Assembly: GCF_003367315.1 (NCBI RefSeq)
Contig: NZ_CP031415.1
Span: 2,850,001 to 2,914,000, forward strand
Source of the DNA: Saccharospirillum mangrovi
GTDB lineage: Bacteria; Pseudomonadota; Gammaproteobacteria; Pseudomonadales; Natronospirillaceae
Reading direction: 5' to 3'
Length of the DNA: 64,000 bases
Positions 1 to 64,000 of the stretch are shown piece by piece. The position numbers and the translations under genes were made by a program. The notes under the pieces were generated by a model. The model was not told where the DNA came from. It saw nothing but the letters and a program-made list of their open reading frames with translations, and made no database searches. The first letter of the stretch is position 1; each line of letters opens with the position of its first letter.

Positions 1-644
1 GCCGCTTCGACGGCGCTGGTCAACGTCATGCGCGGAGAAAGTTGGGTTGGTGCGCTGTCGCTGTTCGGGTAGAGCGTCATGGCGTTCGCGTTCAGTGCGC
101 GGATGCCGGCCATGCCGCCGAAACCGTTCACTAAATACGCCGCCAGTTCACGGTCTACCGAACCCAGATGGCCCATGGTGGACTGCTCCGGGTGGTCCAT
201 CGGGAAGCCGGTGACGGCGACGGTTTTGCGGTAATGGTTAGCCATCACGTTGGCGCACACTTCGTCGGACGATACCCGTGCGGTGATCGACACCTGATAG
301 ACGTTGCCAACCCGGCCTTCGCTCATAATCTGAATATCGGTGACGCGGGCGGCGCTGTTCACGCGCAGGTAATCGACGGTCAAGTTACCGTTCTCCATCA
401 CCTGGGTGGAATGCACCTGAGCGCTGACCTGAATGGAGGCGCTTTCAATGGCCTGACGCAGAGCGCGAATGCGGGCGCTGTTGAGGTCGTTGAATTGAAT
501 CTCCGCTTCGCCTTCGGCATCGACCAACACCAGGCCGTCGTTGCTGAAACCCTCGGCGTGCGCCCCACTCAGACTGAACCCAGCAACCATCAGGGCAGCC
601 ATCATCCAGCGCAGGAAACTTTGCTCAGTGATGCCTTTCAACAT
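1..644 (-). CDS. flgT: Flagellar assembly protein FlgT (partial, C-terminus outside window)
   Basis: The frame opens at an ATG at 644 preceded by GAGGAG and runs off the left edge, so about 214 N-terminal residues are visible. Residues 1-30 form a signal peptide ending AHA. The following region (LVLVDAEGEAEI, then SARIRALRQAIESASIQVSA) matches the N-terminal domain of FlgT. FlgT is a periplasmic protein that builds the H ring around the basal body of sodium-driven polar flagella in Vibrio and relatives. It lies 27 bases downstream of flgP in the same direction, as expected for an flg H-ring operon. The assignment rests on sequence pattern and on the FlgP neighbour. Confidence 0.8.
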   Translation of the reverse strand, partial: MLKGITEQSFLRWMMAALMVAGFSLSGAHAEGFSNDGLVLVDAEGEAEIQFNDLNSARIRALRQAIESASIQVSAQVHSTQVMENGNLTVDYLRVNSAARVTDIQIMSEGRVGNVYQVSITARVSSDEVCANVMANHYRKTVAVTGFPMDHPEQSTMGHLGSVDRELAAYLVNGFGGMAGIRALNANAMTLYPNSDSAPTQLSPRMTLTSAVEA

Positions 645-671
645 GATGCGCTCCTCGGCCCGTCGTCCGTA

Positions 672-1283
672 TTACTCGATGAAGTACAGGCCGGATTCGT
701 TCGACTCAACGCCCTGGCGGCTCAATTGGCTGCGGGTAATGGCGTCGATGTCGTGAATCATGTCAGCGGCACAGCTGGCGTTTTGACGGCCATTGGCACG
801 CGTCGCCAGACAGTTGCGGAAGCCTTCGTCGATAACCATTTCAACCATGGTTTCGTAGCTGCCGTCCGACAACATTTCCTGGTAAATCACCCGCGCACCC
901 ATAATTTGAGTATCGACAAACGCCCGGTACCGATCGCTCTGCACCACCATGTCTTCCACGGTGGACGTACCGATGATCTGCGTGCCGTAAACGCGTTCCG
1001 CCATGGTGCGGTAGGCATCCAGCTTGGAGGCGCGACGCGCAATCAGACGCTGCTGAACTTCAGTCAGACCGGCAGAGTTCGGGTTGATGGCGCCGTAACC
1101 GGAAGCCCGCAACACCATGGGTTCCATCGGCGGCAATTTCTCATTGATCTGTCGCACTTCCGACACGATGGCCGCGACCTGTTCTTCCTGGCTCGGTCCA
1201 CCACCGCCGAACATGCCGCATCCACTCAGCAGCAGGGACAGGGTCGCCAGACTGATCAGCTGGCGCATAGTTTTGGCTTGCAT
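672..1283 (-). CDS. flgP: Flagellar outer-membrane lipoprotein FlgP (LPP20 family)
   Basis: A 203-residue lipoprotein. The chosen ATG at 1283 has GGAG eight bases upstream and gives a compact lipoprotein signal (SLLLSGC, Cys22 as the lipidated residue). An in-frame ATG at 1268 is possible; the longer frame back to 1532 lacks a signal peptide at its start. The mature part carries the LPP20/FlgP pattern (ASGYGAINPN, then QQRLIARRASKLDAYRTMAE and YGTQI). FlgP forms part of the H ring or basal disk and is needed for motility in Vibrio and Campylobacter. It is probably cotranscribed with the flgT that follows. No convincing sigma-54 site was seen upstream. Confidence 0.85.
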   Translation of the reverse strand: MQAKTMRQLISLATLSLLLSGCGMFGGGGPSQEEQVAAIVSEVRQINEKLPPMEPMVLRASGYGAINPNSAGLTEVQQRLIARRASKLDAYRTMAERVYGTQIIGTSTVEDMVVQSDRYRAFVDTQIMGARVIYQEMLSDGSYETMVEMVIDEGFRNCLATRANGRQNASCAADMIHDIDAITRSQLSRQGVESNESGLYFIE

Positions 1284-1610
1284 AGGGCGCTCCATTTTCT
1301 CTCGGCTCTTGGCCACACGCTGTTGTTCCCAGCTATCGGCCAGGGCGGAAATTACATTAGGAGCATTTCGGAAAGCGGCGCACAGATCGCGCCGTTCGGT
1401 TGACGGCAGGCAGCCGCCAACGAATTGGCAATAAAATTCAGCCAATATTTTGACGAAGCCCACTAAAGAAAACTGCCAATAAAACCCAAAAGCGGCAAAA
1501 ACCGGCCGAAAAGGCGGGTCACCACTTTGCAAACCAATTCACATACACTATTTTTACTTGGACCTCGCCATGGCGGTGCATGGCCGCCCAGCCAACCTCA
1601 AAGGAAGAAG

Positions 1611-3287
1611 ATGATGCAACGAAGTCTGCTTGCGCTGGCCATATTGACGGCCGGAACAGCCTCAGCCACCCCCTTTACCGGAAACGACACCCGCTCCAGT
1701 GCCATGGGCAACACCGGTGTCGCCTCCGCTGATTCCTTCGCCGCCAGCCAGTTCAACCCGGCGTTGTTGTCGGCTTACGAAGATAACGTCGACTTCGGTT
1801 TGCAACTGCCGAGCATCATGTTTTCGATTGATGATGGGTATGGGTTTATTAAGGCAGTGAATGTTGCGCAGAATTTCGAGAATACGGATACCGATGCCAT
1901 TCTGAGGGAAGTGGGTGAATTGCCGGATGCTGTTGCAGCAACTTCGGACGCCGCCGATGAATTTAATGACGGTATTGATGCTGGTGAACTTGATGCCTAC
2001 AACGAAGCTAACCAGGCACTGGACGATAAAATCGACACCATCCAAAGCGAACTCCGCAACCTGGAAGTGGCTGTAGATGACACCAACGACAGCATGTCTA
2101 CCTTGCCAGATAAACCTTTAGCGCTCCTCGGCTCCATTGGCACCGCGATTGCAATTCCCCGTTCCGGGTTAGGTTTGGCACTTCACTTAAATACCAGCGC
2201 CAATGTAGGTATGCGGGCTAACATTGCCGATGATGATTTAAACACTCTGGAATTAGCCGTAGACGACACACTTGGCTATACCGATGAAGCAGACCAGTTG
2301 ACTACATTATCGGCCGAAGTTTCTGCGGCGGCTGAAGTACTTTCGGGTTTTAACGAAGCTGGGGATCCATGTTCAGGTACCATCGCATATCAAAATGCTT
2401 ACAACGACTTTTTAATTGCACAAGCCAACCTGGAAGCAGAATCCAATGGTACAACAATAAATCTGGACAGCACTGGTGGCGATCCTGGCGATCTTTGCTC
2501 TGGCACACACGATGCTGACTATGACGGCAATAACGTTTCGACCTACACAAGCGTTAACGGCTTCTACGTCAACGGCGAATTCGACAGTACAGCTACTGAC
2601 GGATTTGGTGAAAACTCAACCGTCACCATCCTCGGCGCCAACGTTATCGAACTGGGTGTTTCCGCCGCTCGCGAATTCACCTACATGGGCCAGACATTCT
2701 CTGTTGGTGTCACGCCAAAACTGCAATCACTGCAAATTTTTGAAGACACCATTGCTTTCGATGAAGCCGGTAACTTCGACACCAGCACACTGAGCCAAAA
2801 CACCACCACCGCCTTCACCGGCAACCTCGACATTGGTGTCGCCAAAAACTGGTACAACATCTGGGGTGGTCAGGTTCGCGCCGGCTTGGCAGTTAAAGAC
2901 CTGATTCCGCAAACCTTCGAAAGCGCCTCCGGTCGTGAACTCTCCATGGGCCCGAAAGCCCGTATTGGTGCAGCACACGAAACCCGTTTCAGCACCGTCG
3001 CGCTGGACCTGGACCTGACTGAAAACGAACCGCTGGGTTACGGCGTTACTACCCGCTACATTGGCCTGGGCGGCGAACTCGACGCCTTCAACTGGATGAA
3101 AGTCCGCGCCGGTTACCGCAACAACCTGAGCGTTGACGACAGCCACGTCATCACCACCGGCCTCGGCTTCACACCGTTCGGTACCGGCCTCGACCTGACC
3201 GCCTGGTTCAGCCCGGCCTCATTCGACGAATGGGAAGACATCGTCCGCGACGCTGGTTTTGCTACTCAGTTCTCTATGAACTGGTAA
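1611..3287 (+). CDS. TraF-like/FadL-fold outer-membrane protein (TraF_2 family)
   Basis: A 558-residue protein starting at ATG 1611, behind AAGGAAGAAG. An upstream in-frame start at 1527 would add 28 residues with no signal character. Residues 1-19 form a signal peptide ending ASA. The mature N-terminus (TRSSAMGNTGVASADSFAAS, then FNPAL) is typical of the PF13729 conjugal transfer TraF family common in marine gammaproteobacteria, which resembles long-chain fatty-acid porins. The C-terminus ends FSMNW, with a terminal aromatic residue as in beta-barrels. There are no conjugation genes nearby, so the TraF label is historical. The gene is monocistronic, followed by an intrinsic terminator. Confidence 0.7.
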   Translation: MMQRSLLALAILTAGTASATPFTGNDTRSSAMGNTGVASADSFAASQFNPALLSAYEDNVDFGLQLPSIMFSIDDGYGFIKAVNVAQNFENTDTDAILREVGELPDAVAATSDAADEFNDGIDAGELDAYNEANQALDDKIDTIQSELRNLEVAVDDTNDSMSTLPDKPLALLGSIGTAIAIPRSGLGLALHLNTSANVGMRANIADDDLNTLELAVDDTLGYTDEADQLTTLSAEVSAAAEVLSGFNEAGDPCSGTIAYQNAYNDFLIAQANLEAESNGTTINLDSTGGDPGDLCSGTHDADYDGNNVSTYTSVNGFYVNGEFDSTATDGFGENSTVTILGANVIELGVSAAREFTYMGQTFSVGVTPKLQSLQIFEDTIAFDEAGNFDTSTLSQNTTTAFTGNLDIGVAKNWYNIWGGQVRAGLAVKDLIPQTFESASGRELSMGPKARIGAAHETRFSTVALDLDLTENEPLGYGVTTRYIGLGGELDAFNWMKVRAGYRNNLSVDDSHVITTGLGFTPFGTGLDLTAWFSPASFDEWEDIVRDAGFATQFSMNW

Positions 3288-3306
3288 TCAAAACCACTGA
3301 ATAGAA

Positions 3307-3330
3307 GGGAGCCTGACGGCTCCCTTTTTT
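3307..3330 (+). terminator. Rho-independent terminator after the TraF-like gene
   Basis: A perfect 7-bp stem GGGAGCC/GGCTCCC with loop TGAC is followed by six T, 19 bases after the stop codon of the TraF-like gene. Confidence 0.93.
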
Positions 3331-3394
3331 GTTCACTGTCCGCTCCAGCTATACGGCAGTACAATCCCCACAAACTCCCAACCATAACCCAACG

Positions 3395-4621
3395 ATGCAA
3401 ACCTATCTGGTCGGCGGCGCGGTACGCGATGAACTTTTAGGCCTGGCGGTGAAAGACCGCGACTGGGTTGTTGTTGGCGCGCGTCCGGAAGAACTGGAGG
3501 CCGAAGGGTTCCAACGCGTCGGCGCCGACTTCCCGGTGTTTTTGCACCCGCGCAGCAAAGAGGAATACGCGCTCGCGCGCACCGAGCGAAAGTCCGGCCA
3601 CGGCTATACCGGCTTTGAGGTTCAGTTCGACCCGAGCGTCACGCTTGAAGACGATCTGCTGCGCCGCGACCTCACCATCAACGCCATCGCCAAGAGCGAC
3701 ACCGGCGAGTTGATCGACCCCTACGGTGGCCTTGCCGACATCAAAGCACGACAACTGCGACACGTGTCGCCCGCTTTTCGTGAAGATCCACTGCGCGTGT
3801 TGCGCGTAGCCCGTTTCGCCGCGCGTTTTGCACATTTAGGTTTTGAAGTCGCCCATGAAACGCGTGAATTGATGCGCGCCATGGTGGCCGATGGCGAGTT
3901 GAAATTCCTGGTGCACGAACGCGTCTGGCAGGAAATGAGTCGCGCTTTATTAGAACCCAACCCAGAATATTTTTTCCGCGAACTGCGTGCCTGTGGCGCG
4001 TTGAAAATTATTCTGCCGGAATTCGATGCGTTGTTCGGCGTGCCACAAACGATGCGTTGGCACCCGGAAATCGACACCGGCATTCATACCCTGAAAGCGC
4101 TGCAAATCGCCGTTACCTTAAGTGACTCACTTGAGGTACGTTTGGCAACGCTGTGCCACGACTTTGGCAAAGGTTTAACCGATCCAAAACATTGGCCATC
4201 GCACCGCGGGCATGAAGACCTGGGCGCTAACGCCATCGCCGCCTTGGCCGCCGAGCGCAAGTGGCCGAAAAAGCCCGCACGCCTGGCCGAACTGACCGCG
4301 CGATACCACACCCACTGCCACAAAATCGGCGAATTAAAAGCGGCGACCATCGTCAAAACACTGGAAGCCTTTGGCGCCTTTCGCGCACCGGAAACCTTCG
4401 AACATTTCCTGCTCGCCTGCGAAGCCGATGCCCGCGGACGCTCCGGCTTGGAACAGCAACCCTACCCGGAGGCCGATCAATTTCGTGACTGTTTGAACGC
4501 TTGCCTCGCAGTCAAACCCGCCGACTTAATGGCCCAAGGTTACGCAGGCGCTCAACTCGGCGAAGCGATTCATCGCGCCCGAGTCAACGCCGTGAAGGAC
4601 GTACAAACCGGATGGAACTGA
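3395..4621 (+). CDS. cca: CCA tRNA nucleotidyltransferase (multifunctional)
   Basis: A 408-residue enzyme adding CCA to tRNA 3' ends. The start is placed at ATG 3395 because the class II nucleotidyltransferase signature begins at once: [13 protein letters not shown] (residues 4-16), then DRDWVVVG (21-28) with the catalytic Asp pair. [10 protein letters not shown] follows near 108. The C-terminal half carries an HD phosphohydrolase core (LCHDFGKG near residue 253), so this is the bacterial form with associated phosphatase/phosphodiesterase activity, close in length to E. coli Cca (412). The TGA overlaps the start of the downstream reductase, so the two are translationally coupled. Confidence 0.95.
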
Positions 4622-5370
4622 CGCTGAAGTTAACACCCACCAACCCGGCACCCGTCGTATTAGTTACCGGCGGCGCGCGCCGCCTTGGTGCGCAAATGGC
4701 GCGCACCTTTCACCAAGCCGGCTTTCGCGTGTTGGTGCATTATCGGTCGAGCAAAACCGACGCAGACTCTCTGGCCAAAGAACTCAACCAGCAACGCCCA
4801 GACAGCGTCCAAGCGCTTTCATCCGAATTAAACACCGCAGAGACCATTAACGACTTTGCACAACAAGCCACCAAAGCTTTCGGCCGCATCGATGTACTCA
4901 TCAACAACGCTTCCGCCTTTTTCCCAACACCCTTTGGCGACATCGATGAAGAACAGCTCGACCTGCTGCTGCACACCAACCTGCGCTTACCGATTTTGCT
5001 CACCCAAGCACTGGCACCCGAACTCAGCCAACGCCAAGGCGTCGTCATCAACCTCGCCGACATCCATGCCCTGCGCCCACTCGCCAATCACCCCGCCTAC
5101 GCCGCCACCAAAGCTGGCTTGATCAGCGCAACAAAATCCATGGCCTTAGACCTAGCGCCCAATATCCGCGCCAATGCCATCGCCCCCGGCGCCATTCTGT
5201 TACCGGAAAGCCAGGGAGCGGATTATGAGCAACAACTGACGGCCAGGATACCGCTGGGCAAACTGGGCGAGCCGAAAGACTTAGCAGAAGCCGCGCTGTT
5301 TTTAGCGACGGCGAAGTATGTGACTGGGCAGGTGTTGGCGGTGGATGGAGGGAGGACGGTTTGGCAGTAG
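4612..5370 (+). CDS. Pteridine reductase-like short-chain dehydrogenase (FolM type)
   Basis: A 252-residue SDR enzyme. ATG 4612 overlaps the end of cca by ten bases. The Rossmann motif is VTGGARRLG near residue 16; the arginine pair in place of the usual Gly-x-Gly spacing is typical of pteridine reductases and FolM. NNAS follows near 95 and the active-site YAATKAG near 163. The C-terminus ([10 protein letters not shown]) is typical of SDRs. Likely role: NADPH-dependent reduction of dihydrobiopterin/dihydromonapterin or folate. Substrate cannot be fixed from sequence; the FolM-like call is moderately firm. Confidence 0.75.
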
Positions 5371-5568
5371 CTGCATATCCGCTCTTTCAGACTGATCACA
5401 GTTTAGCCATGAATAACCTGGGGCATTTTTCCGAATCGGCCTGTAGGAAACAAACTTCACAGACTTATTGACATCGTCAGGTAGACAGATACAAATACCT
5501 ATCAGCGATCACAGTCGTGACGCTGAAGCATTCAAGAACTCAACGGAATATTTCTCCAAGGAGCAACA

Positions 5569-6030
5569 ATGAGAGCAATAGGGAATTTACTGTGGTTTTT
5601 ACTGGGTGGTGTTTTCATGGGCCTGTCTTGGTGGCTTGTAGGTGCCATTGCCTTCGTCACGATTATTGGCATTCCCTGGGGGCGAGCCTGTTTTGTTATT
5701 GGCAATTTCTCATTTTTTCCATTCGGAAAAGAAGCCATTCGTCGAGATGAGCTAAGCCAACAGACCGATATTGGCACCGGCGGTTTTGGACTAATTGGTA
5801 ATATTATCTGGTTCGTCTTCGCCGGTTTATGGTTAGCTTTAGGGCACGTTTTTTCGGCCATTTTGTGTTTTATTACCATTATCGGAATACCCTTTGGCAT
5901 CCAACACTTGAAGTTAGCAGGCATAGCTATATTCCCAGTGGGAAAAACCATCGTCTCGAAGGAAGTTGCGATTGCTGCACGGTCGGCTAACGCCAGCGCT
6001 ACAGTGGCGGCTATGAGAGCAAACGGATAA
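5569..6030 (+). CDS. yccF: YccF-domain inner-membrane protein
   Basis: A 153-residue membrane protein with RBS AAGGAG seven bases before the ATG. It contains two internal repeats of the YccF (DUF307) unit: IGNLLWFLLGG...VTIIGIPWG...FPFGK in the first half and IGNIIWFVFAGLWLAL...ITIIGIPFGIQ...FPVGK in the second. Each repeat has hydrophobic helices flanking the IIGIP turn. The biochemical function of the family is not established. The gene stands alone between the pteridine reductase and the TRIC-like channel. Confidence 0.88.
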   Translation: MRAIGNLLWFLLGGVFMGLSWWLVGAIAFVTIIGIPWGRACFVIGNFSFFPFGKEAIRRDELSQQTDIGTGGFGLIGNIIWFVFAGLWLALGHVFSAILCFITIIGIPFGIQHLKLAGIAIFPVGKTIVSKEVAIAARSANASATVAAMRANG

Positions 6031-6043
6031 GACACTTTGCCAC

Positions 6044-6071
6044 GATACAGGCTGCTTTTGCGGCCTGTATC
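6044..6071 (+). terminator. Hairpin after yccF, possible terminator
   Basis: A perfect 9-bp inverted repeat GATACAGGC/GCCTGTATC with a 10-base loop lies 14 bases after the yccF stop. No uniform T-run follows (ACTCCTTCT), so termination may be inefficient or factor-assisted. Confidence 0.5.
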
Positions 6072-6185
6072 ACTCCTTCTGCCCGGCCTCTATTCCATAC
6101 ATTCCGACATACTTCTTTAGGCCTGTAGCGTTCAGCCTGTCTAAACTTCAGCTTCAGAATAAACAACGATTTAACGGGCCAAGCC

Positions 6186-6791
6186 ATGCTCCTCTACTAC
6201 CTCGACCTAATCGGCGTCGCCGTCTTTGCCACCAGTGGTGTGTTGGCGGCGCGTGATCGCGATCTGGATTTTCTCGGTGTGATTGTGATCGCGACTATTA
6301 CCGCTATCGGCGGCGGCACGCTGCGCGATTTGCTGTTGAACCGGCACCCCATTTTCTGGGTCACCGACAGTGCTTACTTGCTGGTGATTATTGCAGCAAC
6401 GGTGCTGACGCTGATCTATCTGCGCTACAAACAAGCACCCGGTCCAGCGTTTATGGTGGCCGATGCGTTTGGGCTGGCGTTGTTCGCACTCTCGGGTGCA
6501 CAACATGCACAGCAAGGCGGTTACGACCCGCTGATTGTGATCGTGATGGGAACCATGACTGGCGTAACCGGCGGTATTATTCGCGACGTGATTACAGCCA
6601 AAGTACCGTTGGTGTTGCGCCGAGAGATTTACGCTACAGCCGCCATTGCCGGAATTGGCGTCTACTTATTATTGCTGGCGCTCGGCCTTACTCAGCCCGT
6701 GGCGTTCTGGATCGGTATCGTCTTCGTTGCTGGATTACGACTATTGGCGTTGCGCTGGAACTTGCATTTGCCGGTGTTGTATAAGCCCTGA
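6186..6791 (+). CDS. TRIC-type cation channel family protein (UPF0126, YicG-like)
   Basis: A 201-residue integral membrane protein with seven hydrophobic segments. Two homologous halves each carry the glycine-rich motif of the family: [15 protein letters not shown] near residue 38 and [13 protein letters not shown] near 122. Prokaryotic TRIC proteins form trimeric potassium-permeable channels. The length is normal for the family. It is monocistronic, with no partner gene suggesting a specific role. Confidence 0.85.
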
Positions 6792-6858
6792 GGCTTCCAC
6801 TGCACAAACAGTCGGCACTACACTGTTAAAACGTTCACGACAGGGACAGGAGGCTACA

Positions 6859-7212
6859 ATGTCTGGGCATCGAATTTTCACCATGCCATTTGCCAAGATC
6901 TACCCGGCATATATCCAAAAAGCCGAACGCAAAGGCCGCACTCAGTCCGAAGTCGATACCATAATTAATTGGCTGACCGGATACGACGCAGCAGGCCTGC
7001 AACAACAGCTCGACCAGCAAACCGATGTTGAGACTTTTTTTGCCCAAGCGCCGGCGATGAATCCGAATACAGCGCTGATAAAAGGCGTAGTTTGCGGCAT
7101 TCGGGTTGAAGAGGTTGAAGACCCGTTAATGCAAAAAATCCGCTGGCTCGACAAACTGATTGATGAACTGGCGAAGGGGAAAGCGATGGAGAAGATCCTT
7201 CGTCAGTCTTAA
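6859..7212 (+). CDS. DUF2200 family protein
   Basis: A 117-residue soluble protein. ATG 6859 follows the RBS ACAGGAGGCT. The start [20 protein letters not shown], then KAERKGRT and INWLTGY, are characteristic of DUF2200. The family is widespread in bacteria, has no assigned activity, and resembles DinB/DUF1801-type helical domains only loosely. It is followed 13 bases later by a DUF4180 gene in the same direction, so the two are probably cotranscribed. Confidence 0.85.
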
Positions 7213-7225
7213 GCGGAACCCCATT

Positions 7226-7522
7226 ATGACCGATCGTATTGTATATATTTCCGATCTTCTGGGTCAGGCTTCAGAGCACGGCTACCTGTTGATCGATGAA
7301 GCCAATTTGCCAACGGAGTTTTTCACACTGCGCAGTGGCCTGGCCGGAGATATTTTTCAAAAATTTGTTAACTATCAGATGGCTCTGGCAGTCCTGGTGA
7401 AAGACCCATCAGTATACGGCGACCGCGTGGTTGAGCTGGTTCGCGAACACCAGCGCCACCCGCTGGTCCGTTTCTTCAGCGATGCCGATTCGGCTAAGAC
7501 CTGGCTCAGTCGATTTAACTGA
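7226..7522 (+). CDS. DUF4180 family protein
   Basis: A 98-residue protein starting at ATG 7226; the longer open frame upstream overlaps the DUF2200 gene and is not needed. The pattern (DLLGQASEHGYLLIDEANLP, then FFTLRSGLAGDIFQKFVNY) matches DUF4180, a small alpha/beta domain of unknown function that often sits near regulators or stress genes. There is no signal peptide or membrane segment. Confidence 0.8.
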   Translation: MTDRIVYISDLLGQASEHGYLLIDEANLPTEFFTLRSGLAGDIFQKFVNYQMALAVLVKDPSVYGDRVVELVREHQRHPLVRFFSDADSAKTWLSRFN

Positions 7523-7809
7523 GCGCACGGCAGAATCGTCAAATCACCCATTTGCTTAAAGCCTGGTACCGGCGGTATCACCTTCATTACGCTAAACGAT
7601 AACTCCAACGATGTGATTTGGCAGAACACCGGAAACGGCAAACTCTTATTGCACAAGTCCGGTATTACATTCCGCTACAAAAAGCCAACAAGCTCTCACT
7701 AATTATTTCGATGAACCCCGCTATGTTGATGTCGGCCAACAAGAGCGACACTACCAGCGGCAGTCCCCAGTCCGACTGGTTCTCGCTCACCAAAGCGGGA
7801 ACTAGAACA
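7523..7809 (+). other. Gap with possible decayed coding sequence
   Basis: No intact gene is supported in these 287 bases. One frame reads protein-like from about 7576 to 7697 (GTGGITFITLNDNSNDVIWQ); another reads protein-like to a stop near 7806 (ALTNYFDEPRYVDVGQQERH). The frame change and lack of a start suggest a degraded gene tail, or chance. No terminator was seen. Confidence 0.25.
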
Positions 7810-8073
7810 ATGAAAATTCTCCAAACGACCGCGGCGTTTTTCTTTGCCCTAACGCTCACCAACGTCAGCTTCGGTCACTCTGGCGGCACCAACGCCATGG
7901 GTTGCCACACCAATCATCGCACCGGCGACTACCACTGCCACACGCCCAAAACTCCGCCACCGCAGCGAGTGCTCTATTGTCATGTGATTAATGGAGAACC
8001 GCGCTGCGGTTACGCGCTTAGCACGTGCAACGACCTGGTATCGCAATATGGCGGGCAGTGTGTTCAACAATAA
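7810..8073 (+). CDS. Small secreted YHYH-domain protein
   Basis: An 87-residue protein. The start ATG 7810 gives a 21-residue signal peptide (ending VSFG) followed by the compact His/Cys motif HSGGTNAMGCHTNHRTGDYH and CH, the hallmark of YHYH-domain proteins. Two further Cys pairs follow in the C-terminal half (YCHVINGEPRCGY; CNDLVSQYGGQC), suggesting disulfides or metal binding in the periplasm. Function unknown. A longer frame from 7618 would bury the signal peptide. Confidence 0.7.
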   Translation: MKILQTTAAFFFALTLTNVSFGHSGGTNAMGCHTNHRTGDYHCHTPKTPPPQRVLYCHVINGEPRCGYALSTCNDLVSQYGGQCVQQ

Positions 8074-8092
8074 GTAGGTGTTTGAAACAAGT

Positions 8093-9172
8093 TTAGAGTG
8101 AACGAAGGCGATTGATGATTGCTTGGTAGTTCGTCACATAATTCTTCCACCGTAACGGTATGGCGCTTTCAACTTTTCTACCGTTGAGTTGTGGCTTCAA
8201 CACGTCTGCCAATTCGCGTGCCTCTTCAGCCGCATCCTGTTCATTTCCCTGATAAAACACCGCGTCCGGCAAACACTCTGGATAAGCTTGTCGATTCGGC
8301 ACTACGCAAGTGGCGCCGGCCTGGGCGAGTTCCTGCATTGCCAGGCCCTGAAAATCGTGCAGGGCGGTTGAAACGCCGACGCCAGCGCGGCCCAGCCAGT
8401 GGCGGTAGGTTGCTTCGTCGGCCTCACCCCAATGCACTACACACTCACCCAAGGCTTGTCGCTCCCCGGCAAAAGCATCACCGCGGCCACCACCACTGCC
8501 CAACATCGCAAGTCGAAAATCGACACCACTCTGTTTCAGTTGCAACAGCGCACTGAGAAAACACTGCGGTTGCTTATCCCATTCCCAGCGATGGTTCCAG
8601 ACAATCAACTTCGGGTCTTTTGGTTGCTCACGCAGTGCTGAGAACCGCTCTGTTAATGGCACCGGCAATACGTCGGAAATTTTTTCAATATTACTCAATA
8701 CATTGCCAGGAAATTGTTCCGGGAATTTTTTGAATAGTTGCCGAGCTCCGGTAAAAAATGTATCGCGATTAAAGTGGGTATTAAAACTGATCCAGTCGGC
8801 ACAAAAGGCGTTTTCCAGACTCTTGAATTGCCAGGCAGTTTGATGCGCTCGTTGTTGTTGATCTGACAACGGATGGGCAAATTGGTTTTCGTGGAAATAC
8901 AACCACAGTGGCACATCGCGCAGTGCCGGGCAGCGGGCTTTTAAGGTCACAACATTGGTTAAGCTGGTGGCGATGATCAGATCGTAGGATTGCTGAAACG
9001 CCGCGTCGTCACTCATTGCCCACAGCCAGCCGGAGGCTTCAATGCGCCAACTGAAATGCCGGGCCGGCTGGTGGCGCAGCGTCCAGTTGTGTTCGGGAAA
9101 GGCAGCCATCAGGCCGTCGCACCAATAGCGGTGGCTGGCGGAATGATAGGCGCTGAGTAGCAGAATGTTCAT
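8093..9172 (-). CDS. tRNA-queuosine alpha-mannosyltransferase-like glycosyltransferase (DUF3524)
   Basis: A 359-residue GT-B glycosyltransferase. The N-terminal DUF3524 half begins MNILLLSAYHSASHRYWCDG and continues with WLYFHENQFAHPL and WISFNTHFNRDTF, the pattern shared with the queuosine-tRNA mannosyltransferase QTMAN (GTDC1). The C-terminal half has the glycosyltransferase region with a Glu-containing donor site (GVSTALHDFQGLAMQELAQA). By homology it would transfer mannose to queuosine in tRNA-Asp in the cytoplasm. It lies downstream of ubiX on the same strand, separated by 83 bases holding a palindromic repeat. Confidence 0.78.
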   Translation of the reverse strand: MNILLLSAYHSASHRYWCDGLMAAFPEHNWTLRHQPARHFSWRIEASGWLWAMSDDAAFQQSYDLIIATSLTNVVTLKARCPALRDVPLWLYFHENQFAHPLSDQQQRAHQTAWQFKSLENAFCADWISFNTHFNRDTFFTGARQLFKKFPEQFPGNVLSNIEKISDVLPVPLTERFSALREQPKDPKLIVWNHRWEWDKQPQCFLSALLQLKQSGVDFRLAMLGSGGGRGDAFAGERQALGECVVHWGEADEATYRHWLGRAGVGVSTALHDFQGLAMQELAQAGATCVVPNRQAYPECLPDAVFYQGNEQDAAEEARELADVLKPQLNGRKVESAIPLRWKNYVTNYQAIINRLRSL

Positions 9173-9205
9173 GGTGGTTAGCGCTGTGGTCAGTGGTCTG
9201 GTGAG

Positions 9206-9237
9206 ATCCCGGATAGCGCCTGCGGCACTTCCGGGAT
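9206..9237. repeat. REP-like palindromic element
   Basis: An 8-bp perfect inverted repeat ATCCCGGA/TCCGGGAT flanks a 16-base GC-rich centre that itself contains GCGCCTGCGGC. It has the look of the intergenic REP-type palindromes of proteobacteria. It sits between ubiX and the glycosyltransferase and could stabilise or attenuate the transcript. No second copy was found in this window. Confidence 0.45.
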
Positions 9238-9255
9238 GACATTTTCAGGCGGTAA

Positions 9256-9867
9256 TCAATTTTTGGTTTCTTCGCCCCAGGGCGCTAATAAATCCTGTTC
9301 AAAGCCAGCACTTTTTAAGATGCGGGCAACAACAAAATCGATCATGTCCGAAATGGTTTTTGGCTGGTGATAAAAGCCCGGGCTGGCCGGCAATATAACG
9401 GCGCCGGCGCGTTTTAATATCAGCATATTTTGCAGGTGAATTTCGTTGTACGGCGTTTCACGCGGCACCAGAATCAGGCGGCCGTTTTCTTTGAGAACCA
9501 CATCGGCGCCGCGCTCGATCAGGTTGTCGCATTGGCCGGTGGCAATGGCTGCCAGGGTGCCGGTTGAGCAGGGGCAGACGATCATTGTATCCGGCGCGCC
9601 CGAGCCGCTGGCGACCGGGCTCATCCAATCTTCGCGGCCGACGATGATCAGTTTGCCGCCGTCGCCCAAACGTTCGCGCAAATGGTCGTGCAATTTGTCG
9701 TGATTGGCGGGCCAGGGCGCGCCGGTTTCGACGGCGGCAACCATCAAAGCAGCTTTCGATACCAGCAGATGCACTTCGCAATTGGCCGCCAACAACCATT
9801 GCAACAAACGTTCGGCGTAAGGCGCGCCGGACGCGCCGGTGATGGCAAGCGTGACGCGGCGGTTCAT
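9256..9867 (-). CDS. ubiX: Flavin prenyltransferase UbiX
   Basis: A 203-residue enzyme that makes prenylated FMN, the cofactor of the UbiD decarboxylase in ubiquinone synthesis. The N-terminal flavin-binding start (LAITGASGAPYAERLLQWL) is diagnostic. The conserved CPCSTGTLAAIATG near residue 99 and RETPYNEIHLQNM near 139 follow. Its ATG overlaps the tesB stop by four bases, showing translational coupling. The length is typical of the family. Confidence 0.96.
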   Translation of the reverse strand: MNRRVTLAITGASGAPYAERLLQWLLAANCEVHLLVSKAALMVAAVETGAPWPANHDKLHDHLRERLGDGGKLIIVGREDWMSPVASGSGAPDTMIVCPCSTGTLAAIATGQCDNLIERGADVVLKENGRLILVPRETPYNEIHLQNMLILKRAGAVILPASPGFYHQPKTISDMIDFVVARILKSAGFEQDLLAPWGEETKN

Positions 9868-10733
9868 GCGTCTTCTCCGTGGTAACGAATCATGCCTTCT
9901 TGTGCGGTGCTGGCAACCAGCTTGCCGCTGCGGTCAAAAATCTGCCCGCGCACATAGCCGCGTGCGCCACTGGCGCTGGGGCTGTCGGCGACGTACAACA
10001 GCCAATCGTCAAATTTGAACGGCCGGTGAAACCAGATGGCGTGATCAAGCGAGGCAATGGTCAGCCCCGGTTTCATCAGCGAAATGCCGTGCGGCATCAG
10101 TGCGGTTTCCAGAAAGCCGTAATCGCTGGTGTAAGCGAGCATCGATTGATGCACCACCGGGTCGTCCGGCAGCGGGCCGTTGGCGCGAATCCACATGTGC
10201 CGTTTGGCGATGCCCATGCGCGGGCGGAATGGGTTTTGCGCTTCAACGATGCGGTATTCAATCGGCCGTTCGGCGGTGAACAGATCGCGCACCCGGGTGG
10301 GAATTTCGTCGGCGTGATCGCGGTACAGTTTCAGTTCCGGTTCCAGCCCTTCCGGGCCGGGCACGTTGGGCATGGCGTCCTGATGTTCCAGGCCCGGTTC
10401 TTCAATCTGGAACGATGCTGTCATCGCCAGAATGGGTTTGTCGAACTGGGTAGCGATAACTCGCCGCACGCTGAACGAGCGGCCATCGCGCACCGCTTCA
10501 ACCTGATAATCAATCGGCTCGCTAACGTCGCCCGGGCGCAGAAAATACGAATGCAACGAGTGCGGCACGCGACCTTCCAGGGTTTGCAGCGCTGCCGACA
10601 AACCCTGACCAATCACCTGCCCGCCGAACACCTTTGGGTAGCCCAGGTCTTGCGACAAACCACGATAGCGATGTTCGCCAATCGGCTCCAAGGTCAGTAG
10701 TTCGATCAAGCGTTCAACAACCGCTTCGGCCAT
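9864..10733 (-). CDS. tesB: Acyl-CoA thioesterase II
   Basis: A 289-residue double-hotdog thioesterase hydrolysing acyl-CoA to free acid and CoA. Typical features are GLSQDLGYPKVFGGQVIGQG in the first hotdog, SLHSYFLRPGD near residue 59, and DHAIWFHRPFKFDDWLLY near 230 with the active-site Asp/His region. The length equals E. coli TesB (286) within a few residues. It is the first gene of a tesB-ubiX unit, with ubiX overlapping by four bases. Confidence 0.95.
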   Translation of the reverse strand: MAEAVVERLIELLTLEPIGEHRYRGLSQDLGYPKVFGGQVIGQGLSAALQTLEGRVPHSLHSYFLRPGDVSEPIDYQVEAVRDGRSFSVRRVIATQFDKPILAMTASFQIEEPGLEHQDAMPNVPGPEGLEPELKLYRDHADEIPTRVRDLFTAERPIEYRIVEAQNPFRPRMGIAKRHMWIRANGPLPDDPVVHQSMLAYTSDYGFLETALMPHGISLMKPGLTIASLDHAIWFHRPFKFDDWLLYVADSPSASGARGYVRGQIFDRSGKLVASTAQEGMIRYHGEDA

Positions 10734-10869
10734 GGAAATCTCCTCTTACTGCGTCCTGCTTTTATTCCAACCATCGGCCTGGCGGGCCAATGGCGATCGG
10801 GCGTTGCAGTATACCAACTTTGCCGACAACCGGCCTGCAACAGTCGCGAACATCGGCATTTTGAATGGC

Positions 10870-11460
10870 TCAGACGTTAACCAGCACCCGTCGGAATGTC
10901 AGGCTCAACCGAGCGTCAGCCTGGGCGCGTTTGGGTACGCTGTGTTGCCAGTGGTGTTGCAGTGCGCCGCTCATCAGCAACAAATCGCCTTCGCCCAGGG
11001 CGACCGTCAATGTCTGTTTGTGGTTCGCGTTGCGACGCAATCGGAAATCGCGCCGCGCGCCCAGCGACAGGCTCGCCACCGGCGGGTTCGCACCCAATTC
11101 GGTTTCGTTATCGGCGTGCCAGCCCATGCGGTCGTCACCGCTGCGGTACCAGTTGGCGAGTACGGCGTTGAAGGCGATATCGGTGGTTGCGCACACCGCA
11201 TCGATCAGCGGCCGCAGGCTGTCGGGCCAACCGTCGGCCACCAACGTCTGCCCGCTGTAGCGATAACGCACGCCCGGTGCGCCGAACCAACTTTCCAGCC
11301 GCGGTGTTAAATGTTCGCGGCCGTACACACGCACCCGGCCCTGGCGCCAATCGAGTTCGGTCTGCAAACGTTGCTGCCAGGACTCGGCGTCAGCGCACCA
11401 ATTCCGGTACACTTGCAGCCGTCCGCTGTCATCATCGAATAAGGTTTCACCGAACGTCAT
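10870..11460 (-). CDS. AlkB-family 2-oxoglutarate/Fe(II) dioxygenase
   Basis: A 196-residue enzyme resembling ALKBH2/3-type DNA dealkylases. The start ATG 11460 is backed by GGAGGT five bases upstream. Iron-binding HxD is seen in GWHADNETELG and the distal His in LQHHWQHSVPKR. The arginines contacting 2-oxoglutarate are in RLSLTFRRVL at the C-terminus; NWY and GDLLLM are also typical. Expected role: oxidative repair of 1-methyladenine and 3-methylcytosine. Its start codon shares the palindrome CATG with the start of the divergent gene on plus. Confidence 0.88.
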   Translation of the reverse strand: MTFGETLFDDDSGRLQVYRNWCADAESWQQRLQTELDWRQGRVRVYGREHLTPRLESWFGAPGVRYRYSGQTLVADGWPDSLRPLIDAVCATTDIAFNAVLANWYRSGDDRMGWHADNETELGANPPVASLSLGARRDFRLRRNANHKQTLTVALGEGDLLLMSGALQHHWQHSVPKRAQADARLSLTFRRVLVNV

Positions 11461-11782
11461 GGCTACCTCCGCCGCAAGCGCCCAACAGTGGCTCACCGAA
11501 CAAAAACCCGACCGCGCCGCCATCGAAGAGGTGATCGGTAAGTTGGAAAAACGCATCGAGCAGTATCAGGAAGAAGACCCGGCGCTGGCCGGTTCCGTCG
11601 ATGCGCTGGTGTTGTTGCAGGATCATCTGGAGCAATTGGATGCGCCGGCGGCCGAAACCGATGCACCGCCAGCCAACCTCGATACCTCAGCCCTGATTCC
11701 CGATGCCGATCCGGTGCAACTGGAAGACGATGTAAAACGTCGCGCCTTTGAGGCGCTGAAAAACCAGTTCAAGGATTTATAA
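11459..11782 (+). CDS. Conserved-looking hypothetical acidic protein
   Basis: A 107-residue acidic, Ala/Glu/Asp-rich soluble protein with a predicted coiled helix at residues 15-60 (EEVIGKLEKRIEQYQEEDPA) and a low-complexity Ala/Pro/Asp linker. I do not recognise the family. The ATG at 11459-11461 overlaps the alkB start on the opposite strand. A weak AAGG lies 14 bases upstream, so a later start is possible. Good third-position G/C bias and a clean stop before the convergent DUF305 gene favour a real gene. Confidence 0.6.
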   Translation: MATSAASAQQWLTEQKPDRAAIEEVIGKLEKRIEQYQEEDPALAGSVDALVLLQDHLEQLDAPAAETDAPPANLDTSALIPDADPVQLEDDVKRRAFEALKNQFKDL

Positions 11783-11789
11783 GCGCCGT

Positions 11790-12401
11790 TCATTCCAGCT
11801 CGCGTGTTTGCATCCAGTTGCGCAACTCGGCGATGTCGCGATTAGCATGACGCACACCGTCGCCCGCCAGAATGCGCAACTGCGCATCGACGCTGTGATT
11901 CAGCATCAGTTGATCCAGCGTAATCACCAGCGACTGGTGCCACAGCATGGCGTTCGCGAACACCCAGTTTTCATCACCCTCTACAACAAAGTCACCGCGT
12001 TGCTGGGCGTATTCGTCGAGCGCAGTCTGGTAAGCCTGACGAATGACGTCGGCGTCTGCACCCAGGTCCGGGGTGTCGTATCGTTCCAGCCAGGTATTTA
12101 AAGCGTCGATGTCGTCGTTGAGTTGCTGCGCCAGGCGTTCGACCGCGTGTGTAAAAGTCGGGTCGTCGGTCTGCGCCAAAACCGTTTTGATCATCGGCAA
12201 GGCTGCGCTTTGATGCGCCACCATCAGATGCGCGAAATCGACATCCGGATCGCCGCTCACAGTTACCTCAAATACCGCCGACATCAGTTGCTCACGGGCC
12301 TGCATAAAGTCGTTGTCCGGCGATTGCGACGCCGCCATGGCTGACATCAACACGCTCATCAAAGCCAATGCCACTGTGCTTCGGTGCATTGTTGCCATCA
12401 T
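11790..12401 (-). CDS. DUF305-family periplasmic protein
   Basis: A 203-residue secreted protein. Residues 1-23 are a signal peptide (LMSVLMSAMA). The motif DFAHLMVAHQSAALPMIK near residue 55 corresponds to the first ferritin-like His motif of DUF305; a second (WHQSLVITLDQLMLNH) and HANRDIAELRNWM close the four-helix bundle. DUF305 proteins are implicated in copper/metal handling or stress, without a defined activity. The usual HHQGAI is changed to HQSAAL, so metal binding may differ. It is convergent with the preceding small gene, 7 bases apart. Confidence 0.7.
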   Translation of the reverse strand: MMATMHRSTVALALMSVLMSAMAASQSPDNDFMQAREQLMSAVFEVTVSGDPDVDFAHLMVAHQSAALPMIKTVLAQTDDPTFTHAVERLAQQLNDDIDALNTWLERYDTPDLGADADVIRQAYQTALDEYAQQRGDFVVEGDENWVFANAMLWHQSLVITLDQLMLNHSVDAQLRILAGDGVRHANRDIAELRNWMQTRELE

Positions 12402-12502
12402 CCGTTACCTCCTACTTGTTACCGCTTTGAATCGACATTGTACCGGATGGGCACCACCGTTCCGATGCGAGTCGGGTCACGAATTTTATGAACACAATTT
12501 CG

Positions 12503-12520
12503 CTGCCATAAAATTGTCAA
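12503..12520 (+). promoter_or_regulatory. Pho box upstream of ugpB
   Basis: The 18-mer CTGCCATAAAATTGTCAA matches the PhoB-binding consensus CTGTCATAWAWCTGTCAY at 15 of 18 positions, with the 7+4+7 architecture intact. It lies 126 bases before the ugpB start. In E. coli the ugp operon is PhoB-activated under phosphate starvation, so the site and operon agree. Confidence 0.8.
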
Positions 12521-12646
12521 CGCCATGCAACAAAAGCCCCCTAGGGTGATTCGCGCTTTATTCGGGTTGTCACTGAGGCAGTCGTTACCAGCCGGCCAGC
12601 CAACCAATTTGCGCTCACCGTCCAACTAGCGGGAAACACAGTCGTT

Positions 12647-13948
12647 ATGAAAAAGACCCTCATTGCATTGTCCGTCGGCGCCTTGGCGATCAGCCAGGTA
12701 CAGGCGGCAACAGACATCACTTTCTGGCACGCCATGGGTGGCGAACTGGGTGAAAAAGTTGACCAGATCGTTGCCGACTTCAACGCTTCTCAGAACGACG
12801 TCGTCGTTCACGCCAGCTACCGCGGCAACTACAGCGAAACCATGACCGGCGCCATCGCCGCCTTCCGTTCTGGCGAGCAGCCGGACATCGTGCAGGTTTA
12901 TGAAGTGGGCACCGCCACCATGATGGCCGCCGAAGGCGCCGTTTACCCGGCCTACCAACTGATGAACCAGTACAGCGACGGCTTCGATCAAAGCGCCTAC
13001 CTGAGCACCGTCACCGGCTACTACGCCGATGCCAACGGCAACATGCTGTCCATGCCGTTCAACAGTTCAACGCCGGTGCTGTATTACAACAAAGACGCGT
13101 TCGCCGCCGCCGGTCTGCCGGACCGTGGCCCGAAAACCTGGGAAGAAATGGGTGAATTTGGTCAGGCCATTCTGGATGCCGGTTACGACTGTGGTTTCAC
13201 CACCGCCTGGCAATCCTGGATTCAACTGGAAAACCTGTCCGCCCGTCACAACGTTCCTTTCGCCACCAACGACGACGGCTTCACCGGCCTGGACACTCAG
13301 GTTGTCTTTAACGACGACCTGCAAATCGCCCACATTGAACAGTTGGCGAAATGGAACGAAAACGGTTTGTTCAGCTATTCCGGTCGTACCAGTGAAGGCG
13401 CTGCCCGCTTCTACAGCGGCGAGTGCCCGATGATCACCGCCTCCTCTGCCAGCTACGCCGGTGTGCGCGCCAACGCCAGTTTCAACTTTGGCGTCAGCGA
13501 ACTGCCGTACTGGGCGAGCAAAATCGACACCCCGCAAAACACCATCATCGGTGGTGCAACACTGTGGACACTGCGCGGCCACGATGAATCACACTACCCG
13601 GCCGTTGCGCGTTTCTTTGAATACCTCTCTCAGCCGGAAGTTCAGGCCGACTGGCACCAGTTCTCTGGTTACCTGCCGATCACTTACGCGGCGGTTGAGC
13701 TGACCAAAGAACAAGGTTTCTACGCCAACAACCCCGGTACCGATGTTGCCATCAACCAGATGACAGCGGTTGAGCCGACGGCAAACTCTCGCGGTCTGCG
13801 TCTGGGTAACTTCCCGCAAATTCGCGACATCATCGACGAAGAACTGGAATCGGTGTGGAACGGTGACGCCACTGCCAAGCAGGCACTGGATCGCGCCGCT
13901 CGCCGCAGCAACCAGCAACTGCGTCGTTTCGAACGCGCCAATCGCTGA
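12647..13948 (+). CDS. ugpB: sn-Glycerol-3-phosphate ABC transporter, substrate-binding protein
   Basis: A 433-residue periplasmic binding protein with a 21-residue signal peptide ending VQA. The mature start TDITFWHAMGGELGEKVDQI and the segment SMPFNSSTPVLYYNKDAF are characteristic of UgpB. Ligands are glycerol-3-phosphate and glycerophosphodiesters, delivered to UgpAE. It is the first gene of ugpBAECQ, in the same order as E. coli. A strong hairpin between ugpB and ugpA should keep ugpB expression higher than that of the membrane subunits. Confidence 0.95.
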   Translation: MKKTLIALSVGALAISQVQAATDITFWHAMGGELGEKVDQIVADFNASQNDVVVHASYRGNYSETMTGAIAAFRSGEQPDIVQVYEVGTATMMAAEGAVYPAYQLMNQYSDGFDQSAYLSTVTGYYADANGNMLSMPFNSSTPVLYYNKDAFAAAGLPDRGPKTWEEMGEFGQAILDAGYDCGFTTAWQSWIQLENLSARHNVPFATNDDGFTGLDTQVVFNDDLQIAHIEQLAKWNENGLFSYSGRTSEGAARFYSGECPMITASSASYAGVRANASFNFGVSELPYWASKIDTPQNTIIGGATLWTLRGHDESHYPAVARFFEYLSQPEVQADWHQFSGYLPITYAAVELTKEQGFYANNPGTDVAINQMTAVEPTANSRGLRLGNFPQIRDIIDEELESVWNGDATAKQALDRAARRSNQQLRRFERANR

Positions 13949-13991
13949 AGCGTGGGCTCTACGGTTAGAGGAAACTCTGGCCGTTTTTCGT

Positions 13992-14020
13992 GCACGGTCG
14001 GGTTTCCGACCGTGCTTTTT
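13992..14020 (+). terminator. Attenuating intrinsic terminator between ugpB and ugpA
   Basis: A perfect 10-bp stem GCACGGTCGG/CCGACCGTGC with loop GTTT is followed by five T. It lies 43 bases after the ugpB stop and 28 bases before the ugpA start. It probably allows partial read-through, giving an excess of binding protein. Confidence 0.85.
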
Positions 14021-14047
14021 CGCTGCTAACGGCCCAGGTTTTTCACC

Positions 14048-14929
14048 ATGCACGACAAGTCTGTTTTCCGACATCGGCTGCTGCCTTATCTGCTGGTGGC
14101 GCCACAGTTGATCATCACTTTGGTATTTTTTATCTGGCCCGCCGGCCAGGCGTTTTATCAATCCTTTCGCGTTGAAGATGCGTTCGGTTTCAGCACCGAA
14201 TTCGTCTGGTTCGAAAATTTTATTTATCTGCTATCCGAACCCGAATACTGGACTTCCGTTCGTGTTACCGCAGTCTTCAGTGGCCTGGTTGCCGTCAGCG
14301 GTATGGCACTGGCGCTGTTGCTTGCCGTTATGGCTGATAAAGTCGTGCGCGCTGGCCGGTTTTACCAAACCATGTTGATCTGGCCCTATGCCGTGGCACC
14401 GGTTGTAGCCGCCATTCTTTGGGTGATGCTGCTCAATCCCAGCATCGGCATCATCACTTACTGGCTGAGCAAACTGGGCTATCAATGGAATTATGTTGCC
14501 AACTCTGGCCAGGCCATGACGCTGGTGGTCATCGCCTCGGTCTGGAAACAAATCAGCTATAACTTCATCTTCTTTATTGCCGGCCTGCAGGCGATACCGC
14601 GTTCGTTAATTGAAGCGGCCGCCATCGACGGTGCGCGTCCGTTCCGACGCTTCTGGCAAATCGTCTTTCCGCTGTTATCGCCCACCGCTTTTTTCCTGCT
14701 GGTGGTGAATGTGGTCTACGCCTTCTTTGACACCTTCGCGATCATTCATGCCACCACGCAAGGCGGCCCGGGTAACACCACAAAAACGCTGGTGTACAAA
14801 GTCTACAGCGATGGTTTTGTCGGCCTCGACCTCGGTTCTTCGTCCGCGCAATCGGTACTGCTGATGATCATGGTCATCGCTCTTACGGTGGTGCAATTCC
14901 GTTACGTCGAAAAAAGGGTGCAATACTGA
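14048..14929 (+). CDS. ugpA: sn-Glycerol-3-phosphate ABC transporter permease
   Basis: A 293-residue inner-membrane permease with six hydrophobic helices. The EAA loop ([20 protein letters not shown]) lies near residue 197 and contacts the ATPase. [20 protein letters not shown] at the N-terminus is typical of UgpA/MalF-type permeases. It pairs with UgpE, whose ATG shares its first base with the ugpA TGA. Confidence 0.95.
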
Positions 14930-15777
14930 TGGTTGAAAACAGACCCTGGCTGACGCTGCTGCGTCATCTGATTTTGCTGCTCGGTATTTTTATCATCGGC
15001 TTGCCGATCTGGGTGGCTCTGGTTGCGGCTACGCATCCGGCCAGCGATTTTGTTTCCGGCATTCTGCCGCTGTGGTTTGGTGACCAAGGCTGGGACAACC
15101 TGAAAACCGCGCTGTTCAATGAAGTCGGTTTGGGGGTTTCGGTATCGGCATCGCGCATGTTGTGGAACAGTTTTGTGATGGCGATGGTGATTGCCGTCGG
15201 CAAGATCATCATTTCCATGATGTCGGCTTACGCCATCGTGTACTTCCGCTTTCCGCTGCGGCGCACCTGTTTCTGGTTAATCTTCATTACGCTGATGTTA
15301 CCGGTGGAAGTGCGCATCCTGCCCACCTATGAAGTGGTCTCCAATCTGGGCATGTTGAACAGCTACGCCGGTCTCACCATTCCGTTGATTGCCAGCGCCA
15401 CCGCCACGTTTTTGTTCCGGCAATTTTTTATGTCGGTACCGGATTCGTTGCTCGAAGCCGCCCGGATGGACGGCGCCGGCCCCATCCGTTTTTTCAAAGA
15501 CATTCTGTTGCCGCTGTCGACCAACAACATAGCGGCCTTGTTCGTCATTCTGTTTATTTATGGTTGGAATCAATACCTGTGGCCGCTGTTGGTCACCACC
15601 GATGACCAGTACTACACCATCGTCATGGCCATTAAACGGCTGATGGCATCCGACAACGGCGTGGTGCCCTGGAACCTCATTATGACCACCACCATTCTGG
15701 CGATGCTGCCACCGGTTCTGGTCGTGCTGATTATGCAAAAACTCTTTGTCAAAGGCCTGATCGAGCAGGAAAAGTAA
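14929..15777 (+). CDS. ugpE: sn-Glycerol-3-phosphate ABC transporter permease
   Basis: A 282-residue permease, the partner of UgpA. Six membrane segments are seen; the EAA loop is EAARMDGAGPIRFFKDILLP near residue 178. MLPVEVRILPTYEVVSNLGM in the middle is strongly UgpE-like. The start overlaps ugpA by one base (TGATG). Length matches E. coli UgpE (281). Confidence 0.95.
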   Translation: MVENRPWLTLLRHLILLLGIFIIGLPIWVALVAATHPASDFVSGILPLWFGDQGWDNLKTALFNEVGLGVSVSASRMLWNSFVMAMVIAVGKIIISMMSAYAIVYFRFPLRRTCFWLIFITLMLPVEVRILPTYEVVSNLGMLNSYAGLTIPLIASATATFLFRQFFMSVPDSLLEAARMDGAGPIRFFKDILLPLSTNNIAALFVILFIYGWNQYLWPLLVTTDDQYYTIVMAIKRLMASDNGVVPWNLIMTTTILAMLPPVLVVLIMQKLFVKGLIEQEK

Positions 15778-15786
15778 GGGGACATT

Positions 15787-16857
15787 GTGGCCAATTTATC
15801 GCTGAAGAATCTGAACAAAACGTACGCCAACGGTTTCACCGCTGTACACGATTTAAACCTGGATATTGTTGACGGTGAATTTCTGGTGTTGGTCGGTCCA
15901 TCCGGCTGCGGCAAGTCAACCACGCTGCGCATGGTTGCCGGTCTGGAACGCATCAGTTCCGGCGATCTGCACATTGGTGATCAACGCGTCAACGAGCTGG
16001 AACCGGCAGACCGCGACATCGCCATGGTGTTCCAGAATTACGCGCTGTATCCGCACATGACCGTCTTTAAAAACATGGCGTATGGTCTGAAAAATCGCGG
16101 TGAGAAACGCGTCGATATTGAACAGAAAGTTCGCGACGCCGCCCGCACGCTCGACATCGAACATTTGCTCGATTCCAAGCCGGCGCAGTTGTCAGGCGGG
16201 CAACGCCAGCGCGTCGCTATGGGTCGCGCCATCGTGCGCAGCCCGCAGGTATTTTTGTTCGACGAACCGCTGTCGAATCTGGACGCTAAACTGCGTGTGC
16301 AGATGCGTATTGAAATCAAGCGGCTGCAACAACGTTTCGGCACCACGGCAATCTATGTGACACACGACCAAGTTGAAGCCATGACTCTGGCCGACCGTCT
16401 GGTGGTAATGAACGGTGGCAAAGTCGAACAGGTCGGCCCGCCGATTGAGCTCTACGAAAAACCAGCCAGCCGTTTTGTCGCAGGTTTTATCGGCTCGCCG
16501 TCGATGAATTTTCTGAACGTTCAACTGGAAGGCGGGCGAACGCTGGTGTTGCCGAACGGTCAGCGCGTTGAGCTGCCCGACGCGGTGAATCACAGCGGCG
16601 AGGTGGTGCTCGGTTTCCGGCCGGAACATCTGGAGAGCTGTTCGCCAGAGCAATCCGACTTTACACTGAGCGTCGAAATCGTCGAGCCGCTGGGCGCCGA
16701 TACGCTGCTGTACGGCAACTTTCCAAACACCGACGTTCTGGTGCTGGCCGAGCAATCCGGCAAAGCCCACTTTCACGGCGGCGAGTCGCTGCCGTTACGT
16801 TTCGACCGCCAGCGGCTGCACCTGTTCGATCCTCACTCGGAGCTGAGAATTGTATGA
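15787..16857 (+). CDS. ugpC: sn-Glycerol-3-phosphate ABC transporter ATP-binding protein
   Basis: A 356-residue ATPase, equal in length to E. coli UgpC. It starts at GTG 15787 behind AAGGGGA. Walker A is GPSGCGKST near residue 38, the signature LSGGQRQRVAMGRAIV near 136, Walker B VFLFDEPLSNLDAKLR near 154 and the H-loop YVTHDQVEAMTLADR near 192. A C-terminal TOBE region follows. Drives import through UgpAE; in E. coli UgpC also senses internal phosphate. Confidence 0.95.
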   Translation: MANLSLKNLNKTYANGFTAVHDLNLDIVDGEFLVLVGPSGCGKSTTLRMVAGLERISSGDLHIGDQRVNELEPADRDIAMVFQNYALYPHMTVFKNMAYGLKNRGEKRVDIEQKVRDAARTLDIEHLLDSKPAQLSGGQRQRVAMGRAIVRSPQVFLFDEPLSNLDAKLRVQMRIEIKRLQQRFGTTAIYVTHDQVEAMTLADRLVVMNGGKVEQVGPPIELYEKPASRFVAGFIGSPSMNFLNVQLEGGRTLVLPNGQRVELPDAVNHSGEVVLGFRPEHLESCSPEQSDFTLSVEIVEPLGADTLLYGNFPNTDVLVLAEQSGKAHFHGGESLPLRFDRQRLHLFDPHSELRIV

Positions 16858-17582
16858 TCGCCAGTCCCATCATTGGTCACCGTGGCTGCGCGCGCCGCGC
16901 GCCTGAAAACTCCCTTGCGGCCATGACATTCAGCCGTGACATCGGTCTGGACTGGGTGGAAATCGACGCCAACCTGCTCGGCGACGGTACTGCCGTTATG
17001 TTTCACGACAGCACCCTGAACCGCCTGACACCGGCCAAAGGCAAGTTGACCAAACAAACCTGGGCCACCGTCAAGGATCTGGATGTGGGCAGCCATTTCA
17101 GCGCCGATTTTCAGGCCGAACGCCTGCCGAGTCTGGAGCAGGCGCTGATTCATATCCGCGATCTGGGCCTGGGTCTGAACCTGGAAATCAAACACTACCC
17201 GGATGTCAGCATCGAACACATCACCGATGCCTGCATTGCCGCATTGGACCAGCATTGGCGCGATTTCGACCGGCTATTGCTGTCGAGTTTCAACGGTGAA
17301 ATCCTGGCGCGGCTGCACCAGGCCCGGCCAAACTGGTTACTCGGCCATTTGTGGGAACGGCTGCCGGACAACTGGCTGGAGGTCGCCCGCATTCTGGACC
17401 TGGCGAGCGTCAATCTGGACCACAAAACCTTAACTCAGGCTCAGGCGGAAGCCATCAAAACGGCCGGCTACGATCTATACTGCTACACCGTGAATGATCG
17501 CGCCGCCGCCGTTCGGCTGTGGGACTGGGGCGTCGATGGCGTGTTCACCGACGACCCGGCGCTGATTTCACCCGCGCCCTGA
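16854..17582 (+). CDS. ugpQ: Glycerophosphodiester phosphodiesterase (cytoplasmic UgpQ)
   Basis: A 242-residue enzyme without a signal peptide, so cytoplasmic. IGHRGCARRAPENSLAAM near residue 6 gives the first catalytic His and the Arg/Glu. EIDANLLGDGTAVMFHDSTL near 36 carries the metal ligands and the second His; NLEIKHYP near 102 is also conserved. It cleaves imported glycerophosphodiesters to glycerol-3-phosphate and alcohol. Its ATG overlaps ugpC by four bases, closing the operon. Confidence 0.95.
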   Translation: MIASPIIGHRGCARRAPENSLAAMTFSRDIGLDWVEIDANLLGDGTAVMFHDSTLNRLTPAKGKLTKQTWATVKDLDVGSHFSADFQAERLPSLEQALIHIRDLGLGLNLEIKHYPDVSIEHITDACIAALDQHWRDFDRLLLSSFNGEILARLHQARPNWLLGHLWERLPDNWLEVARILDLASVNLDHKTLTQAQAEAIKTAGYDLYCYTVNDRAAAVRLWDWGVDGVFTDDPALISPAP

Positions 17583-17785
17583 ATCATCGCGGTTCCATTC
17601 GAAAACAGCCGCTCATTGCGGCATAATGCGTGGGTTCACTGTCCCTTCGTCACACCGACTTTTGAGGCAACCAACGTCAACATGCACCGTTTGGATCGAC
17701 CACTCATCGCCGCTTTGTTGACCCCTGCTGCTGTCTCACAGAATCGCCGCCCTACCCGACACCCCGTTTTCGAGGGCCGCCAGCC

Positions 17786-19390
17786 ATGATGGTATTAATC
17801 GAATTGGCTGGCGCCGTTGCGCTGTTGCTGTGGGGCATTCGCATGGTGCAAACCGGCTTTGCCCGCCTGCTTGGCAATCGACTGGAACGGCTGCTGCGAC
17901 GCACCACCAGCAATCGCAGCAAGGCGTTTATCACCGGCGCCATGACCGCCTTCATGTTGCAATCGTCCACGGCGGTAATCTTGATGGTCGCCGCGTTCAG
18001 CGCCACCGGCATGCTGACGTTGTTTGCCGCTCTGGCGACGGTGCTGGGTGCCGAATTCGGTGCCAGTGTTGCGGCCGTGTTGTTGAACATGGATCTGGAA
18101 AAACTGAGCCTGCCGGTCATCCTGCTCGGCGTCATCAGTTTCAAACTCGATTATTCACGCGCCTGGAAACACAGCGGTCGGATTTTAATCGGTCTGGGCC
18201 TGGTGCTGCTGTCGCTCGATCTCATCGGCGACGTTACCTATTTATTGCGCTCGTCCGATGTCTTTTTGTTGATCAGTAACAAGGTCGAAAGCGACGTCGC
18301 CCTGGCGATTACCCTGATGGGCCTGTTCACCTGGATGATTCATTCCACGCTGGCGGCGGTGCTGATCATTGCGCAGTTTGTGCAGGACGGCACCATCACC
18401 ATGAACGCCGGTTTTTATCTGCTGCTGGGTGCTAACCTCGGTGGCGCTTTGCCGGCGTTGGTCAGCGGTTGGTCGCTGTCAGACTCCGGTCGGCAAGTGG
18501 TGGTGGGCAATTTAATTTTCCGCTTTTTTGCCGTGGCCCTGGGGTTGATCGCCCTGCTGCTGGGGGGCGATTTAATTCAACAGTTATTGCCCGAACGTGC
18601 GTTGGGCATTGTGATCGCGCATTCCAGTTTGAACCTCGCCAACGGCCTGTTGTTACTCGCGATATTGCCATTGCTGTTGCCGCTGTTTATGCAGGCCCGC
18701 AACACCTCGGCCGATAATGATTTATCGCAGCAACAAGACCGGCCCATTTATTTATCGATCGAAGACATTGGCAACCCCGGCCGCGCACTCGCCAATGCCC
18801 GCAACGAAGCGCTGCACATTGCCGAGCTGGTGTACCGCATGTTGAACAACGCCCTCGATGCGTTCGACGACCGCGAGCTGGTCAAACAGATTGCCGATCT
18901 GGACGACGACATCGATGCGCTGCACCGCGAGGCGCTGAATTACGTCTTGTCGATTGAAGACACCGGACAGCAGCAACAGCACCGCGAATTGATCAGTTTT
19001 ATGACCAACCTGGAACACATCGGCGACATCATTGATGAAAGTCTGATGCACCTGGCGCGCAACAAACTGCGTGAGGGCGTGCGCTTTGATGACGACCAGA
19101 CCAAGGTGGTCAATCAATTGCACGATGAGTTGGTGGACGCCTTCCGTCTGTCACAGGCGGTGTTCACCAGCGACAGTGCGGAACTGGCACAGGAATTGTT
19201 GGATGTAAAACGAAAGTATCGGCAAAACGTTCTGGAAGCGCGGCAACATCACCTGGATGAATTAGGCGGGCACCACAGTGAAAACCTGCTCAGCACACAG
19301 ATTTTTATCGACGTGCTGCGCGACTTGCAGCGCATCTGTTCACACCTCACGGCAGTCGCCTATCCGGTATTGCAGCGGCGCCACAATTGA
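17786..19390 (+). CDS. Na+/phosphate cotransporter family protein with PhoU-like C-terminus
   Basis: A 534-residue protein. The first 310 residues hold 8-9 hydrophobic helices with the signature LQSSTAVILMVAAFSATGML near residue 57 and the inverted second repeat (HSTLAAVLIIAQF, LLLGANLGGALPAL). The C-terminal 190 residues form a PhoU-like helical domain (NEALHIAELVYRMLNNALDA; HIGDIIDESLM). This is the NptA/YjbB architecture, a low-affinity phosphate importer or exporter. It lies 203 bases after ugpQ with its own leader; no clear Pho box was found there. Confidence 0.88.
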   Translation: MMVLIELAGAVALLLWGIRMVQTGFARLLGNRLERLLRRTTSNRSKAFITGAMTAFMLQSSTAVILMVAAFSATGMLTLFAALATVLGAEFGASVAAVLLNMDLEKLSLPVILLGVISFKLDYSRAWKHSGRILIGLGLVLLSLDLIGDVTYLLRSSDVFLLISNKVESDVALAITLMGLFTWMIHSTLAAVLIIAQFVQDGTITMNAGFYLLLGANLGGALPALVSGWSLSDSGRQVVVGNLIFRFFAVALGLIALLLGGDLIQQLLPERALGIVIAHSSLNLANGLLLLAILPLLLPLFMQARNTSADNDLSQQQDRPIYLSIEDIGNPGRALANARNEALHIAELVYRMLNNALDAFDDRELVKQIADLDDDIDALHREALNYVLSIEDTGQQQQHRELISFMTNLEHIGDIIDESLMHLARNKLREGVRFDDDQTKVVNQLHDELVDAFRLSQAVFTSDSAELAQELLDVKRKYRQNVLEARQHHLDELGGHHSENLLSTQIFIDVLRDLQRICSHLTAVAYPVLQRRHN

Positions 19391-19545
19391 CGCCGCCATC
19401 TGATGCATCATGGAATTGATGTCAGTCACCGTTGAAGAAATCTGATTCAGGGATTCAGCCGCATTTTCAATGCGCGCCACCGCTTCGTCGGATGCCTGCC
19501 GGCCTTCTTCCGACACCTGCTCCGCCGTCGGGATCGTCACCCTCT
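19391..19545 (-). pseudogene. Remnant of a methyl-accepting chemotaxis protein signalling domain
   Basis: About 50 minus-strand codons read IPTAEQVSEEGRQASDEAVA, then IENAAESLNQISSTVTDINS and MMHQMAAS. This is a classic piece of the chemoreceptor cytoplasmic coiled coil, from just after the hairpin tip. There is no receptor N-terminus, membrane segment or remaining C-terminus. The piece ends exactly at the Na/Pi transporter stop and is followed by the aldo/keto reductase stop, so it is a fragment left by a rearrangement. Confidence 0.7.
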
Positions 19546-19566
19546 TCGCAAAAAAACACTGATTCG

Positions 19567-20376
19567 TCAGTCCCACTGCGGCGCGAAACCCGGACTGACC
19601 AGATGCCGGCCACGGTCGAGTTGGCCGATGCGCGCCATCTCGGCGTCACTCAATTGCACCGTCATGGCATCGAGGTTGGCTTGCAGATGGTCGCGCTTGC
19701 TTGATGCGGGTATCGGCACGATATTGCGCTGGTGCAGCCAGGCCAGCGCCACCTGCGCCGGGCTGATCTGGTGCGCCTGGGCAATGTCGTTCAACGTTGC
19801 ATCCTGCATCACCTGACCAATCGCCAGTGGCACATAGGCGGTAACGGCAATGCCATGCTGCTGGCAATGTTCCACCACGGCGTTGTTGTGCATAAACGGA
19901 TGCACCTCAATCTGATTGGTCAGCAATTCGCCCTCGCCCAGAACGCCAACCGCCTGATCAATCAGCGCCCGAGTGAAATTGGACACACCGATATGGCGGG
20001 TTTTACCGCTGTCGCGCAACGCCTTCAGGGCGGGCAGATAATCGGCCATCGGCACCGCATCGCCATAGGGTGGCCAATGCACCAACAGCAGATCGACGTA
20101 ATCGGTACCCAGCCGTTTCAGGCTGGCATTGAGACTCGCCCGCATCGCCTCCGGCGCCAAATCGGTGTGCCACACCTTGGTGGTAATAAACAGATCACCG
20201 CGATCAATTCCGCTCGCGGCCATAGCCGCACCAACATCGCTTTCATTGTTGTACAGCACGGCGGTATCGAGATGCCGGTAACCCAGTTCCAAAGCGGTCA
20301 ACATAGCCTGACGCCCGGAAGCGCCAGTGAGACGATAGGTGCCCATACCGGGCACGGGTAAAGTGGCGTGAGGCAT
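19567..20376 (-). CDS. Aldo/keto reductase (DkgB-like)
   Basis: A 269-residue NADPH-dependent AKR. The start ATG 20376 has GGGAG upstream. Catalytic tetrad regions are visible: LDTAVLYNNES (Asp and Tyr), TTKVWHT (Lys) and LLLVHWP (His). The C-terminal nucleotide site IPASSKRDHLQANLDA is standard. The closest pattern is 2,5-diketo-D-gluconate reductase B/methylglyoxal reductase of gammaproteobacteria. Natural substrate uncertain. Monocistronic; the downstream side abuts the chemoreceptor fragment. Confidence 0.85.
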   Translation of the reverse strand: MPHATLPVPGMGTYRLTGASGRQAMLTALELGYRHLDTAVLYNNESDVGAAMAASGIDRGDLFITTKVWHTDLAPEAMRASLNASLKRLGTDYVDLLLVHWPPYGDAVPMADYLPALKALRDSGKTRHIGVSNFTRALIDQAVGVLGEGELLTNQIEVHPFMHNNAVVEHCQQHGIAVTAYVPLAIGQVMQDATLNDIAQAHQISPAQVALAWLHQRNIVPIPASSKRDHLQANLDAMTVQLSDAEMARIGQLDRGRHLVSPGFAPQWD

Positions 20377-20578
20377 GGTGAACTCCCGGGTTGGATAGAC
20401 GGTTGACTGAATGACGGGCTGGAGAACAGATGACAATCAGCCCAGCGCTGTAATCACTATAAAGGTGGGGGTTGGAAGTTGCAGCCATGCAACTGCGCTA
20501 TTACTACGAAAAATCTGTGCCCGAGAAATTGAGATTTACTGCATCAATAATAATCGCCTTAACTTAACGGCTGTTTGC

Positions 20579-20605
20579 AAAAAAAGCCCCAGCCGAAGCT
20601 GGGGC
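20579..20605 (-). terminator. Rho-independent terminator of the sugar ABC operon
   Basis: On the minus strand a perfect 8-bp stem GCCCCAGC/GCTGGGGC with loop TTCG is followed by seven T. It starts 31 bases after the binding-protein stop. The UUCG tetraloop makes it very stable. Confidence 0.93.
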
Positions 20606-20635
20606 GAGACGCACGAAATGCGATGCAATGACGGA

Positions 20636-21607
20636 TCAGTAAGCCGCGTCCGGCTCGTAAAACTCGTCTGCGTTTTCTTCGGTAATCAGGTCGGCTGCCA
20701 GAATCAGGCGCGATGGTACACCGTGGTACATATCTCCCAGGTGTTGACCCATCAGGCCAGTCAGCGCAACCGCCATGCCCGAGGCAATCATGTTCGGCGG
20801 ATACGTAACGGTACCGGAAACAATGGAATCGCCTTGGCGAATCATGCCGATCACGTCTTTGGAACCGCCGCCGCCGACCAACACTTTGATGTCGGTACGA
20901 CCGGATTCACGAATTGCCTGATACACGCCTTTGAGAGCGTCGTCGTCACCAGCCCAAACACCATCAATGTGCGGATAGCGCGCCAGCATGTCTTCCATCA
21001 CGTTGAGCGACGTTTGCGGGTTCCACTCACCGGATTGTGAGTCGAGAATTTCCATGCCGGAATGGCGTGACAATTCATCGCGGAACGCATTCACCCGTTG
21101 CGCGTTGATCGGAATGGACGGGCCTTCGATGATCACCACCTTGCCTTTTTCGTCCAACGCATCGGCCATATAAATGGCGGCTTGTTCACCCATGCCCGGG
21201 TTATCACCCGCGAGGAACACATCCTGTGTCGGAGTATCCAATTCGCGGTCGACCACGACGGTGTAAATGCCTTCGTGATAGGCCTCGGCAATCACTTGCT
21301 GCAAGGTCGCCGGGTTGGTTGGCAGAATCACCAGGGCGTCGATGCGACGCACCATCAGATCTTCCACATCGCCCACTTGAGCGGTGCCGGAATTGGCCGC
21401 CAAGACGGTGAACTCAACGTTCGGGTATTTATCGTTCAGTTCGTCGGCGGCTTTGTTTGCCCACCACAGCAAACCGGCGGTCCAACCGTGGTCGGCCGAC
21501 GGCACGCTGACGCCAATGTGATAATTTTCTTCGCCGAGCGCGAGGAACGGCACGGTAGATAAGGTTGCGGCAATCGCCACTCGCTTGAGCCAAAGGTTCA
21601 GTTTCAT
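20636..21607 (-). CDS. Sugar ABC transporter substrate-binding protein (ribose-type)
   Basis: A 323-residue periplasmic protein. ATG 21607 follows AGGAAATAACC; residues 1-25 are a signal peptide ending ALG. The type I periplasmic fold (PF13407) is seen in YHIGVSVPSADHGWTAGLLW, then DALVILPTNP and VWAGDDDALKGVYQAIRESG. It is the last gene of the operon; its long A/C-rich leader contains AACAACAACAA. Ligand unknown; the enzymes of the operon suggest a sugar or cyclitol processed by oxidation and epimerisation. Confidence 0.88.
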   Translation of the reverse strand: MKLNLWLKRVAIAATLSTVPFLALGEENYHIGVSVPSADHGWTAGLLWWANKAADELNDKYPNVEFTVLAANSGTAQVGDVEDLMVRRIDALVILPTNPATLQQVIAEAYHEGIYTVVVDRELDTPTQDVFLAGDNPGMGEQAAIYMADALDEKGKVVIIEGPSIPINAQRVNAFRDELSRHSGMEILDSQSGEWNPQTSLNVMEDMLARYPHIDGVWAGDDDALKGVYQAIRESGRTDIKVLVGGGGSKDVIGMIRQGDSIVSGTVTYPPNMIASGMAVALTGLMGQHLGDMYHGVPSRLILAADLITEENADEFYEPDAAY

Positions 21608-21693
21608 GGTTATTTCCTGTCGTTCGCTTGTTGTTGTTATTCGTTCCGCTGGCGCGGAACGCCGGTCCGAGGTCAAACAACCCGCCTCGGGTT

Positions 21694-22680
21694 TTACTGA
21701 CTGCGTTTGTATTGCATCAATACCGCGATCAGGATGACCGCGCCTTTCACCAGTCCCTGTAAGTAGGGCGACACGCCGAGCAAATTCAGCATGTTGTTGA
21801 TGATGCCGAGAATCAGCGCACCGATAACGGTGCCCCAGATGCTGCCGCGACCGCCGGCCAGACTGGTGCCACCAATCACCACAGCGGCGATGGCATCAAG
21901 TTCATACAGCACACCGGCGTCCGATGGGCTGATCGAATTCAAACGGGAGCTGAGCATGATGGCGGCCAGGCCAACACAGGCACCGGCGATGACAAAGCTG
22001 AACAACACCACGGTGCGCACCCGAATTCCGGAATAGCGCGCCACCTGTTCGTTGGAGCCGACCGCACACAAATGCCGACCGTAAGGGGTGTGGAACAACA
22101 GCAGATGCGCCGCCGCCGCGAGAATAAAAAACGTCCAGACTGGAATCGGAATGCCGAGCCAATAGCCGCCACCAATTTCCGGGAACAATGCATTGCTCGA
22201 CACCACTTCACCGGCGTCGGTGAGGTACAACGCCAGCGAGCGATAAATCGACATGGTGGCGAGCGTGGCAATGAATGCGGCGATGCGCCCGCGCGTGACC
22301 AATAAGCCGTTGACCAAACCGAAAAGCGCACCCACAACCAGCGCCGACGACATACCCACCAGCAACGCCAGCGTCGGATCGCCAACGGCATTAAGCACAA
22401 ACAACAACAGCACGCCGACCAGAGCGACCATGGAACCGACCGACAAATCGATGCCGCCGCCGATGATCACAAAGGTCACACCGATGGCGATGATGCCGGT
22501 GTACGACACCTGACGCAGAATGTTGGTCAGGTTACGAGTGTTGAGAAAATATTCGCTCGCCAATGACGAAGCGATCAGCATGACGATTAACGCCAACAGC
22601 GGCGCGACAATGGTCATGTCGAACGGTAAACGTCGCCAGAAACTGACCAGACGTTGCGGGAAATTTTGAGCGGCTGTCAT
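21694..22680 (-). CDS. Sugar ABC transporter permease (RbsC-like)
   Basis: A 328-residue membrane protein of the branched RbsC type with 8-10 hydrophobic helices. The markers are TGIIAIGVTFVIIGGGIDLS near residue 83 and the coupling region AIAAVVIGGTSLAGGRGSIWG near 255. The ATG overlaps the ATPase stop by four bases. Works with the ATPase and binding protein of this operon. Confidence 0.92.
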   Translation of the reverse strand: MTAAQNFPQRLVSFWRRLPFDMTIVAPLLALIVMLIASSLASEYFLNTRNLTNILRQVSYTGIIAIGVTFVIIGGGIDLSVGSMVALVGVLLLFVLNAVGDPTLALLVGMSSALVVGALFGLVNGLLVTRGRIAAFIATLATMSIYRSLALYLTDAGEVVSSNALFPEIGGGYWLGIPIPVWTFFILAAAAHLLLFHTPYGRHLCAVGSNEQVARYSGIRVRTVVLFSFVIAGACVGLAAIMLSSRLNSISPSDAGVLYELDAIAAVVIGGTSLAGGRGSIWGTVIGALILGIINNMLNLLGVSPYLQGLVKGAVILIAVLMQYKRSQ

Positions 22681-24200
22681 GAATTTACTCCGGCAGTGGT
22701 ACGCGCACGAGCACCGGCGGCGTACAGCATGATGTCTTCTTCATTGATTTTTTCGTCGGTTAATTCCGCAGCGATGCGGCCTTCACGCACCACCAGAACG
22801 CGGTCGCACAAACCGATGATTTCTTCCAGCTCGGACGAGATCACCAGGATGGCGCGGCCTTCATCGGCCAGTTGACGAATCAGCCGATAGATTTCGCGTT
22901 TGGTGCCAACGTCGATGCCGCGCGTCGGTTCGTCGAGCATCAGAATCGTCGGTTCGATGTCGAGCAATTTGGCGAGATAAACCTTCTGTTGATTACCGCC
23001 GCTCAACTGGCCCACCGGCAGTTTCAAACTGGCGGCGCGGATGTTGAATGTCTGTTGATATTCTTCGGCGCGTTCACGTTCGCGGCGATGTGAAATCAAA
23101 CCTTTCACGTAACGTTTCAAACTCAACAGGGTGATGTTTTCGATCAGATTAAAATTCAATACCAGGCCGCGGCCCTGGCGGTCTTCGGATAAATACGCCA
23201 GGCCTTTGCGGTGCGCCATATCGGGCGAACGCAAATCGCAGGCTTCGCCGTCGATAAAAATCTCACCAGCGCTGCGCGCCCGCAAACCCATAATGGCTTC
23301 GGCAATTTCGGTGCGACCGGAACCGACCAGGCCTGACAACCCGAGAATTTCGCCGTGCCGAACGCTGAAGCTGACGTCGTTAATTTCACCAGCGACGCTC
23401 AAGCCGGATACACGCAATGCGGGTTCATCGCCACCTTGTTCAGTGGCGGATTTTTTCGCTGGAAATACCTGCGACAATTCCCGGCCAACCATTTTGCGTG
23501 CCATGCTTTCTTCGTCGAGGTCGGCGGTATCGCACAACTCTACCGGCGATCCGTCACGCAGAATCAACAGTCGCTGACAGAGGTTTTTTACTTCTTTCAA
23601 TTTGTGCGAAATAAACAGCACCGCCACGCCGCGTTGTTGCAACGCACGAACGACTTTAAACAACACCTCGACTTCGCGATCGGTCAAGACGGTGGTCGGT
23701 TCATCAAGAATCACCAGTCGCGCATCGTTCACCAACACTCGCGCCACTTCGACCATCTGTTTTTGCGCCACACTCAAATCGGCGATGCTGGCGCGCGGGT
23801 CCAAATCACAATCGAGCGTTGCTAAAACACGTTCAGTTTCAGCGCGCATTTTGGCGCGGTCGAGCCAGCCGTGGCGGCGTAATTCCTGACCGAGAAAGAC
23901 GTTTTCGTAAACGCTGAGTGTCGGCACCAGATTGAATTCCTGTGGAATCATGGCGATGCCTAATTGACGTGCACGAATCGGGTCGAGCCGGTCGTAACGT
24001 CGGCCGTCAATTTCCAACTGGCCGACACTGGGCTGATACACACCGCTGATTAATTTCAACAGCGTGCTTTTGCCAGCGCCGTTTTCACCCAAAATGCCGA
24101 GCACTTCGCCAGGGCGAATATCAAGGTTGATGTCGCGTAACACCGTGACCGGACCAAAGCGTTTGCCCAGGCCGTGCAAGCGAATCGGGGCGTCGGTCAT
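22677..24200 (-). CDS. Sugar ABC transporter ATP-binding protein (RbsA-like, two NBDs)
   Basis: A 507-residue fused double ATPase. The first domain has Walker A GENGAGKSTLLKLISG near residue 38 and LVILDEPTTVLT as Walker B. The second has the degenerate P-loop GLVGSGRTEIAEAIMG near 291 and the good signature LSGGNQQKVYLAKLL near 400 with LMLDEPTRGIDVGTK. This is the usual asymmetric arrangement of RbsA/MglA. Overlaps both neighbours by four bases. Confidence 0.93.
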   Translation of the reverse strand: MTDAPIRLHGLGKRFGPVTVLRDINLDIRPGEVLGILGENGAGKSTLLKLISGVYQPSVGQLEIDGRRYDRLDPIRARQLGIAMIPQEFNLVPTLSVYENVFLGQELRRHGWLDRAKMRAETERVLATLDCDLDPRASIADLSVAQKQMVEVARVLVNDARLVILDEPTTVLTDREVEVLFKVVRALQQRGVAVLFISHKLKEVKNLCQRLLILRDGSPVELCDTADLDEESMARKMVGRELSQVFPAKKSATEQGGDEPALRVSGLSVAGEINDVSFSVRHGEILGLSGLVGSGRTEIAEAIMGLRARSAGEIFIDGEACDLRSPDMAHRKGLAYLSEDRQGRGLVLNFNLIENITLLSLKRYVKGLISHRRERERAEEYQQTFNIRAASLKLPVGQLSGGNQQKVYLAKLLDIEPTILMLDEPTRGIDVGTKREIYRLIRQLADEGRAILVISSELEEIIGLCDRVLVVREGRIAAELTDEKINEEDIMLYAAGARARTTAGVNS

Positions 24201-25336
24201 GCGGCACCTCCGAGCGGCGTCCAGGCGCCGTTGGCCTGGTTCGATTGCAAGGTGGCTTCAATAAAGCGCAAGCCATCGACGCCGGTGCTGTGGTCCGGTA
24301 ACCAGCCGCCGTCGGCCTGGCCCGACACACCATCGGCCAGCGCCTGATACAGATTGGCGAAGCCTTCCAGATAACCTTCGGGATGGCCCGGCGGCAGGCG
24401 CACGCTGCGGCCGGCGTCGGCGCCAATGCGATCGGCGCGGCGGGTTAAACGTTGCGCCGCACCGTGCAGGGGTGCGAACCACAATTCATTCGGGTTTTCC
24501 TGCGCCCAGGCAAGCGATGCGGTCTCGCCGATCACTCGGATGCGCAAGGCATTTTCAAAACCCGGCGATGTCTGGCTGGCCCACAACATGCCTTTGGCGC
24601 CGCCTTCAAAACGCAGCAGGGCGTGCACGTTGTCATCCAACGTACGACCGGAAACCATGGCCGATAAATCGGCGCTGACGGCATTCAATTTCAAGCCGGA
24701 AATAAAACACGCCAACTGAAACGCATGGGTGCCGATGTCGCCCAAAGCACCGGCGGCACCGGCGCGTTTTGGGTCGAGCCGCCAGGCGGCTTGTTTGTTA
24801 TCGGCATCCGGCACTTCGCTGAGCCAGTCCTGAACGTATTCCACCTGCACGCTGCGGATGCGACCGAGTTCGCCGCGCAGCACCAAATCACGCGCGTGCT
24901 GCACCAGCGGATAACCGCAATAGTTGTGCATCAACACCAACCGCGAGCGGCTGTTCTGCAAGCGCTTCGCCAGGTCTTCGGCTTCTTTGAGCGTGACCGT
25001 CATCGGCTTTTCGCACACCACGTCCAGGCCGGCTTCGATGCAGGCGCAGGCGATGTCGTAATGCGAATGATTGGGCGTGGTGATGGCAACCACCTGAGCG
25101 CCATCGGCGCGTTGCGCTTCGGCGTTTACCAGTTGCTGGTAGTCGTCGTAGCAACGGCTTGGGTCGAGCAACAATTCGGCGGCAGTCTGACGATTGGCCT
25201 CGGCCCGGGTGCTGAAAACACCCGCGACCAATTCGTAGCGGTCATCAAGCCGGGTGGCGAAGCGGTGCACGGCACCGATCATCGAGCCCGGCCCGCCGCC
25301 AATCATGGCCAGACGCAGGCGTGGAGAAGCAGTCAT
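24197..25336 (-). CDS. Gfo/Idh/MocA family oxidoreductase
   Basis: A 379-residue NAD(P)-dependent sugar or inositol dehydrogenase. The N-terminal Rossmann motif LAMIGGGPGSMIGAVHR, the conserved CEKPMTVTL near residue 112 (catalytic Lys) and GALGDIGTHAFQLACF near 196 (Asp/His pair) place it in the family. Enzymes of this type commonly oxidise a ring hydroxyl to a keto sugar. The partner TIM-barrel protein upstream would then isomerise or cleave the product. Leader contains AAAACAACGACAAAAAAA. Confidence 0.88.
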   Translation of the reverse strand: MTASPRLRLAMIGGGPGSMIGAVHRFATRLDDRYELVAGVFSTRAEANRQTAAELLLDPSRCYDDYQQLVNAEAQRADGAQVVAITTPNHSHYDIACACIEAGLDVVCEKPMTVTLKEAEDLAKRLQNSRSRLVLMHNYCGYPLVQHARDLVLRGELGRIRSVQVEYVQDWLSEVPDADNKQAAWRLDPKRAGAAGALGDIGTHAFQLACFISGLKLNAVSADLSAMVSGRTLDDNVHALLRFEGGAKGMLWASQTSPGFENALRIRVIGETASLAWAQENPNELWFAPLHGAAQRLTRRADRIGADAGRSVRLPPGHPEGYLEGFANLYQALADGVSGQADGGWLPDHSTGVDGLRFIEATLQSNQANGAWTPLGGAA

Positions 25337-25416
25337 TTTTGTTCCCTGTTTTTTTGTCGTTGTTTTAGGTCAACACGGTTTAAATATTCGGCGATTTATT
25401 GGGCGCTTTTGTGCGC

Positions 25417-26472
25417 CTAAGACAGCCCGAGTAATTTTTTATTGGCGTCGGCATCGATGCCGCTGGCGGCAAAATCGTCAAACGCTTTATCGGTTACTTG
25501 AATGATGTGTTCGGCCACAAAGCGCGCGCCTTCAGTGGCACCTTGCACCGGATGCTTCAGCGCGCATTCCCATTCAATAACCGCCCAACCGGAAAAATCG
25601 TACTGCGCCAGGCGGGAAAAAATGCCGTTAAAATCCACCTGGCCGTCGCCGAGTGAGCGGAACCGGCCGGCGCGATCGATCCAGTTTTCATAACCGCCAT
25701 ACACGCCTTGCAACGCCGTCGGATTGAACTCGGCATCTTTGACGTGAAACATCTTGATGCGGTCTTTGAAATGATCGATGAACGCCAGATAGTCGAGTTG
25801 TTGCAGCACGAAATGCGACGGGTCAAACAGGATGCAGCAACGCGGATGGTGATCAACCGCCGCCAGAAAACGCTCAAACGTAGCGCCGTCGTGCAGGTCT
25901 TCACCGGGGTGAATTTCGTAACACAGATCGACACCGGCGGCATCGAACGCATCCAGAATCGGCTTCCAGCGCTTGGCTAATTCTTCAAAACCCGTCTCAA
26001 CCAAACCGGCCGGCCGCTGCGGCCAGGGATACAAAAACGGCCACAACAGCGCGCCCGAAAACGTGGCGTGCGCGGTTAAACCCAGGTTCTGACTCGCCTT
26101 GGCTGCCAGCAATAATTGTTCAACCGCCCAGGCTTGACGCTGCGCCGGTTTGCCGCGCAGATGTTCCGGCGCAAAGCCATCAAACAAATTGTCATAGGCC
26201 GGATGCACCGCCACTAACTGACCTTGCAAATGCGTTGATAATTCGGTGATGACCAGGCCATGTTTTGCCAGCCGCGCCTGAATGTCGCGGCAGTAATCCA
26301 GATCAGTAGCGGCGCGTTCCAAATCGAAAAAGCGGGTGTCACCCGTCGGCATCTGCACGCCTTTGAAACCCAGGCTGGCGGCCCATTCGGCAATGCTGTC
26401 GAGGCTGTTGAACGGTGCTTCGTCGCTGATGTACTGAGCAAGAAAAAGGGCGGGACCCTGGATGGTTTTCAT
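25417..26472 (-). CDS. Sugar isomerase/epimerase-like TIM-barrel protein
   Basis: A 351-residue xylose-isomerase-like barrel (AP endonuclease 2 superfamily). Metal-binding residues are recognisable: CYEIHPGEDLHDG (Glu, His), CILFDPSHFVLQQ (Asp, His), MFHVKDAEFN and a late VIEWECALKHP (Glu). It is the first gene of the operon, followed by the dehydrogenase after 80 bases. The pairing with a Gfo/Idh/MocA enzyme recurs in inositol, 3-ketoglycoside and unusual-sugar pathways. Substrate unknown. Confidence 0.85.
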   Translation of the reverse strand: MKTIQGPALFLAQYISDEAPFNSLDSIAEWAASLGFKGVQMPTGDTRFFDLERAATDLDYCRDIQARLAKHGLVITELSTHLQGQLVAVHPAYDNLFDGFAPEHLRGKPAQRQAWAVEQLLLAAKASQNLGLTAHATFSGALLWPFLYPWPQRPAGLVETGFEELAKRWKPILDAFDAAGVDLCYEIHPGEDLHDGATFERFLAAVDHHPRCCILFDPSHFVLQQLDYLAFIDHFKDRIKMFHVKDAEFNPTALQGVYGGYENWIDRAGRFRSLGDGQVDFNGIFSRLAQYDFSGWAVIEWECALKHPVQGATEGARFVAEHIIQVTDKAFDDFAASGIDADANKKLLGLS

Positions 26473-26500
26473 GGTGTCTGGCCTTGAATTTTTGTTGTTA

Positions 26501-26519
26501 TGTAATGGATTACATTACA
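26501..26519. promoter_or_regulatory. LacI-type operator near the sugar operon start
   Basis: TGTAATGGATTACA (26501-26514) is a palindrome of half-site TGTAAT around GG, with a further CATTACA extending the symmetry to 26519. It lies about 29 bases before the epimerase ATG, suited to block transcription or initiation. Confidence 0.7.
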
Positions 26520-26661
26520 GCAAAGGCCATTCTGAGCGTCAATGCCGAGATTGAAAAAATTTTCACGCCGGCCTTAAGCCCAATTTATAAGGGGCTTACT
26601 CACAAACCCCCGGGGAAATCACGGGCATCGCCATCCGCGCTTATCGGCGGTTAATTTGTAA

Positions 26662-26679
26662 AATGTAACGGTTTACATT
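26662..26679. promoter_or_regulatory. LacI-type operator near the regulator gene
   Basis: AATGTAACGGTTTACATT has perfect 7-bp arms AATGTAA/TTACATT. Its core TGTAACGGTTTACA differs from the other operator core at only two positions (consensus TGTAAyGGwTTACA). It sits 122 bases before the regulator ATG and fits autoregulation, or loop formation with the site 161 bases away. Confidence 0.72.
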
Positions 26680-26800
26680 ATGTTGCAGAGCGTCCGATGC
26701 GGCCCGCCGCCTCGTGGTATCATCGCTGCGATCCAATCGTTATCGCTTTAACGCATCATCGGATCAGCGACTCGAACAACCGTACAAGCAGACAGCCACC

Positions 26801-27811
26801 ATGCCGACCATCAAAGACGTTGCCCTAGCCGCCGGCTGTTCCACCGCCACTGTGTCCCGCGCTTTGGCCGCACCGGAAAAAGTGACCGAAGCGACGCGTC
26901 TGCGCGTTGCGCAAGCCATCGCCGAAGTCGGTTATTCGCCCAACGTGGCCGCGCGCAATTTGCGCCGCAGCGAATCCAAAACCATCGTGGTGTTGCTGCC
27001 CGACATCGCCAATCCGTTCTTTTCTGAAATCATCGCCGGTCTGGAAGAAGTGGCGCACCGCGCCGGTTATCAGGTGCTGCTGGGCGATTGCGAAAACGAC
27101 CCCAACCGCGCCCAGGCTTATTTCGATTTACTGCCGACCAACCAGGCCGACGGCATCATTCTGATGACGTCCAAAGTACCGCGTCCGCTGCTGCAACAAC
27201 GCCGCGCGCAAACGCCGTTTCCGTTGGTCATGGCCTGTGAATACATTGACGATCTGTCATTGCCGACGGTGTGCATCGACAACCGCCTGGCCGCCGAACG
27301 CGCCGTAGAATATTTGTTGTCACTCGGCCATGAACGCATTGCCACCATCGCCGGGCCAAGCAATAACCCCATCTGTCGGGATCGCATTCAAGGCTTCGAG
27401 GCGGAGTTGCAACGCGCCGGTTTGAACCCGCGCACCGACTGGGTGGTTGAAGGCGATTTCAGCTTTCTGTCCGGTTATCAGCAAGGCCGCATTCTGCTCG
27501 ACCGGCCGGCCGAAACGCGGCCGACGGCGGTGTTTTGTCACAGCGATGAAATGGCCATCGGCTTGCTGAAAGCGGCGCGCGATTTGAACGTCTCAGTGCC
27601 GGCCGAGGTGTCGGTCATCGGTTTCGACAACATCGGCTTCAGCGAATACTGCGAACCGGAACTGACCACCATCAGCCAGCCGCGCGACGACATTGGCCGC
27701 AGCGCCATGCGCCTGCTGCTGGACATCCTCGCGCAGCGCCAGGTGCCGATGCAGCAGACGCTCTCCACCCAGTTGATTGTGCGCGACAGCACCGCCCGCG
27801 CCCCGGCCTGA
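26801..27811 (+). CDS. LacI-family transcriptional regulator
   Basis: A 336-residue repressor. ATG 26801 begins the helix-turn-helix directly (MPTIKDVALAAGCSTATVSR, then ALAAPEKVTEATRLRV). The hinge region NVAARNLRRSESKTI leads to a type I periplasmic-fold effector domain (VVLLPDIANPFFSEIIAGLE; VIGFDNIGFSEYCEPELTTI). Closest in pattern to CytR/PurR-type regulators. It faces the sugar ABC operon and probably represses it, with the imported sugar or a derivative as inducer. Confidence 0.93.
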   Translation: MPTIKDVALAAGCSTATVSRALAAPEKVTEATRLRVAQAIAEVGYSPNVAARNLRRSESKTIVVLLPDIANPFFSEIIAGLEEVAHRAGYQVLLGDCENDPNRAQAYFDLLPTNQADGIILMTSKVPRPLLQQRRAQTPFPLVMACEYIDDLSLPTVCIDNRLAAERAVEYLLSLGHERIATIAGPSNNPICRDRIQGFEAELQRAGLNPRTDWVVEGDFSFLSGYQQGRILLDRPAETRPTAVFCHSDEMAIGLLKAARDLNVSVPAEVSVIGFDNIGFSEYCEPELTTISQPRDDIGRSAMRLLLDILAQRQVPMQQTLSTQLIVRDSTARAPA

Positions 27812-27897
27812 CGCTCGCCCAGCGGAAAGCGGCGTTCCCGACCAACGGGCGCTGAGCTGCTAAACTGACCACTCATGGTTGCTGATCGAGACACCAG

Positions 27898-28737
27898 ATG
27901 CAGCAGTGGTACCGGCCCTCAGTGATTATTTTGCTGTTTGCGATGCTTGGCCCCGTGCGGGCCGAACCGCCAGCGACCATTGTTTTGGCAATGGCCGAAT
28001 TGCCTGGCGTCTACAGCGTCGACACTGAATCCGATCCGCCGCGACTGTCCGGTTCGATTGGCGAACTGCAAAATGTGTTATTCGATTCCCTGTCGGACGA
28101 CTTTCAACTGCACCCCGTCGCCATGCTCGTACCGCGCCTGCTACGGGAACTGCAAACGCACGACAACGTCTGCACCGGCATTTTGTTTCGCACCCCGGAA
28201 CGCGAAACTTACCTGTACTTTTCCCACCCCTACATCGTGATTCCAACGCCGCAAATTGCGCTGACCGAGCACGGCTGGAATCTGCTCGGCCGGCCCGACG
28301 ACCTATCGTTGGCCGACTTGGTTCAGCACCCGCAGTTACAAGGCTTGAGAGTCGCCGACCGATCGTACGGCCCCTACGCCGACGCCCAATTGGACGCGGC
28401 CGTAAACCCGCCAATTGTGGTCACTGGCTCATCCAATGCCATGCGCATGCTGGCCGGTGGTCGGGCGGATTTTCTGATTGAATACCCGGTGGTCATCGCC
28501 AACACCCTGGGCGAGAAAACCGACGCTTTGCGCTTTGTCACCATCGAACACAGTGCGCCTTTTATCGACGTCGCCATCGCCTGTTCCCGCTCCGAACTGG
28601 GCGCTGCTTTCGTTGCGGCCGTTAATGAACGGCTGACGACGCTGGTCAACGACCCGCACTATCAGGCGCTAAATCTGGAGGTTGCGCCTAAGCAGATGCA
28701 ACCCGGTCTGGCGCAGTTGTTTCAGCAAAAGATTTAG
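27898..28737 (+). CDS. Periplasmic solute-binding-protein-like protein, copy 1
   Basis: A 279-residue secreted protein with signal peptide 1-22 (ending VRA). It has a family 3-like two-lobed binding fold; SSNAMRMLAGGRADFLIEYP near residue 181 and CTGILFRTPERETYLYFSHP near 98 are the clearest segments. The pattern resembles the TIGR02285-type uncharacterised family. There is no ABC transporter nearby, so it may sense rather than transport. The following gene is a clear paralogue in tandem. Confidence 0.7.
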   Translation: MQQWYRPSVIILLFAMLGPVRAEPPATIVLAMAELPGVYSVDTESDPPRLSGSIGELQNVLFDSLSDDFQLHPVAMLVPRLLRELQTHDNVCTGILFRTPERETYLYFSHPYIVIPTPQIALTEHGWNLLGRPDDLSLADLVQHPQLQGLRVADRSYGPYADAQLDAAVNPPIVVTGSSNAMRMLAGGRADFLIEYPVVIANTLGEKTDALRFVTIEHSAPFIDVAIACSRSELGAAFVAAVNERLTTLVNDPHYQALNLEVAPKQMQPGLAQLFQQKI

Positions 28738-28830
28738 ACACCCCGCCTTGAGTAAATGGGAACCCGTTGGCTGTCCATCTGATTAACAGTTGCTAAACTT
28801 CAGGCATCTCAACGTTGTCGGAAATCGCTG

Positions 28831-29673
28831 ATGAGACCGCTGATCTGCGCAGGCCTCGCATTCGTGCTGTCCCTTTCCCCGCTGGCTCAGGCTGAAACTC
28901 GCATTATCTGGGCGGTCAGTGAACTCACCGGCCTGATCGGTCTGGATGAAACTGGCGCGCAGCCGGAACTGTCGGGGCTGGTTGGTGAATTGCAGCAACA
29001 GTTGCTGGCAACATTGCCGCAATACGACGTGCAACCGGTGTTGATGAGCGTGCCGCGCATGCAGCGTGAACTGCAAACACGCGACAACGTCTGTACCGGC
29101 ATATTCCTGCGCACGCCCGAACGCGAAGCCTACCTGCACTATTCCCAACCTTATTTGCTGATTCCCATCCCGCAGATCGTGATGAGCCGGGTGGGTTGGG
29201 AACGCCTGGGCCAGCCGACGCAAATACCGCTGCAAGACTTACTGAGCAACGATCAGTTGAACGGCATTCGCGTGCCCAATCGCTCGTACGGCAACGCCAT
29301 CGACAACGGCCTGAATCAGGCCAGTAATCTGACGCTGAACGTCACCAGTTCCACCAACGCCATTCGCATGCTGGCCGGAGGCCGCGCCGACTTTCTGATT
29401 GAATACCCGACGGTGATCGCGCAAACACTGGGCACCGCATCCGACCAACTGCATCTCGTCAGCATCGGCAACGCGGATCCGTTTTTGGAGGGTTACGTCA
29501 GTTGCAACCAATCGGCGTTAGGCGAGGCGTTTATTGCCGACGTCAACGAACAACTGCGTCGCTTAGTGTCTGACCCGGCCTACCGGGCAGTTAACGCTCA
29601 GCTCGCGCCGAGCCAGTTGCAGCCGCGACTGGCCGACGCCTATCAGCGCCGGGTGATCGGCGCCAACCGCTGA
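28831..29673 (+). CDS. Periplasmic solute-binding-protein-like protein, copy 2
   Basis: A 280-residue paralogue of the preceding gene; signal peptide 1-21 ends AQA. Shared blocks include RELQTRDNVCTGIFLRTPER and SSTNAIRMLAGGRADFLIEY, at near-identical positions. By eye about half of the residues agree. RBS GGAAATCGCTG precedes the ATG. Both copies keep the Cys in NVCTG and a later Cys (CNQSALGEAF here, CSRSELGAAF in copy 1), suggesting a conserved disulfide. Ligand unknown. Confidence 0.7.
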   Translation: MRPLICAGLAFVLSLSPLAQAETRIIWAVSELTGLIGLDETGAQPELSGLVGELQQQLLATLPQYDVQPVLMSVPRMQRELQTRDNVCTGIFLRTPEREAYLHYSQPYLLIPIPQIVMSRVGWERLGQPTQIPLQDLLSNDQLNGIRVPNRSYGNAIDNGLNQASNLTLNVTSSTNAIRMLAGGRADFLIEYPTVIAQTLGTASDQLHLVSIGNADPFLEGYVSCNQSALGEAFIADVNEQLRRLVSDPAYRAVNAQLAPSQLQPRLADAYQRRVIGANR

Positions 29674-29680
29674 AACAGCG

Positions 29681-30223
29681 TTACCACATCAGATCGTCGG
29701 GGATGGGGAAGTCTTTGTACGGATCGTCTTCGTCCGCTTCATTCGACACCTGATCGGCCACAAAAATCACCGCATCGGCAAAACGCTCGGCCACTTTATC
29801 GGCCACATTGCGTGGCACCAGATAATAACGTTCGTCGTCACCACAAATCGCTAACCGGCCTTTCGCCAATTGCGTTTGCGCTGTGGCATCCACAAACAAT
29901 TGTTTGATCTTGTTGACGCGCGCATCGGTAAAACTGAAGCGCACATCGCCACTGGCCTCAACCGCACTGTGCTGCAACATTTGCCAGGCCTGGGCGCGTA
30001 AGGCCTTGGCTTGCTCAGCCTGCTGGCGCTGGCGATTCAACTCCCGGTCGCGCTCGGCTTTCTCGGCGCGCTGCTGCGCCAGACGCTCCTGGGTATCGTC
30101 ATCCTCGGCTTGCCCTTTGCGTGCCTGCCGCGCTTGCTTGCGTTTTTGCTGCTCCGCCTGCTGCGCTTTTTTCTTATCGACCAGACCTGCATTCAACAGC
30201 TGATCAGCGAGTGATTTGGCCAT
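29681..30223 (-). CDS. DUF2058 family nucleoid-associated protein (YaiL-like)
   Basis: A 180-residue protein starting MAKSLADQLLNAGLVDKKKA, the standard opening of DUF2058/YaiL. A long charged, Gln/Arg-rich helix (residues 20-75) is followed by a compact domain (VNKIKQLFVDATAQTQLAKG; CGDDERYYLVPRNVADKV). Family members are annotated as polynucleotide-associated or nucleoprotein but have no defined activity. Convergent with the tandem binding-protein genes, 7 bases apart. Confidence 0.88.
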   Translation of the reverse strand: MAKSLADQLLNAGLVDKKKAQQAEQQKRKQARQARKGQAEDDDTQERLAQQRAEKAERDRELNRQRQQAEQAKALRAQAWQMLQHSAVEASGDVRFSFTDARVNKIKQLFVDATAQTQLAKGRLAICGDDERYYLVPRNVADKVAERFADAVIFVADQVSNEADEDDPYKDFPIPDDLMW

Positions 30224-30455
30224 GCCGTTACCCTATCCAAATGAAGCCGTATTCTAGCCGGAGCCGCCGCTGAATCGAACCGTTTGCAGCGCGACGTTCA
30301 CCGTCTTACTGCCATAAATCTGACGCAAAAACGGCACTGCCATAACAAAAAAACCACAAACGCGCGCTGGCAGATAGCTCCATAGCAACTAGCCTTTCCC
30401 GAAATTTGTTCAAAAAAATCCTCCATTCAATACCAATTTTCCCGGAGACAACTCC

Positions 30456-32087
30456 ATGATCAAGTTGCTGCGCGCAGTTTCTATTGGTACCCGTCTGGCC
30501 GTCGTGCTGGGATTAATCGTCACCTTATTGGTGGTTCTTGGAGTGACCAGCCTGGTGCAATTGCGCAGCATTGATCACACCCTGGTGGTCATCGACGAAC
30601 ATCGCATTCCCAGCCTGCATGCAGTGAACGAAGTGAGCAGCCAATTTCTGTTAATGCGCGTCAACACCGCCAACTTGCTGGCCGCCGAAACCGAGGCCGA
30701 CCAGGCGCGCTACAACCAGGCATTCAACGACGCCCAACAACGTATGAACGCCGCCGCCGAACTCTATCTCGAACTGATTCAAACGCCGTCGGCCCGGTCG
30801 TTGTTCGAACAAAGCCTGACTGAGCTGCAACGCTATCAACAATTGAGCGACCAGCTTCGAACACTGGTGCGCAATGGCGACACAGATGCCGCCATTTCTT
30901 TTTCCAACACCGAAGTTGCACCCGAAGCCAAGCGCGTTACCGAACGCATCGCCGAATTGGTCGTCTTTCAGGAAACCCGCATTCACGACGCTGCCAACGA
31001 AGCGCACGCCGCTTACGGCAACACGCGTATGAACATCATCGAAATCATGGCGTTAGCGACCGGCCTGGCGGCAATCATTGCCTGGCTGCTGGCGCGATCC
31101 ATCACCGTGCCGATTCGCTCGGCGGTACAAACAGCGCGCAACATCGCCAACAAGGATTTAACGACCGATATTCTGGTCGATGGCCGCGATGAAGCCACCG
31201 TACTGCTCACCGCCCTGAACGACATGCAAGACGGATTGCGCACCACCCTAAGCCAGATTTCGCAATCGGCAGAGCAACTCGCCACCTCGTCGGAAGAGTT
31301 GTCGCAAGTCACCAACGACACCACGGCCGGGCTGCAACGACAAACCGAGGAAATGGAATTGGCGGCATCGGCCGTCACTGAACTGAGCGCGGCCATTGAG
31401 GAAGTTGCGGCCAACGCCACTGGCACTGCGTCCGCCTCCAAAGACGCCGAAGCGCAAACCCAACATGGCCAACAGCAAGTGCAAAGCACGTTGACCGCCA
31501 TTCACAGCCTGGTGAAAAGCATCGAACAGAACGCGCACAACACCGAACAACTGGCGGTGCGCGTAGGCGAAGTGGCCGGCATGCTGGAAGTGATTCAGGG
31601 CGTGGCCGAACAGACTAATCTGCTGGCTTTGAACGCGGCCATTGAAGCCGCCCGCGCCGGCGACCAAGGGCGCGGCTTTGCGGTCGTTGCCGACGAAGTG
31701 CGTGGCTTGGCACAACGCACCGCCGATTCAACCAAGGAAATCGAAGAAATCATTCACGCCGTTAATCAGGACAGCCAGGTCGTAACGTCGTCGCTGTCGG
31801 CCAGCCAGATCAGCGCTCGCGAAACCCTAACCGCCGGCACCGCAGCGGGCGAAGCCCTGGAGCGCATTGCCGGGATAATCAGCGATATTTCCCAGCGCAA
31901 CCTTTCTTCCGCCAGCGCCTCGGAGCAACAAGCGGCCGTTGCACGCGAGGTTGACCGTAACCTGACCAACATCAAAGATTTGTCGGCACAGACCGCTGCC
32001 GGCGCGGAAGAAACTCAGGCCGCCAGTGCGGACCTGGCACGGTTGGCAACCAGCCTGAACGACATGGTCGCGCGCTTTCGGGTTTAA
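30456..32087 (+). CDS. Methyl-accepting chemotaxis protein
   Basis: A 543-residue chemoreceptor. TM1 lies at about 11-33 and is followed by a periplasmic four-helix-bundle domain (4HB_MCP type, about 34-190). TM2 at about 192-212 ([19 protein letters not shown]), then HAMP (to about 265) and the signalling domain. The hairpin tip is [20 protein letters not shown] near residue 387. There is no CheR-binding pentapeptide at the C-terminus. Leader contains AATCCTCC and CCCGGAGA before the ATG. Ligand unknown. Confidence 0.95.
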
Positions 32088-32614
32088 ATAAAAATACTGG
32101 TCAGATTATTGCGATGGTCATTTTCCATATCGCGGTTCATTTCCATCTGATACAGCGAAACCGCCCTGGCCTGCTGGCTGTTGTTGATCTCGCGCGCTTC
32201 GCGTAAATCGTTCAACCGCTCAGCAATTTCGTCATCGATTTTTTCTTTTTCTTCCGCCGGTAACGCCTCGTATTCCTCCATCGTCAAACCGGCATCGGCG
32301 AGCACGGCGTAACGCATTTTTTCCGCCGGCGACATCGCCATGTATTTCTTGAATTCTTCGACCGGGTCCCGCCCCAGATCCGGCTCAGTCAACGCCTGTT
32401 GTTCGGGTGGGCGTGCGGGTGCGCTGTCTTCCTGACTGGCAGCGGTAACCGGCGGCACCTGAGTAATTGGCGTCACCTGGCTGGTCGGAACCGTCTGCAC
32501 CAAAGCGAGGGTCTGTGGAAACTGGATCGCATTGGGATTGCCGATCTTCGTCGCATTGGGCAACGCAGTCGGGTTCAGATTCAGCGACATCATGGGTGAC
32601 AAACCAAGATTCAC
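32084..32614 (-). CDS. Hypothetical protein, paralogue of the gene at 45.0-45.6 kb
   Basis: A 176-residue soluble protein. I place the start at GTG 32614, because the sequence from there ([12 protein letters not shown]) aligns with the ATG start of its paralogue, including the leader ATGAGG. The middle is a Pro/Thr/Gln-rich linker. The C-terminal module [20 protein letters not shown], then [20 protein letters not shown] and IAERL, is shared with the paralogue. Family not recognised; no signal peptide. It overlaps the chemoreceptor stop by four bases, convergently. Confidence 0.7.
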
Positions 32615-32790
32615 AGCAAGCAATCCTCATGCGCTAACGGCGCGGGTAATCACTTGCATAGGCACAAAACGGGCCAGCGGAAATCGGCGGTTTCAAGACA
32701 AAAAGCGGCCAGCAGCGGCAAGGTGTATCCGCTTTAACGGCAACGATTTGCCACTGAGCCGGAAGAATTTATGCCGTGCAACGCGCCCTC

Positions 32791-34206
32791 TCAGGCCGCC
32801 GATGCGCGCTCGTTAACCCAGCGGCGCCAACGTTCGGCGTAAGCCAGAATGGCACGGCCATGTTCTTCGGGTGGGTACAGGCGCGACGGCGCGGTCAGCG
32901 GCCAATGGTTGATGTCCTGGCCCAGCATGGCGGTGCCCTGAGTGGTGCCGGTGCTGTCGGAGCTACCGTACACGGCCTGATCACGGGTGGCACAGAGCGT
33001 CGCCAGTACACTCATATACAACGCATTGGCCGCGAACGCGCCTTCAACCACAACATCGCCGCGGGTTGCCAAAGCACTCAGACAATAATCCGTCATCAAC
33101 GCACAATAGGTGGACGCCAGCGCCGTTTTGCCGGCACCGCTGAGGCGTTCCACCGGGCCCAGCAAACGGCCGTGAGTATGGCGAAACGGCCCGCCCTGAT
33201 CGCTGAACGATGGCAACGCAAAAACACCATCGGTCATCAGTTGCAGTAATTCGTTCATGCCGCCCTGGCCGTCACCGCGCAACGTTTCCCACTCGCGCCC
33301 GCCCATAAAACGAATCGTCGGGACCGCCGTACCGAAAGCACTGACGTTGATCAGCATGTCCTGCTGTTCGTCCAGATTATCCAGGGGCGCACCCACGCCA
33401 CAGATCACCGTCCAGGTACCGCTCGACACCACCGAAAACGGCTCGGCCCGCGTCAACAAATGCGGCACCAGCGAAGCGTTGCTGTCGTGAATGCCGTTGA
33501 GCACCTGACAGTCTTCCGGCAAACCCAATTCCGCTGCGAGGTCGGCCGTCACAAAGCCCAAAGACGCACCCGTTATCTGAACGTCGGGAAATAAATCACG
33601 CCAACCGAGTCGGTCCACCAGCGACGAATAATCACCGCGATCCGGTTGCCACAAATCGGTGTGGCAACCCAGCGACGTAACCTCACTGGCCTTCACACAC
33701 GTCAGTCGCCAACCCCAATATTGTGGATACAGCAAAATATCGGTGACGCGATCAAACGCCTCACTGTGCGTCCGCGCCAACCAAAATAATTGCCGACCCA
33801 GATTCAGACCCGACGAAAGATTCGGACTGCCGGTTTCATCGAAAGATGCACGCAACAAGTCGTATTCGGACGACACGGCCTCAAACACATTGCTTTCGTA
33901 ATCGGCAATTGGCAACGCCAGTTCATCGCCCGCCAGACAAGCAGCGGTGGCGCCGTGCGTGGTCATACCAATGGTTTGCACGTAATACTCTGCGGCCATT
34001 TCCTTAAGCGATGTTTTCAGCCATTGCCAGATAGCATCGGTATCGACATGCGGGTATGGCCCATCCATCAACACGCGATTAGGCCGACGCTTTTCCAGCA
34101 GCACTTCGCCACCGTGATGGCCGGCTTTCACGGCACACAGTTTGACATTGGTTTTGCCGATATCGAGCACCGCCAGAACCGGCTCGCGCAGTTCCAGTTC
34201 ACTCAT
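32791..34206 (-). CDS. rhaK: L-rhamnulokinase (FGGY family, rhizobial RhaK type)
   Basis: A 471-residue FGGY carbohydrate kinase; ATG 34206 overlaps rhaU by four bases. The N-terminal ATP/phosphate motif is AVLDIGKTNVKLCAV, and the second lobe has SVVSSGTWTVICGV. Its place in a RhaR-S-T-P-Q-U-K gene string identifies it as the sugar kinase of the rhizobial-type rhamnose pathway. It phosphorylates rhamnulose (in Rhizobium RhaK also affects transport) and produces rhamnulose-1-phosphate for RhaD. Confidence 0.88.
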   Translation of the reverse strand: MSELELREPVLAVLDIGKTNVKLCAVKAGHHGGEVLLEKRRPNRVLMDGPYPHVDTDAIWQWLKTSLKEMAAEYYVQTIGMTTHGATAACLAGDELALPIADYESNVFEAVSSEYDLLRASFDETGSPNLSSGLNLGRQLFWLARTHSEAFDRVTDILLYPQYWGWRLTCVKASEVTSLGCHTDLWQPDRGDYSSLVDRLGWRDLFPDVQITGASLGFVTADLAAELGLPEDCQVLNGIHDSNASLVPHLLTRAEPFSVVSSGTWTVICGVGAPLDNLDEQQDMLINVSAFGTAVPTIRFMGGREWETLRGDGQGGMNELLQLMTDGVFALPSFSDQGGPFRHTHGRLLGPVERLSGAGKTALASTYCALMTDYCLSALATRGDVVVEGAFAANALYMSVLATLCATRDQAVYGSSDSTGTTQGTAMLGQDINHWPLTAPSRLYPPEEHGRAILAYAERWRRWVNERASAA

Positions 34207-34517
34207 GGCAGATGAAACACCTCGGTCAACGCAACGGCTTGTGGTTCGGGTGAATCGGCTTGCGTTTCCATGATATCGGCCATGTAATGCCACCAACGTT
34301 GCATCACTGGATGTTGCTTCAGAGCGACTTCATCCAGCGGCGCGTCGGTTTCAAAACTGGCAAATAACTGCAACGTCTGCGGGTGTAAATAAATGTGGTA
34401 ATTGCGAATGCCGCAATCTTTTAAATGCGCCGACAATTCCGGCCAGATGGCATCGTGACGGGCACGATATTCCTCTTCATAGCCGGGAAATAATTGCATC
34501 ACCGAGGCGTACATCAT
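34203..34517 (-). CDS. rhaU: L-rhamnose mutarotase
   Basis: A 104-residue dimeric alpha/beta-barrel epimerase. Its markers are VMQLFPGYEEEYRARHDAIW (catalytic His21), NYHIYL, QRWWHYMADIM and the C-terminal EVFHLP, all matching E. coli RhaM. It interconverts alpha and beta anomers of L-rhamnose after import. Overlaps by four bases at both ends with the permease and kinase genes. Confidence 0.96.
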   Translation of the reverse strand: MMYASVMQLFPGYEEEYRARHDAIWPELSAHLKDCGIRNYHIYLHPQTLQLFASFETDAPLDEVALKQHPVMQRWWHYMADIMETQADSPEPQAVALTEVFHLP

Positions 34518-35521
34518 CGCGCACTTTCCCGCGCGGCACGCCAACGCCCCAGAACAATCGGAATGCTGATAACGGCAATCAACATGGCACCAATAATGAC
34601 GCTCATCACAATGCCCGGTACGTTCAGCAAGCCCAGACCAAAAGTGACCAAACCCATCAGAAAAACGGCAATCACCACACCCAACATGCTGCCCGCACCA
34701 CCGAGAATACTGACGCCGCCGAGCACCACCATGGTAACGATGCTCAACTCCCAACCGAAGGCAATGGAAGGTCGCGTACTGCCCAAACGAGAGGTCAACA
34801 ACACCGACGCCAAACCCGACAAGGCACCGACCGCCACAAACAAAATCAGTTTGTGACGATTTACTTTAATACCGGAATACAACGCCGCCGTCGGATTGTT
34901 GCCAATCGCATAAGTACGGCGGCCGAAATTGGTGCGGTGCAGCAGGCCATAAAACACCAGCGCCAACACCAGAAACAACACAAACTCGAACGAAAAAACC
35001 CAGTACACATAACCCTGACCGAAGAAAGCGAATTCGGCCGGGTAATCGGTGTAGGCGCCGTCACCCAAAATGACGTAGGTGATGCCACGGTACAAACTCA
35101 TGGTGCCGATGGTGACAACGATGGACGGAATGCCAAAACCCGTCACCACCAAACCGTTAAACAAACCGCAGGCAATGCCCACCGCAACAGCAATACCTAC
35201 CAACGCACCAGCACCGAAACCAGCCTCGGCCGCCATGCCCATGCACACCGAAGCGAGGGCAATAATCGATGCCACCGACAAATCAATTTCCCGGCAAATA
35301 ATCAACATCGCCATCGGCAAAGCGATGATGGCCTTTTCGGTAAAGTTGAACGTCGCGTCCGACAAATTCCACGGGTCGAGAAAATACGGCGACGCAAAGC
35401 TGTTGAACAAAAACACCAGCGCCGTAACCAGCAACAGGAAGGTTTCCCAACGCAACAGGTTGCTGCGCCAACGCGCGGCACGACGATTCGGAACGGCAGA
35501 TTGAGTCATCACTTGATCCAT
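34514..35521 (-). CDS. rhaQ: L-rhamnose ABC transporter permease
   Basis: A 335-residue RbsC-type permease with about ten hydrophobic segments. KAIIALPMAMLIICREIDLS near residue 58 and the coupling sequence VTMVVLGGVSILGGAGSMLG are family markers. It is the second of two permeases in the operon, as in the rhizobial rhaSTPQ importer. An internal ATG at 35509 is an alternative start. Confidence 0.9.
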   Translation of the reverse strand: MDQVMTQSAVPNRRAARWRSNLLRWETFLLLVTALVFLFNSFASPYFLDPWNLSDATFNFTEKAIIALPMAMLIICREIDLSVASIIALASVCMGMAAEAGFGAGALVGIAVAVGIACGLFNGLVVTGFGIPSIVVTIGTMSLYRGITYVILGDGAYTDYPAEFAFFGQGYVYWVFSFEFVLFLVLALVFYGLLHRTNFGRRTYAIGNNPTAALYSGIKVNRHKLILFVAVGALSGLASVLLTSRLGSTRPSIAFGWELSIVTMVVLGGVSILGGAGSMLGVVIAVFLMGLVTFGLGLLNVPGIVMSVIIGAMLIAVISIPIVLGRWRAARESAR

Positions 35522-35523
35522 GG

Positions 35524-36555
35524 TTAACGGGCCTCCGACGGTTGCGCCAGCACATCGTGCGCTTTAACCGCGCGGCGCAAAATGATGCGACCCTTGCTGC
35601 GTTCGGCAGTGGAATTGGCAATCACCGCAACGATGATAACGGCGCCGGAAATCGCCAGTTGCCAGAATGGCGATACGCCGATCACCGGCAAGGCGTTGTT
35701 AATCACACCCAAAAACAAAGCGCCCAACGCACAACCGACAACGGTGCCAATGCCACCCATAATACTGATACCGCCAATCACACAGGCGGCGACCACCTGC
35801 AATTCAAAACCGTTGGCAACATCGACGTAAGCGACCGCAAAACGCGACACCCACAAATAACCGCACAGCCCAGCCAGCATGCCGGAAACAACGAACGCCT
35901 TAAATTGCACCTTGCCCACTTTGACGCCGGTATAAAACGCTGCGGTCGGATCACCCCCGGCGGTAAAAAAATCCCGCCCGGAACGCCAATGACGAGTAGC
36001 AAAAAACAAGGCAGCGACAATGACGATGGCGATCCAGCTCATCATCGGCAAACCCAGCACCCACTGACGCGGCAGATCGATAAAACTCTTGCTCATCTGG
36101 TGCGCGTTTACCCAGGCACCGTCGGATAACAGAAACACCGTGCCGCGATAAATGCTCATCGTGCCCAGAGTCACAACAATGGCTGGCACGCCAACAATCC
36201 AGACAAAGAATCCGTTAATGGCGCCGAGCAACGCACCCAGTACCATCGCCAACACCATCAGCAATGGAATCGGAATGGACGGCATGGCGGCGTTGATCAT
36301 GGCGACCACCATGCCGGTCAGTGCCAGGTTGGCTGCCACCGATAAATCGATGCAACGGGTCAGAATCACCAGCATCTGACCCATTGCCAGAATCATCAGA
36401 ATTGAGGTGTCATTAAAGGTTCCGATCAAACTGTGCGCCGATAAAAACTCCGGCGTAATAACGCCCACCACCAACACCAGAACCACAATCAACAACGCCA
36501 GAAACTGTTCGCGATTTTTCAAAACCGACGACACACTTTTCACAACGGATGTCAT
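35524..36555 (-). CDS. rhaP: L-rhamnose ABC transporter permease
   Basis: A 343-residue RbsC-type permease. Typical segments are ILMILAMGQMLVILTRCIDL near residue 52 and VVAACVIGGISIMGGIGTVV near 230. It overlaps the ATPase gene by four bases and is followed two bases later by rhaQ, so the two permeases are made together and probably form a heterodimer. Confidence 0.9.
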   Translation of the reverse strand: MTSVVKSVSSVLKNREQFLALLIVVLVLVVGVITPEFLSAHSLIGTFNDTSILMILAMGQMLVILTRCIDLSVAANLALTGMVVAMINAAMPSIPIPLLMVLAMVLGALLGAINGFFVWIVGVPAIVVTLGTMSIYRGTVFLLSDGAWVNAHQMSKSFIDLPRQWVLGLPMMSWIAIVIVAALFFATRHWRSGRDFFTAGGDPTAAFYTGVKVGKVQFKAFVVSGMLAGLCGYLWVSRFAVAYVDVANGFELQVVAACVIGGISIMGGIGTVVGCALGALFLGVINNALPVIGVSPFWQLAISGAVIIVAVIANSTAERSKGRIILRRAVKAHDVLAQPSEAR

Positions 36556-38063
36556 GCTGCCAACCCTCCCGTTGCCGCCGCAACAACCGACTCAGCGGTC
36601 GCCTCGGCGCGACTGAATTCACGCACCATCAAACCTTCGTGCATAACCACAATACGATCGGCCATGCCCAGAATTTCCGGCAGTTCAGAGCTCACCATAA
36701 TCACCGCCAGCCCTTGCTCAACCAGTTCGGACATAAACCGATGCACGGCCGCTTTGGAGCCGATGTCGATGCCCTTGGTCGGTTCGTCGAGGATGATGAC
36801 TTTGGGGTGCGTGGCGAGCCATTTTCCGATCACCACTTTTTGTTGGTTGCCGCCGGATAAATTGGCAACTTTCTGATCCCAACTGGCGGTCTTCACGCGC
36901 AGACGTTCGCCATAAGTCCGCGCCAATTCGTACTCACGCGCTTCGTTCAAAATACCCTTGGGATTCAGCGTGCCCAGTTGCGGCAGACTGATGTTCTGGA
37001 AAATGGGCAGGTCGAGAATGGCGCCTTGCTGCTGACGCTCTTCGGGCACGTAGACCAGGCCGGCGTCAATGGCATCGGCCGGTGAACGCACCGTCACCCT
37101 GGCGCCATCGATGTGCACCTCACCTTTGGCCGCTTTCGACAAACCGTACAGCGCCTGCATCACTTCGGTACGGCCGGAACCGACCAGACCGTAAAAACCC
37201 AGAATCTCACCGGCGTGCACATCGAAGTTGATGTCGGCAAATTCGGTTGGGTGATGCAGGTTACTGACCGTCATCACGGTGTCGCCAATAGCAACGGTTT
37301 TCTTGGGAAAGGTTTCGCTGACGCTGCGCGCCACCATCATTTCCACCAGTTCCGTCTCGGTGACGTTGCTGATCAGACCTTCGCCGACAAAATGGCCGTC
37401 GCGATAGACGGCATAACGGTCAGCAATGGCAAAAATTTCATCAAATTTATGACTGATAAACAGGATCGCTTTACCGGCTTGTTTCAACCGTTCGACGATG
37501 CCGTACAACTCTTCAATTTCGTGATGCGATAACGCTGCCGTCGGTTCGTCCAGAATCACCACTTGCGCATCAATCGACAGTGCGCGCGCAATCGCCACCA
37601 TGTGTTTCTGACCAATACTCAAACCTTTCAGGATGGCATGAGGGTCGAGCGGTGCATCGATGTCGGCGAGAATTTTTTGCGCACGTGCGTGCATGGCCGG
37701 CCAATCGAGGCGATTAAAAAAACCGCGTGTCAGATAGTGCCCGGCAAAAATATTTTCCGTGACGGAAAGTTCATCAAACAGCACGGTTTCCTGATGAATG
37801 GCGGTGACGCCCAGTTGCCGTGCGATTTCCGGATCGTCGATCTGAATCGCCTTGCCTTGCCAGTAAATTTCACCAGCGTCCGGCTGATAAATGCCAGTCA
37901 GTGTTTTAACCAGGGTGGATTTCCCAGCGCCGTTTTCACCAACCAGAGCGGTGACTTCGCCGGGATACAGATCGAGTTTGACGGTGTCGAGTGCTTTGAC
38001 GCCAGGAAAGACTTTGCTGACATCCCGCAGCGACAATACTGCTTCGTTTTGTGCCATTGTCAT
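36552..38063 (-). CDS. rhaT: L-rhamnose ABC transporter ATP-binding protein (two NBDs)
   Basis: About 503 residues. The frame opens at 38093, but that start lies two bases from a strong stem. ATG 38063, or 38057, leads straight into MAQNEAVLSLRDVSKVFPGV and is preferred. Walker A is GENGAGKSTLVKTLTG, the second-domain loop GLVGSGRTEVMQALYG, and the second signature LSGGNQQKVVIGKWL with VIILDEPTKGIDIGSK. RbsA-like; drives the RhaPQ permeases. Leader carries AACAACAATAAAG. Confidence 0.92.
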   Translation of the reverse strand: MTMAQNEAVLSLRDVSKVFPGVKALDTVKLDLYPGEVTALVGENGAGKSTLVKTLTGIYQPDAGEIYWQGKAIQIDDPEIARQLGVTAIHQETVLFDELSVTENIFAGHYLTRGFFNRLDWPAMHARAQKILADIDAPLDPHAILKGLSIGQKHMVAIARALSIDAQVVILDEPTAALSHHEIEELYGIVERLKQAGKAILFISHKFDEIFAIADRYAVYRDGHFVGEGLISNVTETELVEMMVARSVSETFPKKTVAIGDTVMTVSNLHHPTEFADINFDVHAGEILGFYGLVGSGRTEVMQALYGLSKAAKGEVHIDGARVTVRSPADAIDAGLVYVPEERQQQGAILDLPIFQNISLPQLGTLNPKGILNEAREYELARTYGERLRVKTASWDQKVANLSGGNQQKVVIGKWLATHPKVIILDEPTKGIDIGSKAAVHRFMSELVEQGLAVIMVSSELPEILGMADRIVVMHEGLMVREFSRAEATAESVVAAATGGLAA

Positions 38064-38094
38064 TGTCTTTATTGTTGTTGATTCGACAATCATC

Positions 38095-38114
38095 GGGCGC
38101 CCAATTGGGCACCC
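38095..38114 (-). promoter_or_regulatory. Intercistronic hairpin between rhaS and rhaT
   Basis: On the minus strand GGGTGCCC-AATT-GGGCGCCC forms an 8-bp stem with one G-U pair. It follows the rhaS stop by about 40 bases and has no T-run. It probably protects the rhaS message or tunes rhaT translation rather than terminating. Confidence 0.5.
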
Positions 38115-38154
38115 GTTGGTTCACGTTCTGGACGCGATTGAGTAGTCCGATTGC

Positions 38155-39147
38155 TTAGAAAATTGACGCGAAGTCGTCAACGTTGGTCGCGTCGTAAACA
38201 AACGGATCAGACATGGCGGCGTTGCCCTCGGCATCGAGTTCGGCCGTGCCCATACGCCCCATCGGAATGCGGCTTGAACTGCCGTTACCTTCCACCAGAT
38301 TGTAGGCAATCATGGTGGCGGCATAACCCAGGTCAATCGGGTTCCAGATGGCGAAGTTGTGAATGGCGCCGCTGTGTACGTGGCCGGCCAATTCAGACGG
38401 CAAACCCAGGCCGGTAACGTAGACATCGCCAATGCGATTCTGATCGCTCACCGCTTGAGCGGCGGCCAGAATGCCCACGGTGGTCGGTGCAACAATCACG
38501 TCCAAATCCGGGTGATTGCGCATCAGTGCAACCGCTTCGCGATAGCTCTTGTCGGCCAGGTCATCGCCGTAAACGGTATCGACCAATTCCAGTTGGGAAA
38601 ATTCCGGCAGCGCCTTTTTCATTTCCTCGATCCAGATGTTCTGGTTGGTCGAGGTCGGGGTGGCGCTGAGAATCGCCATCTGACCGGAACGGATGCCTTT
38701 GGCTTCCAGCGCATCGGCGGCCAGTTGCACGTTCATGCGGCCGATCAGTTCATTGCTCGACGGATTCAAATGCATGATGCGGCCTTCTGGCGCCACGCCC
38801 GAATCCCAGGAAATGACTTTGATGCCGCGCTGTTGGGCACGTTTGAGAATCGGCACCAGGGCGTCCTGATCGTTGGCGGAAACGGCAATGGCGTCGACGC
38901 GCTGAGCGATCAACGAGGTGATCACTTCGATCTGGCCTTCGGCCGTGGTAGTGGTCGGTCCGGTATAAATGACTTCCACATTGCCCAGCTCGTTGGCGGC
39001 TTCCTGAGCGCCTTCATTGGCGGCTTCGAAGAAACCAATTCCCAAGGCTTTGACGACCAGTGCAATGCGAACATCGTCTGCATGGGCGGGTGAGATCAGG
39101 GCAATCGACAAGACCGCGGACAGGGCCGCGAAAAGTTTCTTACACAT
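38155..39147 (-). CDS. rhaS: L-rhamnose ABC transporter substrate-binding protein
   Basis: A 330-residue periplasmic protein. ATG 39147 has GGAG seven bases upstream; signal peptide 1-23 ends AHA. Type I binding fold: VRIALVVKALGIGFFEAANE, VDAIAVSANDQDALVPILKR, and VTGLGLPSELAGHVHSGAIH near 238, as in RhaS/RbsB proteins. First structural gene after the regulator; captures L-rhamnose for RhaTPQ. Leader contains AAAAACAACAATAA. Confidence 0.92.
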   Translation of the reverse strand: MCKKLFAALSAVLSIALISPAHADDVRIALVVKALGIGFFEAANEGAQEAANELGNVEVIYTGPTTTTAEGQIEVITSLIAQRVDAIAVSANDQDALVPILKRAQQRGIKVISWDSGVAPEGRIMHLNPSSNELIGRMNVQLAADALEAKGIRSGQMAILSATPTSTNQNIWIEEMKKALPEFSQLELVDTVYGDDLADKSYREAVALMRNHPDLDVIVAPTTVGILAAAQAVSDQNRIGDVYVTGLGLPSELAGHVHSGAIHNFAIWNPIDLGYAATMIAYNLVEGNGSSSRIPMGRMGTAELDAEGNAAMSDPFVYDATNVDDFASIF

Positions 39148-39194
39148 CTTGTTCTCCAATTATTGTTGTTTTTGGCCCCGCTCCGCTGCTGCAG

Positions 39195-39992
39195 TCAGTC
39201 GGGGTCGGCTGTATCGGCGTTCGTGTTGACGATCGTCAGCTGGCAGCCAGCGTCTTCAATCATCTTGCGACTTTTGGGGTCGATGCCGTCATCGGTAATG
39301 ACGATATCCACACGTGACAGCGGACAAACAATCAGATTGCTGCGGTTCTCGAATTTGCTGGAATCGACCAACAGCACACGCCGGTCGGCCTGATCCATCA
39401 ACTTCATCACCGCCTGAACAATCTGCGGGTCTGCCTCCATCACCCCTTGAGGACCCACTCCTTGTGCGCCGATGAACAGCATCGAAGCGTAAAAGCGACT
39501 CGACACATCATTCGGAAACGGACTGAGAATGATGTTTTGCTCGCGGTACACACTGCCGCCGGGCAACGTCACAACACACTTGCTGCGTTTCACCAACTGT
39601 TCGGCCATCACGAACGAATTGGTCAGCACCTGCAATTTGCGCGAGCGCATGAATTCCGCCATGAAGTTGGTGGTCGTGCCGCCACTGATGGTGACCGACA
39701 TACCGTCTTCAAGCAGATCCACCGCCGCCCGGGCAATGGCACGTTTGGCCTTGGCGTTAATCATCTGATTAACCGAATAAGGCCGGCCGACCAGGGACGT
39801 GTTGGCAGGCGGATGCAATGCCTCCGCCCCACCACGGACCTTTTTCAGCTTTCCTTGTCGATGCAATTCATTGATGTCCCGCCGGACGGTGGCCTCTGAA
39901 GCGCCCAGCAACTCCACCAGGTAACCCAGGGTGGCGATGGGCTTTTCATCAACTTCCGCCAGAATGATGCGGTGGCGTTCAACTTCGTGCAT
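39195..39992 (-). CDS. rhaR: DeoR-family regulator of rhamnose catabolism
   Basis: A 265-residue regulator. ATG 39992 follows GAGGACACGG and leads to the DeoR helix-turn-helix (EVERHRIILAEVDEKPIATL, then GASEATVRRDINELHRQGKL). The C-terminal sugar-phosphate sensing domain has VTISGGTTTNFMAEFM, VLTNSFVMAEQL and the typical late VDIVITDDGI. Divergent from rhaD and 47 bases ahead of rhaS, as in Rhizobium where RhaR is the negative regulator of the locus. Confidence 0.93.
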   Translation of the reverse strand: MHEVERHRIILAEVDEKPIATLGYLVELLGASEATVRRDINELHRQGKLKKVRGGAEALHPPANTSLVGRPYSVNQMINAKAKRAIARAAVDLLEDGMSVTISGGTTTNFMAEFMRSRKLQVLTNSFVMAEQLVKRSKCVVTLPGGSVYREQNIILSPFPNDVSSRFYASMLFIGAQGVGPQGVMEADPQIVQAVMKLMDQADRRVLLVDSSKFENRSNLIVCPLSRVDIVITDDGIDPKSRKMIEDAGCQLTIVNTNADTADPD

Positions 39993-40042
39993 TCCGTGTC
40001 CTCGCTCGTCACTATATTTCACAATCAATCATGTGCAAGCCC

Positions 40043-40060
40043 TTTTTGATGTTTTTTGAT
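40043..40060. promoter_or_regulatory. T-rich direct repeat upstream of rhaR
   Basis: TTTTTGATG and TTTTTTGATT follow one another with a ten-base period, one helical turn, between 40043 and 40061. Such short phased direct repeats are compatible with a DeoR-type operator or an UP/bent element. Function inferred only. Confidence 0.35.
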
Positions 40061-40211
40061 TGGTATTGACAGCTTGAGGGCTCGGATTAATACTTTCAGT
40101 CAAATTCGATCATTGGATGCGCAGTCTGAGCTATTTTGGCTAAAAGTGACAGCCCGAACCGGGCTGCCGGCCGCGCCACAAGCGGCTGCGCATCAACGTC
40201 TAATAACAATA

Positions 40212-40253
40212 TCGATACAACAAGTTTCGATTCACAACACTCGATTACAACAG
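40212..40253 (+). promoter_or_regulatory. Three phased TCGAT repeats before rhaD
   Basis: TCGATACAACA (40212), TCGATTCACAACA (40227) and TCGATTACAACA (40241) are spaced 15 and 14 bases apart and end just before the ribosome-binding site AGAGG of rhaD. DeoR-family proteins often bind direct repeats, so these are candidate RhaR sites. Their ACAACA halves also resemble the leader motif described in the findings. Confidence 0.5.
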
Positions 40254-40263
40254 AGGTGCCTCG

Positions 40264-42363
40264 ATGCCCACGCAGCCTGCCAACCAGATTCCCGACCGCT
40301 GGGATGATGCCAGGGCCAAAACCCTGTCCGACGCCGAACTCTTGCAATACCGCTCAAATTTGCTCGGTGCCGACATGCGCGTCACCAACTACGGCGGCGG
40401 TAATACCTCGGCCAAAATCGTGCAAGCCGATCCGCTGACCGGCGAAAACGTTCGCGTACTCTGGGTCAAAGGTTCCGGTGGCGACATCGGCAGCATGGGC
40501 CTGGACGGATTTTCAACGCTCTATCTCGACAAACTGGAAGCGTTGAAATCGCTCTACAAAGGCGAAGCGCACGAAGACGAAATGGTCGGCTATCTGCCAC
40601 ATTGCACCTTCAATCTGAATACCCGCGCCGCCAGCATCGACACCCCGCTGCACGCCTATTTGCCGCACGCTCATGTTGACCATTTGCACCCGGATGCGGT
40701 CATCGCCATCGCTGCATCCAAGAACAGCCGCGAGCTGACGGAAATCATTTACGGGCAAGACATCGGCTGGTTGCCGTGGCGTCGTCCGGGTTTTCAACTG
40801 GGTCTGGAACTGGAAACCATCGCGCGCGACAACCCGCATTTAAAAGGCGTCTTGCTCGAAGCGCACGGTCTGTTCACCTGGGGCGACAGCGCCGAAGCCT
40901 GCTACCGCACCTCACTGGAAATGATCAACAAAGCACAGGCCTGGCTGGACGAACAACTGGCCGGCAAAGCCGCCTTTTCCGGCGCCCGCTTTAACAGCCT
41001 GAACGATGCCGAACGCCGCGCCGTAGCGGCCAAATTGATGCCGGTCATTCGTGGCAAAACCAGCGCCAAGCAACGTCAGATCGGCCATTTCAATGACGCA
41101 CCGGAAGTGCTCGAATTCGTCAACTCGAACGACCTGGAAACGCTGGCCGAATTGGGCACTTCCTGCCCCGACCATTTCCTGCGCACCAAGATCAAACCCT
41201 TGGTCGTCAATTTCGATCCGGCACAAAACAATTTGGCCGCCGTGATCGATGGCCTCGACGACCAGCTGGCCGCTTACAACCGCGACTACGCCGCCTATTA
41301 CGAGCGCTGCAAACGCGATAACAGCCCGGCCATGCGCGATTCCAACCCGGTGGTCTATCTGGTGCCCGGGGTCGGCATGTTCACCTTCGCCAAAGACAAA
41401 GCCACCGCACGCATTGCCGGCGAGTTTTACATCAACGCCATCAACGTGATGCGCGGCGCATCCGGCGTCAGCGAATACATGGGCCTGCCGGAACAGGAAG
41501 CCTTCGACATCGAATACTGGCTGCTCGAAGAAGCCAAGCTGCAACGCATGCCCAAACCCAAAGCATTGGCGGGCCGCATTGCCGTGGTAACCGGCGGCGC
41601 GGGCGGTATTGGCCGCGCTACCGCTGCGCGACTAATGAGCGAAGGCGCCTGCACGGTGTTGCTCGATATTGACGCCGAAAGTCTGGCGCAGGCGCAAACT
41701 GAACTGGGCGAACAATTCGGCAAAGACAACGTATCGACCTGTGTGATGGACGTAACCGATGAGCCGCAAGTCGAAGCCGCCCTGGCACACGCCTGCGTCG
41801 CCTTTGGCGGCACCGACATTCTGGTGTCGAACGCGGGCATCGCCTCATCGGCGCCGCTGGATGAAACCAGCCTGGAATTGTGGAACCGCAATCAAGCAAT
41901 TTTGTCGACCGGCTATTTCCTGGTCACGCGCGAAACTTTTAAGGTGCTGAAGCAACAGAAGATGGGTGGCAATATCGTCTTCGTCGCCAGCAAAAATGGC
42001 TTGGTGGCCTCGGCCAATGCCGCCGCCTATTGCACCGCCAAAGCCGCCGAAATTCAGTTGGCGCGCAGTGTCGCATTGGAAGGCGCGCCGCTCGGTATTC
42101 GCGCTAATGTGGTTAATCCGGATGCGGTGCTGCGCGGTTCCAAAATCTGGACCGGCAAATGGAAAGAAGAACGCGCCAGCGCTTATGCATTAAGTACCGA
42201 CGAACTGGAAGACCATTATCGCCAACGCAGCCTGTTGAAATTGAACGTGCTGCCGGAAGACATCGCCGAGGCGATTTACTTTTTCGTCAGCGATGCGTCG
42301 GCCAAATCGACCGGCAATATTTTGAACGTGGACGCCGGACACGCACCGTCGTTCACGCGTTAA
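40264..42363 (+). CDS. rhaD: Bifunctional rhamnulose-1-phosphate aldolase / L-lactaldehyde dehydrogenase
   Basis: A 699-residue fusion. Residues 1 to about 430 form a class II aldolase domain with zinc site AHVDHLHPDAVIAIAA near 139 and VLLEAHGLFTWG near 197. Residues about 438-699 form an SDR domain with VVTGGAGGIGRATAARL, NAGIASSAPL and the active-site YCTAKAAEIQ. The aldolase gives DHAP and L-lactaldehyde; the SDR half oxidises the aldehyde to L-lactate (known for the RhaEW-type fusion). Start ATG 40264 follows AGAGG. Heads the rhaD-rhaI-lldD unit. Confidence 0.94.
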   Translation: MPTQPANQIPDRWDDARAKTLSDAELLQYRSNLLGADMRVTNYGGGNTSAKIVQADPLTGENVRVLWVKGSGGDIGSMGLDGFSTLYLDKLEALKSLYKGEAHEDEMVGYLPHCTFNLNTRAASIDTPLHAYLPHAHVDHLHPDAVIAIAASKNSRELTEIIYGQDIGWLPWRRPGFQLGLELETIARDNPHLKGVLLEAHGLFTWGDSAEACYRTSLEMINKAQAWLDEQLAGKAAFSGARFNSLNDAERRAVAAKLMPVIRGKTSAKQRQIGHFNDAPEVLEFVNSNDLETLAELGTSCPDHFLRTKIKPLVVNFDPAQNNLAAVIDGLDDQLAAYNRDYAAYYERCKRDNSPAMRDSNPVVYLVPGVGMFTFAKDKATARIAGEFYINAINVMRGASGVSEYMGLPEQEAFDIEYWLLEEAKLQRMPKPKALAGRIAVVTGGAGGIGRATAARLMSEGACTVLLDIDAESLAQAQTELGEQFGKDNVSTCVMDVTDEPQVEAALAHACVAFGGTDILVSNAGIASSAPLDETSLELWNRNQAILSTGYFLVTRETFKVLKQQKMGGNIVFVASKNGLVASANAAAYCTAKAAEIQLARSVALEGAPLGIRANVVNPDAVLRGSKIWTGKWKEERASAYALSTDELEDHYRQRSLLKLNVLPEDIAEAIYFFVSDASAKSTGNILNVDAGHAPSFTR

Positions 42364-42390
42364 ATCACCGAAAAAACACAGGTAAGCAGC

Positions 42391-43686
42391 ATGACAACAA
42401 CAATGATTCCCGCTGACCGCATTCAAAACGACAACGAACAACGCGCGGCCGCGTTAAGCAGCGACTATCAGTCACTGGGCGAAAAACTCGCCCGGCGTGG
42501 CGTCGACATCCAGGCCATTACAAAACAAGCGCAGCAATTGGAAGTCGCGCTGCCATCCTGGGGCGTGGGCACCGGCGGCACACGCTTTGCCCGTTTTCCC
42601 GGCATTGGCGAGCCGCGCAACATTTTCGAGAAGCTCGACGACTGCGCCGTTATCCAGCAACTGGGCACGCTGACACCGCGCGTCTCGCTGCACATTCCGT
42701 GGGACAAACCCAGCGACGCCAGCGAACTGCGCGACTACGCCATTGAACGCGGGCTGGGGTTCGATGCAATGAACTCCAACACCTTCCAGGACCAGGCAAA
42801 GCAAAAACATTCGTACAAATACGGCAGCCTGAGTCACACCGATCAAGCCACGCGCCAGCAAGCGATTGAACACAACATCGAAGTGATTGAACTGGGCAAG
42901 CAACTCGGTTCGAAAGCACTGACGGTTTGGATTGGTGACGGCTCCAACTTCCCCGGCCAACAACATTTTTCCGACAGTTTTGCGCGCTACCTCGACAGCG
43001 CCAAAGCGATTTATTCCGCGCTGCCTGGCGACTGGAATATGTTGATCGAACACAAGATGTTTGAGCCGGCGTTTTACTCCACTGTGATTCAGGATTGGGG
43101 CTCGAATTATCTGGCGGCGAAAGAAACCGGCGAGCGTTGTTTGTGCCTGGTCGATCTCGGCCATCACGCGCCGAATGTGAATATCGAAATGATCGTGGCG
43201 CGCCTGGCGCAGTTCGGCAAACTCGGCGGCTTCCACTTCAACGATTCCAAATACGGCGATGACGATCTGGATTCCGGCTCCATCGACCCGTACCAATTGT
43301 TCCTGGTGTTCAACGAACTGGTCGATGTGCAACGCAATGACAAAACCTTCGCGCCCTTCTACATGCTCGACCAATCGCACAACGTGACCGACCCGATTGA
43401 GAGCCTGATTTACAGCGCCGGCGAAGTGCAGCGTGCTTTCGTCAAAGCGTTGTTGGTGGATCGCGATGCACTGGCCGAATACCAACGCACCAACGATGCG
43501 TTAATGGCACAGGCCACATTAAAAGCGGCATTTAATTTAGACGTCGATCCCATCCTGCAACAGGCACGCAAAAATGCCGGCGGTGCCATCGACCCCATTG
43601 CCACTTACCGTGCCAGCGGTTATCGCCAGAACTGCGCGCAACAACGCCCGGTTGATGCCAGCCGCAGCGGTTCCGGCATCGTCTGA
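42391..43686 (+). CDS. rhaI: L-rhamnose isomerase (rhizobial type)
   Basis: A 431-residue TIM-barrel metal isomerase converting L-rhamnose to L-rhamnulose. Metal-site regions: MLIEHKMFEPAFYS (Glu), CLCLVDLGHHAPNVNIEMIV (Asp/His) and GFHFNDSKYGDDDLDSGSID (His/Asp). The pattern is that of the rhizobial RhaI family, not of E. coli RhaA. The first five codons are ATG ACA ACA ACA ATG, so the ACAACAA motif lies in the coding start. 27 bases after rhaD. Confidence 0.92.
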   Translation: MTTTMIPADRIQNDNEQRAAALSSDYQSLGEKLARRGVDIQAITKQAQQLEVALPSWGVGTGGTRFARFPGIGEPRNIFEKLDDCAVIQQLGTLTPRVSLHIPWDKPSDASELRDYAIERGLGFDAMNSNTFQDQAKQKHSYKYGSLSHTDQATRQQAIEHNIEVIELGKQLGSKALTVWIGDGSNFPGQQHFSDSFARYLDSAKAIYSALPGDWNMLIEHKMFEPAFYSTVIQDWGSNYLAAKETGERCLCLVDLGHHAPNVNIEMIVARLAQFGKLGGFHFNDSKYGDDDLDSGSIDPYQLFLVFNELVDVQRNDKTFAPFYMLDQSHNVTDPIESLIYSAGEVQRAFVKALLVDRDALAEYQRTNDALMAQATLKAAFNLDVDPILQQARKNAGGAIDPIATYRASGYRQNCAQQRPVDASRSGSGIV

Positions 43687-43715
43687 ATCTGATCCGACTT
43701 TTCGTCGCAATTCTT

Positions 43716-43740
43716 GGCCGCCTGCGGGCGGTCTTTTTTT
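43716..43740 (+). terminator. Intrinsic terminator between rhaI and lldD
   Basis: A 7-bp stem GGCCGCC/GGCGGTC (one G-U pair) with loop TGCG is followed by seven T. The T-run touches the lldD ribosome-binding site GGGAGATAAC. It should limit read-through from rhaDI into lldD. Confidence 0.85.
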
Positions 43741-43754
43741 GGGAGATAACAACA

Positions 43755-44903
43755 ATGAAGCCCTGCACCATTCACGACTACCAACAACTCGCCCGCCGCC
43801 GCGTACCGCGCATGTTCTACGACTACGCCGATTCCGGCTCCTGGAGCGAATCGACTTACCGCGCCAACGAAGCCGACTTCGACCGCCTGAAATTCCGCCA
43901 GCGCGTCGCCGTCGACATGACCAACCGCACCACCCAAACCACCATGATCGGTCAGACCGTCGCCATGCCCGTCGCACTGGCACCGACCGGACTCACCGGC
44001 ATGCAATGGGCCGATGGCGAAATCAAGGCCGCCCGCGCCGCCGAACAATTTGGTGTGCCATTCACGCTGTCGACGATGAGCATCTGTTCGATCGAAGACA
44101 TCGCTGCGCACACCTCGAAACCCTTCTGGTTCCAGTTGTACGTGATGCGCGACCGCGACTTTATCGGTCGCTTAATCGACCGCGCCAAAGCCGCCGGCTG
44201 TTCGGCGCTGGTGATCACGCTCGATCTCCAGATTCTCGGCCAACGCCACAAAGACCTTCGCAACGGCTTGTCCGCACCGCCGAAATTCACGCTGAATTCG
44301 ATGCTGCAATTAATGAGCAAACCGGCCTGGGGTTTGCGCATGCTGGGCACCAAACGCCACGGCTTTGGCAACATCGTCGGGCATGTATCCGGGGTGGCGG
44401 ACCTGTCATCGCTGTCGGAATGGACCGCGAAACAGTTCGACCCGAAACTCTCCTGGGACGACATTGCCTGGATCAAAGAACGCTGGGGCGGGCCGGTCAT
44501 TCTGAAAGGCATCATGGACCCGGAAGACGCCAAGTCAGCGGTGAAAACCGGAGCCGATGCGATCATCGTCTCCAACCACGGCGGCCGCCAACTGGACGGC
44601 GCACCGTCAAGCATCGAAGCCTTACCGGCGATTCTCGACGCCGTCGGCAACGACATCGAAGTGCACTTCGACGGCGGCATCCGCAGCGGCCAGCAAATCC
44701 TCAAAGCCATCGCCCTCGGCGCGAAAAGCACTTACATCGGCCGGGCGTTTTTGTACGGCCTGGGTGCGGCGGGCGAGCGCGGCGTGACCGATGTGCTGAA
44801 CATTCTGCATAAGGAATTGGACATCAGCATGGCGCTGTGTGGTGAGCGGGATATTCGGAACGTGGGTAAACATAATCTGGTGAACCCCGATGTATTTTCC
44901 TGA
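43755..44903 (+). CDS. lldD: FMN-dependent L-lactate dehydrogenase
   Basis: A 382-residue alpha-hydroxy-acid dehydrogenase. FMN-binding and catalytic segments: MPVALAPTGLTGMQWADGEI near 75, the signature SNHGGRQLDGAPSSIEALPA near 273 (catalytic His and Arg), and DGGIRSGQQILKAIALGA near 307. Length as E. coli LldD (396). It oxidises the L-lactate made from lactaldehyde by the RhaD dehydrogenase domain to pyruvate, passing electrons to quinone. Located 68 bases after rhaI, behind a terminator; leader ATAACAACAATG. Confidence 0.93.
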   Translation: MKPCTIHDYQQLARRRVPRMFYDYADSGSWSESTYRANEADFDRLKFRQRVAVDMTNRTTQTTMIGQTVAMPVALAPTGLTGMQWADGEIKAARAAEQFGVPFTLSTMSICSIEDIAAHTSKPFWFQLYVMRDRDFIGRLIDRAKAAGCSALVITLDLQILGQRHKDLRNGLSAPPKFTLNSMLQLMSKPAWGLRMLGTKRHGFGNIVGHVSGVADLSSLSEWTAKQFDPKLSWDDIAWIKERWGGPVILKGIMDPEDAKSAVKTGADAIIVSNHGGRQLDGAPSSIEALPAILDAVGNDIEVHFDGGIRSGQQILKAIALGAKSTYIGRAFLYGLGAAGERGVTDVLNILHKELDISMALCGERDIRNVGKHNLVNPDVFS

Positions 44904-45041
44904 CATAAGACCCGAAGTCGTGCCGGAAGCAACTTTCCGGCAACAGCACTGGAACCAAAAATAAAGGTCGAATTAAACAGCGCTTCGTGCGTCACACTAA
45001 ATAGATTCAGGTGTCAGAGGCACCGCCTCGGGGCGGGTCGG

Positions 45042-45584
45042 TCAAACAAAAACGGCTATCTGACTGGAAATGCTGTTGCTCCCCATCGAGCCGCGCTGCA
45101 TCTCCATTTGATATTGGGCAATACCAGCCGCTGACTGAACACTGGAAAGCCCTGTATCCTGTTTCGAATCGCGTAGCCGCTGCGCAATGGCCTCATCGAT
45201 TTTCGTTTTCTCTTCCGGCGGCAGTGACTGATAGCGTTCCGTGGATATGTCCGATTCATCGAGAAAGGCTAAACGCATCTTCTCGGCGGGCGACAACGCC
45301 ATGTATTTCTTGAATTCCTCGACCGGATCCCGCTCCAGGTTCGGCTTGGTCATGTGCTCCTGCGATGCCGCCCTCTCCGCCGCACTCTGTGGCACGTCAC
45401 CTCGCTCTACCGCCGACACTGACGATATTGGGGCGACCGGAGGTACCTGGGTTGTTGGCACCTTTTGAACTATGGCCGCAGCCTGAGCAAACTCAGTTGC
45501 AAAAGGACTGCCCGGTTTTATCTGTGTCGATAACAACACAGGAGTAAAATTCAAAGACATCATTGGGGAAAAGCCAAGATTCAT
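45042..45584 (-). CDS. Hypothetical protein, paralogue of the gene at 32.1-32.6 kb
   Basis: A 180-residue soluble protein. It shares with its paralogue the N-terminal MNLGFSPMMSLN, a Pro/Val-rich linker with VPTTQVPPV, and the C-terminal module [20 protein letters not shown], then YQSLPPEEKTKIDEAIAQRL and YQMEMQRG. RBS GAGGGTG lies nine bases before the ATG. No signal peptide. The two conserved ends with a variable linker suggest an adaptor or secreted/export-guided protein; function unknown. Confidence 0.72.
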   Translation of the reverse strand: MNLGFSPMMSLNFTPVLLSTQIKPGSPFATEFAQAAAIVQKVPTTQVPPVAPISSVSAVERGDVPQSAAERAASQEHMTKPNLERDPVEEFKKYMALSPAEKMRLAFLDESDISTERYQSLPPEEKTKIDEAIAQRLRDSKQDTGLSSVQSAAGIAQYQMEMQRGSMGSNSISSQIAVFV

Positions 45585-45798
45585 CGTGTATCACCCTCAT
45601 GAAACTATAACGTTTATACGGCAAAAACCGGGAACTCTTCTCGATACCCCATCCCCAAAGCAGAAAATACTGTGAAAAAAATGCCGGTCCATCGGCAAAA
45701 AAACTCCTGTCTTCGATCATTACCTTTGGGAGGGTAATTTCTGGCAAAAAATAAACGGCCCCGCAGTGTACAATCGGGCCTTGCTGTCAAAATTCGGT

Positions 45799-46314
45799 TT
45801 ATCGAACAATCAAGACAAGCCCACTTGAAACTTTTTCCGAGGCTTGAATACCACCCCCCACTGACCGGATCGACCAAGCTTCATCCAGTGATTCAAAACT
45901 CGGTGTTGAAGACCAATAAACATTGCCAAAAGACTGAAAAACGCTGCTATTGAACGGCACCCGATCGCACTCCAATTGCACCAGGCTATTCAGCTCTTTG
46001 ATGTTTGGCAGCCGCCAGTCCGACGCACCCAAATACGCGTCCTGATTGGCCTGCTGAACGCGTTGTAATGCCTCACCCCAGGTATAACTCTTAGGAGAGA
46101 AATCACATTCGAACTGTGTATCTTCATCACTAAGCACACACCGAACCCAGACAAGTCCCGTTTCTGAGTCGGTAACGGAACCATCGTTATTATCTATATA
46201 GAGGTGTTCTGGTTTGGATGCGACGACACTGGAGTTACACACGGCCGATGCATCCGCCCAGGCCAACAAAAGTATCAGCGTCACTGGCAGTAATATCTTT
46301 TTCCGGTGGTGCAT
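45799..46314 (-). CDS. Secreted DUF1566 (Lcl-type) protein
   Basis: A 171-residue protein with a signal peptide (1-24, ending ASA) and RBS GAGGATCGG. The DUF1566 core is clear: GSVTDSETGLVWVRC, TWGEALQRVQQAN, ASDWRLPNIKELNSLV and YWSSTPS. Such domains resemble C-type lectin-like Lcl/FimH tips and occur in surface or periplasmic proteins. Two Cys pairs may form disulfides. It lies 49 bases after another DUF1566 gene in the same direction. Confidence 0.8.
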   Translation of the reverse strand: MHHRKKILLPVTLILLLAWADASAVCNSSVVASKPEHLYIDNNDGSVTDSETGLVWVRCVLSDEDTQFECDFSPKSYTWGEALQRVQQANQDAYLGASDWRLPNIKELNSLVQLECDRVPFNSSVFQSFGNVYWSSTPSFESLDEAWSIRSVGGGIQASEKVSSGLVLIVR

Positions 46315-46363
46315 TTTCCGATCCTCACAATTCGTTCTTTAAATACATCGCACATTCCGTTGT

Positions 46364-47302
46364 TTAAAAAACAGTTCGCACCAAACGGATTTTGTAATAT
46401 TGAGATTTAGGTGCCACATAGCTTGAGCCGCGGTTGAATTCCAGATACCAGGCGTTGTCAATAGATGACGCATGTGTATCAGCAGACCAGTAAATCCCGG
46501 TTCCATTATGAGAGAAGAAAGTCTCGTCTATCGCCGGTCCAACTTCACCGAAATTCACAATGCCAAGCAACTCCGCGCGACTGGGCATACGCCAGTCATG
46601 AAACGAACACAAACCCGCCTCATTAATAGCACTGACGTATTTTTCCGTATCACAACCCGCAATACCGACGCACGCACCAAAGATTTCAGTACCCACATAG
46701 CCGCCGTTAGTGGTTGCATCACTGCTGTACCATGAATAGGTATTGCCCAGACTGCGAATGTCACCCGCGACCACGGTCTTGGTTTCCCACATCAGCCCGG
46801 TGTGGTTATCGCGCACACAATCCCAATCGGCAGATGCCAGGGGCAGTACGTTGCCATCGGGGCCGATTTTACTGAAATCAAACCCCGCATCGCCGTGACC
46901 TACTTTGATTAAGGATCCTTTCAGCGCCGCGCTGTCACGACCTATGGTTGCATCCTGACCACCCGGGACCAGATCACCTTCATGGTCGATCCCATCCTCT
47001 GTTTCAGACGCGCCGGCGGTGAAACAAACGTAGGAGTTATCGGAGTGATCTGATAGCACTCTATGGTCCTGGCATTGGTTCACACCGGTGTCGTTGAGTT
47101 GGATCAATGCCTCCTCGCCGTCACCCGGAACCGTGTCGCCAGGAACACTGCCATCAGGATCATCGCAATCAGGAATAGCGGCACCAGGAGTACTGCCACC
47201 GGGCGTACTATCGCCGTCCTCCAATTCAGGATTACAAGCCGTCAAAAGAACGGTCATCAATAAAGCCGGAAGACAGCGGCCTAATTTTTCGTGAAACGGC
47301 AT
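46364..47302 (-). CDS. DUF1566 lipoprotein
   Basis: A 312-residue lipoprotein. ATG 47302 follows AGGTG; lipobox LLTAC places the lipidated Cys near residue 23. Residues 25-60 are a Pro/Gly/Asp-rich linker (STPGGSTPGAAIPDCDDPDG). The DUF1566 core follows: DNHTGLMWETK, NEAGLCSFHDWRMPSRAELL, GIYWSADTHAS and the C-terminal IRLVRTVF. It pairs with the smaller DUF1566 gene downstream; both are probably surface-exposed. Local base composition is lower in G+C than the flanking kilobases. Confidence 0.8.
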   Translation of the reverse strand: MPFHEKLGRCLPALLMTVLLTACNPELEDGDSTPGGSTPGAAIPDCDDPDGSVPGDTVPGDGEEALIQLNDTGVNQCQDHRVLSDHSDNSYVCFTAGASETEDGIDHEGDLVPGGQDATIGRDSAALKGSLIKVGHGDAGFDFSKIGPDGNVLPLASADWDCVRDNHTGLMWETKTVVAGDIRSLGNTYSWYSSDATTNGGYVGTEIFGACVGIAGCDTEKYVSAINEAGLCSFHDWRMPSRAELLGIVNFGEVGPAIDETFFSHNGTGIYWSADTHASSIDNAWYLEFNRGSSYVAPKSQYYKIRLVRTVF

Positions 47303-47599
47303 AAAACACCTATTCGACAATGAATACTGCAATGATTCATCCAGCCAATCGATCTGGCTCAGTCTTAAGAATTCCGTAAGTTAAAAATTTGCATCCTTGC
47401 AAAGTAACTTTCCTTAAATGGCTCCTGTTAATTAAGGCTCACAATTTTTTCTGTAAATCCGTATTGCGGTTTTCTTGCTTTGATCCAGTCAAACACCAGG
47501 AGGCAATAAAGATCAGCAAGGGTAAAAAATCGATCAAGAACAATAGAAATTTCATAACCTTCTCTTGCACTGTTCATTCATCTCCAGTGCGATATGCAC
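47303..47599. other. A+T-rich intergenic stretch
   Basis: About 300 bases, visibly A+T-richer than the surroundings, lying upstream of the DUF1566 lipoprotein and downstream of the methyltransferase. An open frame on plus (47389-47607) has no ribosome-binding site or recognisable protein. I see no repeat or terminator. Confidence 0.4.
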
Positions 47600-48544
47600 T
47601 CATGTAACCATTGACGGTAAATGTCGTGCTATCTCTTCCAGATGAACATGACCGGTACCACAGCAACCACCCCAAATATCCATGTGCGGATAACGCCGCC
47701 CTACATCGGCCATTAACGTTCCCAACTCAACCGGGTCGCCCTCTTCCAGACGCCCTAATTTGCACAGTGCAATTTTGTCCATTTTGGCCGCATTCGGACG
47801 GATGGAGCGGATGCGCTTCATCCAATCTTCGTGACTGAGTGCCGGTTCAAACTCATACGGATGTGAGCAATTAAGCGAGAAAAACTCCGGATATTTGTCG
47901 GTTGCGATGTCTACAATTTTGACTGCGTCAGCAAGCTTCACGCCGCTGCTCAAACAATGTTGGCTATTTAACGAGAACGAAACCGCGATAGGCATGTGCA
48001 GCAACCGGGCTGCCTTAACCACACCAATCGCTTCAGCCGGGTTGTTAAAAGTCACCGCCCAAACCAAATCGACACCCGCCTCTTTCAGCGTGAGTAATTG
48101 CACCGAGTGGTAATCTTCAGCTTCGTTGATGGACATACCCTGGCCGTTGCCATAGGCATCGCCACGCGGGCCGACATAACCGGTGTAAAGCATTTTGGGG
48201 ATGTCATATCGATAGGGTGCAGAAACGTCACGCAGGAACTGAATCGCACCCAGGTTGGCTTCGCGCAGTGCGGAGGTCGAATACCCCAACTTGGCACCCC
48301 AGTCCGGACTGGCACGGTAATCGAAGCCGCCAATCAAAGCGCTATGTCCGTATTTCGATACAACATCGAGATAGCGGCGATACATTGCAGCAATTGCCTG
48401 GCGGGAGTCGGCCTTTTCCAATAACGGGAACATGGCAAACTCGGGCATTTCAAAACCCCACTTGTACATGATTTCGGTTTCGATGCCGCCTTCAGTTAGA
48501 AAGTAACGGCCCGGCTTAAAACCGGGAAAAGCAGAACGACGCAT
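47600..48544 (-). CDS. Homocysteine S-methyltransferase family protein
   Basis: A 314-residue TIM-barrel enzyme. ATG 48544 is preferred, with GAGG upstream; the longer frame needs a TTG at 48586. FLTEGGIETEIMYKWGFEMP opens the barrel; SLNCSHPYEFEPAL (first zinc Cys) and IWGGCCGTGHVHLEEIA (zinc Cys pair) are the methyl-transfer zinc site. Family members methylate homocysteine or selenocysteine/other thiols from S-methylmethionine or betaine. Donor unknown. It faces a TetR regulator that may control it. Confidence 0.82.
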   Translation of the reverse strand: MRRSAFPGFKPGRYFLTEGGIETEIMYKWGFEMPEFAMFPLLEKADSRQAIAAMYRRYLDVVSKYGHSALIGGFDYRASPDWGAKLGYSTSALREANLGAIQFLRDVSAPYRYDIPKMLYTGYVGPRGDAYGNGQGMSINEAEDYHSVQLLTLKEAGVDLVWAVTFNNPAEAIGVVKAARLLHMPIAVSFSLNSQHCLSSGVKLADAVKIVDIATDKYPEFFSLNCSHPYEFEPALSHEDWMKRIRSIRPNAAKMDKIALCKLGRLEEGDPVELGTLMADVGRRYPHMDIWGGCCGTGHVHLEEIARHLPSMVT

Positions 48545-48909
48545 ATAAAGACTGACCTCAATAATTTGGCTGTCTTTGCTAATCAATACCGCCCCAAGCC
48601 ACCGATTGAAGCCGGTGCTGAGCGGCTGAATAACGAAGGTGTGCAGATTACTGAGGGGCTACATGTCGTTCCAGACGACTTAGAGTGCACTGAGATAGGA
48701 GATTATTTTTATTGTTTATCAATGAGTTACAGACTAATAACCGATACCACTGTGGCAATTATTCAAATCACTGCACTCAAGGTACACTTATTGATGTGAT
48801 CTGCTTCACATCGAAGTATTGACGAGACCTGATACAAACCCGCACAAGCATTAACCGGCCGGCTGTGAAATACAGCTCGCCAGATAGGTCAGTGGGAAAG
48901 GACGGCGAC
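48545..48909. other. Divergent intergenic region, methyltransferase / tetR
   Basis: These 365 bases contain no supported gene; the plus frame 48566-48799 looks non-coding. A CCGGCCGG palindrome lies around 48858. The region should contain both promoters and possibly a TetR operator, but none is convincing by eye. Confidence 0.4.
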
Positions 48910-49524
48910 ATGACGGTTAAAACATCCAAGCGGGAACTGATTCTCGACATCGCACAAGAGTCTGTATTAGCAAAGGGCTTTGGCGGTACATCGATTGATG
49001 AAATAGTTGCCGAAGCGCAGATCACCAAAAGTGGTTTTTTCTATCACTTCAAAGACAAAAATGAACTGGCGCGGGCTTTGTTGCAGCGTTACATCGACAC
49101 TGAAGACGCCATTTTGGATGATGTGTTTGGCCGCGCCAAAGACCTGCACGACGACCCACTCCATGCCATGCTGATCGGCATAAAATTGCTGGCCGAACTG
49201 ATGGCGGACTTGCCCAACGGACACCCCGGTTGCTTAGTGGCAACAGTGTCCCACGCCGAGCGACTATACGACCGCCCCACTCGCGAATTAAACCGCCAAG
49301 CCATACTTGCCTGGCGCAAACGCTTCCACACCATGTTGCTCGAGATAGCAGAGCGTTACCCACCAAAGGACGACGTTAACTTGGAAGTACTGGCAGACAT
49401 GATATCGACCGTGATCGAAGGCGGCATCGTAATGTCACGCGCGGTTCAAGAGCCGAAGGTACTGCCCGATCAGTTAATGATGTTGCGTTCTTATTTAAAG
49501 TTATTGTTTCAGCCGACCATTTAA
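48910..49524 (+). CDS. TetR-family transcriptional regulator
   Basis: A 204-residue regulator. ATG 48910 follows AAAGGACGGCGAC. The N-terminal helix-turn-helix is typical (ILDIAQESVLAKGFGGTSID, then EIVAEAQITKSGFFYHFKDK). A C-terminal ligand domain follows, with GHPGCLVATVSHAERLYD, where GC is a common marker of the AcrR/YdhM-type subgroup. Divergent from the homocysteine S-methyltransferase-like gene, its likely target. Confidence 0.92.
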   Translation: MTVKTSKRELILDIAQESVLAKGFGGTSIDEIVAEAQITKSGFFYHFKDKNELARALLQRYIDTEDAILDDVFGRAKDLHDDPLHAMLIGIKLLAELMADLPNGHPGCLVATVSHAERLYDRPTRELNRQAILAWRKRFHTMLLEIAERYPPKDDVNLEVLADMISTVIEGGIVMSRAVQEPKVLPDQLMMLRSYLKLLFQPTI

Positions 49525-50045
49525 TAAACGTTGAAATAATTTCGGTGTTCGATGGTTTTTGTGTCGCGCAAACGATGGCTAATTCAAATAAGCGAATAAT
49601 TCGGCTTAGCAGAAAGTTGGCCTACAACGGCACGGTCTGACACTTGTTTACCTAGTGCGACCATAAACTGTCCGAATGACCAAGAAACACCCTATTCTGG
49701 TCGTTCAATACTGATGAATGAAAACTCTCTTGCTGAGTTTCAGAATTCACCCCTTATGAAATTGTTGTTAGCATGCGCACGCGGTGACCAAGAGTCAGCG
49801 CCGACAATATGTAAGGCTGTGGGGTAGACAGGTAAATCCGGTCAGCAGGTCTCTATCCCTTTTGTCATGTTCACAGCCTGATTAGCCTGAGGTATTCCCG
49901 AACAGAAATAACAGAGGGCCACTATTGCCATCTGTTCCGGGCAATTCGCCCGGTGTCGTTTTCAGACGCTCAATTCACCGGGTTAGTCTGAGCGGCATTT
50001 CGGTATATACCCGTCAACCACCTTTTAATGTTATGAGATCAGTAC
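49525..50045. other. Non-coding interval upstream of the sulfatase gene
   Basis: No gene is supported over 521 bases. One stable hairpin is present at 49937-49953 (CCGGGC/GCCCGG, loop AATTC) followed by TGTCGTTTT, which may be a weak terminator or 5' leader structure. The rest is mixed sequence with no repeats. Confidence 0.45.
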
Positions 50046-51677
50046 ATGCCTCATCGTCAGGTCGTCCGGCACCTTATTACCTTTGTGTGCTTTGTTGGGC
50101 TCTTTATCGCCCTGTCACTACCCAACCGGCTGGTTTGGATTGCGCCGCCCGCCTTTGTTTTTTTTCCGCTGGAATTGCTCGTCATTGGTTTTCTATTACT
50201 GATTCCCGGCGTTGTCGGCAAGGTCGTTCATGCTTTGCTGGCGGTGTTGCTGGGCCTGGGCCTGCTACTGCGCGGCGCGGATCTGGTCACTCACGAGATC
50301 TTTGCCCGGCGCTTTAATCCGGTTTTCGACAGCCACCTGCTGGCCGATGCCAGCCGCTTGCTGAGCGGGGTACTGGGCAGCCTGGCTTCGGTGCTGGTCG
50401 CGCTGGGGCTGGTGTTGGTCGTCGCCCTGGTGTGCTGGCTGGCGTATATGATGCTCGGGCGTATTCAACGTACCCTGCAAATCGAGCCACGCCTGTCTGG
50501 CATCGCGCTGCTGGCGCTGTTGCTGGTCTGGGGCGGGCTGAAAGCCGCAGGCTGGTCGCGGGCCGATACCTTTGCCTGGGATCAACTGGTCGCCCACGGG
50601 CGGGATACCCTTCACAGCCTTCAGGATATGCAGGAATTTGCGGCAACGGTCGGTGATGATGCCGCCGCCGAGCTGCCTGCCGACGGCTTGTTTTCACGGC
50701 TGGAAGGTAAGGATGTCTATGTCGTCTTCGCCGAGTCCTACGGGCGGGTTCTGTTGGAACAAGATCCTTTTAAGGACTCAATCACTGAAAAATTAAACTG
50801 GGCGGAGGACACGCTGGAAGCCGAGGGCTTGCAGATGCGCAGCGCCTTTCTGACTTCACCGACGGTGGGTGGACTGAGTTGGCTGGCCCACGGGACACTG
50901 CTCTCTGGCGCCTGGATCGACAGCGAAAACCGCTACAACAGCCTGATGCTCAGCGAGCGGGTGACGCTGAACCGGCTGTTTCATCGGGCCGGCTGGCGCA
51001 CCGTGGCGGGGATGCCGGCAATCAGCCTGGCCTGGCCCGAAGGCACCTATTACGGTTACGACCAAATCTACAATGCGCATAATTTTGGCTACGAGGGGCT
51101 GCCCTTCAACTGGGTGACCATGCCCGATCAGTACGTCTGGTCAGCCTTGCAGGCGCGCGAGCGCAGCGTGCAAAACCGGCAGCCGGTCATGGCCGAAGTG
51201 GCGATGATTTCATCGCACGCTCCCTGGACACCCAACGCCCATCTGGTGCCCTGGGATCAGGTCGGCGACGGTAAAATCTTTAACGACCAGGCCCAGGCCG
51301 GGCCTACTCCTGAAGAAGTCTGGAGCGATGTCACAACCATTCGCCAGTATTACCGCCAGTCGATTGAATACATGCTGGAAGCGCTGGTTTCCTACCTGCA
51401 GGAATACGGCGACGAAAATCTGGTGGTGTTGATACTGGGCGATCACCAGGCCGCGCCGATGATCACCGGCGACCCCGACAACAGAGACGTACCGGTGCAT
51501 CTGATTGCCCGCGACCCGGCGGTTATTGAGGCGATAGAAAGCTGGCACTGGCAACCCGGCCTGATGCTGGAGGCCAACGCTCCTGTCTGGCGGATGGATG
51601 AGGTTCGCGACCGCTTTGTCGAGGCGTTTTCCGACTCCTTTTCCGACTCTTTTTCAGACACGGGGGAGCTCAACTGA
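50046..51677 (+). CDS. Sulfatase/phosphoglycerol transferase-like membrane protein
   Basis: A 543-residue protein: four to five N-terminal hydrophobic helices (to about 165), then an alkaline-phosphatase-superfamily domain. KDVYVVFAESYGRVLLEQDP near 227 supplies the first metal ligand region; SPTVGGLSWLAHGTLLSGAW near 276 holds the nucleophile zone (a Thr or Ser instead of a sulfatase Cys). AMISSHAPWTPNAH and LGDHQAAPM supply the late His/Asp ligands. The LtaS/OpgB-like layout suggests transfer or removal of phosphate-linked headgroups in the periplasm. C-terminus has the repeat SDSFSDSFSD. Overlaps FkbM by one base. Confidence 0.78.
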   Translation: MPHRQVVRHLITFVCFVGLFIALSLPNRLVWIAPPAFVFFPLELLVIGFLLLIPGVVGKVVHALLAVLLGLGLLLRGADLVTHEIFARRFNPVFDSHLLADASRLLSGVLGSLASVLVALGLVLVVALVCWLAYMMLGRIQRTLQIEPRLSGIALLALLLVWGGLKAAGWSRADTFAWDQLVAHGRDTLHSLQDMQEFAATVGDDAAAELPADGLFSRLEGKDVYVVFAESYGRVLLEQDPFKDSITEKLNWAEDTLEAEGLQMRSAFLTSPTVGGLSWLAHGTLLSGAWIDSENRYNSLMLSERVTLNRLFHRAGWRTVAGMPAISLAWPEGTYYGYDQIYNAHNFGYEGLPFNWVTMPDQYVWSALQARERSVQNRQPVMAEVAMISSHAPWTPNAHLVPWDQVGDGKIFNDQAQAGPTPEEVWSDVTTIRQYYRQSIEYMLEALVSYLQEYGDENLVVLILGDHQAAPMITGDPDNRDVPVHLIARDPAVIEAIESWHWQPGLMLEANAPVWRMDEVRDRFVEAFSDSFSDSFSDTGELN

Positions 51678-52426
51678 TGGCACGCACAACCTGGCGTGAG
51701 CGCCTTGGCCTGTGGCGTTCACTGCTGATGTATTACGGCATTCCCGGGCGGCAGTCGCGGCTGCGTCGCTGCTACGGCCAGTTCATTCGCCCCGGTGATT
51801 TGTGTTTCGAAATTGGCGCTCACGTCGGCAATCGGCTGATGGCCTGGCGCGCTCTGGATGCCCGGATTGTGGCGCTGGAACCTCAGCCATTGCTGATGCA
51901 AACACTGCGGCAACGCTACGGCCGCGATGCCAAGATTACCCTGGTCGAAGAAGCCGTTGGCGCCGAACCGGGCGAAGCCACCTTATTTATCAGCACGCGC
52001 ACGCCCACGGTCACCACCTTATCGCGGGAATGGATTTCCCAGGTTAAACAGGATGCGTCGTTTCAGTCGGTACGTTGGGACCGCGAAGTGACGGTTCCGG
52101 TCACCACGCTTGATGCGCTGATCGAGCGTCACGGCGAGCCGCGGTTTTGCAAAATCGATGTCGAAGGCTTTGAACTGGCGGTGTTACAGGGGTTGTCACG
52201 ACCGCTGACGGCGCTGTCGTTCGAGTACATCCCGGCCAGCATTGTCACTGCGCTGGCCTGCATCGATCGGTTGGAAGAACTGGGGAACTACGAGTACAAC
52301 CTCGCACCCGGGGAAAGCCACCGAATGAAGTTCGAGCGCTGGCTAACCCCGGCTGAAATGGCACGCACATTGGAAGCAACCCGCGAAGGCAGCGGCGATG
52401 TGTATGCCAGACGCCTGGGGGATTAA
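51677..52426 (+). CDS. FkbM-family methyltransferase
   Basis: A 249-residue SAM-dependent methyltransferase. GDLCFEIGAHVGNRLMAWRA near residue 40 is the SAM-binding motif I; IVALEPQPLLMQTL is motif II. The FkbM signature VPVTTLDALI and CKIDVEGFELAVLQGLSRPL follows near 160. FkbM enzymes O-methylate sugars, polyketides or lipids. It shares a base with the sulfatase stop, so they are coupled; convergent with the next methyltransferase by four bases. Confidence 0.88.
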   Translation: MARTTWRERLGLWRSLLMYYGIPGRQSRLRRCYGQFIRPGDLCFEIGAHVGNRLMAWRALDARIVALEPQPLLMQTLRQRYGRDAKITLVEEAVGAEPGEATLFISTRTPTVTTLSREWISQVKQDASFQSVRWDREVTVPVTTLDALIERHGEPRFCKIDVEGFELAVLQGLSRPLTALSFEYIPASIVTALACIDRLEELGNYEYNLAPGESHRMKFERWLTPAEMARTLEATREGSGDVYARRLGD

Positions 52427-53220
52427 ACCGGCAACGCCAAAACGTCCGTATGGCCAACGCTGCATGTACCCGTAGCAGCGTTGGCTTGCCGAAACTGAAC
52501 CCAGTCTTCCAGCGCGCTGGCCTCAATATCCGGATTCTCGGCAACCGCCGCTGCAATGCCGGTGATCAGTTCAGACACCATCGCTTGATCGGCACCGTCC
52601 AGCACCCAGGGGCTGCTGGCGGTATACACCCTGAAGCCGGCCTGAGTGAACAGGCGCTCCATGACGGCAGCGGAATCAGGCCCCAGCGCCGGGCCAAAAC
52701 CTTTGTCGGTACGCTGATCCTGATTAAAAGCCGTCAATACGACGTCATCCAACGGATGTTGGGGCGTCCAGTGCGTGGTGCCATCGTAGTTCAGGGCGGC
52801 ATAAAGTCCGACTGGCTGCTGGCTTTGGGCTTGCAGTGCCGTTGCCAGCGAATCGAGAAAATTCTCGGACACCAGATCAAACAAAGCCGACGCTGTTACC
52901 AGACGGGCGCCTTGGAGCGGCAGTGATGTCAGTACCGCCAGGTCCGCTTTGCACGACTCTATTCGGTGCGTCTCGCCATGCCGGCGTTGAGCTTCGTCAA
53001 GCAAGGTCGTGTCGTTATCCACCAGGCGCCAGGTCAGTGGTTGCTGTTCCGGCGAGGTGAGCGCTCTCAAGGTGGACCCGGTTCCGGCGCCCAGGTCAAC
53101 CGCTACCGGATTTTCAGCGGCTACCAGCCACTGTATTGCCTGATCCTTCAGGCTTTTGTCGCGGGCACGTCGGTCTGCGGCTTCGCGCAGATTTAGCCAG
53201 TCGATACTGAATCCACTCAT
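52423..53220 (-). CDS. Class I SAM-dependent methyltransferase
   Basis: A 265-residue methyltransferase with motif I VAVDLGAGTGSTLRALTSPE near residue 39. WRLVDNDTTLLDEAQRR (acidic residue at the end of strand 2) and VTASALFDLVSENFLDSL follow. YAALNYDGTTHWTPQHPLDD is a distinctive middle segment. Second gene of a unit with the glycosyltransferase, 15 bases downstream. Substrate unknown; the context points to the GTP-derived pathway next door. Confidence 0.85.
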   Translation of the reverse strand: MSGFSIDWLNLREAADRRARDKSLKDQAIQWLVAAENPVAVDLGAGTGSTLRALTSPEQQPLTWRLVDNDTTLLDEAQRRHGETHRIESCKADLAVLTSLPLQGARLVTASALFDLVSENFLDSLATALQAQSQQPVGLYAALNYDGTTHWTPQHPLDDVVLTAFNQDQRTDKGFGPALGPDSAAVMERLFTQAGFRVYTASSPWVLDGADQAMVSELITGIAAAVAENPDIEASALEDWVQFRQANAATGTCSVGHTDVLALPV

Positions 53221-53235
53221 CGTTGCTGTATTTCC

Positions 53236-54270
53236 TTATGGGTGTATGGCTTGGATAAGACGAGCCACCTGAGCGGCGGTATCGGCCCAGGTGGGTAAGT
53301 TGGCAGCGGCGTTGCGAGCGCCGGTTTGCAGTTGGCGGCGCAAGTCTTTTTCGGTCAGTAAGGTACGCAGCGCATCTGTTAGCGCGGCTGTGTCGTCTGG
53401 TAGTACAAGCAGGCCGGCGGATTCAGGCACGACATCCGGTACCGCACCGGCCCGGGCAGCGATAACAGGTAGGCCCGCCGCCAGCGCTTCGGCGAAGACC
53501 ATGCCGTAGCCTTCGTACCGGGAAGGCAGCACGAACAGGTCGGCATTGTGGAACTCGGGCTCCAGGTCATCGACCGCGCCCACCAGTTGAATGCGGTTCT
53601 GTAATTGCAGTCGGTTTATCTGCTGCTGCAAGGCGTCGGCCCAGTCGGGATCGAAATCCTTGCCACCGACAAAGCGGGCTTGCCAGGGCAAATCGGCCAG
53701 CGGCGCCAGGGCATCGATAAGCACATCGTGCGCTTTGCGCCGGGTCAGGGTAGCGACGGTTAGCAACTGCAAAGGCGACCCAATGCAAGGAGCAAAGGGC
53801 ATCGGATCAGTGCCGGGCTGGGCTACCACCACCTTGTCCGGTGGCATGGCGAACTGGTCGATCAGGATTTGCCGGGTGTGCTCGCTGGTGACCAGAATTG
53901 AGCGAACGGTGTACAATGCGCGTTGCTCTGAAGTCTTAAATTTCTGCTGCTGAACCGGGTCTAAACCCGACTCCAGCGCCAGCGGATGATGACACAAAGC
54001 GATGATGCGAAGCCGCTGGGCTTCGGCTTCAGCCAGCTGATCCAGCGTGCCGAAGGCGAGCCCATCGAATATCACCACCGCACCATCCGGCAGAGCCGCC
54101 AGCTTCTGGCGAGCGTCTTCCAGCGCCTGTTTATCCGGGAAGGGAAATTGGCTGGAAAGCGCAATAGTTTTGACTTCTACGCCCAGTTGCCGCAACTCGT
54201 GGATTAACCGGCGATCGTAGCGATAGCCGCCCGTCGGCGTCGCCAGGTCGCCGGGGAAAACAAAAAACAC
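53236..54270 (-). CDS. Glycosyltransferase family 4
   Basis: About 344 residues. The frame has no ATG near its start; GTG 54270 gives VFFVFPGDLATPTGGYRYDR, the expected N-terminal GT-B acceptor motif. A TTG at 54306 would add 12 residues. The C-terminal donor domain is standard: LLTVATLTRRKAHDVLIDAL, FVLPSRYEGYGMVFAEALAA (E-x7-E motif) and GLPVIAARAGAVPDVV. It lies divergent from ribA with a 132-base gap and precedes the methyltransferase on the same strand. Confidence 0.87.
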   Translation of the reverse strand: MFFVFPGDLATPTGGYRYDRRLIHELRQLGVEVKTIALSSQFPFPDKQALEDARQKLAALPDGAVVIFDGLAFGTLDQLAEAEAQRLRIIALCHHPLALESGLDPVQQQKFKTSEQRALYTVRSILVTSEHTRQILIDQFAMPPDKVVVAQPGTDPMPFAPCIGSPLQLLTVATLTRRKAHDVLIDALAPLADLPWQARFVGGKDFDPDWADALQQQINRLQLQNRIQLVGAVDDLEPEFHNADLFVLPSRYEGYGMVFAEALAAGLPVIAARAGAVPDVVPESAGLLVLPDDTAALTDALRTLLTEKDLRRQLQTGARNAAANLPTWADTAAQVARLIQAIHP

Positions 54271-54402
54271 GGTGGAGAAGTTCAAAAGAGTTGTGATCCG
54301 TTCCAAACAAGGGAGGGTCGTAGCTTAATGAGTATTGTCCGGGCATGAACAGCAAGGCGCCCAGACATACAAGGATCGTTATACCAACATTAAGAGTACC
54401 TC

Positions 54403-55029
54403 ATGTCTATACCTGCAGTGACCCGCATGACCAGCACACGCATCCCCACCGAACACGGTGATTTCCAGTTGTGCTACTACACCAATACGCTCGACAACAA
54501 AGAACACCTGGCGTTTTTTATGGGCGACATTGCCCAAGCCGGTTCGGTTCTGGCTCGGGTTCATTCCGAATGTTTTACCGGCGATGTGCTCGGCTCGCGC
54601 CGCTGCGATTGCGGCGAGCAACTCGACCGCGCGATGGCGATGGTCGCGAAGGCTGGTGTCGGCGTCATTTTATATTTGCGCCAGGAAGGCCGCGGCATCG
54701 GTCTGCTCGACAAGTTGCGCGCCTATAATCTGCAAGATCAGGGCTACGACACCGTCGACGCCAATTTGATGCTCGGCCACGAAGCCGACGAACGCGACTA
54801 TTCACTGGCCGCACTGATACTGGAAGACCTGGGTGTGCAGTCTATCGAGCTGATCACCAACAACCCGGCCAAAATCAGTGCGCTGGAAGCCAAAGGCATT
54901 ACCGTTTCAGGACGGGTATCGCTGGCCGTACCGGCCAACACCGATAACGCCGGCTACTTGCTCACCAAGGTGCAGCGTATGGATCATCTGTTGCCCATCG
55001 AACCCATCGTCAAAACTGTCAGCTCATGA
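54403..55029 (+). CDS. ribA: GTP cyclohydrolase II
   Basis: A 208-residue enzyme that opens the imidazole ring of GTP, forming 2,5-diamino-6-ribosylamino-pyrimidinone 5'-phosphate. The zinc-binding Cys residues are intact (ECFTGDVLGSRRCDCGEQLD near residue 46). The GTP-binding LRQEGRGIGLLDKLRAYNLQ near 89 and ELITNNPAKISAL near 147 are also present. It is the single-domain RibA, without RibB fusion. First gene of a four-gene unit; no FMN riboswitch is seen upstream. Full catalytic set suggests an active enzyme. Confidence 0.92.
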   Translation: MSIPAVTRMTSTRIPTEHGDFQLCYYTNTLDNKEHLAFFMGDIAQAGSVLARVHSECFTGDVLGSRRCDCGEQLDRAMAMVAKAGVGVILYLRQEGRGIGLLDKLRAYNLQDQGYDTVDANLMLGHEADERDYSLAALILEDLGVQSIELITNNPAKISALEAKGITVSGRVSLAVPANTDNAGYLLTKVQRMDHLLPIEPIVKTVSS

Positions 55030-55739
55030 CGCTGAATCAGGACATCGAACGCTGGCTGCTGGCCGAGCAAAAAGCCGCTCAGGATTCAGCGCCGGGTCGA
55101 CCTCATGTCACGCTCAGCTACGCCCAAAGCTGGGATGGCAGCATCACCACCGCGCCCGGTGAAACCCTGGCACTGAGCAGCGATGCCAGCATGCAGATGA
55201 CGCACCAGTTGCGCAGCCTGCACGATGGCATTCTGGTTGGCATTGGCACCGTACTGGCCGACAACCCGCGCCTCAACGTACGCAAATGGACCGGCAAAGA
55301 CCCGCAACCCATCGTTCTCGACAGCCAGTTGCGCCTGCCACCCAGCAGCCAGTTGTGCCAGAGCGCCGAGCGCGGTTGCTGGGTGCTGACCACAGAAGGC
55401 GCGACTGATCGCGATGACTGCGAACTGATCGTGGTGCCCGGCGACGCCGACGGCCAGGTTAACCTGCATGCCGCCATGGCCGCCTTATACGAACGCGGCA
55501 TTCGCAGCTTAATGGTTGAAGGCGGCGCCTCGGTGATTACCGCTTTTCTGCGAGCTGCACTGGCCGACGCCGTCATCCTGACGGTTGCCCCGGTCTTTGT
55601 CGGCGGATACAAAGCCGTGGGCGAACTGAGTGCTGCCAACAGCCTGCCCTTCCCTCACATCGACGACCTGCACAGCCAGCAACTGGGCAACGAATTGATT
55701 GTCTGGGGTCGGCTAGGCTATCAGGCGCTCGAATCATGA
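55026..55739 (+). CDS. RibD C-terminal-domain reductase (no deaminase domain)
   Basis: A 237-residue DHFR-fold reductase equivalent to the RibD C-terminal domain or archaeal/fungal Rib7. VTLSYAQSWDGSITTAPGET opens the fold, then DGILVGIGTVLADNPRLNVR near residue 68 and RSLMVEGGASVITAFLRAAL near 160 (NADPH site). The zinc-dependent deaminase domain of bacterial RibD is absent, so the RibA product could be reduced directly. Overlaps ribA and the next gene by four bases each. Confidence 0.88.
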   Translation: MTLNQDIERWLLAEQKAAQDSAPGRPHVTLSYAQSWDGSITTAPGETLALSSDASMQMTHQLRSLHDGILVGIGTVLADNPRLNVRKWTGKDPQPIVLDSQLRLPPSSQLCQSAERGCWVLTTEGATDRDDCELIVVPGDADGQVNLHAAMAALYERGIRSLMVEGGASVITAFLRAALADAVILTVAPVFVGGYKAVGELSAANSLPFPHIDDLHSQQLGNELIVWGRLGYQALES

Positions 55740-56758
55740 CTGACACCGCAACCGCCGCTCAGCTCTGGTTTACCGCGCCATTTCAGGTTGAAGTGCGCAA
55801 CGTACCGCTGCCGCCACCGGCGGCGAATGAAGTTCAGGTACGCAGCCTTTATTCGGCCGTCAGCCCCGGCACTGAATTGCTGCTCTACCGAGGGCAATTG
55901 CCTGGCTCGATGGCACTCGACAGCTCGCTCGAATCGCTGCAAGGCGCTTCCCAATACCCGGTGCAATACGGCTACGCCTGTGTCGGTGAAGTGCATCAAA
56001 CCGGCGCAGATGTTGATCCGGCCTGGCTCGGGAAAACGGTGTTTTCCTTCCAGCCGCACGCCAGCCATTTCAACGCCCGACCAGACCAGCTCATTACCGT
56101 ACCCAACGACATTTCCGCCGAAGCCGCCGTTTTTCTACCCAACATGGAAACGGCGGTTAACCTGGTGCAGGATGGCCAGCCGATGCTCGGCGAGCGGGTC
56201 GTGGTGCTCGGCCAGGGTGTGGTCGGTTTGCTGTTGTCGGGTGTGCTGTCGCAATATCCGTTGGCGTCGTTGCAGGCCGTTGAAGGTCAGGCCGATCGTC
56301 AAGCGTTGGCTCGCCAACTGGGTGTACAGGCTGTTTTCAGCCCGGCAGAAGCCATCCCAAATCAGCAACCCGACCTGGCCGATGCCGATTTGATCTACGA
56401 GATCAGCGGGCACACCGACGCGCTGAATCTGGCCATTGGCCTGAGTGGATATGCCAGCCGCATCGTGATTGGCAGTTGGTACGGCAACAAGCCGGTATCG
56501 GTTGATTTAGGCGGCGAGGCGCATCGTAACCGGCTGCAATTGATCACCAGCCAGGTCAGCACTCTGGCACCGACCCTGAGCGGCCGCTGGAGCAAAGAGC
56601 GCCGCTTCGACGTTGCCTGGGAAATGATTCGCCGCCTCAGCCCAACCCAACTGATCACCCACCGCCTTCCATTGCGCGAAGCCGGTACCCTTTATCAGCA
56701 ATTGCACGACGCCCAGGCCGGCATCGTACAACCGCTGTTTGATTACTCCGCTTACTGA
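55736..56758 (+). CDS. Medium-chain dehydrogenase/reductase lacking zinc ligands
   Basis: A 340-residue MDR-fold oxidoreductase. The N-terminal segment YSAVSPGTELLLYRGQ replaces the Cys-Gly-Asp zinc site, and YGYACVGEV replaces the Gly-His-Glu motif. The nucleotide-binding loop is VVVLGQGVVGLLLSGVL near residue 158. SPGTE-type MDR proteins occur in biosynthetic pathways (for example BchC-like). Probably reduces or oxidises the product of the RibA/reductase/PTPS steps; exact reaction unknown. Confidence 0.8.
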   Translation: MTDTATAAQLWFTAPFQVEVRNVPLPPPAANEVQVRSLYSAVSPGTELLLYRGQLPGSMALDSSLESLQGASQYPVQYGYACVGEVHQTGADVDPAWLGKTVFSFQPHASHFNARPDQLITVPNDISAEAAVFLPNMETAVNLVQDGQPMLGERVVVLGQGVVGLLLSGVLSQYPLASLQAVEGQADRQALARQLGVQAVFSPAEAIPNQQPDLADADLIYEISGHTDALNLAIGLSGYASRIVIGSWYGNKPVSVDLGGEAHRNRLQLITSQVSTLAPTLSGRWSKERRFDVAWEMIRRLSPTQLITHRLPLREAGTLYQQLHDAQAGIVQPLFDYSAY

Positions 56759-56773
56759 CCGAAAAGGATATCT

Positions 56774-57154
56774 ATGTATACCGTCGCCGTTACCCAGGAT
56801 TTTATCGCCAACCATTATCTGATTGGCGGGGACTGGGGCGCTGAGAACAACCCCCACGCCCACCACTACGTGCTCGAAGTGCGGATCGAAAGTGACGCCC
56901 TGAACGAGCATGGCTATCTGGTCGACATCGTCGAAATCGAAGCCGCGCTGAACCAGGTGGTGGGTTATTACCGCGACAGCATGCTCAATGACAAACCGGA
57001 ATTCGCTGGCCTGAACCCGAGCATTGAGCATTTCAGCCGCATTCTCAGTGAACAGTTGTTGGCCGGCATAACTCCGCCCGGTACAGGTGCACTTACCGTC
57101 AAACTCTGGGAAAACGACACCTGCTGGGCGGCCTACCGGCACTCATTCGGCTGA
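56774..57154 (+). CDS. 6-Pyruvoyl-tetrahydropterin synthase (QueD/PTPS) homologue with altered active site
   Basis: A 126-residue T-fold protein, RBS AAAAGGAT. Zinc ligands are kept: His14 (FIANHYL) and His28/His30 (NPHAHHY). The usual catalytic Cys four residues before the HxH is Glu24, and the catalytic Asp-His pair reads Asp68-Ser69 (YYRDSMLND). The substrate-binding Glu113 (KLWEN) remains. NPSIEHFSRIL fits the NPT-E-N motif. It cannot act as a standard QueD; a PTPS-III-like aldol cleavage or a new reaction is plausible. Ends 12 bases inside the convergent membrane-protein gene. Confidence 0.85.
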   Translation: MYTVAVTQDFIANHYLIGGDWGAENNPHAHHYVLEVRIESDALNEHGYLVDIVEIEAALNQVVGYYRDSMLNDKPEFAGLNPSIEHFSRILSEQLLAGITPPGTGALTVKLWENDTCWAAYRHSFG

Positions 57155-58177
57155 TACGGCTTTGCCAGCCAGCCGGGGGCGATGAAAGCTGTACAAACAC
57201 CCCAAACCGACCAGCAACACCAGCGCATCGCGCAGCCGGGTCAGTGCAATCAGCCCCAGGGCCGCACTGACCGGCAACCCCAGCAACTGGAACGACCACA
57301 ATAACGAAGCTTCAATGGTGCCAATGCCCCCCGGCACCGGCAGCAACATAGCCAGCCGCATGCCCACCATGATGGTCAGCAGATCGGTCAACGATGGCGA
57401 GACACCGAGAAAGCGCAACAACAGCCACAACTCCAGCAGCAACGCCACCCAACCCAGCAACGCCAACAGCAAGGCAACCGCCAGTCGACCTCGCTGCATT
57501 GCCAGCGCGTTTTGCATCAACCGCACCAGCGCCTGCCAGCCGCTTTGCTGATTGGCATCCGGTTCAGCCGAGCTCGGGCGCCAACGTTGCACCAAGGGGC
57601 GAAACCGATTCGCCAGCCACAACGGGTGGTACACCACCAAAGCCGCCACCGCGACCAGCGCAATCAAGACCCCAGCCAAAATAGCCGAGACCTGAAGCCC
57701 TTCATCCAGCGGCACCATGGTCGTGCCCAGCAGCATCAGTACGCCTGCGAGCAAAACGGCGATATTGGTCGCAGTTTCGACAAAACGATCCAGCCCCAGC
57801 ATCGCCACGGCGCGGTGCAACGGCTGAGCAAACACCCGGTGCAACCAGAGCAGTTGCAGCGGCTCGCCACCAAAATGGGGTCCGGGAGTCAGAAAACTGA
57901 CCGCACTGCCCGCCTGGCGCATCCGAAACAGACTGATCAACGACAACGGCGTCTGCAACGCCTGCCCCAGCAGTTGCCAGCGCTTACCGGCGATGTAAAG
58001 AATCCCGCCGTTGACCAGCGTCCACAGCAGCCAATTGTGCCAACTGAGCTGTTCAAGCTGAGCAGCCATGCTGTGCAGCGGCAGTTGCTTGAGCGTCCAA
58101 CCGGCCAGGGCAAGCGCCAACAGCCAGAGCACCAGGGTGGTGAGGCCCCATCGATTTAAGCGTCGGCGTTGCGTCAT
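57143..58177 (-). CDS. Lysylphosphatidylglycerol synthase-like transmembrane protein (UPF0104)
   Basis: A 344-residue membrane protein with about eight hydrophobic helices, matching the flippase (N-terminal) part of MprF without the aminoacyl transferase domain. FLTPGPHFGGEPLQLLWLHR near residue 96 and MLLPVPGGIGTIEASLLWSF near 272 are the conserved family segments. Such proteins are thought to move lipids across the membrane. The ATG overlaps the CDP-alcohol phosphatidyltransferase stop by four bases, so the pair probably makes and flips one lipid. Confidence 0.85.
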   Translation of the reverse strand: MTQRRRLNRWGLTTLVLWLLALALAGWTLKQLPLHSMAAQLEQLSWHNWLLWTLVNGGILYIAGKRWQLLGQALQTPLSLISLFRMRQAGSAVSFLTPGPHFGGEPLQLLWLHRVFAQPLHRAVAMLGLDRFVETATNIAVLLAGVLMLLGTTMVPLDEGLQVSAILAGVLIALVAVAALVVYHPLWLANRFRPLVQRWRPSSAEPDANQQSGWQALVRLMQNALAMQRGRLAVALLLALLGWVALLLELWLLLRFLGVSPSLTDLLTIMVGMRLAMLLPVPGGIGTIEASLLWSFQLLGLPVSAALGLIALTRLRDALVLLVGLGCLYSFHRPRLAGKAVSAE

Positions 58178-58992
58178 ACAGCCGACTCCCGGCGAGCACC
58201 AATCCAGCCGCTGACATGAAGCCAGTCGCGGCAGAAGCCCAGCAACAGCGGAATCATCAGCGCAATGCTAAACCACTGGGCAACCGAACCGGGCAGAGGT
58301 GGCCACAAGGCAACCGCGACCAGCACCATTTGCGCCCCGGCCAGGTATCGACGTAGCTGACTGGGCGGCAACCCATACACCGGCCGGCCGCGCCGCTGTC
58401 GCCAGCGAATGCCCCACCGAAACAGGTAATAGGCCACGCTGACCAGCAAATAAACCGCCGGGAGTTTGCCGGTAAAAACGGCAACCAGTGGCGCAATGAG
58501 CAAGCCGAAGGCATCCAGAGCGGTATCGAGTTCGGCACCCAGCCGCGTCGTCTGCTGCTGGCGGCGGGCGACATGGCCGTCGAGCCAATCCAAGGCAGCG
58601 GCCAGGGTGTAAAGTACGGCTGGCACGTACAGCAAGCCGGTATGAAATTCGAGCAGGGTGATTGCCAGAAACCCAGCCGTCGCGCCAATCAACCAACCGC
58701 GCAATAGCGTAATGCGGTTGGCGGTGCCCAGGCGGGTAAACGGGCGGTCATCAAAGGTACTCACATTCATATGCAACCGGCTGTGGCACTGCCACAACAC
58801 AAAGGCCCAGCCAGCCAGACTGCCAACTAACCAGCCCGCCGCTGTAACCGGCTGTTCAATCACCCACAAAACCAGAGCACCGACCAGCAACCCACCGGCA
58901 CCCAGAAAAGCGATACGCACCCATTCGCGGTGCAATGGCGATGGCACCCGGGCGCTAAAGACTGTGACAAAACGCTCAGTTAGACCCGGCAT
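58174..58992 (-). CDS. CDP-alcohol phosphatidyltransferase
   Basis: A 272-residue integral membrane enzyme. The signature DG-x2-AR-x8-G-x3-D-x3-D is complete at LDGHVARRQQQTTRLGAELD, followed by TALD. It transfers a phosphatidyl or similar phosphoryl group from a CDP-linked donor to an alcohol. Six to eight hydrophobic segments flank the motif. The class is clear but not the acceptor; it is not a close match in pattern to PgsA or PssA. First gene of the two-gene minus unit. Confidence 0.9.
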   Translation of the reverse strand: MPGLTERFVTVFSARVPSPLHREWVRIAFLGAGGLLVGALVLWVIEQPVTAAGWLVGSLAGWAFVLWQCHSRLHMNVSTFDDRPFTRLGTANRITLLRGWLIGATAGFLAITLLEFHTGLLYVPAVLYTLAAALDWLDGHVARRQQQTTRLGAELDTALDAFGLLIAPLVAVFTGKLPAVYLLVSVAYYLFRWGIRWRQRRGRPVYGLPPSQLRRYLAGAQMVLVAVALWPPLPGSVAQWFSIALMIPLLLGFCRDWLHVSGWIGARRESAV

Positions 58993-59185
58993 AAGCCATC
59001 CGGTTAATGCGAAGCAGGCGATAAATGATCATAATGCTGACCCCGAAAAAAGATGGGGCCGGAGTATACGACCCGAGCACTGGAAGGGACCAGTGATCGT
59101 GGTCGGGAGCCTCTGAACAACCTCTTACCCTGTAAAATACGCACGCATCACACTCGACCCGCACTTGATGGAAAGGGAAAACATC

Positions 59186-60748
59186 ATGTTACCTAGAAGT
59201 ACCCGGCCCGTTTATTGGGCTGTGGCTGTAGCAGTCTTGCTGTTGCTATTAGTGGCCGGCCTGCTGGTCAGCCGGTCGCTCATTGCGCCACTGGCGTTTG
59301 AGCCCGACACCTCGTCGTTCAGCCAGCATTGGCTTGAGGACCAGGCCCGCGAATTGGCGAGCAAACCTTTCGCACCCGACACCCTGGCCGACGACAGCGC
59401 ACTGCGCGCATTAAGCTACGACCAATACCGGAGCATCCGGTTTGATCCGAACCACGCCGTCTGGGGCGACGAATCCAGACCGTTTCAGTTGCAACTGTTT
59501 CACCCAGGGTTTCTGCACACCACGCCCGTTGGCATCCACCTGGTGGAAAACGGCGTGGCTCGTCGTCTGGACTTCGACACTGACGTATTCAACTACGACG
59601 ACAGCTCTATTGATGTGAACAGCCTGAGCGCCGACGGCTATGCTGGCTTTCGGGTTCACCACCCCATCAACACCGCTGAATACTACGACGAATTTTTAGT
59701 GTTCCTGGGCGCCAGCTATTTTCGGGCGGTCGCTAAAAACCAGTTCTACGGACTATCAGCGCGCGGCCTGGCGGTAAACACCGTCGGCGATGGCGACGAA
59801 GAATTCCCGTACTTTTCCGATTTCTGGATCGAACAGCCGGCCAGCGACGACAGCGCAGTCATCATTTACGCCCTGCTCGACAGCCCCTCGCTCACCGGCG
59901 CCTATCGCTTTACCGTGACACCCGGCATTGAGACCGTGATGGACGTCGACGCCAGCCTCTACCCGCGCGTCGACACACCGCGCATTGGTGTTGCACCGCT
60001 GACCTCCATGTTTATGTTCGACACCACCAACCGCGCCCGGTTCGACGATTTCCGCAACGCCGTGCACGATTCCAACGGCCTGCAAATTCAGCAAGCCAAC
60101 GGCGAACACATCTGGCGCCCCCTGGCCAACCCGGCCCACTGGCAAGCCTCGTCCTTTGAAACCGCCGACTCAGCCATGCCGGCCGGTTTTGGTCTGATGC
60201 AGCGCCGAGACGCCTTCGAGCAATTCAACGACAACGAAGCCCGTTACGACAAACGGCCGTCGCTCTGGGTCGAACCGCTGGGTGAATGGGGAACAGGCCA
60301 CGTCGAACTGTTGGAAATCCCGACTGACGGTGAATACCAGGACAACATTGTCGCCTACTGGCAACCGTCTGGCGGCCTGAAAGTCGGCCAGACCTACCGC
60401 TACCAATACCGCCTGCATTGGGGCGCCGCCTCGGCCTACGCACCGGAACAAGGACGCATCACCAACACCGCCTCCGGCCGCGCACTGGGCGGCAACGACC
60501 GCATTTATGTGATTGATTACAGCGACGGATCGGCACTGCCGACATCGACTGACGCCTTACGTATAAATGCCAGCACCAGTGCCGGCACAATCACCGATGT
60601 CAGCGGCACCTTGGTCGAGGCCACCGGCCACTACCAAGCTTACGTAAAACTCAACCCGGGCGAAGCCGATTTGGCCGAGCTGCGAGTCGCGCTGGAAGTG
60701 AACGGCCAACCCTGGGGTGAAACCTGGCTGTATCGGTGGACGCGATGA
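59186..60748 (+). CDS. opgG: Periplasmic glucan biosynthesis protein OpgG
   Basis: A 520-residue protein; ATG 59186 follows AAAGGGA and gives an N-terminal anchor (VYWAVAVAVLLLLLVAGLLV). The OpgG/MdoG domain is unmistakable: AREL, RSIRFDPNHAVWGDESRPFQ, FLGASYFRAVAKNQFYGLSA, and RYDKRPSLWVEPLGEWGTGH near 360. Needed for osmoregulated periplasmic glucan backbone synthesis with OpgH. The stop overlaps opgH by four bases. Confidence 0.95.
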   Translation: MLPRSTRPVYWAVAVAVLLLLLVAGLLVSRSLIAPLAFEPDTSSFSQHWLEDQARELASKPFAPDTLADDSALRALSYDQYRSIRFDPNHAVWGDESRPFQLQLFHPGFLHTTPVGIHLVENGVARRLDFDTDVFNYDDSSIDVNSLSADGYAGFRVHHPINTAEYYDEFLVFLGASYFRAVAKNQFYGLSARGLAVNTVGDGDEEFPYFSDFWIEQPASDDSAVIIYALLDSPSLTGAYRFTVTPGIETVMDVDASLYPRVDTPRIGVAPLTSMFMFDTTNRARFDDFRNAVHDSNGLQIQQANGEHIWRPLANPAHWQASSFETADSAMPAGFGLMQRRDAFEQFNDNEARYDKRPSLWVEPLGEWGTGHVELLEIPTDGEYQDNIVAYWQPSGGLKVGQTYRYQYRLHWGAASAYAPEQGRITNTASGRALGGNDRIYVIDYSDGSALPTSTDALRINASTSAGTITDVSGTLVEATGHYQAYVKLNPGEADLAELRVALEVNGQPWGETWLYRWTR

Positions 60749-62619
60749 CAACAACACTCACACCACCGGCATCGCCCCTGGCTATGCCCACTCAGCAACT
60801 GTCACAACGCCCGAACAAATTTGCCGCCCGCAAAACGTTGACCACCTGGCTGGCGCGTTACTTTACCTTCGGCGGCAGCCTAGCGCTGACCGTCGCCGCC
60901 AGCTGGCAGATGTACCTAACGCTGCCGCTCAGCGACGCCATGACGACAACCGGCCCCAGCGACCTCTGGGTAACGGCATTGCTATGGCTGCTGCTGGGCC
61001 TGTTCACCCTGACCTTCGGCTGGATTTCGCTGACGGCGACGTCCGCCCTGGCCTCGCTCTTGTTCTACCGCGCTCGGCCCAGTTCACGGCAGGCCCAACC
61101 CAATGCTGCCCTGCGCGGCAAAACCGTGCTGCTGATGCCCATTTACAACGAAGACGCCGCCAGCGCTTGCGCAGCCCTCGCCGCCATGGGCGAAGACCTG
61201 GCCCGCCTGGACCTGCACCGGCATTTCGAGATTTTCATTCTCTCGGACAGCAACAAGCCCGACGTCATCAGCGCCGAAACCGCCGCCGTGCAGTGCCTGC
61301 GTGATCGTATGGGCGATCGTCTTCCAGTCTGGTACCGTCGCCGCACCGAGAACACCGAACGCAAAACCGGCAACATTCGCGACTTCATCAACCGCTGGGG
61401 CCGCAGTTACGACTACATGGTGGTGCTCGATGCCGACAGCCTGATCGCCGGCAGCACCCTCGCCACCCTGGTGCGCGAAATGGACGCCGACCCCAACACC
61501 GGCATTCTGCAAACCCTGCCCCGCCAATACGCTGGCGAAACGCTGTTTGCCCGGCTGCAACAATTTTCCAGCTTGGCCTACGGCCTGGTGTTCGCCAGAG
61601 GTCTGTGCGCCTGGCAAGGCGACAGCGGCAATTACTGGGGGCACAACGCCATCATCCGCATTCGCGCTTTCGCAGCGGCCGCTGGCTTGCCCGAACTGCC
61701 CGGCCCACGCCCCTTCGGCGGCGAAATCCGCTCACACGACTTTGTCGAAGCCGCATTAATTCGGCGCGCCGGCTGGTCGGTACGGATGCTGCCCGACCTG
61801 GACGGTTCCTGGGAGGAATGCCCGCCCACCCTGCGCGACGCCGCCATTCGCGACCGGCGCTGGGCGCAAGGCAACGTTCAACACCTGGCCGTGCTACGCA
61901 CTCGCGGCCTGCGCTGGCCAAGCCGGGCGCACATGATTATGGGTGTGATGAATTACCTGACGTCCCTGCTGTGGCTCGCCATGGTGTCAGTTGGCCTGGT
62001 GCTGAGCACGCTCTTTGCGCTGCAAGAAAGCCAGGGCATTGCCGGTGGCGCGCTGCCCCGGTTCGATTCAGACCGTATGGTCGGGCTGTTCGTGTGCACC
62101 ATGGCGCTGTTACTGCTGCCCAAACTGTTGGGTCTGCTGGGTGGTCTACTGAGCAAAGCGCGGCGCGGCGGGATTGGTCGACTGAGGTTTTTCGTCAGCG
62201 CTCTGCTGGAACTGCTGTTCTCGGTACTGCACGCCCCCATTTTCATGCTGGTGCACAGCCGCCACCTCTGGGAAATCGCCCGCGGGCAAGACTCAGGCTG
62301 GTCCGCCCAACGGCGGCAGGGGCGTGGGGTGATCTGGCGGCCATTAATTGCCAGGCATGGCGTGCAGACCATTCTCGGCATGCTGGTGCTCGGACTGCTG
62401 CTGTGGCAATCGTCTTCACTGTTGTATTGGATGCTGCCCACTGTCATCGGGCTGATATTGGCCGTACCGCTTTGCGCCCTGACGGGCAGCAAAACAGCCG
62501 GCCAATGGCTGGCAAAGTGGGGCTTGCTGGGTATCCCCGAAGAGGCAGCCCCACCTGAGATCATGCAACGCCGACAGGCGTTTCTAGACACTTATTCGGT
62601 GACTATCAATTCTCGATAA
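60745..62619 (+). CDS. opgH: Glucans biosynthesis glucosyltransferase OpgH
   Basis: A 624-residue inner-membrane family 2 glucosyltransferase. ATG 60745 overlaps opgG; a GTG at 60736 is an alternative. YMVVLDADSLIAGSTLATLV near 225 contains the DxD site and DRRWAQGNVQHLAVL near 368 the Q-x2-RW type motif. Six to eight membrane helices are present. It is much shorter than E. coli OpgH (847), with reduced N- and C-terminal cytoplasmic extensions. Makes the beta-glucan backbone from UDP-glucose. Confidence 0.94.
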   Translation: MTTTLTPPASPLAMPTQQLSQRPNKFAARKTLTTWLARYFTFGGSLALTVAASWQMYLTLPLSDAMTTTGPSDLWVTALLWLLLGLFTLTFGWISLTATSALASLLFYRARPSSRQAQPNAALRGKTVLLMPIYNEDAASACAALAAMGEDLARLDLHRHFEIFILSDSNKPDVISAETAAVQCLRDRMGDRLPVWYRRRTENTERKTGNIRDFINRWGRSYDYMVVLDADSLIAGSTLATLVREMDADPNTGILQTLPRQYAGETLFARLQQFSSLAYGLVFARGLCAWQGDSGNYWGHNAIIRIRAFAAAAGLPELPGPRPFGGEIRSHDFVEAALIRRAGWSVRMLPDLDGSWEECPPTLRDAAIRDRRWAQGNVQHLAVLRTRGLRWPSRAHMIMGVMNYLTSLLWLAMVSVGLVLSTLFALQESQGIAGGALPRFDSDRMVGLFVCTMALLLLPKLLGLLGGLLSKARRGGIGRLRFFVSALLELLFSVLHAPIFMLVHSRHLWEIARGQDSGWSAQRRQGRGVIWRPLIARHGVQTILGMLVLGLLLWQSSSLLYWMLPTVIGLILAVPLCALTGSKTAGQWLAKWGLLGIPEEAAPPEIMQRRQAFLDTYSVTINSR

Positions 62620-62663
62620 AGCAACGCTCGAGAAGTAATGCCCGATAAAGAACCAGACGGCTG

Positions 62664-63203
62664 TTACAGCATCCGCCGGAACAAGCCGTCTTTATCGATC
62701 AGGTGTTTCAACGCCGCCCCAATATGGCCGACGATCAACACACCCAAGGTAATTGCAAAGGCACCGTGAATCGCAAACAAACGATTCGCCAAAGCTTCGT
62801 CCACAGGCACAAACGGCATGGCCGGCAGGTAATAACCCGCCACAGTAACCAGTGCCGGATACGCCGTAACACCCGCCCAGCCAAGCAAGGGCGTCAACAC
62901 CAGCATGACATAGAGCAAGTGATGCAAACTGTGAGCGGCCAATTGCAGGTGACGCGGCAACGTATCCGGATACGCCGGCCCCTTCAGCCAAACCTTCATC
63001 ACCACCCGCACAACCATCAGCAACAGAACCGTAAAGCCGATCAACTTGTGCCAGTTGTACAAGGTGTTAGTCAGCGCCCCCCAAATTCCATGCTCGGCAC
63101 GTTCGGCCATCGTTATGCCAATGGGTATTAATGCGAAAATCATCAGCGCCATAAGCCAGTGCAACAATCGCCAGGCAAGCGGGTATTTTTGAATTTGGGT
63201 CAT
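62664..63203 (-). CDS. cybB: Cytochrome b561
   Basis: A 179-residue four-helix di-heme protein. Candidate heme His residues are in AWRLLHWLMALM (first helix), NWHKLIGFTVLLLMVVRV (second), LHHLLYVMLVLTPLLGWAG (third) and HGAFAITLGVLIVGHIGAAL (fourth). Length and topology are those of the prokaryotic CybB family, a quinol-linked membrane cytochrome. Convergent with opgH. Its upstream side marks the end of the G+C-rich chromosomal backbone in this window. Confidence 0.92.
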   Translation of the reverse strand: MTQIQKYPLAWRLLHWLMALMIFALIPIGITMAERAEHGIWGALTNTLYNWHKLIGFTVLLLMVVRVVMKVWLKGPAYPDTLPRHLQLAAHSLHHLLYVMLVLTPLLGWAGVTAYPALVTVAGYYLPAMPFVPVDEALANRLFAIHGAFAITLGVLIVGHIGAALKHLIDKDGLFRRML

Positions 63204-63664
63204 TGGTTCTTTTCCTTAGCACGGTTTTAAAAGAGGGGATTCCCTACCTGGAGCGCATCATAGAGATTATTTTTGTGGGGGGCTATCTTAAGGGGTTAGG
63301 GGTATTAGTTATGGGTTGGTCTATACCGAATTACTCACAACCACTTGTTGCGAGTTTATTAATAATAAAAAAGGCACCACAGTACTAGCGAAGAAGGCAA
63401 TAGGTGGATTATTCATTCGCAGAGAAAGCCTAGCTTTTCGGGCTTTTCATATCGTGAAAGACAAGCTGTCTTCGTTTGGTGAGGAAATGAAACGATTGCT
63501 GGGCATACTGTCTGTTGAACATACGGCGGTCATACAGACGCGGTTTCAAGAGTGGTCGCTTTCGCCAGCGGGAGGAGTGCCTCGGAGTACTGGCAATAAC
63601 TGTACGGCGACCTAGTATAAGAGCTACACTAAAATCACATTTCATAAAGAAATGGGTAAACCTG
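63204..63664 (+). other. A+T-rich interval with structured-RNA potential upstream of the reverse transcriptase
   Basis: About 460 bases without a convincing gene. A frame at 63316-63615 lacks a ribosome-binding site and resembles nothing. The base composition is clearly lower in G+C than cybB. Inverted repeats: AAAGCC/GGCTTT (about 63426-63447), GTCTGT/ACAGAC (63510-63539) and GGTCGC/GCGACC (63554-63612). This may be the promoter and non-coding RNA of the downstream reverse-transcriptase system. Confidence 0.45.
63510..63612 (+). ncRNA. Candidate structured ncRNA before the reverse transcriptase
   Basis: Two consecutive stems are visible: GTCTGT (63510-63515) with ACAGAC (63534-63539), and GGTCGCT (63554-63560) with GGCGACC (63606-63612). 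The second encloses a local CGCTTTCGCCAGCG hairpin and a GTAC...GTAC repeat. The element ends about 50 bases before the reverse transcriptase ATG. Retrons and several DRT systems encode an RNA in this position; the assignment here is inference. Confidence 0.4.
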
Positions 63665-64000
63665 ATGTTAGATCAAACCATTTCAAAGAGCTCTCTACGT
63701 AGCCACTGTTCTGCTGCGGACATATATAATTTCAAATTAGGGTGGAGCCTAGATGAACAGCTAGATTCATTAGAAGGCATCGCAAACAATATCAATAGCA
63801 ACGAATTCAAGTTTTCAAATTTCAAGTCGTTCTCAAGAAACGGCAAGGTAGTTTATAAGCCAGTAAAAGCTGAAGATTACTTTGCAGTAAAAATTGCAAA
63901 TCACCACTTAAAAAAAATATTTTCAGTAAAGCAAAGCGACCGACAAACACTCGTTAAACAACTAAAAATCCTTCTCCAGGAAAACACCCCTTTTAAACTG
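63665..64000 (+). CDS. Putative defence-associated reverse transcriptase, N-terminal part (cut by window end)
   Basis: An open frame of 112 codons from ATG 63665 to the window end, no stop. It begins MLDQTISKSSLRSHCSAADI. The segment VVYKPVKAEDYFAVKIANHH, then IFSVKQSDRQTLVKQLKILL and QENTPFKL, looks like the region just before the first catalytic motif of DRT/unknown-group (UG) bacterial reverse transcriptases, where xTPF is normally followed by a DIxxFYExI block. Codon use is A+T-rich, unlike neighbours. Catalytic YxDD lies outside the window, so class cannot be set; a DRT3a-like opening is possible. Confidence 0.6.
   Translation, partial: MLDQTISKSSLRSHCSAADIYNFKLGWSLDEQLDSLEGIANNINSNEFKFSNFKSFSRNGKVVYKPVKAEDYFAVKIANHHLKKIFSVKQSDRQTLVKQLKILLQENTPFKL

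Follow-up and report, generated by a model that had tools for sequence, protein, structure and literature searches.

A complete, probably working DRT3 system in the chromosome of Saccharospirillum mangrovi, with a Drt3b tail tyrosine away from its usual position

The reading frame that runs off the right-hand edge of the window, i.e., the whole stretch of 64,000 nucleotides analysed here (G000:C1:2850001-2914000 in the single-contig genome of Saccharospirillum mangrovi, 3,686,911 bases), is the first gene of what we consider, with a probability of about 0.93, to be a complete DRT3 anti-phage system, chromosomally encoded and probably functional. Its parts are read directly from the DNA, and its products, trigger and defensive role would be those of the published system. 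An earlier note on the window had taken this frame for the start of a defence-associated reverse transcriptase (RT) system continuing beyond position 64000. The frame is indeed genuine and well placed and was read correctly in essence, as the extended contig carries the whole DRT3 set. The type, which that note left unnamed, is DRT3 (UG3, UG8 and an RNA). DRT3 has already been published and structurally solved, and the copy described here is ordinary but for the displaced tyrosine (Tyr) of its priming tail. Past position 64000 the window numbering is continued (coordinate in the chromosome stretch L005 plus 50000; the last 400 bases were checked and are identical), and the features are as follows.

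63665..64000, plus strand: part of drt3a inside the window, first 112 codons
63665-64864, plus strand: full drt3a, 399 aa, YVDD codons from 64250
64857-66845: drt3b, product of 662 aa with the tail KKEMRAPALIKSY, YVDD codons from 65694
66861-67045: probable ncRNA, a noncoding stretch of ~185 nt after drt3b
66862-66872 with 67034-67044: closing helix of 11 bp, TGCTGTGCTGC with GCAGCACAGCA, just 3' of ACACAC
67025-67030: ACACAC template within the probable ncRNA
67201-67277, minus strand: tRNA-Met, beyond the ncRNA

Inside the window, no stop interrupts the frame from the ATG at 63665 up to 64000, and both peptides quoted from it in the earlier note (IFSVKQSDRQTLVKQLKILL and QENTPF) are present. 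A second ORF list also gives the same frame with an upstream TTG start at 63515; the start at 63665 is exact, the chromosome frame being 63665-64864 (L005:13665-14864). The base composition agrees with the A+T-rich leader proposed for it, G+C being 0.42-0.44 there versus 0.55-0.66 to its left. G+C is 0.32-0.37 over drt3a and drt3b, 0.42-0.46 in the adjoining stretches and 0.54-0.66 further out. The assignment to DRT/UG-type RTs holds already for the 111 residues inside the window, which match the PADLOC Drt3a profile PDLC02174 with an E-value of 1.5e-30 (residues 1-110 on profile positions 1-110). Among PADLOC profiles, the best match of this stub other than Drt3a is RT_UG4 (E 0.0032), and a Pfam search with the stub returned nothing above cut-off. 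Translation of the full frame gives a 399-residue RT with the motif RYVDD that scores 449 bits against PDLC02174 (residues 1-398, covering profile positions 1-402 of 403); the runner-up family, RT_UG17, reaches 126 bits. The partner gene expected on the extended contig lies directly downstream, overlaps drt3a by 8 bases and encodes Drt3b (UG8), which matches PADLOC profile PDLC02176 with 671.6 bits (residues 2-655 on 2-649 of 651). The YxDD motif that was to be sought in the full-length translation occurs as YVDD in both RTs; the opposite outcome envisaged at the time, a protein with no RT motifs or closest to an unrelated family, is not what was found, Drt3a being the top profile.

These scores bear on the idea that the locus encodes some other RT, e.g., that of a group II intron, a retron or a UG17/UG4 relative. 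Such a reading can draw on generic RVT_1 similarity, RVT_1 being the only Pfam family above cut-offs, and on weak matches to intron RTs, but it is hardly credible in view of the gap between Drt3a and RT_UG17, the 672 bits of Drt3b versus 168 bits for its next-best PADLOC family (Drt6), and the adjacency of the two genes in DRT3 order with an ACACAC RNA downstream. The PADLOC profile scores rule out the group II intron and UG17/UG4 readings; for a retron, the best profiles are those of Drt3a and Drt3b, and the genome's own retron has its RT gene at a separate locus. That retron, of type III-A (G000:C1:636125-638681; L007:6126-7349 and 7528-8682), consists of a gene for a PRTase-like protein, which scores 397 bits with PADLOC PRTase_III-A, and the RT gene after it, which scores 563 bits with RT_III-A; it is therefore a second RT-based defence in the genome.

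The surroundings of the DRT3 genes are ordinary-looking. Two frames occupy the window from 59165, followed, up to 63203, by a cytochrome b561-like frame on the opposite strand (62664-63203); judged by eye, we take the former to be periplasmic glucan biosynthesis genes of the OpgG/OpgH type and the latter to be cytochrome b561-like. A promoter scan stayed below background (8 sites versus a shuffled mean of 12.2), and an Rfam search over L005 12600-18000 returned the tRNA alone above gathering scores.

For comparison, relatives were collected from 80 genome loci (the best 80 of 396 relatives found), 34 viral loci and six plasmid records, plus genome searches. The resulting set holds 111 loci (L005 and L009-L118), 105 of which have an unbroken Drt3b frame; those with broken frames (L048, L081, L111, L114, L117 and L118) were left out, and the viral matches L119-L129 stand outside the analysis. 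Since L067/L068 and L045/L099 are identical rows and others are near-copies, the counts given here are of loci and not of independent events. A recognisable Drt3a lies upstream in 103 of the 105 loci, and in the other two (L039 and L103) the fetched DNA starts at most 202 bases before the Drt3b frame.

The reference for function is the DRT3 system of Escherichia coli. According to PMC13174585, Drt3a and the RNA of that system produce poly(dTdG) from ACACAC, and Drt3b, whose gates are E22 and R241 and whose primer is Y666, synthesises poly(dCdA) with no nucleic acid as template; the strands anneal and RecBCD limits the product, and inhibition of RecBCD by phage Gam triggers growth arrest. The E. 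coli system shares with the locus studied here the order drt3a-drt3b-ncRNA, the two YVDD motifs, the E/R/R gates, ACACAC and a Tyr in the C-terminal tail of Drt3b. Residues E24, R75 and R249 of the focal Drt3b align with E22, R71 and R241 of the E. coli protein as numbered there, the transfer of E22 to E24 and of R241 to R249 being made through the alignment to 26cz_A with a chain/protein offset of 108 of our own counting. Glu26 and Arg253, named for another Drt3b in PMC13213688, fall on E24 and R249 in the alignment to 9z6y, also by our own count. Across the 105 Drt3b rows R249 is invariant, R75 occurs in 99 and E24 in 97 (seven have D and one, L039, has R with its N-terminus unaligned), and of the catalytic aspartates D282 is kept in 105/105 and D283 in 104/105. 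By this alignment, the predicted gate residues for protein-templated synthesis of poly(dCdA) are conserved in the focal Drt3b. The seven loci in which Asp replaces the Glu gate, a change of the E22D type (L009, L051, L064, L085, L108, L109 and L116), all keep ACACAC downstream.

The third component, an ncRNA with an ACACAC template at 66861-67045, is predicted and probably present. Within 450 nt downstream of drt3b, ACACAC occurs in 101 of the 105 loci (this stretch is shorter in L069, 264 nt, and L084, 353 nt), against 4/100 for the next 450 nt, 7/98 upstream of drt3a and 3/105 on the opposite strand. Pairing between the 22 nt 3' of the template and the sequence upstream exceeds that of shuffled versions (p ≤ 0.05) at 68 of the 101 loci, where about 5 would be expected; the same shuffle test of the closing helix gives p 0.005 for the focal RNA and a non-significant p of 0.145 for L016. 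Averaged over 85 loci, pairing is 0.24 for the template, most of which is thus single-stranded, 0.73 for its largely paired 3' flank and 0.59 for all bases; the respective values of the focal RNA are 0.35, 0.90 and 0.59. A covariance model built from L016 and L140, with the focal sequence held out, recovers the focal RNA (L005:16861-17045) with 24.7 bits and an E-value of 3e-4, the best match in 120,001 bases (window plus L005, which overlap by 14 kb), and the next match has 10.7 bits and an E-value of 1.

That the ACACAC and the helix are there by chance, the RNA partner being missing or elsewhere, is very unlikely. The motif does turn up in 3-7% of control stretches, and the covariance model has two training rows only, which makes its E-values rough, with several pairs non-standard in the focal RNA; against chance, both the position and the flanks agree with the near relatives, TACACACGAAGC being common to the focal locus, L016 and L140 at the template flanks, and the 11-bp closing helix and the rank of the held-out match have to be counted as well. 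An RNAalifold consensus of these three loci was weak (-8.15 kcal/mol, covariation term +0.12) and is used here for the outer helix at most. The stem just 5' of the template, which corresponds in place to 'stem-loop 4', a feature of the E. coli DRT3 RNA in PMC13174585, reached the 0.05 level in 8 of 85 loci in a test whose window left close partners outside and in 13 of 85 in a second test, which is weak support; the stem tests covered 85 of the 102 motif-bearing loci, those in which 60 nt or more separate the motif from the stop.

Some loci depart from this pattern. Two of the four without ACACAC within 450 nt downstream of drt3b, L060 and L071 of Snodgrassella, have normal gates and did not match an HMM made from 15 neighbour loci, which matched only L049 and L094, both among its training rows; our reading is that their RNA has been lost, has moved or has another template. 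The sister loci L037 and L055, also without ACACAC, carry the shorter TCACACGCCAGG and TACACGCCAGG downstream of drt3b, perhaps a shortened template.

By analogy with E. coli, the focal Drt3a would synthesise poly(dTdG) on the ACACAC template of the RNA encoded downstream, and Drt3b, in which E24 (dA gate) and R249 (dC gate) would stand in for a template, would produce poly(dCdA) attached to a Tyr in its C-terminal tail. These strands would pair, RecBCD would keep the duplex low, and a phage that inhibits RecBCD would cause the duplex to rise and cell growth to stop. The same products and trigger as in E. coli DRT3 are thus to be expected. What is observed at the focal locus itself is the set of genes and their order, the motifs and gate residues of both proteins, and the position of the RNA with its template and closing helix; the genome also contains a RecC gene.

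The feature that sets this copy apart is the tail of Drt3b. In the column of focal residue 657, at least 90% of 34 aligned Drt3b proteins have Tyr, and the focal protein has Ala657; the sole Tyr of its tail (KKEMRAPALIKSY) is the terminal Y662, five residues past the usual position. A figure legend of PMC13174585 calls the E. coli Y666 invariant in its set. Of 106 tails (the 105 plus L140), 103 have Tyr at the usual position, 89 of them by a strict regular expression and 14 of the other 17 by eye (nine hold a W that the expression excludes, L012 lacks one residue and L095 has one extra). The three exceptions are the focal protein, L041, whose tail is frameshift-like, and L016, whose tail KKELKSPSSLNSGLVSV has Ser at the usual position and no Tyr. 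The neighbouring frames of the focal Drt3b and of L016 were searched, and the usual tail was not found in them. The tail of L140 (KKELRSPYLYLNY) has Tyr at the usual place, at +2 and at +5, so that the three tails differ in that L140 has all of these, the focal protein has +5 alone and L016 has none. L140 is the nearest relative found (Drt3b 54% identical, versus 45% for L016), and in a tree calculated without L140 the focal and L016 proteins group together with an SH-aLRT value of 100.

Because the usual primer position is Ala657, the focal primer would be the terminal Y662, and L140, with Tyr at both places, suggests that the primer shifted in the focal line. These tails are most simply explained if lengthening of the tail introduced an alternative terminal Tyr and the focal line afterwards lost the usual one; for L016, either such loss can go further or the group formed by the focal protein and L016 is decaying. 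The general proposal, that in the focal clade the primer has moved, tail lengthening having supplied a second, terminal Tyr, so that the 'invariant' Tyr became dispensable and was replaced (by Ala in the focal protein and Ser in L016), with poly(dCdA) started from another residue or, in L016, from no Tyr, is tentative, and we rate it somewhat below even odds. A limited literature search turned up no description of Drt3b with its primer displaced. An AlphaFold2 model of Drt3b (pLDDT 85.0, pTM 0.87) leaves the tail, residues 654-662, unplaced (pLDDT < 50) and therefore does not show how far Y662 lies from the active site.

Ala657 leaves the membership of DRT3 by gene content untouched; what it weakens is the statement that priming here is exactly as in E. 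coli DRT3. Because of Ala657 in the focal protein and the missing tail Tyr in L016, the poly(dCdA) arm could nevertheless be impaired, and one may imagine a decaying DRT3 in which the loss of the priming Tyr (A657) has left that arm dead and the locus functionless or reduced to Drt3a alone. We consider such decay unlikely. An Ala where 103 of 106 tails have Tyr, the L016 tail in the protein that groups with the focal one, and a patchy carriage (at E ≤ 1e-60, Drt3b is present in the focal genome alone among 22 from its family and in 2 of 369 sampled from its class, the focal one included) would fit it, but the two frames are unbroken and retain YVDD and the gate residues, the RNA template and closing helix are likewise intact, and L140, a relative at 54% identity, also has a Tyr at the focal place.

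With the focal Drt3b as query, the same threshold (E ≤ 1e-60) gives 8 of 390 genomes of the order, the focal one included, and 2 of 163 genomes in the family to which the genome of L016 belongs. A search of viral contigs with Drt3a found no relative, and megablast of window 62600-64000 against plasmids returned nothing. In an empty-site comparison, the tRNA-Met/OsmC stretch is 83% identical in a genome of the same genus (G017), but cytochrome b561 gave no tblastn match in the loci of the five other members of the genus (~1,500 bases of flank each), so that an insertion is not demonstrated. Upstream of the DRT3 genes of L140, a frame in L140:1-1473 resembles by eye a phage replication gene A protein, and this copy may lie in a prophage or satellite.

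With regard to known systems, the nearest relatives found are the DRT3 loci of Vreelandella utahensis (L016) and of genome G420 (L140), which share TACACACGAAGC and a long tail with the focal locus. Among solved chains, phmmer matched the focal Drt3b to 26cz_A (E 2.7e-117) and 9z6y_H (E 1.9e-78), and Drt3a to 9z6y_A (E 4.1e-37, in two stretches). From its numbering, we take PDB 26cz to be the Drt3b of the E. coli system. The focal Drt3b is 36% identical to that of L097, whose tail matches the shown part of the 26cz chain; that tail reads KKELRTAYE, whereas KKEMRAPALIKSY has Ala at the usual Tyr position and ends with Tyr five residues later, and the template begins 179 nt after the drt3b stop in the focal locus versus 128 nt in L097. 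PDB 9z6y/9z6z, which are probably the entries of Deng et al. 2026, are more distant in sequence, matching Drt3b over nearly its whole length and Drt3a in two stretches. The DRT3 of these entries reportedly forms a 6:6:6 assembly. Among the fold matches listed, the Drt3b model is nearest to DRT4, AbiK, UG15 and DRT6, class 1 polymerases that are 15-17% identical to Drt3b in the fold alignments and that are single-gene systems not known to have such an RNA; no Drt3b entry occurs among the 50 fold matches listed, from a structure library that ends on 2026-04-08.

DRT3 is unusual in that one strand is copied from an RNA and the other is dictated by amino acids. Apart from the displaced Tyr, the S. 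mangrovi locus is one more DRT3 locus. If true, a displaced primer in a homologue whose template parts are intact would separate priming from protein templating and would offer a natural variant for the attachment of the first nucleotide.
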